DNA from: a virus
IMG/VR virus record: IMGVR_UViG_3300025141_000766
Span: 1-23,688 of that record
Reading direction: 5' to 3' (one strand)
Length of the DNA stretch: 23,688 nt
Part shown: piece after piece, positions 1 to 23,688 of the stretch
How the letters are laid out: each line of letters begins with the position of its first letter
How positions within the stretch are numbered: position 1 is the first letter of the stretch
Notes under the pieces: model-generated
What the model was told of the DNA's origin: nothing
What the model saw: the letters and a program-made list of their open reading frames with translations, nothing else
The model's database searches: none
Made by a program: the position numbers and the translations under genes

Positions 1-87
1 GATGAGGAAGGAACTGAGACAACTCAGTACAAGAAAGCTGACGAATCTTCTTCTGTTGATGAAGCATTCAATGAGCTTTTGAGCTAA
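1..87 (+). CDS. C-terminal tail of an acidic protein (5' end outside window)
   Basis: The frame is open from base 1 to a TAA at 85-87, giving 28 residues that end in SSSVDEAFNELLS. The tail is acidic and Ser/Thr-rich. A rho-independent terminator follows within 10 nt, and a recombinase gene comes next. An acidic tail just upstream of a UvsX-type recombinase would suit a single-stranded DNA-binding protein. However, no folded domain is visible, so that identity is only a guess. Confidence 0.6.
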   Translation, partial: DEEGTETTQYKKADESSSVDEAFNELLS

Positions 88-94
88 CTTTGAG

Positions 95-120
95 GGCGGG
101 GGTAAAACCCCGCCTTCTTT
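95..120 (+). terminator. Rho-independent terminator between the upstream gene and the recombinase
   Basis: A perfect 7-bp GC stem (GGCGGGG at 95-101 with CCCCGCC at 108-114) closes a 6-nt loop and is followed by TTCTTTTAT. It sits between the TAA at 87 and the recombinase ribosome site at 124-129. A weak promoter-like pair (TTGAGC at 79-84, TAAAAC at 103-108, 18-nt spacer) overlaps it. That would place transcription starts just past the stem. Confidence 0.85.
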
Positions 121-134
121 TATGAGGAGAAAAA

Positions 135-1238
135 ATGGGAGCTAAAAAAGCTGGTAGACTTTCTATTGATGACATGAGGAATCTTATCAATAAGAAAGCA
201 GGTGTGCAGGTTGCACATAACTTAAATAAAGAAAACCCAACAGAAGTAACGGATTGGATCCCTACTGGCTCCCGTTGGCTCGACTCTATTGTTTGTCGGG
301 GTCGATTGGCTGGTGTTCCAGTCGGGAAGGTGACAGAGATTGCCGGATTAGAGGCAACTGGTAAATCATATATGGCAGCACAGGTTGCTGCCAACGCCCA
401 AAAGATGGGCATCGACGTGGTTTACTTCGACTCGGAATCCGCCATCGACCCCACCTTTTTAGAAAGAGCAGGTTGTGATGTCAATACTATTCTTTATGTT
501 CAGGCTCAGTCTGTTGAGTTTGTACTTGAAACTATCGAGGAGCTTCTGGGCTCTAATGAAAATCGCATGCTTTTCATTTGGGACTCTCTTGCTCTTACAC
601 CTGCTATATCCGACGTGGAAGGAGACTTTAATCCGCTTTCTTCCATGGCAGTAAAAGCACGTATTTTGGCTAAGGGGATGTCTAAACTGACTGTTCCTAT
701 TGCTAATAGTCAATCAACTTTCTTGGTCCTGAACCAGTTGAAGACCAATATTACCAGAAGCCCATCTGAGGCTTTGACAACACCATATATGACTCCCGGT
801 GGAAAGGCTATGATTTATGCCTATTCACTCCGTGTTTGGTTGACGGGTCGCAAGGCAAAAGCTTCATTTATTACTGATGATAAAGGCTTTCGTATTGGCT
901 CTGAGGTCAAGGTAAAGCTAGAGAAAAGCAGGTTTGGAACGCAGGGTCGTCAATGCAACTTTAAGATTCTGTGGGGAGATGAGATTGGAGTTCAAGATGA
1001 AGAAAGTTGGCTCGAAGCAATCAAGTCGTCTGACAATATAGTCCAATCAGGTGCTTGGTATCAACTTGTTTATGAAGACGGAACCACTGAGAAATTCCAA
1101 GCTGCGAAGTGGAAAGAAAAACTTCAAAGCGAGAAGTTCAAAACTCGTGTCCTTCAGATTATGGACGAAGAAATTGTTATGAAGTTTGATACTCGTCAAG
1201 GCAAAGCCGAAGACTTCTATGAAGAAAAAGATGAATAA
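135..1238 (+). CDS. uvsX: UvsX/RecA-family DNA strand-exchange recombinase
   Basis: This 367-aa protein is a RecA-fold ATPase that would coat single-stranded DNA and drive strand invasion in recombination-dependent replication and repair. The Walker A motif GLEATGKS is at residues 71-78. The segment YFDSESAID (about 97-105) carries the expected catalytic Glu at 101. Walker B is MLFIWD (145-150). VLNQLKTN (about 198-205) matches the conserved segment before DNA-binding loop L2. Its length lies between E. coli RecA (about 350) and T4 UvsX (about 390). The ATG at 135 is preceded by GAGGAG with 5-nt spacing. The C-terminus is acidic (EDFYEEKDE), as in other RecA proteins. It sits with exonuclease, helicase and nucleotide-reductase genes in one replication block. 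Whether it is closer to RecA or to UvsX cannot be settled by eye. Confidence 0.93.
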   Translation: MGAKKAGRLSIDDMRNLINKKAGVQVAHNLNKENPTEVTDWIPTGSRWLDSIVCRGRLAGVPVGKVTEIAGLEATGKSYMAAQVAANAQKMGIDVVYFDSESAIDPTFLERAGCDVNTILYVQAQSVEFVLETIEELLGSNENRMLFIWDSLALTPAISDVEGDFNPLSSMAVKARILAKGMSKLTVPIANSQSTFLVLNQLKTNITRSPSEALTTPYMTPGGKAMIYAYSLRVWLTGRKAKASFITDDKGFRIGSEVKVKLEKSRFGTQGRQCNFKILWGDEIGVQDEESWLEAIKSSDNIVQSGAWYQLVYEDGTTEKFQAAKWKEKLQSEKFKTRVLQIMDEEIVMKFDTRQGKAEDFYEEKDE

Positions 1239-1280
1239 TTTTCAGGCGTAGCCGTCTAACTAATATAAGAGGAGAGAAGA

Positions 1281-1517
1281 ATGAAAAAACTAATTATTGT
1301 CTCGCTGCTGGCTGTGTTCATGACAGGGTGTGCACTATACATCCCACGACCAGTACCAGTCGTAACCTATTCATATGCAGAGCCAGCGGTCATGGTCATG
1401 CCTACCTATAGGGAACGACGGGTTATTTATCGCTCACCCCCACCAAGGGTGATCAACAACCACTATTACAACAGGTGCAAAGTTTATTACAAAAGAGGCA
1501 AAAAATATTGTCGATAA
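1281..1517 (+). CDS. Small Pro/Tyr-rich phage lipoprotein
   Basis: This 78-aa protein starts at an ATG behind AGGAGAG. It has a lysine start (MKK), a hydrophobic stretch (LIIVSLLAVF) and a lipobox-like MTGC with Cys at 17, so a signal-peptidase-II lipoprotein is likely. The mature part is rich in Pro, Tyr and Arg (IPRPVPVV, YRSPPPRV) and ends in a basic tail with two Cys (CKVYYKRGKKYC). Small proline-rich lipoproteins include outer-membrane spanins of the Rz1 type and superinfection-exclusion lipoproteins. No inner-membrane spanin partner lies next to it, and its replication-gene neighbours do not decide between these roles. A nested terminator/promoter follows at once. Confidence 0.75.
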   Translation: MKKLIIVSLLAVFMTGCALYIPRPVPVVTYSYAEPAVMVMPTYRERRVIYRSPPPRVINNHYYNRCKVYYKRGKKYCR

Positions 1518-1530
1518 AGAATAATAACGT

Positions 1531-1574
1531 TTGACTTTTAGACCTCAGATGGGATATACTGTCTGAGGTTTTTT
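1531..1574 (+). promoter_or_regulatory. Sigma-70-like promoter nested in an intrinsic terminator, upstream of the exonuclease
   Basis: The -35 box is TTGACT (1531-1536) and the -10 box is TATACT (1555-1560), with an 18-nt spacer. ACCTCAGA (1542-1549) pairs with TCTGAGGT (1562-1569), and the 10-nt loop after the G-T pair contains the -10 box. The right arm runs into TTTTTT (1569-1574), so the same DNA also forms a rho-independent terminator for upstream transcripts. The predicted start, near 1567, lies past the left arm, so transcripts begun here could not form the stem. Confidence 0.75.
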
Positions 1575-1586
1575 ATTGAGGTGAAT

Positions 1587-2546
1587 ATGAGTAAGAGAGT
1601 TATTTTTATCGATGCGCTAAACATGTTGTATCGAGCATATATTGTTGATCCAAGCCTATCGACCAATGGGCAACCTATTGGCGGCATCAAGGGATTCTTA
1701 AAGATGAGCCAAAAACTCATTAGGGAAATGAAACCAGACTCCGTTGTTATCGCATGGGATGGAGAGGGAGGCTCTCGACGACGACGACAGATCAAGAAGG
1801 ACTACAAGGCTGGTCGAAAGCCAATTCGCTTGAACCGACAGATTCGCAATCTCACAGAGTCCGAAGAAGTAGAAAATAAGATCTGGCAACAGACCAGACT
1901 CACCGAATACCTCAACCACCTTCCCATAGCTCAGGTTATGCTACCCAGTGTTGAAGCCGATGATGTAATCGGCTATTGCGTCCAGATGGAAAAGTATAAG
2001 GGCTGGCAAAAAATCATTGTCTCTAGCGATAAGGATTTTATTCAGTTATGCGACGAGGAAACTGTACTTTATCGTCCAATACAAAAGGTCTTTTTGAACT
2101 CCAAAAGGGTTTTGGAGGATTATGGCATACATCCTGTAAACTTTGCACTAGCCCGAGCGCTATCTGGTGACAAAAGTGATAACCTACCGGGAGTTCCGGG
2201 GGTTGGCATGAAAACGGTCGCCAAAAGATTCCCCTTCTTTGCAGACGAGAAGGATTGTGATATTGATTTCTTGTTGGACTATTGCAAAGAGAGGAAAGAT
2301 GAAAAACTCAAAGTCTACAATTCAGTGATTGAAAATATAGATCTGATCAGAGACAATTACAAGCTAATGCAGCTTTATGCCCCGAGTATTCATATCCAAG
2401 GAAAGCAAGTTATTAGATCCGCAGTGGAAGACTTTGAATACGAGTTCAACAAGACGGGAATCGTATGCATGATGAACGAGGATGGCTTCGGCGCATACGA
2501 TTGGTCTGATTTGTTCACCGCATCCAAAAGGATGGTAAGAGGCTAA
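1587..2546 (+). CDS. FEN/PIN-type 5'-3' exonuclease (RNase H-like flap nuclease)
   Basis: This 319-aa protein has the motif order of phage and bacterial 5'-nucleases, which remove RNA primers and 5' flaps during lagging-strand synthesis. IFIDALNMLYRAY near the N-terminus supplies Asp9. VEADDVIGY carries Glu123, Asp125 and Asp126. SSDKDFIQL carries Asp148 and Asp150. LSGDKSDNLPGVPGVG (about 193-208) carries Asp195 and Asp198 and begins the helix-hairpin-helix DNA-binding segment. The ATG at 1587 is preferred. An in-frame GTG at 1581 lies within the GAGGTG ribosome site and would add only two residues. There is no polymerase domain, so this is a stand-alone nuclease like T4 RNase H or the T5 enzyme. 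The helicase gene begins directly at its stop (TAAATG). Confidence 0.9.
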   Translation: MSKRVIFIDALNMLYRAYIVDPSLSTNGQPIGGIKGFLKMSQKLIREMKPDSVVIAWDGEGGSRRRRQIKKDYKAGRKPIRLNRQIRNLTESEEVENKIWQQTRLTEYLNHLPIAQVMLPSVEADDVIGYCVQMEKYKGWQKIIVSSDKDFIQLCDEETVLYRPIQKVFLNSKRVLEDYGIHPVNFALARALSGDKSDNLPGVPGVGMKTVAKRFPFFADEKDCDIDFLLDYCKERKDEKLKVYNSVIENIDLIRDNYKLMQLYAPSIHIQGKQVIRSAVEDFEYEFNKTGIVCMMNEDGFGAYDWSDLFTASKRMVRG

Positions 2547-3923
2547 ATGGAAAAAGTAGATTTTTCTAAATTCGGTAAAACGTTTCAGGAAGACCTTGCA
2601 CAACTGATTGTGGAAGATCGCTCCTTTTCTGATCAAATGCAGGAGATTCTAAACTTTGACTTCTTTGAGTTTAGGTACCTACAAGTATTTGTTCAAAAGA
2701 TTTTTGATTACCGTACCAAATACGGTGTCCACCCGACAAACAAAATCATGATCTCCATACTCAGGACTGAGTTAGAGGACGAAAACGACGCGACAAAGAA
2801 ACAAGTAAGAGATTATTTCTCCAGAATTTATAATAGCCCTCCCGATATCAGAGAACAGGATTATATAAAATCTATTGCATTGGACTTTTGTAAGAAGCAG
2901 AAGCTGAAGGAGGCAATGATTGAATCTGTGAAGCTTCTTAAGAAGTCTTCTTTTGACGAAATCAGCGAGGTTCTGAATCAAGCATTGAAGCTTGGTAACG
3001 ACAATGACTTTGGCTACGACTACAAGGCAGACTTTGAAGAACGATTCCAACTCAAAGCAAGAGACCCAGTTTCAACCGGATGGGCTGAGATTGATGGTCT
3101 AACAAGTGGAGGTCTTGGGAAAGGAGAACTCGGCGTCGTCATCGCACCCACCGGCGCAGGTAAATCAATGGCTCTTGTGCATTTAGGCGCAGAGGCTGTG
3201 AAGCAAGGCAAAACGGTGGTACACTACACATTGGAATTGGCTTCTGTTGTCATTGGTAAAAGATATGACAGTTGCATTACTGGTATTATGATGTCTGATG
3301 TTCATGCACTCAAGGAAGAGATTTATGAAAAAGTAACAGACCTCCCCGGAGAATTGATTATTAAAGAATATCCGACAAAATCGGCTAGCCCTAATGATCT
3401 AAAAATTCACTTGGAAAAACTTAGAAAAAGAGACATTGATGTAGACATGATTATCGTAGACTACGGCGACTTGCTACGACCCAATGTCATGCATAAAGAA
3501 AAGAGAATTGAGTTAGAAAGAATTTACGAGCACTTACGAGGATTGGCTCAAGAGTTCAATTGTCCCTGCTATACCGCTAGCCAGACGAACCGATCTGGAT
3601 TGAATGCAGAAGTTATTACGATGGAGTCTATTTCCGAGGCATTTAACAAATGTTTTGTAGCTGATTTTATTTTTTCTTTGTCCAGAACTATTGAAGATAA
3701 AAGCACAAATTCGGGAAGAGTGTTTGTGGCTAAAAATAGAAATGGTCCGGATGGATTAATCTACCCTATATACATGAACACAGGTAATGTCAAAATCAAG
3801 GTGTTACCTCCAACTGGCGAAACTATTGCCGACATTGCTGTAAACTCTGCCAAGAAGCAAGAGAAGATTTTGAAAGAAAGTTACAAGGAATGGAAGCAAG
3901 ACAAAAAGACAAAGGAGACCTAA
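2547..3923 (+). CDS. dnaB: DnaB-type replicative DNA helicase
   Basis: This 458-aa protein has a helical N-terminal region (about 1-150) and a RecA-fold motor domain typical of hexameric replicative helicases. The motor begins at about residue 175 (PVSTGWAEIDGLTSGGLG), a standard DnaB signature. Walker A is APTGAGKS (200-207). Walker B is MIIVDYGD with Asp305. TASQTNRSG matches the H4 motif, and VAKNRNGPDG matches the arginine-finger region near the C-terminus. It would unwind the fork 5' to 3' and recruit primase. No primase gene is visible in the window. The ATG directly abuts the exonuclease stop and an AAGAGG ribosome site lies inside that gene's end, suggesting translational coupling. 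The length is close to T4 gp41 and bacterial DnaB (about 460-475). Confidence 0.93.
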   Translation: MEKVDFSKFGKTFQEDLAQLIVEDRSFSDQMQEILNFDFFEFRYLQVFVQKIFDYRTKYGVHPTNKIMISILRTELEDENDATKKQVRDYFSRIYNSPPDIREQDYIKSIALDFCKKQKLKEAMIESVKLLKKSSFDEISEVLNQALKLGNDNDFGYDYKADFEERFQLKARDPVSTGWAEIDGLTSGGLGKGELGVVIAPTGAGKSMALVHLGAEAVKQGKTVVHYTLELASVVIGKRYDSCITGIMMSDVHALKEEIYEKVTDLPGELIIKEYPTKSASPNDLKIHLEKLRKRDIDVDMIIVDYGDLLRPNVMHKEKRIELERIYEHLRGLAQEFNCPCYTASQTNRSGLNAEVITMESISEAFNKCFVADFIFSLSRTIEDKSTNSGRVFVAKNRNGPDGLIYPIYMNTGNVKIKVLPPTGETIADIAVNSAKKQEKILKESYKEWKQDKKTKET

Positions 3924-3926
3924 TAA

Positions 3927-5795
3927 ATGACAGATAAAAATCAGATTGCTAGGGACATTCTTTCGGATGTAACAGTGCACATGAAATATGCTAGATACCT
4001 TCCAGAGAAAGAGAGAAGGGAAACATGGGCAGAGATTGTAGATAGAAATAAAGAGATGCATACTAAAAAGTATCCAGAGCTACAAAGCGAGATAGATGAT
4101 GCGTATGAGATGGTATACGCAAAGAAAGTTCTACCATCAATGAGATCCATGCAATTTGGAGGCAAACCAATTGAGGTTGCTCCAAACAGAATCTATAATT
4201 GTGCATTTGCACCCATCGACGACTTTCGCGTCTTCAGCGAAGTCATGTTTCTATTGTTAGGCGGCACAGGTGTTGGTTATAGTGTGCAAAAGCACCACGT
4301 AGAAAAGCTACCAGAAATCCAGAAGCCAGCATCCAAACGAACGCGGCGCTTTCTAATTAACGATTCTATAGAAGGGTGGGCTGACGCGGTGAAGGCTTTA
4401 GTACAGTCTTACTTCAAGGGGGGCTCTAAATTACGTTTTGATTATTCAGACATTCGCCCAAAGGGCGCTCGGCTTGTTACCTCTGGCGGCAAAGCACCGG
4501 GTCCACAGCCGCTAAAAGAATGCCTAGTAAAACTCCAAGGCATGTTTGAAGCCAAAGAGAATGGAGATAAACTCACAACTATCGAAGCCCACGATATGAT
4601 CTGCCACATCGCAGACGCAGTATTGGCTGGTGGTATCCGTCGTGCTGCCCTCATCTCTTTGTTCTCTGCTGACGACAATGAAATGATTGCTGCTAAGACA
4701 GGCAACTGGTGGGAGACAGCACCGCAACGAGGCAGGGCAAACAACTCCGTTGTGCTTCTCCGACACAGGATTACAAAAGACTTTTTTCAAGATCTCTGGG
4801 AAAGAGTAAAAGAATCAGGTAGCGGAGAGCCCGGATTTTATTTTTCTAATGATAAAGACTGGGGGACCAATCCTTGCTGCGAAATCGCTCTTAGACCATA
4901 CCAGTTCTGTAATCTAACAGAGGTGAATGTTAGCGATGTTGACAATCAGGATGAGCTAAACAGCAGAGTTAAAACAGCAGCCTTCATTGGAACTTTGCAA
5001 GCTGGTTACTCTGATTTTCACTATCTGCGAGATGTTTGGAGAAGAACCACAGAAAAAGAGGCTCTTATTGGCGTTTCTATGACTGGTATTGCCTCTGGCA
5101 AAGTATTAAATTTGGATACAACTGAAGCCTCTGGAGTAGTGAAAAAGGAAAACGCAAGAGTGGCTAAAATGATAGGTGTCAACAAGGCGGCAAGATGCAC
5201 AACGGTTAAACCAGCGGGAACAACGTCTTTGACTCTTGGGACCTCTAGCGGCATCCACGCTTGGCATAACGAACATTATGTCCGCCGCCTCCGTGTTGGA
5301 AAAAACGAAGCGATCTATAACTACTTGTCCGTCTTCCATCCAGATATGGTAGAAGATGAGTATTTTAGACCGCACGATACGGCTGTTATCTCTATCCCCC
5401 AGAAGGCACCCGAAGATGCAATAATGAGAACCGAGAGCGCTCTTCAATTGCTAAAACGAGTCGCCAAGATTAGCACAGAGTGGGTCAAGCCCGGAACTCG
5501 GAATGGTCAAAACACTCACAATGTATCTGCAACGATCTCAATAAAAGAGGCAGAGTGGGCTGATGTTGGTGAATGGATGTGGGAAAACAGAGACATCTAT
5601 AATGGGCTATCAGTTTTGCCGTATGACGGCGGCAGCTACCGACAGGCACCTTTTGAAGATTGCTCTAAGGAAACTTACGAAGCCATGCTAGAAAGCTTGG
5701 AAGAAGTGGACTTGACAAAAGTGATAGAGGTAGAAGACAATACTAACCTAACCGGGGAATTGGCTTGCGCCGGAGGCGCATGCGAAATAAAGTAA
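3927..5795 (+). CDS. nrdJ: Monomeric class II (adenosylcobalamin-dependent) ribonucleoside-triphosphate reductase
   Basis: This 622-aa protein converts ribonucleotides to deoxyribonucleotides using adenosylcobalamin as the radical source. The residues expected from the Lactobacillus leichmannii enzyme appear in order. Cys92 (YNCAFAPIDD) and Cys328 (QFCNLTEV) form the active-site reducible pair. NPCCEI supplies Asn315, the radical Cys317 and Glu319. The C-terminal shuttle pair is Cys614/Cys619 (ACAGGACEIK). The 11-residue spacing from Cys317 to Cys328 matches the family. There is no separate small-subunit gene beside it, as expected for class II. It is shorter than the roughly 740-aa bacterial enzyme. 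An AAGGAG site precedes the ATG. The glutaredoxin encoded near 22242 might reduce its tail cysteines, which is inference. Confidence 0.93.
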   Translation: MTDKNQIARDILSDVTVHMKYARYLPEKERRETWAEIVDRNKEMHTKKYPELQSEIDDAYEMVYAKKVLPSMRSMQFGGKPIEVAPNRIYNCAFAPIDDFRVFSEVMFLLLGGTGVGYSVQKHHVEKLPEIQKPASKRTRRFLINDSIEGWADAVKALVQSYFKGGSKLRFDYSDIRPKGARLVTSGGKAPGPQPLKECLVKLQGMFEAKENGDKLTTIEAHDMICHIADAVLAGGIRRAALISLFSADDNEMIAAKTGNWWETAPQRGRANNSVVLLRHRITKDFFQDLWERVKESGSGEPGFYFSNDKDWGTNPCCEIALRPYQFCNLTEVNVSDVDNQDELNSRVKTAAFIGTLQAGYSDFHYLRDVWRRTTEKEALIGVSMTGIASGKVLNLDTTEASGVVKKENARVAKMIGVNKAARCTTVKPAGTTSLTLGTSSGIHAWHNEHYVRRLRVGKNEAIYNYLSVFHPDMVEDEYFRPHDTAVISIPQKAPEDAIMRTESALQLLKRVAKISTEWVKPGTRNGQNTHNVSATISIKEAEWADVGEWMWENRDIYNGLSVLPYDGGSYRQAPFEDCSKETYEAMLESLEEVDLTKVIEVEDNTNLTGELACAGGACEIK

Positions 5796-5803
5796 AAAAA
5801 AGC

Positions 5804-5840
5804 TTGACTTCCTCTCACATAAGGTATATTATGTGTGAGA
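5804..5840 (+). promoter_or_regulatory. Strong promoter with a dyad across the -10 box, upstream of the GroES cluster
   Basis: TTGACT (5804-5809) and TATTAT (5827-5832) are 17 nt apart. The -10 lies within an inverted repeat: ACATAA (5817-5822) pairs with TTATGT (5829-5834). The flanking TCTC (5813-5816) and GAGA (5837-5840) continue the pairing after a 2-nt bulge. No T-run follows, so this is more likely an operator or an RNA hairpin than a terminator. The predicted start is near 5839, about 38 nt upstream of the next ATG. Confidence 0.7.
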
Positions 5841-5876
5841 ATTGTAAAAAACATTTGTGTAAATAAAGGAGAAAAC

Positions 5877-6167
5877 ATGTTTGGAAAGCCAGTACCAGCA
5901 ATTGAAATTGTTGTAGAACAGAAGGAAGTAGTCCAGAAAGAGGAGCACATCTCAAACTATATCAAAGCCCTTGCAGCCGTTGAAGATGAGATGGAACCTT
6001 TGAAGGAACATAAGAGGGACTTGAAAGCCAACTACATTGAGAATGAATGGCTTTCAAAAGAAGAGATTAGTATGGCTGTGAAAGCATATCGTTTGCTAAA
6101 GGGCGACACCGACATGGACCAGCTAATGGACTTCTACGACCGCGTTTCAAAAACTGTTACAAAATAA
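5877..6167 (+). CDS. Small helical protein of unknown function
   Basis: This is a 96-aa protein that I do not recognise. The ATG at 5877 is chosen because AGGAG lies 5-6 nt upstream; an earlier in-frame GTG at 5835 overlaps the promoter dyad. Residues 15-60 are rich in Glu, Lys and Gln and probably helical or coiled coil. This is followed by a compact-looking segment with NEWLSKEEISMAVKAYRLL and DTDMDQLMDFYDRV. There is no signal peptide and no membrane segment. It is the first gene after the 5804 promoter and sits 9 nt before the GroES-like gene, so it is probably made early and together with it. Confidence 0.75.
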   Translation: MFGKPVPAIEIVVEQKEVVQKEEHISNYIKALAAVEDEMEPLKEHKRDLKANYIENEWLSKEEISMAVKAYRLLKGDTDMDQLMDFYDRVSKTVTK

Positions 6168-6176
6168 GGGGGGCAA

Positions 6177-6461
6177 ATGAATTTTTATCCTTGCAATAGG
6201 CACTTGTTAGTAGAAAAGACGGAACTTGAAGCAGAGGGGCATACGCCCCCTGCTGTCTTGCTTCCTGACGATTATAAGCCAAAAACAGACACCTACGGCG
6301 CGTACAAACTTCTTGTCGATGCCAATGACTGCTCTTTGGATGTTGATCCCGGCGACACTGTTATAGCAGAGCAAAGCATGGTTAAAGAGGTAGAGCATGG
6401 TGGGCAAAAGTATTTTTTAGTTCAGGAAAACTATGTCTTGGGCGTCTTCTCCGAGGAGTAA
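6177..6461 (+). CDS. groES: GroES-like co-chaperonin (Cpn10 fold, gp31-like)
   Basis: This 94-aa protein matches the Cpn10 plan. It opens with a strand like the GroES start (MNFYPCNRHLLVEK). A mobile-loop-length segment follows, with a hydrophobic AVLL triplet (about 27-30) where GroES has IVL, the chaperonin contact. Next come the central LDVDPGDTVIA, equivalent to the GroES VKVGDIVIF turn, and the closing strand ENYVLGVF. It would cap a GroEL ring, either the host's or the phage's own encoded at 19422, and could adapt the chamber for virion proteins, as T4 gp31 does. The ribosome site is AAGGGGGG. The same 12-mer AAGGGGGGCAAA occurs near a possible start at 7776. The downstream ATG follows its TAA directly. 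Confidence 0.85.
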   Translation: MNFYPCNRHLLVEKTELEAEGHTPPAVLLPDDYKPKTDTYGAYKLLVDANDCSLDVDPGDTVIAEQSMVKEVEHGGQKYFLVQENYVLGVFSEE

Positions 6462-7010
6462 ATGGATATTTCACACCTTATATGTGTTGCTGCCACTGCA
6501 CTTTCAATTTTCCCAAACTCGGACACAGTTTGCAAGCATGTGAACGTCGTTGTTGAACAATCTGATAAAAACGACATCGACCCCACTCTCCTTGTATCTT
6601 TGATAGCTGTAGAAAGCAACTGGAAACCGCATGTGGTCAGTCCTGCAAATGCATGTGGGTTGACACAAGCCTTGCCCAAGTATACAAAGAAGTATGGAGG
6701 CAAAGATCGCAACCTTACATGTGAGGAGTTGAAAGACCCGAACACAAGCATTACAGTGGGCGCGAAGATATTGAGCTACTGGGTCCACTCTTATGCGAGA
6801 GGTAACAAGACAACGGCTTTGTGTGGGTACAACGCAGGTTTTAGATGCAAGGGAGAAAATCGCAACGCTACTGGCATTAGGTATGCAAAAAAGGTTTTGA
6901 AATACCAAAGAATCTTGAAGCGTGAGATAAGGAAGAGAGAAAATGAAGAAAATAAACACACCAAAAATTGTGATAGGTTCTTCCTTGGAGTCAGTTCTTT
7001 TTGCCTCTAG
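6462..7010 (+). CDS. Lytic transglycosylase (SLT/lysozyme-like domain)
   Basis: This 182-aa protein starts with a hydrophobic segment (HLICVAATALSIF) that could act as a secretion signal or anchor. The SLT domain follows. ESNW has the catalytic Glu at 51, then SPANACGLTQ (60-69) and CGYNAG (121-126) with the conserved Tyr/Asn. It would cleave the MurNAc-GlcNAc bond of peptidoglycan, either for lysis or as a virion-associated enzyme during DNA entry. Several Cys (24, 65, 87, 121, 129) suggest disulfides in an exported protein. The basic C-terminal tail after about residue 150 overlaps the next gene by 68 nt and does not look conserved. The ATG follows the GroES-like stop directly. The SLT assignment is firm; its stage of action is not. 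Confidence 0.88.
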   Translation: MDISHLICVAATALSIFPNSDTVCKHVNVVVEQSDKNDIDPTLLVSLIAVESNWKPHVVSPANACGLTQALPKYTKKYGGKDRNLTCEELKDPNTSITVGAKILSYWVHSYARGNKTTALCGYNAGFRCKGENRNATGIRYAKKVLKYQRILKREIRKRENEENKHTKNCDRFFLGVSSFCL

Positions 7011-7749
7011 AAATAACTGCACACTTATTCTAAATAAAGTTAACCCACCTGAAATTTATGAAGCACAAGACCTTGAGGCGTGGAACAGAATAACATTTCT
7101 GTTATCCATGACCGGCAAGATCCCAATGTCCGACAAAACTTCAACAATCAGAATAATTGAAGAAGAGAAAAAAATAAAAGTTTTTACACTATCAAGCAGG
7201 ATGATTGAGTTTGCTTGCGATAAAGTCTTTGTTTTTGATGACGAGAATGTTGAAGGTCTCCCCGTTCCGACCACTAAGCACAAAAACCCCAAGAAGAAGA
7301 TTCTGGACTGGGTTAATGTGAGAGCGGGGATGTTGCACGAGTTTGAACTCATTGAAACGGGAGATGAATTTGTTAGTGAGATTCATTTTTATAAATCGCC
7401 TCGAATTGACGGAGATCATGAACACAAAGATTTAGTTGCCATCTCATATCTGACAGAGGAACAAATAAAAGACCACTCCTACTCAGACCTAATGACTTTG
7501 TACAAGGCAAAAGAGATAATGAAATCGCAAGGCATCAGAGGACCGAGAAATGGAAGAGACTCTAACAATCCAGAAAAGTACAAATACTATGATGTAAAAT
7601 TAGAGATGAATCGACGCGAAATAAAGAAGCTGCACATGGATTCATACGAGGACACAGGATTCATTTCCTTTTGTAAAAGGGATACTTACACCGAAAGGAA
7701 TGAATATATTTCAAAGCTCCATAATTACACTAGAGGTGGCGAGCGATGA
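6943..7749 (+). CDS. Protein of unknown function with a Rossmann-like N-terminus
   Basis: This is a 268-aa protein that I cannot assign. It opens with a beta-strand and glycine turn (PKIVIGSSLESVLFA) followed by a helix and a second strand (CTLILNK). That resembles the start of a nucleotide- or flavin-binding Rossmann fold, but no full GxGxxG is present. The remainder is mixed charged sequence with DPN/DNNPEKYKYYD-type segments and no membrane span. The ATG at 6943 is preferred despite a 68-nt overlap with the transglycosylase, because the ordered N-terminal fold would be lost with later starts and GGAAGAGAG lies upstream. It ends in an ATGA overlap with the Met-rich gene, so the two are probably translated together. 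Confidence 0.75.
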   Translation: MKKINTPKIVIGSSLESVLFASRNNCTLILNKVNPPEIYEAQDLEAWNRITFLLSMTGKIPMSDKTSTIRIIEEEKKIKVFTLSSRMIEFACDKVFVFDDENVEGLPVPTTKHKNPKKKILDWVNVRAGMLHEFELIETGDEFVSEIHFYKSPRIDGDHEHKDLVAISYLTEEQIKDHSYSDLMTLYKAKEIMKSQGIRGPRNGRDSNNPEKYKYYDVKLEMNRREIKKLHMDSYEDTGFISFCKRDTYTERNEYISKLHNYTRGGER

Positions 7750-8183
7750 TGTCATCTTCAAAGGGGGGCAAAAGAATGTCTAGTGCAGGAGCAGTCGGTT
7801 CAGGAGGAGGTGGTGGTGCAGCAGCAGCAGCAGCGCCAGCATCCAGTCAGAAAGTTACACCATCAGATGGTGCAGCGCCAGCGAACAACAACAATGATCA
7901 AGGCGTTGAGATGGGAGGGACACCGGGAGGTGGGGATTCCAACTCAACAAACATCAACATCACAAATGAGGTGAGTTGTTTTCAGAACATGAGTTCGGAG
8001 CAAGGTCTCCAGATTGGAGGCGGGTCCGAGATGGGTCAAATGGGCGAATCCGGTCAGATGGATATGGAAAAGATGATGAAAATGATTATGATGATGATCA
8101 TGATGAAGATGATGGAAAAAATGATGGAGCAAATGGGAGGCGGAGCCGAAGGTGGTGCGTCAATGATGGGAGGTGGGGGATAA
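7746..8183 (+). CDS. Low-complexity Met- and Gly-rich protein
   Basis: This 145-aa protein belongs to no family I know. Its parts are a Ser/Gly/Ala-rich start (GSGGGGGAAAAAAPASS), a polar Asn/Gly middle and a QMGESGQMDMEK segment. A run then follows in which roughly half the residues are Met (MMKMIMMMIMMKMMEKMM), ending in a GGGAEGGASMMGGGG tail. The Met run could form a very hydrophobic amphipathic helix, a metal-binding or a self-associating segment; this is inference. The start at 7746 has GAGGTGG upstream and an ATGA overlap. ATG 7776, behind AAGGGGGG, is an equally good alternative. Codon choice is coherent across the frame. The stop TAA (8181-8183) overlaps the problematic beginning of the next gene. 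Confidence 0.7.
   Translation: MMSSSKGGKRMSSAGAVGSGGGGGAAAAAAPASSQKVTPSDGAAPANNNNDQGVEMGGTPGGGDSNSTNINITNEVSCFQNMSSEQGLQIGGGSEMGQMGESGQMDMEKMMKMIMMMIMMKMMEKMMEQMGGGAEGGASMMGGGG
8168..8183 (+). promoter_or_regulatory. Strong Shine-Dalgarno plus G5A run at the stop of the Met-rich gene
   Basis: GGGAGGTG (8168-8175) is a near-perfect anti-16S match, followed by GGGG (8176-8179) and ATAA (8180-8183). The TAA stop of the Met-rich gene and an in-frame ATA of the next gene overlap here in the manner of the ATGA overlaps seen elsewhere in the window. The ATA lies 6 nt after GGAGG. The same run, GGGGGATAA, could also allow a P-site glycine tRNA to slip from GGA to GGG in the -1 frame before the stop. 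Confidence 0.5.
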
Positions 8184-9055
8184 GATCTCCTTTTCATTTA
8201 GCAGGCATTGTCCCCCTTTCAGGGGAAAAGTTAGATTTCAATTTCCCGTGGCATGATTCCATGCAACCAATTGGACCAGACTATCTAGCTGTAGAGAGAG
8301 CCGTTTTAGAATGTGCTTGGGCAGGTTGCGAAACAATATGGCTTGTATGTAATGATGACATGCAGCCCCTTATTCGCACCAGACTTGGCGAATACGTTAT
8401 TGATCCTGTTTCAATCGGCAGGTTGAACAAGTACCCCTCCGAATCAAGAAGAAAAATACCAATATACTATGTCCCTATTCATCCGAAAGACCTTGGCAAG
8501 AGAGATTGTCTAGCTTTCAGTGCCCTGTATGGCGCTTTGACCTCATATCACGTTAGCAATAAAATAAGCAAGTGGGTTGTGCCGAGCAGATATTACGTGG
8601 CGTTTCCATATGGGGTCTATGATCCTGAAATACTCAGAGAACATCGCCTAGACATCTCAAGTGATAACTCTTTCTTTTTATCCAGTGATGGTAAGACTGT
8701 CGCCAACGGAGAATACCTTGGATTTACTTTCGACGAAGAAGAATATAAAAAATACAAGAAAGTTATTATGGACGAGGGCACTGGCTATAGACCCAAGGGC
8801 ACAACGTTTGGGGACGAAGCTGTGTTGCCTCTAGAAGAAAGATGGAGCGCTGTTCATTTTAAGCTTGACACAGTTTTTAGATCTGCTAGAATAGCTGAAG
8901 CAAAAGTAGTTGAACTACCACAGTACAACAACATAGGCTCTTGGCAGGGACTAAGGGATTATTTAGCCTCGGATATGGAATTAGAAAAGCCAAACAAGCT
9001 GATTCTTTCTAGTAGGCAATGGAATAAGATAGGAGAAGATATTGAAAAAGAGTGA
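8180..9055 (+). CDS. Conserved-looking phage protein, possible nucleotidyltransferase-like fold; start uncertain
   Basis: The well-ordered part begins at IRSPFHLAGIVPL, followed by PWHDSMQPIGPDYLAVERAV and AGCETIWLVCNDD. The order HLAGIVPL, then PIGPDYLAVERAV, then AGCETIWLV loosely resembles sugar-nucleotide transferases. No catalytic site is proven, so this is a weak assignment. From memory, similar proteins in other marine phages begin close to this point with Met-Gly-Ile-Arg. The problem is the start: no ATG, GTG or TTG exists in this frame between 7976 and 8180. The options are an ATA start at 8180 (291 aa, as annotated), a -1 slip from the Met-rich gene, a TTG at 7976 giving an Asp-rich leader of about 68 residues, or a one-base error in the G run. 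The end overlaps the polymerase start by 14 nt. Confidence 0.65.
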   Translation: MRSPFHLAGIVPLSGEKLDFNFPWHDSMQPIGPDYLAVERAVLECAWAGCETIWLVCNDDMQPLIRTRLGEYVIDPVSIGRLNKYPSESRRKIPIYYVPIHPKDLGKRDCLAFSALYGALTSYHVSNKISKWVVPSRYYVAFPYGVYDPEILREHRLDISSDNSFFLSSDGKTVANGEYLGFTFDEEEYKKYKKVIMDEGTGYRPKGTTFGDEAVLPLEERWSAVHFKLDTVFRSARIAEAKVVELPQYNNIGSWQGLRDYLASDMELEKPNKLILSSRQWNKIGEDIEKE

Positions 9056-12000
9056 CATTCCATTTGTAGGATTACACGCCCACTCAGTGGCAGGGTCTTT
9101 TTTTGATGGATTAGGTTTTCCCGGCGAGCACATGGACAGTGCGTTCGATAACGGCATGGACTCTTTGGCTTTGACAGACCACGGCAACATGAATGGACTC
9201 AGCTATCAAGTTAACCATGCCAAGAAGATGATGGAAGAGGGGAAAGACTTCAAGCCAATCTTTGGAGTGGAAGCCTACTTTATTCCATCAGTTAAAGGCT
9301 GGAAAAAGGAATTGGTAAAAGAGAAGGATTCTAAAAAGAAGTCAAAATCAGGTCTAGTGATCGAGAATGAGGGTGCTTCCAAAAGTAAGAAAAGTAAAAT
9401 AAACAAAAGAAATCACCTCATCTTATTGGCTCAGAACCAAACTGGACTGAGCAATATTTTTAAGATGGTTTCTGATTCATATGTCAATGACAACTTCTAT
9501 CGCTATCCTCGCATGGATTACGATCTCTTGTCTAAACACAGTGAGGGGGTGATTGCTGCCTCTGCATGCTTAGGGGGCGTGTACGCTGGTAACTATTGGG
9601 ACAACCGAGACATGGGCAAAGATGCGGTTATCCAAAGTATGCGAAACACCACGGAGCGAATGATTGACATCTTTGGAGACCGATGGTACGGGGAGTTACA
9701 ATGGAACAACGTACCAGAACAGCATGAGTTGAATCAATATATCATTCAACTACATCACGAGTATGGCATTGAACTTATATCTACAGCCGACAGCCACTAC
9801 CCAAATAAAGATGCATGGCGAGACCGAGAGCTTTATAAGCGCCTTGGTTGGCTTGGCAAGAGTAGCCCCGATTATTTATCCGCCGAACTCCCTGTGAGCG
9901 TGGAAGAGATTGGGTATGAACTCTATCCAAAAAATGGCGACGAAATGTGGCAGTCATATAAATACTATTCTGAGAAAGTTGGTGCGTCATATAACGACAA
10001 GATGATCGAGGAATCTATTTTACGGACACATGATATCGCGCACAATAGGATCGAAAGATTCATGCCAGACAACAAGGTGCGTCTCCCCGGCTTTGTTGTG
10101 CCCGATAAGCAATCAGCTTCAGAGGCTCTCCGCAAATTTAGTGAAGGTGGTCTTGTTAAGCTTGGACTCATGAGCAAGAAGTATTCAAGTAGACTCGCTC
10201 TGGAGATGGATGTCATTAGCAAGCGAGGTTTTAGCGAATACTTTTTGACTATGAAGAGCATCGCTGACAAAGCCACAGACTGCCAGCTTGTTGGATCAGG
10301 TCGTGGCTCTGCTGCTGGCTCTCTTGTTGCATATGCTCTGGGTATCACACAGATTGACCCCATCAAATACAAGTTGCAGTTCGAGAGGTTCATGACCAAA
10401 GACCAGACGGACTACCCTGATATCGATTATGATGTTTCGGATCCAATGGAACTAAAGGAAATGCTGATTGATGATTGGGGTCGCAACACAGTTGTGCCCA
10501 TCTCGAATTTCAATACGCTACAACTTCGTTCGCTTGTGAAGGATATTTCTAAGTTTTACGGCGTACCATTTACAGAAGTCAACCCCGTCACCTCAAAGAT
10601 GTTGAAGGAGGCAACTCCGTTAGCTAAAAAAGCACACGGAATCAAGGCAGGTGTCTACACTCCGACCTTTGAGGAGCTAAAGGAGTATTCAGAATCACTC
10701 AAAACATTTCTGACAAAATACCCCCATATCGCTAGCCATATTGATGTTATTTTTGGACAGCCGAGATCCATTAGTCGTCATGCTGGGGGAGTCGTTATCG
10801 GTGAAGATTTGGATAAGTATATGCCGCTTATAAATAGTGGCGGCGTCGTACAGACTCCATGGTCCGAAGGGCAGAACGTCAGACACTTAGAGCCCATGGG
10901 ATTTATTAAGTTTGATATTCTAGGACTTGCGTCTCTGAGAATGATGGAGGGTGCAATTAGACATATTCTCAAGAGGCACCACGGTATTGAAAAACCCACT
11001 TTTGACGATGTGAAACACTATTACGACACCAAACTGCACCCTGAGAAAATTGACTTAGATGACCAGAAGGTTTATAAGGGTGTCTTTCATAAAGGGAAAT
11101 GGGCTGGCATCTTCCAATTCACGGAGGGCGGAGCGCAGGATTTCTGCAAGAAGGCAAAACCAAAGAGCATCATCGACATCGCTGCTATTACTAGTATTTA
11201 TCGACCGGGACCACTTAGCGCAAAAGTAGACAAAATGTACGTCAAAGCAATGAGAAAGCCCGAGGCGGTCGAGTATGCAAGCGACATTGTAAAAGAGGTA
11301 ACAGAAGAGACTTATGGCTTCCTAATTTTCCAAGAGCAGATTGCACTACTTGCACATAAACTGGGTGATGGACTTTCTCTAGACGAGGGGAACGCTCTTC
11401 GCAAGTTGTTGACCAAGAAAGGAACCGGCAAGGTGCAAGAGAAAAAGGACAAGATATATAAAAAGTTCGTGTCTGGGTGCACCAAAAAAGGTCTAACCAA
11501 AGGAAAAGCACAAGAGCTATGGCAAACGTTTGAGTATTTCTCAGGGTATGGTTTCAACAAGTCACACGCTGTTTCTTACTCGGTGCTGTCATACCAGTGC
11601 GCTTGGTTGTTGAACTACTATCCAGCAGAGTGGATGGCTGCATTCTTGGACAAAGAGCCAGAGTCTAGAAAGGAGAAGGCAATTGCGATTGCAAAGCAGT
11701 TTGGCTTCAAGGTTGAACCATTAGATGTTAATAAGTCCGGAGAGGTATGGGAGATTAGTGAGGATGGCAAAGTTCTTATTCAACCACTAACTTCCATCAA
11801 GGGCTTAGGCGGCGCAGCGATGGAGCAGATTCTGGAACACCGACCTTTTTCTAAAGTAGAGGACTTCCTCTTCAATGAGGAGATGGTTTATTCTAAATTG
11901 AACAAAAAGGCACTTGACGTTCTGTGCAGGGCTGGTGCACTAAAGCCCTTGATGGATAACAGGTTTAGTGGCGAGAAGCATTTCTGGAGTTCGGTTGCAG

Positions 12001-12443
12001 TAATGCGACCTCGTAAAGAGAAAAATCTACTAGAGAACATTGAGAAGTATAAAGATGAGGGCGACTTCTCCAACTATGAAAAGATCGAGCATCTTTCCAG
12101 CCTGACAGGAGCTTTTCCGCTCAGTCTTGTCATGGATGATGATGTCATGGCTAGATTAGCTGAATTACATATCCCACCAATATCTGAATATGATGTTGAC
12201 TTGGGTGCCGCATGGTTTATCCCCAGAAAAATCAACATCAAGAGAACAAAAAATGGGAAAGAGTATTACATAGTAGAGGTGATTGATTCTAATAATGCTT
12301 TGACTTCAATCAAGTGCTGGGGTGTCAACTCTAAAAAAGACAAGATTGCGGTCAATCGACCTTACATGGGAAGATTAGAATATGACGAGCAGTGGGGGTT
12401 CAGCACTAGATCAATCAGCAGAAACTTTAGACTTTTAGGATAA
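9042..12443 (+). CDS. dnaE: C-family replicative DNA polymerase (PolIII alpha) with PHP domain
   Basis: This 1133-aa protein is nearly the length of bacterial DnaE (about 1160). The N-terminal PHP domain keeps metal-ligand motifs HAH (His12, His14) and LTDHGN (Asp46, His47), which are degenerate in E. coli. The palm has GSGRGSAAGS (about 418-427), YPDID with Asp460 and Asp462, and KFDILGL with Asp625, the expected catalytic triad. IYRPGPL and YGFNKSH follow in the usual order. IKGLGGAAMEQI is the helix-hairpin-helix region, and a C-terminal OB-like stretch follows. The TTG start at 9042 has AGGAG 6 nt upstream. No separate proofreading exonuclease is seen, and an active PHP domain might supply it, as described for Thermus. 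A Lys-rich insert at about 86-120 (KEKDSKKKSKSG) interrupts the PHP domain. Confidence 0.95.
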   Translation: MKKSDIPFVGLHAHSVAGSFFDGLGFPGEHMDSAFDNGMDSLALTDHGNMNGLSYQVNHAKKMMEEGKDFKPIFGVEAYFIPSVKGWKKELVKEKDSKKKSKSGLVIENEGASKSKKSKINKRNHLILLAQNQTGLSNIFKMVSDSYVNDNFYRYPRMDYDLLSKHSEGVIAASACLGGVYAGNYWDNRDMGKDAVIQSMRNTTERMIDIFGDRWYGELQWNNVPEQHELNQYIIQLHHEYGIELISTADSHYPNKDAWRDRELYKRLGWLGKSSPDYLSAELPVSVEEIGYELYPKNGDEMWQSYKYYSEKVGASYNDKMIEESILRTHDIAHNRIERFMPDNKVRLPGFVVPDKQSASEALRKFSEGGLVKLGLMSKKYSSRLALEMDVISKRGFSEYFLTMKSIADKATDCQLVGSGRGSAAGSLVAYALGITQIDPIKYKLQFERFMTKDQTDYPDIDYDVSDPMELKEMLIDDWGRNTVVPISNFNTLQLRSLVKDISKFYGVPFTEVNPVTSKMLKEATPLAKKAHGIKAGVYTPTFEELKEYSESLKTFLTKYPHIASHIDVIFGQPRSISRHAGGVVIGEDLDKYMPLINSGGVVQTPWSEGQNVRHLEPMGFIKFDILGLASLRMMEGAIRHILKRHHGIEKPTFDDVKHYYDTKLHPEKIDLDDQKVYKGVFHKGKWAGIFQFTEGGAQDFCKKAKPKSIIDIAAITSIYRPGPLSAKVDKMYVKAMRKPEAVEYASDIVKEVTEETYGFLIFQEQIALLAHKLGDGLSLDEGNALRKLLTKKGTGKVQEKKDKIYKKFVSGCTKKGLTKGKAQELWQTFEYFSGYGFNKSHAVSYSVLSYQCAWLLNYYPAEWMAAFLDKEPESRKEKAIAIAKQFGFKVEPLDVNKSGEVWEISEDGKVLIQPLTSIKGLGGAAMEQILEHRPFSKVEDFLFNEEMVYSKLNKKALDVLCRAGALKPLMDNRFSGEKHFWSSVAVMRPRKEKNLLENIEKYKDEGDFSNYEKIEHLSSLTGAFPLSLVMDDDVMARLAELHIPPISEYDVDLGAAWFIPRKINIKRTKNGKEYYIVEVIDSNNALTSIKCWGVNSKKDKIAVNRPYMGRLEYDEQWGFSTRSISRNFRLLG

Positions 12444-12470
12444 AATATACACATTAGAATAGGAGCAGAT

Positions 12471-12941
12471 ATGAAACTTAAATTTTATAAAATTAGACCA
12501 GAAGCAAAACTACCTGTGCGAGTCCACAGGACAGACGCAGGGATGGACCTATTCTATTGTCCGAACGGAGATAGGGGACCTTGCATGGCAGAGGATGGAG
12601 AGTATTGGATCCCGGCTAGAGTCAGTGGTCTTATTTCAACCGGACTAAAGACAGAGATCCCAGAAGGCTATATGTTGGAGGTCAAGAACAAGTCAGGCAT
12701 TGCATCTAAGCGACAACTAGTTGTGGGTGCCTGTGTTGTTGACCCCGGATATGACGGCGAGATCTATGTGAACCTACACAATATTGGTGTGGAGACACAG
12801 GTAATCAAACCGGGAGACAAGATTGCCCAAGCAGTCCTAGTCCCAGTCGTTCATTGCGATATCGAAGAAGCCACCGGGGATGATCTCAATGATGGCTCTT
12901 CTCGTGGCGAAGGGGGCTTCGGCTCAACTGGTGACCGCTAA
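12471..12941 (+). CDS. dut: dUTP diphosphatase (trimeric dUTPase)
   Basis: This 156-aa protein hydrolyses dUTP to dUMP and diphosphate, keeping uracil out of phage DNA and feeding dTMP synthesis. All five family motifs are present: TDAGMDLFY (21-29), NKSGIAS (73-79), GACVVDPGYDGEIYV with catalytic Asp91, PGDKIAQAVLVPV (114-126) and SSRGEGGFGSTG (143-154). The length is standard for homotrimeric enzymes. A short insert after motif I (CPNGDRGPCMAEDGEYW) is longer than in E. coli. TAGGAG precedes the ATG. The TAATG overlap couples it to the next small gene. It belongs with the reductase and the IMPDH/GMPR-type enzyme as nucleotide-pool genes. Confidence 0.95.
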   Translation: MKLKFYKIRPEAKLPVRVHRTDAGMDLFYCPNGDRGPCMAEDGEYWIPARVSGLISTGLKTEIPEGYMLEVKNKSGIASKRQLVVGACVVDPGYDGEIYVNLHNIGVETQVIKPGDKIAQAVLVPVVHCDIEEATGDDLNDGSSRGEGGFGSTGDR

Positions 12942-13216
12942 TGGGTAAATTTTCTAAGAAGGTGGGAAGAAAGAAGCAATTGAATTCCGAAAAAGAGATG
13001 GCATCTAAAGTGGCTCTCTTTGGAAAGATTGGTAAATCTTGCTTAGTTTGTGAAAAACCTTTTGACAAGACCGACAAGGAAATGGTAAAATCATGGTATG
13101 TTATTGTCAGAGGTGAATCTAAGCAAGTTAACTTATACTGTCCTCCTTGCTGGCAAAGAGGAAATGAAATGGTAAAAGACATTCAGGAGAATCTAAGTGA
13201 CCGAGAGAAAAAGTAA
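12941..13216 (+). CDS. Small basic protein with a putative Cys4 zinc site
   Basis: This is a 91-aa protein of unknown function. It has a Lys/Arg-rich start (KFSKKVGRKK) and two CxxC pairs, CLVC (34-37) and CPPC (about 67-70). They are separated by about 30 residues that include SWYVIV and NLYC, which fits a zinc-ribbon or treble-clef-like fold. Such small zinc proteins in phages often bind nucleic acid or a host protein, but nothing here identifies a partner. The ATG overlaps the dUTPase stop (TAATG), and the 3' end overlaps the next gene by 20 nt. Confidence 0.75.
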   Translation: MGKFSKKVGRKKQLNSEKEMASKVALFGKIGKSCLVCEKPFDKTDKEMVKSWYVIVRGESKQVNLYCPPCWQRGNEMVKDIQENLSDREKK

Positions 13217-13586
13217 AAACATTTATAAGAAGTTTTGTGAAGAGAATCGCATTCGTTATGCTATTGATGATTGTGGCAATCCAATCAGCCCCTCACGAGT
13301 TAGAAAGTTTGCCAAGGATCACTTGTGGTGGTCGGGCACAGATGATGGTCGCATCGGGGTGACTGTTGAAAGACCATCTCCAGCAACCTACAAAGGAATT
13401 AAGAAGAAGCTGCTCGAAGCTGGGTGTGTCTTAGAGCAAGAAGGAGACTCAGAGGGCAACTTTTTTGTAGTACAGGAGCATGCTCTGAAAGTTGCAGAAC
13501 TCATTAGAGCGACGAAGAAGAAGGGTTCTTCCTCGCGAAGTAAGAGAATGAAAGAATATTGGTCAAGCAAGGAGAAAAATGACTAG
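13197..13586 (+). CDS. Hypothetical protein with a basic C-terminus
   Basis: This is a 129-aa protein that I do not recognise. GTG at 13197 is taken as the start because AGGAG (13185-13189) lies 7 nt upstream. The residues include DDCGNPISPSRVRKFAKDHLWW, split by turns, a Gly/Asp turn region and strands (RIGVTVE, NFFVVQE). A Ser/Lys/Arg-rich tail (KKKGSSSRSKRMK) suggests nucleic-acid contact. It overlaps the preceding gene by 20 nt and the IMPDH/GMPR-type gene by 8 nt, so the three are probably translationally coupled. No signal peptide or membrane span is visible. Confidence 0.75.
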   Translation: MTERKSKNIYKKFCEENRIRYAIDDCGNPISPSRVRKFAKDHLWWSGTDDGRIGVTVERPSPATYKGIKKKLLEAGCVLEQEGDSEGNFFVVQEHALKVAELIRATKKKGSSSRSKRMKEYWSSKEKND

Positions 13587-14592
13587 TTTGAGTTTCGATG
13601 ATGTTTTGTTATGCCCCCAGTATTCAGATATTGAAAGCAGGAAGACACTAACAACCAAAAATAGATTAGGCGAAGTAGAGTTAGATCTGCCTATTATTTC
13701 CAGTCCTATGGATACGGTGACCGAGGTTGACATGTCTTTAGCTATGGATGCCCATGGAGGGCTTGGTATCATCCACCGATACAATAGCCCATCGGAGCAA
13801 GCCAAGTTAGTTAAACTAGCCAAGATAAAAGGGATGACCAATGTCGGGGGAGCCATCGGCGTGACTGGTGATTACTTGGAGCGAGCGCAGGCGCTTGTGG
13901 AAGAGGGGTCCAATGTTCTCTGTGTTGATGTGGCGCACGGGCATCACTCAATGATGAAGGCAGCCCTTGCTCAACTGCGAAAAGTCTTTGGCTCCCAAAT
14001 TCATTTGATGGCTGGCAATGTAGCGACAGGCAAAGGTGCCTGCGACTTGGCGGCTTGGGGTGCAGATTCTGTTAGGGCTGGTGTAGGGGGAGGATCTATT
14101 TGCTCAACTAGACTTGTAAGCGGTCACGGTGTTCCAACCTTCCAATCAGTTATCGATTGTGTTGAGGCGGGATGCACTGTACCAATTATTGCTGATGGCG
14201 GCATGAAAACCAGCGGAGATATAGTCAAGGCTCTCGCCGCAGGTGCCGACTTTGTTATGCTTGGTTCAATGCTAGCAGGAACAGATCAATCACCCGGACA
14301 AGTGTTTGACAACGGTAATAAGAAATATAAAGTCTACCGTGGTATGGCGTCAAGCGAAGCCCAAGTAAACTGGCGAGGCAAGACCTCCACACCCGAGGGC
14401 ATCTCCACAACTATTCCATATAAGGGCGATGTTAACAACATCTTGGCTGACTTGCGAGGTGGCATCCAAAGCGGGATGTCTTACTCTGGCGCTAGAACAA
14501 TCAACGACTTACAAGCCAAAGCCAAGTTCATCCGACAGACTGTTGCGGGTCAGGCTGAAAGTTTTACTCATATTTTATCGAGGAACAAATGA
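13579..14592 (+). CDS. IMP dehydrogenase/GMP reductase-family enzyme lacking CBS domains
   Basis: This 337-aa TIM-barrel enzyme acts at the IMP/GMP branch of purine metabolism. LSFDDVLL and SPMDTVTE (42-49) are the IMPDH-type N-terminus. AGVGGGSICSTR carries the catalytic Cys175. ADGG, GADFVMLGSMLAGT and a PYKGD segment follow. The CBS pair normally inserted near residue 85-90 of bacterial IMPDH is missing. The mobile flap is also short: only 16 residues separate the YRGM and PEG motifs (Glu273). ASSEAQ replaces the usual GSLGAM, and there is no Arg-Tyr dyad of the IMPDH type. The flap and the KFIR segment resemble GMP reductase, while the rest resembles IMPDH. It could therefore make XMP/GMP or recycle GMP to IMP. 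The family is sure; the direction of reaction is open. Confidence 0.9.
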   Translation: MTSLSFDDVLLCPQYSDIESRKTLTTKNRLGEVELDLPIISSPMDTVTEVDMSLAMDAHGGLGIIHRYNSPSEQAKLVKLAKIKGMTNVGGAIGVTGDYLERAQALVEEGSNVLCVDVAHGHHSMMKAALAQLRKVFGSQIHLMAGNVATGKGACDLAAWGADSVRAGVGGGSICSTRLVSGHGVPTFQSVIDCVEAGCTVPIIADGGMKTSGDIVKALAAGADFVMLGSMLAGTDQSPGQVFDNGNKKYKVYRGMASSEAQVNWRGKTSTPEGISTTIPYKGDVNNILADLRGGIQSGMSYSGARTINDLQAKAKFIRQTVAGQAESFTHILSRNK

Positions 14593-14918
14593 GTGTGTAC
14601 GGAGAGGCAGGTAAAAAAATAGTTTTCTATGATTCAGAAAAGAATCACGCGGAGCTAAAGATCAGGCTGCATTATGATGGCTTAACACAAAGCGCGTTCT
14701 TTAGACAAATAGTTGCTGGCTACGTTTCTCAAGATGAAAACATTATAAGTTTTATTGAGAAAGTCAAACAAGAGAAGGGGACGCAAAGTAAGGAAAAGAT
14801 GAAAAAAATCTCAAAGATGAATGCGTCAAAAAAGAAAACGATCCAAAAGTTCGCACTCGATCAAAATGAAATTGAGAACATATTTGATATTTTGGAGGAA
14901 GAATGCCCAGAAATTTAG
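14589..14918 (+). CDS. Small basic protein, ribbon-helix-helix-like putative DNA-binding regulator
   Basis: This 109-aa protein contains ELKIRLHYDGLTQSAFFRQ continuing to IVAGYV (about 22-47). This is a strand of alternating polar and hydrophobic residues followed by a Thr-capped helix, the arrangement of the Arc/MetJ ribbon-helix-helix fold. A Lys-rich middle (KEKMKKISKMNASKKK) and an acidic C-terminal helix (NEIENIFDILEEE) follow. I infer a DNA-binding or RNA-polymerase-associated regulator; this is not a proven family match. ATGA overlaps the stop of the IMPDH/GMPR-type gene, and the 3' end overlaps the sigma-like gene by 16 nt, so the two putative regulators are made together just upstream of the virion-related genes. 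Confidence 0.7.
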   Translation: MSVYGEAGKKIVFYDSEKNHAELKIRLHYDGLTQSAFFRQIVAGYVSQDENIISFIEKVKQEKGTQSKEKMKKISKMNASKKKTIQKFALDQNEIENIFDILEEECPEI

Positions 14919-15148
14919 AATTTGATTGTGCAAGCATCTGCATGAAAACTGGTCAGAAATGTTGTAACAAAGACTGTAGGCAGTGGCTAGACTACGAGGA
15001 TGATCTTAATTGCACTTTAGTCGCCGTTAGGAAAAATGGAAAGATGTCTCTAAGGGAGACTGCCAACCGTCTGGGAGTTAGTTTCGTCAGAGTAAAACAG
15101 ATACAGGATAAGGCTGTAGAAAAATTGACAGGCAAGATTGACTTTTAA
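14903..15148 (+). CDS. Mini sigma-70 region-4-like protein with a Cys cluster
   Basis: This 81-aa protein has two parts. The N-terminal half carries six Cys (9, 13, 20, 21, 25, 37) in a CxxxC...CCxxxC pattern that could bind zinc. The C-terminal half, MSLRETANRLGVSFVRVKQI followed by QDKAVEKL, reads as a helix-turn-helix very like sigma-70 region 4, which contacts the -35 box. There is no region 2, so it cannot be a full sigma factor. It may guide host RNA polymerase to middle or late phage promoters or act as an anti-sigma mimic. GGAGG lies 6 nt before the ATG. The next gene begins 64 nt downstream, behind a CTATTTA element. Confidence 0.75.
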   Translation: MPRNLEFDCASICMKTGQKCCNKDCRQWLDYEDDLNCTLVAVRKNGKMSLRETANRLGVSFVRVKQIQDKAVEKLTGKIDF

Positions 15149-15160
15149 CAGATAAAAGAA

Positions 15161-15167
15161 CTATTTA
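15161..15167 (+). promoter_or_regulatory. CTATTTA element, candidate late-promoter box
   Basis: CTATTTA lies 46 nt before the ATG of the acidic protein and has no recognisable -35 box. The only other intergenic copy noticed is at 21008-21014, 28 nt before another gene start. T4-like late promoters use a single AT-rich -10-type box (TATAAATA), so this could be a diverged equivalent. With only two copies the case is weak. Confidence 0.25.
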
Positions 15168-15212
15168 TGATTGTGCAAACGCATTTTTTATTAAACTTAG
15201 GAGAGCATAAAA

Positions 15213-15803
15213 ATGAGCAACAAGAAAACATTACTCAACGAGGGAACAATTAGACGCTTCATGGCGCTAGCGAATATGGACAATCTCGCTGAGAGCTACC
15301 TTGACAGATATGAAGTCAATGAGGGCGAAGAAGACGAAGAAGAAGTAGAAGAGGGCATGGACGTCGCTAAGGACGACGACGAGAAAGAACTCGATGAAAT
15401 GCGCCTTGGTGAAGAAGAGGAAGAAATTGAAATGGGTGCGGAAGAACCAGCAGCCGAACCAGAAATGGAATTGGGCATGGACGCCCCGGAAGAGGAACCT
15501 GCTGACGGTGCAGGCGGAGCAGACGAAGCCATGGTAAAGAAGCTCGTTGACGCTATCGCTGGAGCTATTGAGCAAGAGACAGGCGTTGAAGTTGCGGTCG
15601 AAGGCGGCGAAGAAGAGCCCGAAATGGACATGGGCGCACCAGAAGAAGGCGGTGAAGAAGAAGTCGAAATGGGCGCGGAAGCCGAAGGCGGCGAAGAACC
15701 TCCTATGGGCGACCTAGAAGAAGACGAAGCTTTCGACGCATACATTGCAGAAGTGACCAGAAGAGTCACAAAGAGAATTATTAAGAAGAAGATTTCTAAA
15801 TAA
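15213..15803 (+). CDS. Highly acidic scaffold-like protein
   Basis: This 196-aa protein has an ordered N-terminus (LLNEGTIRRFMALANMDNLA) and a short, positively charged C-terminal helix (AYIAEVTRRVTKRIIKKKIS). Between them lies a long disordered region that is mostly Glu, Asp, Gly, Ala and Pro. The middle contains imperfect repeats of the form EMxMGAxEE (MELGMDAPEEE, MDMGAPEEGGEEE, VEMGAEAEGG). Acidic, extended proteins with conserved ends are typical of prohead scaffold or core proteins. From memory, the GTIRRFM..AN start recurs in marine phages. The neighbouring ClpP-family peptidase could process it, which is inference from context. TTAGGAG precedes the ATG. A hairpin terminator follows within 40 nt. 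Confidence 0.8.
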   Translation: MSNKKTLLNEGTIRRFMALANMDNLAESYLDRYEVNEGEEDEEEVEEGMDVAKDDDEKELDEMRLGEEEEEIEMGAEEPAAEPEMELGMDAPEEEPADGAGGADEAMVKKLVDAIAGAIEQETGVEVAVEGGEEEPEMDMGAPEEGGEEEVEMGAEAEGGEEPPMGDLEEDEAFDAYIAEVTRRVTKRIIKKKISK

Positions 15804-15817
15804 TTTACTTGTTCTCC

Positions 15818-15881
15818 TTGACAAATAAATAATAAAACGTTACTCTTTGTAGGAGCTTTATCTTGCAAGGAGTAATTTTTT
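15818..15881 (+). promoter_or_regulatory. Nested promoter/terminator hairpin that also covers a ribosome site
   Basis: Bases 15840-15851 pair with 15864-15875 in a 12-bp stem (two G-U pairs) with a 12-nt loop. TTTTTT (15876-15881) follows directly, so this is a good rho-independent terminator. The right arm contains AAGGAG (15867-15872), the ribosome site of the gene starting at 15882. A TTGACA (15818-15823) lies 17 nt before TACTCT (15841-15846), a weak -10 inside the left arm. Transcripts started there would begin near 15853 and lack the left arm, leaving the ribosome site free. Confidence 0.65.
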
Positions 15882-16277
15882 ATGAATCTATCCCAAATCC
15901 CCACCGAATTTCTATGGTTCATTGCCGGGGCATTCACACACATGACACTCAGTCTTTTTTTCGGCTATGGCAAAGTTATAAATTTTGCACAGGATGCCCT
16001 GAATCAAACTCTCAAATTATTAATTCTTATCATGGAAGATGTGGCATATATGAGAGAGATGAAATATCAACATATGCACAGCGCCGGTACACCAGAAGAG
16101 ACCATCGAGACATGTAAGCAAATCGATGAACAGGTCTTCAATTCATGGAAATTGATCGTCATTCATAAATTTGTTTCCATCTACCCCAAGAATTTAAGGG
16201 GCATTGTCAAATTCTCTACATGGGAGCAAGCAGCCGATATTCTTACCAAAGAAATGAAGAAAAGAAGTCCCCGCTAG
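15882..16277 (+). CDS. Small membrane-anchored protein of unknown function
   Basis: This 131-aa protein has a hydrophobic N-terminus (FLWFIAGAFTHMTLSLFFGY, about 10-29), probably a membrane span. A second hydrophobic helix (LKLLILIMEDV) follows, then a soluble helical tail (about 55-131). I recognise no catalytic motif. The start at 15882 is supported by AAGGAG 9 nt upstream, although that site is inside a terminator hairpin. It lies between the acidic scaffold-like gene and the ClpP-like gene, so a role in prohead assembly at the membrane or in lysis is conceivable. The sequence does not decide. Another frame (15863-16117) overlaps but has no convincing composition. Confidence 0.75.
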   Translation: MNLSQIPTEFLWFIAGAFTHMTLSLFFGYGKVINFAQDALNQTLKLLILIMEDVAYMREMKYQHMHSAGTPEETIETCKQIDEQVFNSWKLIVIHKFVSIYPKNLRGIVKFSTWEQAADILTKEMKKRSPR

Positions 16278-16303
16278 CTACTTATATATTATTAGGGGGA
16301 GCT

Positions 16304-17005
16304 ATGATTTTAGAAGAAGGTAAAAAGAAAAAGAGGAAAACTAAAAAGCCAACTAAAGCAGAACAAGAAAAGGCTGCTGAAGAAAAGGCTGCTGAAGAAA
16401 AGGCTGCTGAAGAAAAAACAGATGAAGAACTCTCTAAAGAGATAGAAGAAATACTGCTTTTAGCACAACAACAAGAAAAGTCTGGTCCAAAAGTAGTCAG
16501 CTTATATGGCGACATCGATGAAGAAAATGCTAGAGATGTTGTACACGCAATGAGAATTTTAGAAAGCGGCTTCACCGGTGAGTATGAGAAGGATGCCTTC
16601 GAGCTTCTTGTTAGCACCAACGGCGGCTCTGCACTAGAGATGTTTTCTATTTACGACACCATAAGAATGATAAAGGAGAAGGCTCCTGTTTGCACTGTCG
16701 GCTTGGGCAAAGTAATGTCTGCCGGGGTATTGGTTTTAGCATGTGGTTCAAAAGGATACAGAAAAATTGGCAAGAACTGCCGCGTTATGATTCATGGCGT
16801 TGCCTCTGGATATGCTGGCTCCATCCACAGCTTAGAAAACGAACTTGAAGAAGTGCAATGGATTCAGCAACAGTATATAAAGCTACTCGCTGCCGAGACT
16901 GACATGACTGAAAAACACATAAAAAAACTAATTAGTAGAAAAGTAAATGTCTACTTAACAGCAGAAGAATCGGTTGAATTCGGAATTGCTGATGAGGTTT
17001 TTTAA
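16304..17005 (+). CDS. clpP: ClpP-family serine peptidase with a charged N-terminal extension
   Basis: This 233-aa protein starts at the ATG at 16304, with AGGGGGA 3 nt upstream; an earlier ATG at 16220 lies inside the preceding gene. Residues 1-45 are very charged and include three EKAAE repeats. The ClpP fold follows from about residue 62 (KVVSLYGDID). STNGGS is the substrate-binding glycine region, GKVMSAG carries the nucleophile Ser139 and VMIHGVASG carries His164. The third member of the triad, normally Asp in the segment before the SAEEA-like motif, is Asn215 here (KVNVYLTAEES). Phage ClpP-like enzymes are often linked to prohead maturation, and this one neighbours the scaffold-like gene. 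Activity may be altered or use another acid. It overlaps the amidase by TAATG. Confidence 0.88.
   Translation: MILEEGKKKKRKTKKPTKAEQEKAAEEKAAEEKAAEEKTDEELSKEIEEILLLAQQQEKSGPKVVSLYGDIDEENARDVVHAMRILESGFTGEYEKDAFELLVSTNGGSALEMFSIYDTIRMIKEKAPVCTVGLGKVMSAGVLVLACGSKGYRKIGKNCRVMIHGVASGYAGSIHSLENELEEVQWIQQQYIKLLAAETDMTEKHIKKLISRKVNVYLTAEESVEFGIADEVF
16367..16411 (+). repeat. Three tandem copies of a 15-bp unit in the ClpP-like gene
   Basis: The unit GAAAAGGCTGCTGAA occurs three times without a mismatch and encodes EKAAE each time. A further GAA AAA starts a degenerate copy. The copies are identical even at silent positions, which points to recent slippage expansion. The peptide would extend a charged helix in front of the peptidase domain. 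Confidence 0.95.
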
Positions 17006-17910
17006 TGGCGATTAGCGACAAGATATTTTATAACCAAGCCAGCGCCGCAAAGTTGGGCTGGGATCCGTCTTGGTTTGGAGCCAGAGGCTTCAATGATATT
17101 TTGATAAATAATATCAAACAATTCCAAAGGGAAAATAATCTAAATCCGGATGGGCTTTGTGGACCGATGACTTATGTTAGAGTTTGTACAGAGAGGGAAG
17201 CTTCTTATGAGATCAGTGGCGAAGCCATTGATGGTAACTCTATTATTATAAATGACACGCCTGTCGCAATCGAGTGGGACAAAGTTGTCAACCTAAAGGA
17301 ACCGGGCAATCTTGCACTACCAACAAGCTGCTTCCGCTCAGTCACAAAGAGAAGAAGATATCCCACCATGGTTGTCACCCACTGGGATGCCGCCCTTTCA
17401 GCACACTCATGCTATAAGATTCTAAAAAAGAGAAATATTTCCAGCCACTTTGCTATTGATAACGATGGTACTATTTACCAACTTGTCGATCCGCAACACA
17501 TTGGTTGGCATGCTGGTAACACCCGAGTCAACAACACGTCAATTGGCATTGATTTTAGCAATGCTTATTATATGAAATACCAAAGCTACTATAGGAAGCG
17601 CGGGTTTGGAATGAGACCGGTCGTTACGGACTCTGTGGTTCATGGGGTTAAACTTGGAGATCATTTAGGATATTATGATGTGCAGTTGGATGCGTACAAG
17701 GCTCTTCTAAAGTGTCTGCTAGGTCATTACGACATTGAGGCAAGATGCCCACTTGATGACGACGGCAACACAAAAAGGGAAGTAGAGATATCCGCAGCGC
17801 AAGGCAACTTCAAAGGAGTTGTAAGCCACTACCACCTGACCAACAGAAAGATTGACTGTGCAGGTCTTGACATAAACAAACTACTGAGGGAAATCGAAGA
17901 TGGAAACTAA
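17005..17910 (+). CDS. N-acetylmuramoyl-L-alanine amidase endolysin with N-terminal peptidoglycan-binding-like region
   Basis: This 301-aa protein cuts the amide bond between MurNAc and the peptide stem. Residues about 30-60 (NIKQFQRENNLNPDGLCGPM) look like the PG_binding_1 repeat. The amidase_2 domain covers roughly 118-290. THWD has His126, SSHFAIDNDGTIYQL is the fold core, GWHAGN has His169, and the pair His277/Cys285 (YHLTNRKIDC) has the same 8-residue spacing as the T7 lysozyme zinc ligands His122/Cys130. No signal peptide is present, so release would need a holin or virion delivery. The ATG overlaps the ClpP-like stop. The stop overlaps the following gene by 11 nt, so the three genes form one translation unit. 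Confidence 0.92.
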   Translation: MAISDKIFYNQASAAKLGWDPSWFGARGFNDILINNIKQFQRENNLNPDGLCGPMTYVRVCTEREASYEISGEAIDGNSIIINDTPVAIEWDKVVNLKEPGNLALPTSCFRSVTKRRRYPTMVVTHWDAALSAHSCYKILKKRNISSHFAIDNDGTIYQLVDPQHIGWHAGNTRVNNTSIGIDFSNAYYMKYQSYYRKRGFGMRPVVTDSVVHGVKLGDHLGYYDVQLDAYKALLKCLLGHYDIEARCPLDDDGNTKREVEISAAQGNFKGVVSHYHLTNRKIDCAGLDINKLLREIEDGN

Positions 17911-19366
17911 CTGGGATCTTTTGATAGAAAATCACTTTGATAAGAAAGAGGCACTTGCCATGGACATGCTCGTCGAGATGGTTGAGGACTTGATGGGCGA
18001 GGCAAGAGAAAAACTACCAGAAAAATTAGTTGATCAAATTCTTTCCATATTGAAAAAGGAAACCGATGAGGGTGACGAATTTGGTCCATATCCCATAGAG
18101 GCAACAGCAGCTTTGGTGAAGGATGGCAGAACTTCAACGAAAATAGTTATAACGAATACAGGGCAGAGGGGCAATCGTCGAAGAGTTTTTGCAAAAATTG
18201 GCAATCACTCCGACTTTGAAGTTCTATCGGACATCGAGCAGGCTTCTAGTGGTACAGGTTTGCAAGCAGATGTGATCTGGAACCCAAGCGGAGAACCGAA
18301 GCTGTTTAAGCTAGTCCTCAAGAGAGGATCAAACGCACAAACCATTTCTAATATTGGAAATTTTGCCGAAGGTGTGTTGGCATATGCCCTCGCAGCAAAA
18401 CTTGAGAACTCCCAAGATGGTGGAAAAGAAGCTATTACCCTTGAAGATATAAAAGCATATGCGGAAAAAATGGCTAAAGGGTTCAAGCTAGACCCAACTA
18501 AAAAAAGACAAATTAGAAAAATAACCAATCAGCCAATCGGTGATGATAAATTAAATCTCACTCTTGGTCTAGATACTGTCACTTTTGTAGACTTGGACAG
18601 TACGGACAGATGGGTGCTCGCCCCAGATACGATCAAGGCTGCATTAAAGTTTGCAAATAGCGATTACTATCAATCATTCATAAGCACTGCTCTGAACGAA
18701 AAGGGGCATACAATAAACATTATCGCTGATGGTGTATCAGATCAAAAAGGAACAAAGGCAGATATCTTTGTCAACACTGTTGATAAAAAAGGTGACAAAG
18801 TAAATCTTCAATCAGGGAACATTTCTCTAAAAACCAAATCAACAAAGCAGCTTCACCAAACAGGGAAGGATATAAAGAAGATAGGGGACATCCTTGACGA
18901 TCTCTACGGTTACAAGATTAGCGAACCTATGAAGAATTATTTTGATCAATCTGATAGAGAGAAACTGTTTGGCGTCGGTGGCTTCTTTGACGACCTGTTT
19001 AGAGATGTCGCAGCGAAAGAGCAACCAAAAAAAGACAGCGAGGAAATATCTTATCTGAAAAGAGTAAGCACAAAGATACCACAGTATGCGGCTGGAGCAG
19101 AGGTCTCCCTCATCCAGCTTACTAGTGGAGACTTCAAAATTTTTGATTTCACAAGGCAGATAGCAGACGACTTCACAGTCAGGCTAGACCATAGATCTGG
19201 GGACATACCAAAATTGATTACCTATGTCGAGAGAGGAGATGTTTCACTTCCACTATTCTCCATGCGACCAAGAAGAGATGCCAAAGGCTTCAGGTTCTAC
19301 ATTGAGAAAGAGTTGGGCTTCGATACTTTTTATAGATTTGAAAAAGAACAAGAAGAAAGCACTTGA
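17900..19366 (+). CDS. Large phage protein with PD-(D/E)XK nuclease-like motifs
   Basis: This 488-aa protein cannot be placed with certainty. Three features suggest a restriction-endonuclease-like core. A helix contains Glu157 (NFAEGVLAYALAAKL). A strand contains Asp288 (GTKADIFVNT). Another strand, NISLKTKSTKQLHQ, contains Lys311 in an S-L-K motif followed by Gln317 and Gln320. Order and spacing suit the E...D...xLK arrangement. The N-terminal 60 residues are acidic and helical, and a basic stretch follows (RGNRRRVFAKI). The C-terminal third (RPRRDAKGFRF) is mixed. It could cut DNA during packaging, host genome breakdown or branch resolution; this is inference. The start overlaps the amidase end by 11 nt. 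The -35 box of the GroEL promoter lies on its stop codon. Confidence 0.7.
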   Translation: METNWDLLIENHFDKKEALAMDMLVEMVEDLMGEAREKLPEKLVDQILSILKKETDEGDEFGPYPIEATAALVKDGRTSTKIVITNTGQRGNRRRVFAKIGNHSDFEVLSDIEQASSGTGLQADVIWNPSGEPKLFKLVLKRGSNAQTISNIGNFAEGVLAYALAAKLENSQDGGKEAITLEDIKAYAEKMAKGFKLDPTKKRQIRKITNQPIGDDKLNLTLGLDTVTFVDLDSTDRWVLAPDTIKAALKFANSDYYQSFISTALNEKGHTINIIADGVSDQKGTKADIFVNTVDKKGDKVNLQSGNISLKTKSTKQLHQTGKDIKKIGDILDDLYGYKISEPMKNYFDQSDREKLFGVGGFFDDLFRDVAAKEQPKKDSEEISYLKRVSTKIPQYAAGAEVSLIQLTSGDFKIFDFTRQIADDFTVRLDHRSGDIPKLITYVERGDVSLPLFSMRPRRDAKGFRFYIEKELGFDTFYRFEKEQEEST

Positions 19367-19391
19367 CAAACCCACCACAATAGACTATATT
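19363..19391 (+). promoter_or_regulatory. Strong sigma-70-like promoter of groEL
   Basis: TTGACA (19363-19368, perfect) and TATATT (19386-19391, 5 of 6) are 17 nt apart. The start would be near 19398, giving a 24-nt leader with GAGAGG before the ATG at 19422. The -35 box overlaps the TGA of the upstream gene. Unlike the promoters at 1531 and 5804, no hairpin spans the -10 box. Confidence 0.85.
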
Positions 19392-19421
19392 ATTCACACC
19401 AGATTACACAGAGAGGTATAA

Positions 19422-20996
19422 ATGTCCAGAAAATATGATTGCAAAAGCTCTTTGCAGCAGAAAATCCTCACCGGGATTGACGTTCTAGCTGACAACGTGG
19501 CTTCCACAATGGGTCCAAAAGGACGCAATGTTATTATACATCAAAAGGGTGCAAACCCATTCATCACAAAGGACGGAGTGACCGTCGCAAAGTTTGTTGA
19601 ACTCGAAGACCACTTCGAGAATGCAGGTGCTCAAATTATTCGGCAAGCATCTGAGCAGACAAACAATGTTGCTGGTGATGGCACAACTACTGCAACGGTT
19701 CTTTCCCGAGCAATCTTAAAACATTCACAAAAATATATTACCGCTGGGTCATCTCCCGTTGAATTGAAACGAGGGATTGATAAGGCAGTACAAGAAGTTG
19801 TCACAGCCATCGCAGATATCTCACGACCAATCACATCGGAGAAGGATGTGGCTCACATTGCTACCATCTCAGCCAACGGCGATACAGTTATCGGAGAGAT
19901 GATTGCAACTGCCGTTGACAAGGTTGGAAAGAACGGTTCGATTACAATCGAAGAGGCTCGCTCTGTTGAGAGTGGGCTTACAGTTGTTGAGGGATTCCGA
20001 TTCGGCTCGGGGTACCTGTCGCCGCAGTTTGTCACAGATGAACGCCGCAAGCTAATCAAGTATGAAGACCTGCTTGTGCTGGTAACGGACGCCAAGATTG
20101 ATGCTGTTGATGACATCCTCCCAGCCCTTGAACTGGTTGCCCGTGAGGGACGCCCTCTACTAATTGTAGCCGAGGACATTGAAGGGCAAGCTCTTGCTGC
20201 TTTGATTATGAATGCGGCACGAGGCACAATGAAAATAGCAGCAGTCAAGGCACCTCGTTATGGAGAGGAGAGGCGAAATATATTAAAGGATCTAGCCCTA
20301 TCTGTGGGCGGCACGTTTATGTCACGCGAATCTGGTAAGACACTTAGAGATATTACACTCTCGGATTTTGGCAAAGCAAAGACCATTGAGGTTACAAAGC
20401 GTTCTACCACCATCGTCGATGGCGAAGCTGATTACGATGAAGTAGAGAAGCGTATCGAAGATCTCAAGACGGAGATGCAGGACACAGAGTCTATCCAAGA
20501 GTGCGAACAGATTCAGGAGAGGATTACTCGCCTTGCTTCTGGGGTCGCGATCATCCATGTCGGCGCTCATACAGAGGTCGAGATGATCGAGAAGAAGCAC
20601 CGGCTGGAGGATGCTCTTGAGGCGGTCAAGTCAGCACAGGAAGAGGGTGTTGTCCCCGGAGGTGGGAGTGCCTTGGTAAAGATCGCTAAGAACCTAGAGG
20701 CACCAGAGGGGCTCAATCAAGACCAGCTATTTGGATTTGAGATTGTAAAGAAGGCTGTGCAGGAGCCAGCGAGACAAATGGCAAAGAATGCCGGATTATC
20801 CCCAGATCTAATATTATCTGAAATTGAGGCCTCCCAAGAAAATTGCGGCTACAATTTTTCCAATAATGAGGTTTGTGACTTGTATGATACTGGAATCATT
20901 GATCCTGCAAAAGTAACCCGAGTAGCACTGCAAAATGCAGCTTCAGTCTCCTCTTCACTTATTTTGGCTAATTTTGCTATTGTGCAAACTGAATAG
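19422..20996 (+). CDS. groEL: Phage-encoded GroEL-type chaperonin (Cpn60)
   Basis: This 524-aa protein aligns with bacterial GroEL over its whole length. STMGPKGRNV and TKDGVTVAK (Asp51) come first. NNVAGDGTTTATV has the nucleotide-site Asp86. GYLSPQF and ALAALIMNAARG are in the apical domain. RLEDAL has Asp397, which matches the ATPase Asp398 of E. coli, and GVVPGGGSAL follows. The ATP machinery therefore looks intact. Differences lie in the apical groove, where GYLSPYF of E. coli is GYLSPQF and VVNTMRG is IMNAARG. The disordered GGM tail is missing; the protein ends NFAIVQTE. It has its own promoter and probably partners the GroES-like protein encoded at 6177. Few phages carry both. Confidence 0.96.
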   Translation: MSRKYDCKSSLQQKILTGIDVLADNVASTMGPKGRNVIIHQKGANPFITKDGVTVAKFVELEDHFENAGAQIIRQASEQTNNVAGDGTTTATVLSRAILKHSQKYITAGSSPVELKRGIDKAVQEVVTAIADISRPITSEKDVAHIATISANGDTVIGEMIATAVDKVGKNGSITIEEARSVESGLTVVEGFRFGSGYLSPQFVTDERRKLIKYEDLLVLVTDAKIDAVDDILPALELVAREGRPLLIVAEDIEGQALAALIMNAARGTMKIAAVKAPRYGEERRNILKDLALSVGGTFMSRESGKTLRDITLSDFGKAKTIEVTKRSTTIVDGEADYDEVEKRIEDLKTEMQDTESIQECEQIQERITRLASGVAIIHVGAHTEVEMIEKKHRLEDALEAVKSAQEEGVVPGGGSALVKIAKNLEAPEGLNQDQLFGFEIVKKAVQEPARQMAKNAGLSPDLILSEIEASQENCGYNFSNNEVCDLYDTGIIDPAKVTRVALQNAASVSSSLILANFAIVQTE

Positions 20997-21007
20997 GAAA
21001 AATAAAA

Positions 21008-21014
21008 CTATTTA
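21008..21014 (+). promoter_or_regulatory. Second CTATTTA element upstream of the coiled-coil membrane protein
   Basis: This copy reads AAACTATTTACTG and lies 28 nt before the ATG at 21042, just after the GroEL stop. Together with 15161-15167 it makes two intergenic copies, each upstream of a gene that could be structural or late. No -35 box is visible. Support is weak. Confidence 0.22.
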
Positions 21015-21041
21015 CTGTACCGCATCGTAGAGGAAACAACA

Positions 21042-21398
21042 ATGGCATCACAGGATAATGATACAAAGCTAGCATTAGCTATGGCTGATTTAAGCAATAA
21101 ACTAGAGACACTTTTGCAACGGCAAGAAGAGGTCGCAGACAACATTGCAAAGATTAAAGAAGCAATTTATCATCCAGACCAAGGGTTGTTTACTCGCATT
21201 AGAGAATTGGAATTGTGGAGAGAGAACTTTCTAAACACCTTCGAGGAAAGAATCTCATATCACACAATAAAGAGTGGCGAACTCAGATTGGCTCAGGTAG
21301 AGACAACCGTGGGAGCCATCAAAAGAATCCAATGGCTCGTCGTAGGTAGTGTAGTAACAACGTTGACTGCACTGCTTGTTAAATATTTTGTTCTATAA
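21042..21398 (+). CDS. Coiled-coil protein with a C-terminal membrane anchor (XhlA-like)
   Basis: This 118-aa protein has a long helical region (LSNKLETLLQRQEEVADNIA, about 17-36) with heptad character, then a middle part with HPDQGLFTRIRELELWRENF. It ends in one strong membrane span (WLVVGSVVTTLTALLVKYFVL, about 98-118). This layout resembles XhlA-type holin-associated proteins of phages, which join a coiled coil to a C-terminal span. A role in lysis timing or anchoring is therefore possible. No second span is present, so a classical holin is unlikely. AGAGG precedes the ATG by about 8 nt. Confidence 0.78.
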   Translation: MASQDNDTKLALAMADLSNKLETLLQRQEEVADNIAKIKEAIYHPDQGLFTRIRELELWRENFLNTFEERISYHTIKSGELRLAQVETTVGAIKRIQWLVVGSVVTTLTALLVKYFVL

Positions 21399-21402
21399 AC
21401 AC

Positions 21403-21431
21403 TTGACAAAAAACAAATAATATATTAGTAT
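21403..21431 (+). promoter_or_regulatory. Promoter predicted to give a leaderless transcript
   Basis: TTGACA (21403-21408, perfect) is 17 nt from TAGTAT (21426-21431). The start would fall at about 21438-21439, which is the A of the ATG at 21439. No Shine-Dalgarno sequence exists between the promoter and the ATG. The 10-bp palindrome TAATATATTA (21418-21427) overlaps the spacer. Confidence 0.55.
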
Positions 21432-21438
21432 TCTTACT

Positions 21439-21753
21439 ATGAAAGTAAAAATAAGCTATACAATTGATTTCGATGAACTTCCCACCAAGGTACAAGGTCT
21501 CCTTGATGATACCATCAACGAGCTAACCTCCAGAGCCGTAGCTATCCAAGTACACGCGAGTGATATGGACACCAGTGAAAACAAGCTAGAGATGATAAGT
21601 AAATTACAAACCTTCCGTCAATCGCTAATGAAATACGATATGCAATTAGCAGATTATGTCAATTTGTTAGCTAATTACGAAAAAGCAAGGCTAGATGTCA
21701 TGACGGCTGATGATGAAGTCCCACCCGAGGAGGATGAGAATGAATCCGGGTAA
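21439..21753 (+). CDS. Small acidic protein, apparently translated without a Shine-Dalgarno site
   Basis: This 104-aa protein has no family I can name. It starts with a beta strand (KVKISYTIDF) and continues in helices rich in polar residues (LQTFRQSLMKYDMQLADYVN). It ends in an acidic tail (DDEVPPEEDENESG). The ATG at 21439 is the natural start because the N-terminal strand would be lost otherwise. Its upstream region holds a promoter but no ribosome site, unlike almost every other gene here. The last 14 nt overlap the next gene, whose ribosome site (GAGGAGGA) is coded by the acidic tail. Confidence 0.75.
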   Translation: MKVKISYTIDFDELPTKVQGLLDDTINELTSRAVAIQVHASDMDTSENKLEMISKLQTFRQSLMKYDMQLADYVNLLANYEKARLDVMTADDEVPPEEDENESG

Positions 21754-21934
21754 TCTGGCTTGGTTGCCTACAGGTACGACACTACTGTCTTTTGATGGTC
21801 GGGATGTAAAGGAATTCTGTAAGCCAAAACAACCACAGTATGTGCTCATCATTCGGGAGGTTGATGAGATTTATTATGAAATACTGTACCGAGGAGAAAA
21901 ATGGTCGGTGCCAAAACATTGTTTGTATAAATAG
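21740..21934 (+). CDS. Small hypothetical protein
   Basis: This is a 64-aa protein that I do not recognise. ATG 21740 is preferred to in-frame ATGs at 21710 and 21713 because GAGGAGGA lies just upstream of it. It reads MNPGNLAWLPTGTTLLSF, then strands such as QYVLIIREVDEIYYEILYRG, and ends KWSVPKHCLYK. The pattern of strands suggests a small all-beta (SH3- or OB-like) fold. It overlaps the preceding gene by 14 nt and ends 9 nt before the next ATG. Confidence 0.7.
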   Translation: MNPGNLAWLPTGTTLLSFDGRDVKEFCKPKQPQYVLIIREVDEIYYEILYRGEKWSVPKHCLYK

Positions 21935-21943
21935 GAGTAGCTT

Positions 21944-22240
21944 ATGATTGTTAAATTAGTAGAAGTTTTTGAGAATAAGAAGTATACGCAAGAATCTAAG
22001 AAATATGCAGTGAGAGAGGTTTTTGTAAACCCAGATCACGTTGTTTGCTTGCGTTCAGAGCCAAATTATGGTAAACTCTTGCAAGAAGGGTCACTACCAG
22101 AGGGGCTAGACACTAGACAGGAGTTCACCAGAGTGCACATGAGTCGAGGACAGCTTGGTTTAGATATTATTGTTGTCGGCTCTCCTTCGACAATCGAAGA
22201 CAAGCTCGGTCGCATAGAGAAACAAATTTTGAGAGGATAA
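21944..22240 (+). CDS. Small hypothetical protein, mostly beta
   Basis: This is a 98-aa protein of unknown function. Strands IVKLVEVFEN, YAVREVFVNPDHVVCLR, FTRVHMS and LDIIVVGSPSTIEDKL dominate. The last motif, a strand followed by a short helix, loosely resembles small FlbD-like proteins, but the similarity is too slight for a name. AGGAG lies 6-7 nt before the ATG. The glutaredoxin gene starts 2 nt after its stop, so both are likely read from the 21403 promoter. Confidence 0.72.
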   Translation: MIVKLVEVFENKKYTQESKKYAVREVFVNPDHVVCLRSEPNYGKLLQEGSLPEGLDTRQEFTRVHMSRGQLGLDIIVVGSPSTIEDKLGRIEKQILRG

Positions 22241-22241
22241 A

Positions 22242-22610
22242 ATGAGTTATTATCATCTTTTTGTAAAAAGTAGATGCCCTTACTGTAAGGAAGCTAAAGA
22301 GCTATTAAAAAGTAGAAAAATAGAACACGTTGTTACTTCAATGGATAAAGCGCCCTCTGTTTTGGGTCGATTGAAGGCTCAACTAGAGCACCAAACGGTG
22401 CCAATTATTTTTGAAGTTACCGAGGGAGAAAAATATAACCTTGTTGGTGGTTGCCAACAACTAAAGGAGAGTTTCGCCAATGCTGAAAAGGTTCAGGAAA
22501 GCACAGGAGAAATTGGAGAAGAAAGCAACGTCGTCCAAAAGCAACACGATGCAACAGCCCATACAGTGTCAACTGATAGCACGGGCACAGTGGAATCAAC
22601 GGACGCTTGA
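22242..22610 (+). CDS. Glutaredoxin with a low-complexity C-terminal extension
   Basis: This 122-aa protein has the glutaredoxin core in its first 80 residues. YHLFVKSRCPYCKEAKELL has the redox pair Cys12/Cys15. TVPIIFE has the cis-Pro, and LVGGCQQL is the C-terminal GG motif. It would reduce disulfides with glutathione and could recharge the class II reductase encoded at 3927; that link is inference. Typical glutaredoxins end near residue 80-85. The remaining 40 residues are Ser/Thr/Glu/Val-rich (VSTDSTGTVESTDA) and overlap another reading frame for 131 nt. The extension may be selected mainly through that other gene. Confidence 0.88.
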   Translation: MSYYHLFVKSRCPYCKEAKELLKSRKIEHVVTSMDKAPSVLGRLKAQLEHQTVPIIFEVTEGEKYNLVGGCQQLKESFANAEKVQESTGEIGEESNVVQKQHDATAHTVSTDSTGTVESTDA

Positions 22611-22947
22611 GAACTCTGAAAAGAAACTAGGAACCTATCATGGTTCTTTTTTCCCCGGAGTGCCACAACTTTGGATAAAGAATTGGGTTGTCGTGACAGA
22701 CATCAAGGTGGATTTCCATCTTTACGAAAGTCAAGGCTACACCCGAGAGCAGATTTTGCAGGGGTGTATCAACTATTTGAATTTAGCACCTCCGCGCAAG
22801 AAGTATGCCAAAAAGCAAACAAAACCTCTATATGGCAAGCTGAAGCTTCATAAAGTTTGTAAGATAAGAGAGGACTCCGCACAGGTCTTGTTAGTTACAG
22901 ACAAGCAAAAGAGTAAGTTTTTTTGGGGTGAGGGTGCAAGACGTTGA
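22480..22947 (+). CDS. Hypothetical basic protein overlapping the glutaredoxin gene
   Basis: This 155-aa ORF starts inside the glutaredoxin gene in another frame. AGGAG (22465-22469) lies 10 nt before ATG 22480, which supports that start. ATG 22549 is a later option without a clear ribosome site. The first 45 residues (the overlap) are Lys/Gln-rich. The ordered part seems to start at LGTYHGSFFPGVPQLWIKNW, then DIKVDFHLYESQGYTREQIL, and a Lys-rich end (KYAKKQTKPLYGKLKLHK). No family is recognised. A TTGA overlap connects it to the next gene. Confidence 0.7.
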   Translation: MLKRFRKAQEKLEKKATSSKSNTMQQPIQCQLIARAQWNQRTLENSEKKLGTYHGSFFPGVPQLWIKNWVVVTDIKVDFHLYESQGYTREQILQGCINYLNLAPPRKKYAKKQTKPLYGKLKLHKVCKIREDSAQVLLVTDKQKSKFFWGEGARR

Positions 22948-23312
22948 GCGAGAAGCCAAAAAAAACACAAATGTTTCTTTTCGGAGAAAAGAGGGCAGAG
23001 AGTCTTATTTATGAATCTCTTCTAAATGAAAAGCTCTCCTCGTTTCTAATGAAGAATTACGAAACAGGAATACCAGAGACAGACGCAGTATTGTTTGTAA
23101 AGTTGTGTGAATTTTTTATGTGTAATCGAGCAATATATGAAGCTGTCACGTCGATTGAGCTAAAGAAAGAAAAGAAGTTCAACGAAAAAGAAGGGAGTTT
23201 TGGCTACATCATAGATCAAATAGAGGCAAAGGCTTTACAAATGGTCGTTTCAGCGTCCGATGCCGTGAAACTGGAACTATCACACTACAATATAAATTTT
23301 ACGGTACACTAA
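22944..23312 (+). CDS. Hypothetical helical protein
   Basis: This 122-aa protein uses TTG at 22944 (TTGA overlapping the previous TGA). GAGGG lies about 9 nt upstream. The sequence is mostly helical: AESLIYESLLNEKLSSFLMK, then DAVLFVKLCEFFMCNRAIYE and IIDQIEAKALQMVVSASDAV. It contains no motif I know. It is coupled to both neighbours through overlaps (TTGA upstream, TAATG downstream). A scaffold or adaptor role would suit such a protein, but nothing specific supports it. Confidence 0.7.
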   Translation: MSEKPKKTQMFLFGEKRAESLIYESLLNEKLSSFLMKNYETGIPETDAVLFVKLCEFFMCNRAIYEAVTSIELKKEKKFNEKEGSFGYIIDQIEAKALQMVVSASDAVKLELSHYNINFTVH

Positions 23313-23688
23313 TGAACGCGCACGAGAGATTTAAAGACTATAAAGGCAATAAGTGCTGGCAAGCTCATGTCGCAGACGTGAATCGCGAGAGAGATCTCAT
23401 GATGGCGAATTTGACTGAGACTGGTGCAGCTAGGTTACGAATTGATGACTTTGAGTTTGAATATGTCTCAAAGGATGACAAAGAACTATGTAAAGAGGTG
23501 AAAGAATTTATCGAGCGACACGAGTGGCTGGCAAAACTCCCTAACCGACCGACACATAGGTTTACAGCGAGGCTAAAAAAGAATGGAACCTTGGCAGGTA
23601 CTATTATTATGGCAACCCCAAATGCGTTTTCTAACCTTTTGGGCAAAGAGAACAAAGACAAGGAGAAGCTAATCTCTCGCGGTGCTTG
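23312..23688 (+). CDS. Phage Mom/GNAT-like protein, truncated by the window end
   Basis: The frame runs from ATG 23312 (overlapping the previous TAA) to the last base without a stop; 125 residues are visible. Segment HEWLAKLPNRPTHRFTARLK is followed by GTLAGTIIMATPNAFSNLLG and the beginning of ISRGAC. This is the pattern I recall for the start of an acyltransferase-fold (GNAT-like) family in large phages that includes relatives of the Mu Mom protein, which modifies adenine in phage DNA. The catalytic half lies outside the window. Membership is a recollection-based inference. A DNA-modification role would protect phage DNA from restriction. Confidence 0.6.
   Translation, partial: MNAHERFKDYKGNKCWQAHVADVNRERDLMMANLTETGAARLRIDDFEFEYVSKDDKELCKEVKEFIERHEWLAKLPNRPTHRFTARLKKNGTLAGTIIMATPNAFSNLLGKENKDKEKLISRGA

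Follow-up and report, generated by a model that had tools for sequence, protein, structure and literature searches.

A phage gene with a probable AUA start codon in an ATAA overlap behind an extended Shine-Dalgarno sequence

The conserved gene at positions 8180..9055 (291 codons and a TGA stop) of the phage sequence analysed here very probably starts at AUA, using an ATA codon (8180..8182) that lies in a -4 nt ATAA overlap (8180..8183) with the TAA stop of the preceding gene and is served by an extended Shine-Dalgarno (SD) sequence, with initiation probably aided by termination-reinitiation. The sequence is IMG/VR record IMGVR_UViG_3300025141_000766, analysed as a single stretch of 23,688 nucleotides (the window), and all features of the junction are on its plus strand. 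The original prediction had weighed ATA 8180 against a slip at the stop codon of the upstream gene, one G too many in the sequence, and a TTG-started Asp-rich leader. ATA 8180 is by far the best of these readings, as it is kept across a clade of related uncultured phages, is well spaced from its SD and has no usable canonical start competing with it.

The junction and its conservation

The upstream gene (7746..8183, 145 codons and TAA in the open reading frame list) encodes a Met/Gly-rich protein with relatives both in the ATA clade and in phages bearing a cysK-like gene, and it ends as originally read, in ATG ATG GGA GGT GGG GGA TAA. Its product carries a Met-rich helix-like run, MEKMMKMIMMMIMMKMMEKMMEQM, flanked by Gly-rich stretches and conserved in related phages. 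The downstream gene is in the -1 frame relative to the Met-rich gene and reads ATA AGA TCT CCT TTT CAT (IRSPFHLAGIVPL). This frame contains no stop from 7970 to 9055, and its sole ATG, GTG or TTG at or upstream of 8180 is TTG 7976, bearing out the claim that the conserved gene has no usable canonical start. The first canonical codon downstream of the ATA is codon 28, which lies past the conserved FHLAGIVP...DFNFPWHD block, and a start downstream of the ATA would therefore cost invariant residues; in L005 alone there is a canonical codon at codon 13, likewise within the conserved block.

The extended SD, GGAGGTG (8169..8175), lies within the Met-rich gene at a spacing of 6 nt between GGAGG and the ATA, and is invariant in the clade. 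Its duplex energy with the 16S tail, -15.2 kcal/mol, ranks first among 32 window genes (median -7.3) and also first among 59 homologues of the downstream gene (median of those without ATA -4.0, next best -10.5), and 0.15% of random sites reach this value. Third positions of the Gly codons that form the SD are invariant between lineages; nearby Gly, Ala and Ser codons vary. The only leader codons one base off ATG in all lineages are the ATA itself and two AGG codons at -10 and -3, and ATA 8180 is the only near-cognate start both common to the lineages and properly spaced from the SD.

A protein search of IMG/VR identified 80 relatives of the downstream protein, five of which have the junction GGAGGTGGGNNATAAGATC in common with the window, including an identical ATAA overlap: L001 and L002 (95% protein identity) and L003 to L005 (85%). 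These are contigs from five other metagenomes and belong to two further lineages. A DNA pattern search recovered the same five contigs; L087, an extra match from a looser pattern search, was rejected as a chance match. The junction letters of L003 to L005 are GGGCAATAA, in which GGA GGT GGG CAA TAA lacks a G run and keeps the same frame relation. The leaders of the five relatives span 50, 50, 21, 21 and 21 codons and hold no ATG, GTG or TTG, TTG 7976 being absent. Each of the remaining 75 relatives, at no more than 64% identity, carries an ATG or GTG 0 to 15 codons ahead of the matched N-terminus, and in the alignment the ATA column is occupied by ATG in L076 and L077 and by GTG in L078. The ATA clade forms a single branch (support 100/100) joined with L006 (support 96/96). 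The proportion of changed synonymous sites is 0.55 between the window and L001 and 0.67 between the window and L003, so these three are well separated. L003 to L005 are almost identical within the downstream gene, which leaves about three haplotype groups as evidence in what is a small clade; moreover, the overlapping TAA fixes the T and second A of the ATA, so only its first A can reveal constraint. The GTDB genomes added one relative, L088, on the contig of a metagenome-assembled genome, and annotated phage records contained no relative of the downstream protein or of the window DNA.

The missing canonical start appears to be confined to this gene. In a start survey of 468 same-strand open reading frames with homologues from 81 sequences, the copies of the five relatives stood out for having no canonical start when set against 76 of 76 diverged homologues (65 of 76 for L005). 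Beyond them, strong cases were limited to a truncated-looking DNA polymerase III frame in L038 and a small three-member family (L072, L073 and L079). The downstream gene is the clear case in the survey, so the anomaly is a single site and not an altered start rule in these phages. The L038 frame (5142-8333), encoding a polymerase III alpha subunit, lacks the conserved N-terminal part of its homologues and may be a frameshift or split gene. In the window a bacterial-type DNA polymerase III alpha subunit gene (9042-12443) has a TTG start, and the same phage encodes a GroEL (19422-20996; phrog_5725, E 1e-143). General reassignment of AUA was rejected, as internal ATA codons align with Ile; AUA would therefore be used as a start under an unchanged code. 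No tRNA gene, and so no phage-encoded special initiator tRNA, was found in the window or in the examined stretches of the clade contigs, which are fragments.

Initiation at AUA and competing readings

We propose that the long, well-spaced SD would set a ribosome with initiator fMet-tRNA on the AUA, which would be accepted despite the third-position mismatch with this tRNA. Ribosomes terminating at the UAA of the Met-rich gene would probably be able to re-initiate through the 4-nt overlap, and output is expected to be below that from AUG. Initiation itself, the tRNA used, the coupling, the expression level and the order of events are what we infer from these features. A stricter version, in which the AUA works solely via re-initiation by the ribosome terminating at the overlapping UAA, is possible but somewhat doubtful; if true, the AUA would be coupling-dependent and the yield of the downstream protein would be a fixed proportion of that of the Met-rich protein.

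Among alternatives to AUA initiation, the one that survives best, though improbable, is a programmed -1 frameshift close to where the Met-rich gene ends, which would produce a Met-rich/nucleotidyltransferase-like fusion of ~436 residues. The Met-rich frame does enter the downstream gene in the correct relative frame, and the Gly-rich tail could serve as a linker. Every lineage has a GGA-GGT at which a weak single-tRNA slip, with the P-site tRNA moving from GGA to GGG, could take place, and the window and L001 also allow a P-site slip at GGA-TAA. However, the latter, the slip at the stop codon put forward originally, is gone in L003 to L005 (GGG CAA TAA) with the frames unchanged, and it cannot be the common mechanism because the GGA before the stop is lost there. 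No lineage has a tandem site at which both tRNAs could re-pair, and a shared slippery site of the X_XXY_YYZ type was not found, only single-tRNA sites. Nor is there a conserved stimulatory structure: RNA folds, considered either as stimulators or as blocks on the SD, differ by lineage and are unremarkable against shuffles, with the exception of one window-only fold (z -2.7) that is not in L003, whose downstream stretch has a z-score of +0.4. GGAGGTG sits on the slip site rather than ~10 nt upstream of it, a position ideal for initiation at the ATA, and the two genes are kept separate in other phages.

Marginally less probable still is that translation begins shortly upstream at a different non-canonical codon, for example the AGG at codon -3 or the one at codon -10. 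Both are one base off ATG and present in all lineages, but the AGG at -3 belongs to the SD itself, the one at -10 is far upstream of the SD, and as a start codon AGG is far weaker than AUA. Such a start would also extend the protein into a leader frame that shows no selection at the protein level.

The same lack of selection bears on the Asp-rich leader (7976..8179), for which a TTG start at 7976 had been considered. Over the final 50 codons of the Met-rich frame, dN is 0.15 and dS 1.84 between the window and L003, and the same DNA read in the downstream frame gives dN 0.29 and dS 0.15. The downstream gene itself, compared between lineages none of which has a canonical start, shows a dN/dS of ~0.03-0.06, indicating on these rates that the gene is under strong purifying selection and the leader frame is not. 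All five relatives lack a canonical leader start, stop codons cutting their leaders to 50 or 21 codons, and a TTG-started leader cannot be the common mechanism because the relatives' leaders are without ATG, GTG or TTG. We therefore rejected a coding role for the leader, which is the mere appearance of ATGATG codons read in another frame.

That the downstream gene is a decaying copy whose translation has been lost in the clade is very hard to credit: the canonical start is indeed missing, but the reading frame is full-length and stop-free in 6/6 sequences and its dN/dS is as low as given above. An error of sequencing or assembly in the window's five-G homopolymer (8175-8179), masking a GTG start, can practically be dismissed, since L003 to L005, with GGGCAATAA, share the frame relation without a G run, GGGGG recurs in three different sequences, and L001, L002 and the window were assembled separately and differ at many nearby sites; with relatives so well separated, an error shared by all sequences is not credible. 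The Met-Gly-Ile-Arg start that the original prediction attributed to relatives in connection with this reading occurs in no relative. The comparisons proposed with the original prediction, of N-termini and of the G run in relatives, thus favour ATA over its other three readings.

The downstream protein and the origin of the junction

Neither Pfam nor PHROG has a family that matches the downstream protein, and no convincing hit came from searching PDB sequences with a profile. An AlphaFold2 model built with 47 aligned sequences (pLDDT 83.5) has RmlA-type nucleotidyltransferases as its nearest Foldseek matches (best E 3e-8; best rows at TM ~0.4-0.5 and 7-15% identity), and the protein is predicted to have an RmlA-like (GT-A) nucleotidyltransferase fold. 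It may resemble RmlA-type enzymes in this predicted fold and in its first predicted strand, which lies near the N-terminus that the ATA defines, both that strand and the conserved block beginning 5-6 residues past the ATA; it differs from them in the low identity and TM values and in the absence of a Pfam match. RmlA-type proteins usually have a glycine-rich GTRL-type loop after the first strand, and in the alignment no GxGTRL-type loop follows LAG in the family consensus LAGIVPVAGQPLDFNFPWHD.

Gene order in other phages suggests how the junction may have arisen. There a cysK-like gene (cysteine synthase-like by sequence alone), whose start is a canonical ATG, GTG or TTG, follows the Met-rich gene, and the homologue of the downstream gene comes after the cysK-like gene where the contig extends that far. 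This intervening position of the cysK-like gene was seen in L015, L025, L029, L047, L092, L096, L098 and L101, and the gene has no match in the window. L006, which is sister to the ATA clade, carries an ATG-started copy of the downstream gene directly behind a relative of the 268-aa gene, and no Met-rich match was found there. Several cysK-bearing relatives have a Met-rich gene ending in CAA TAA or CAA TAG, already with an ATA in the -1 frame.

The simplest history that we infer is that recombination in the clade ancestor set the Met-rich ending against the 5' end of the downstream gene, that this gene lost its ATG, and that the ATA across the last codon and stop of the Met-rich gene took its place, with a strengthened SD that is now the strongest known for this gene family. 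A possible alternative is a single ATG-to-ATA change in an ATGA overlap, which would preserve a stop (TGA to TAA). As a separate observation, L005 (941-2352) differs clearly from L003 and L004 in its 268-aa gene and in the 5' half of its Met-rich gene, with the ATA junction unchanged; its 268-aa gene is 30% identical to the window's copy and that of L003 69%. This pattern points to recombination just upstream of the ATA junction.

Relation to known AUA starts and overlapping genes

AUA starts with extended SDs have been documented in Staphylococcus aureus for ccpN and infC, and in S. aureus reporters of tested genes AUA proved a poor start, giving ~10-30% of the AUG output (PMC13009471). The phage gene resembles these in having an AUA start that is kept among relatives and preceded by an unusually long, strong and suitably spaced SD; it differs in that theirs are bacterial genes, whereas here a phage gene has an AUA, predicted from sequence, that overlaps the upstream stop. 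Gene pairs with a -4 nt overlap and translational coupling have a published NTGA motif with the stop TGA (PMC12548453, PMC6728339). As in those pairs, start and stop at our junction share bases at -4 nt and the SD is within the upstream gene; unlike them, the overlap is ATAA with the stop TAA in 6/6 sequences, the published NTGA form not being found in any. Also unlike NTGA, an ATAA overlap cannot arise with an ATG, GTG or TTG start. In the literature searched, of which our coverage was partial, no ATAA overlap with an AUA start was found in a phage. AUA starts with an extended SD are thus already known, and the phage case adds a variant with an ATAA overlap.

Because the gene callers in common use recognise no starts other than ATG, GTG and TTG, the gene will be miscalled, with a spurious 68-residue leader, 27 residues short, or as a frameshift. 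To judge from this conserved case in phages, an AUA start backed by a strong SD can be maintained over long divergence. The case also suggests an evolutionary route to such starts, in which genes become joined at a stop codon containing an ATA; its products are searchable as ATAA or ATAG overlaps at -4 nt. If coupling is general, such overlaps would make up a category of starts that gene finders overlook.
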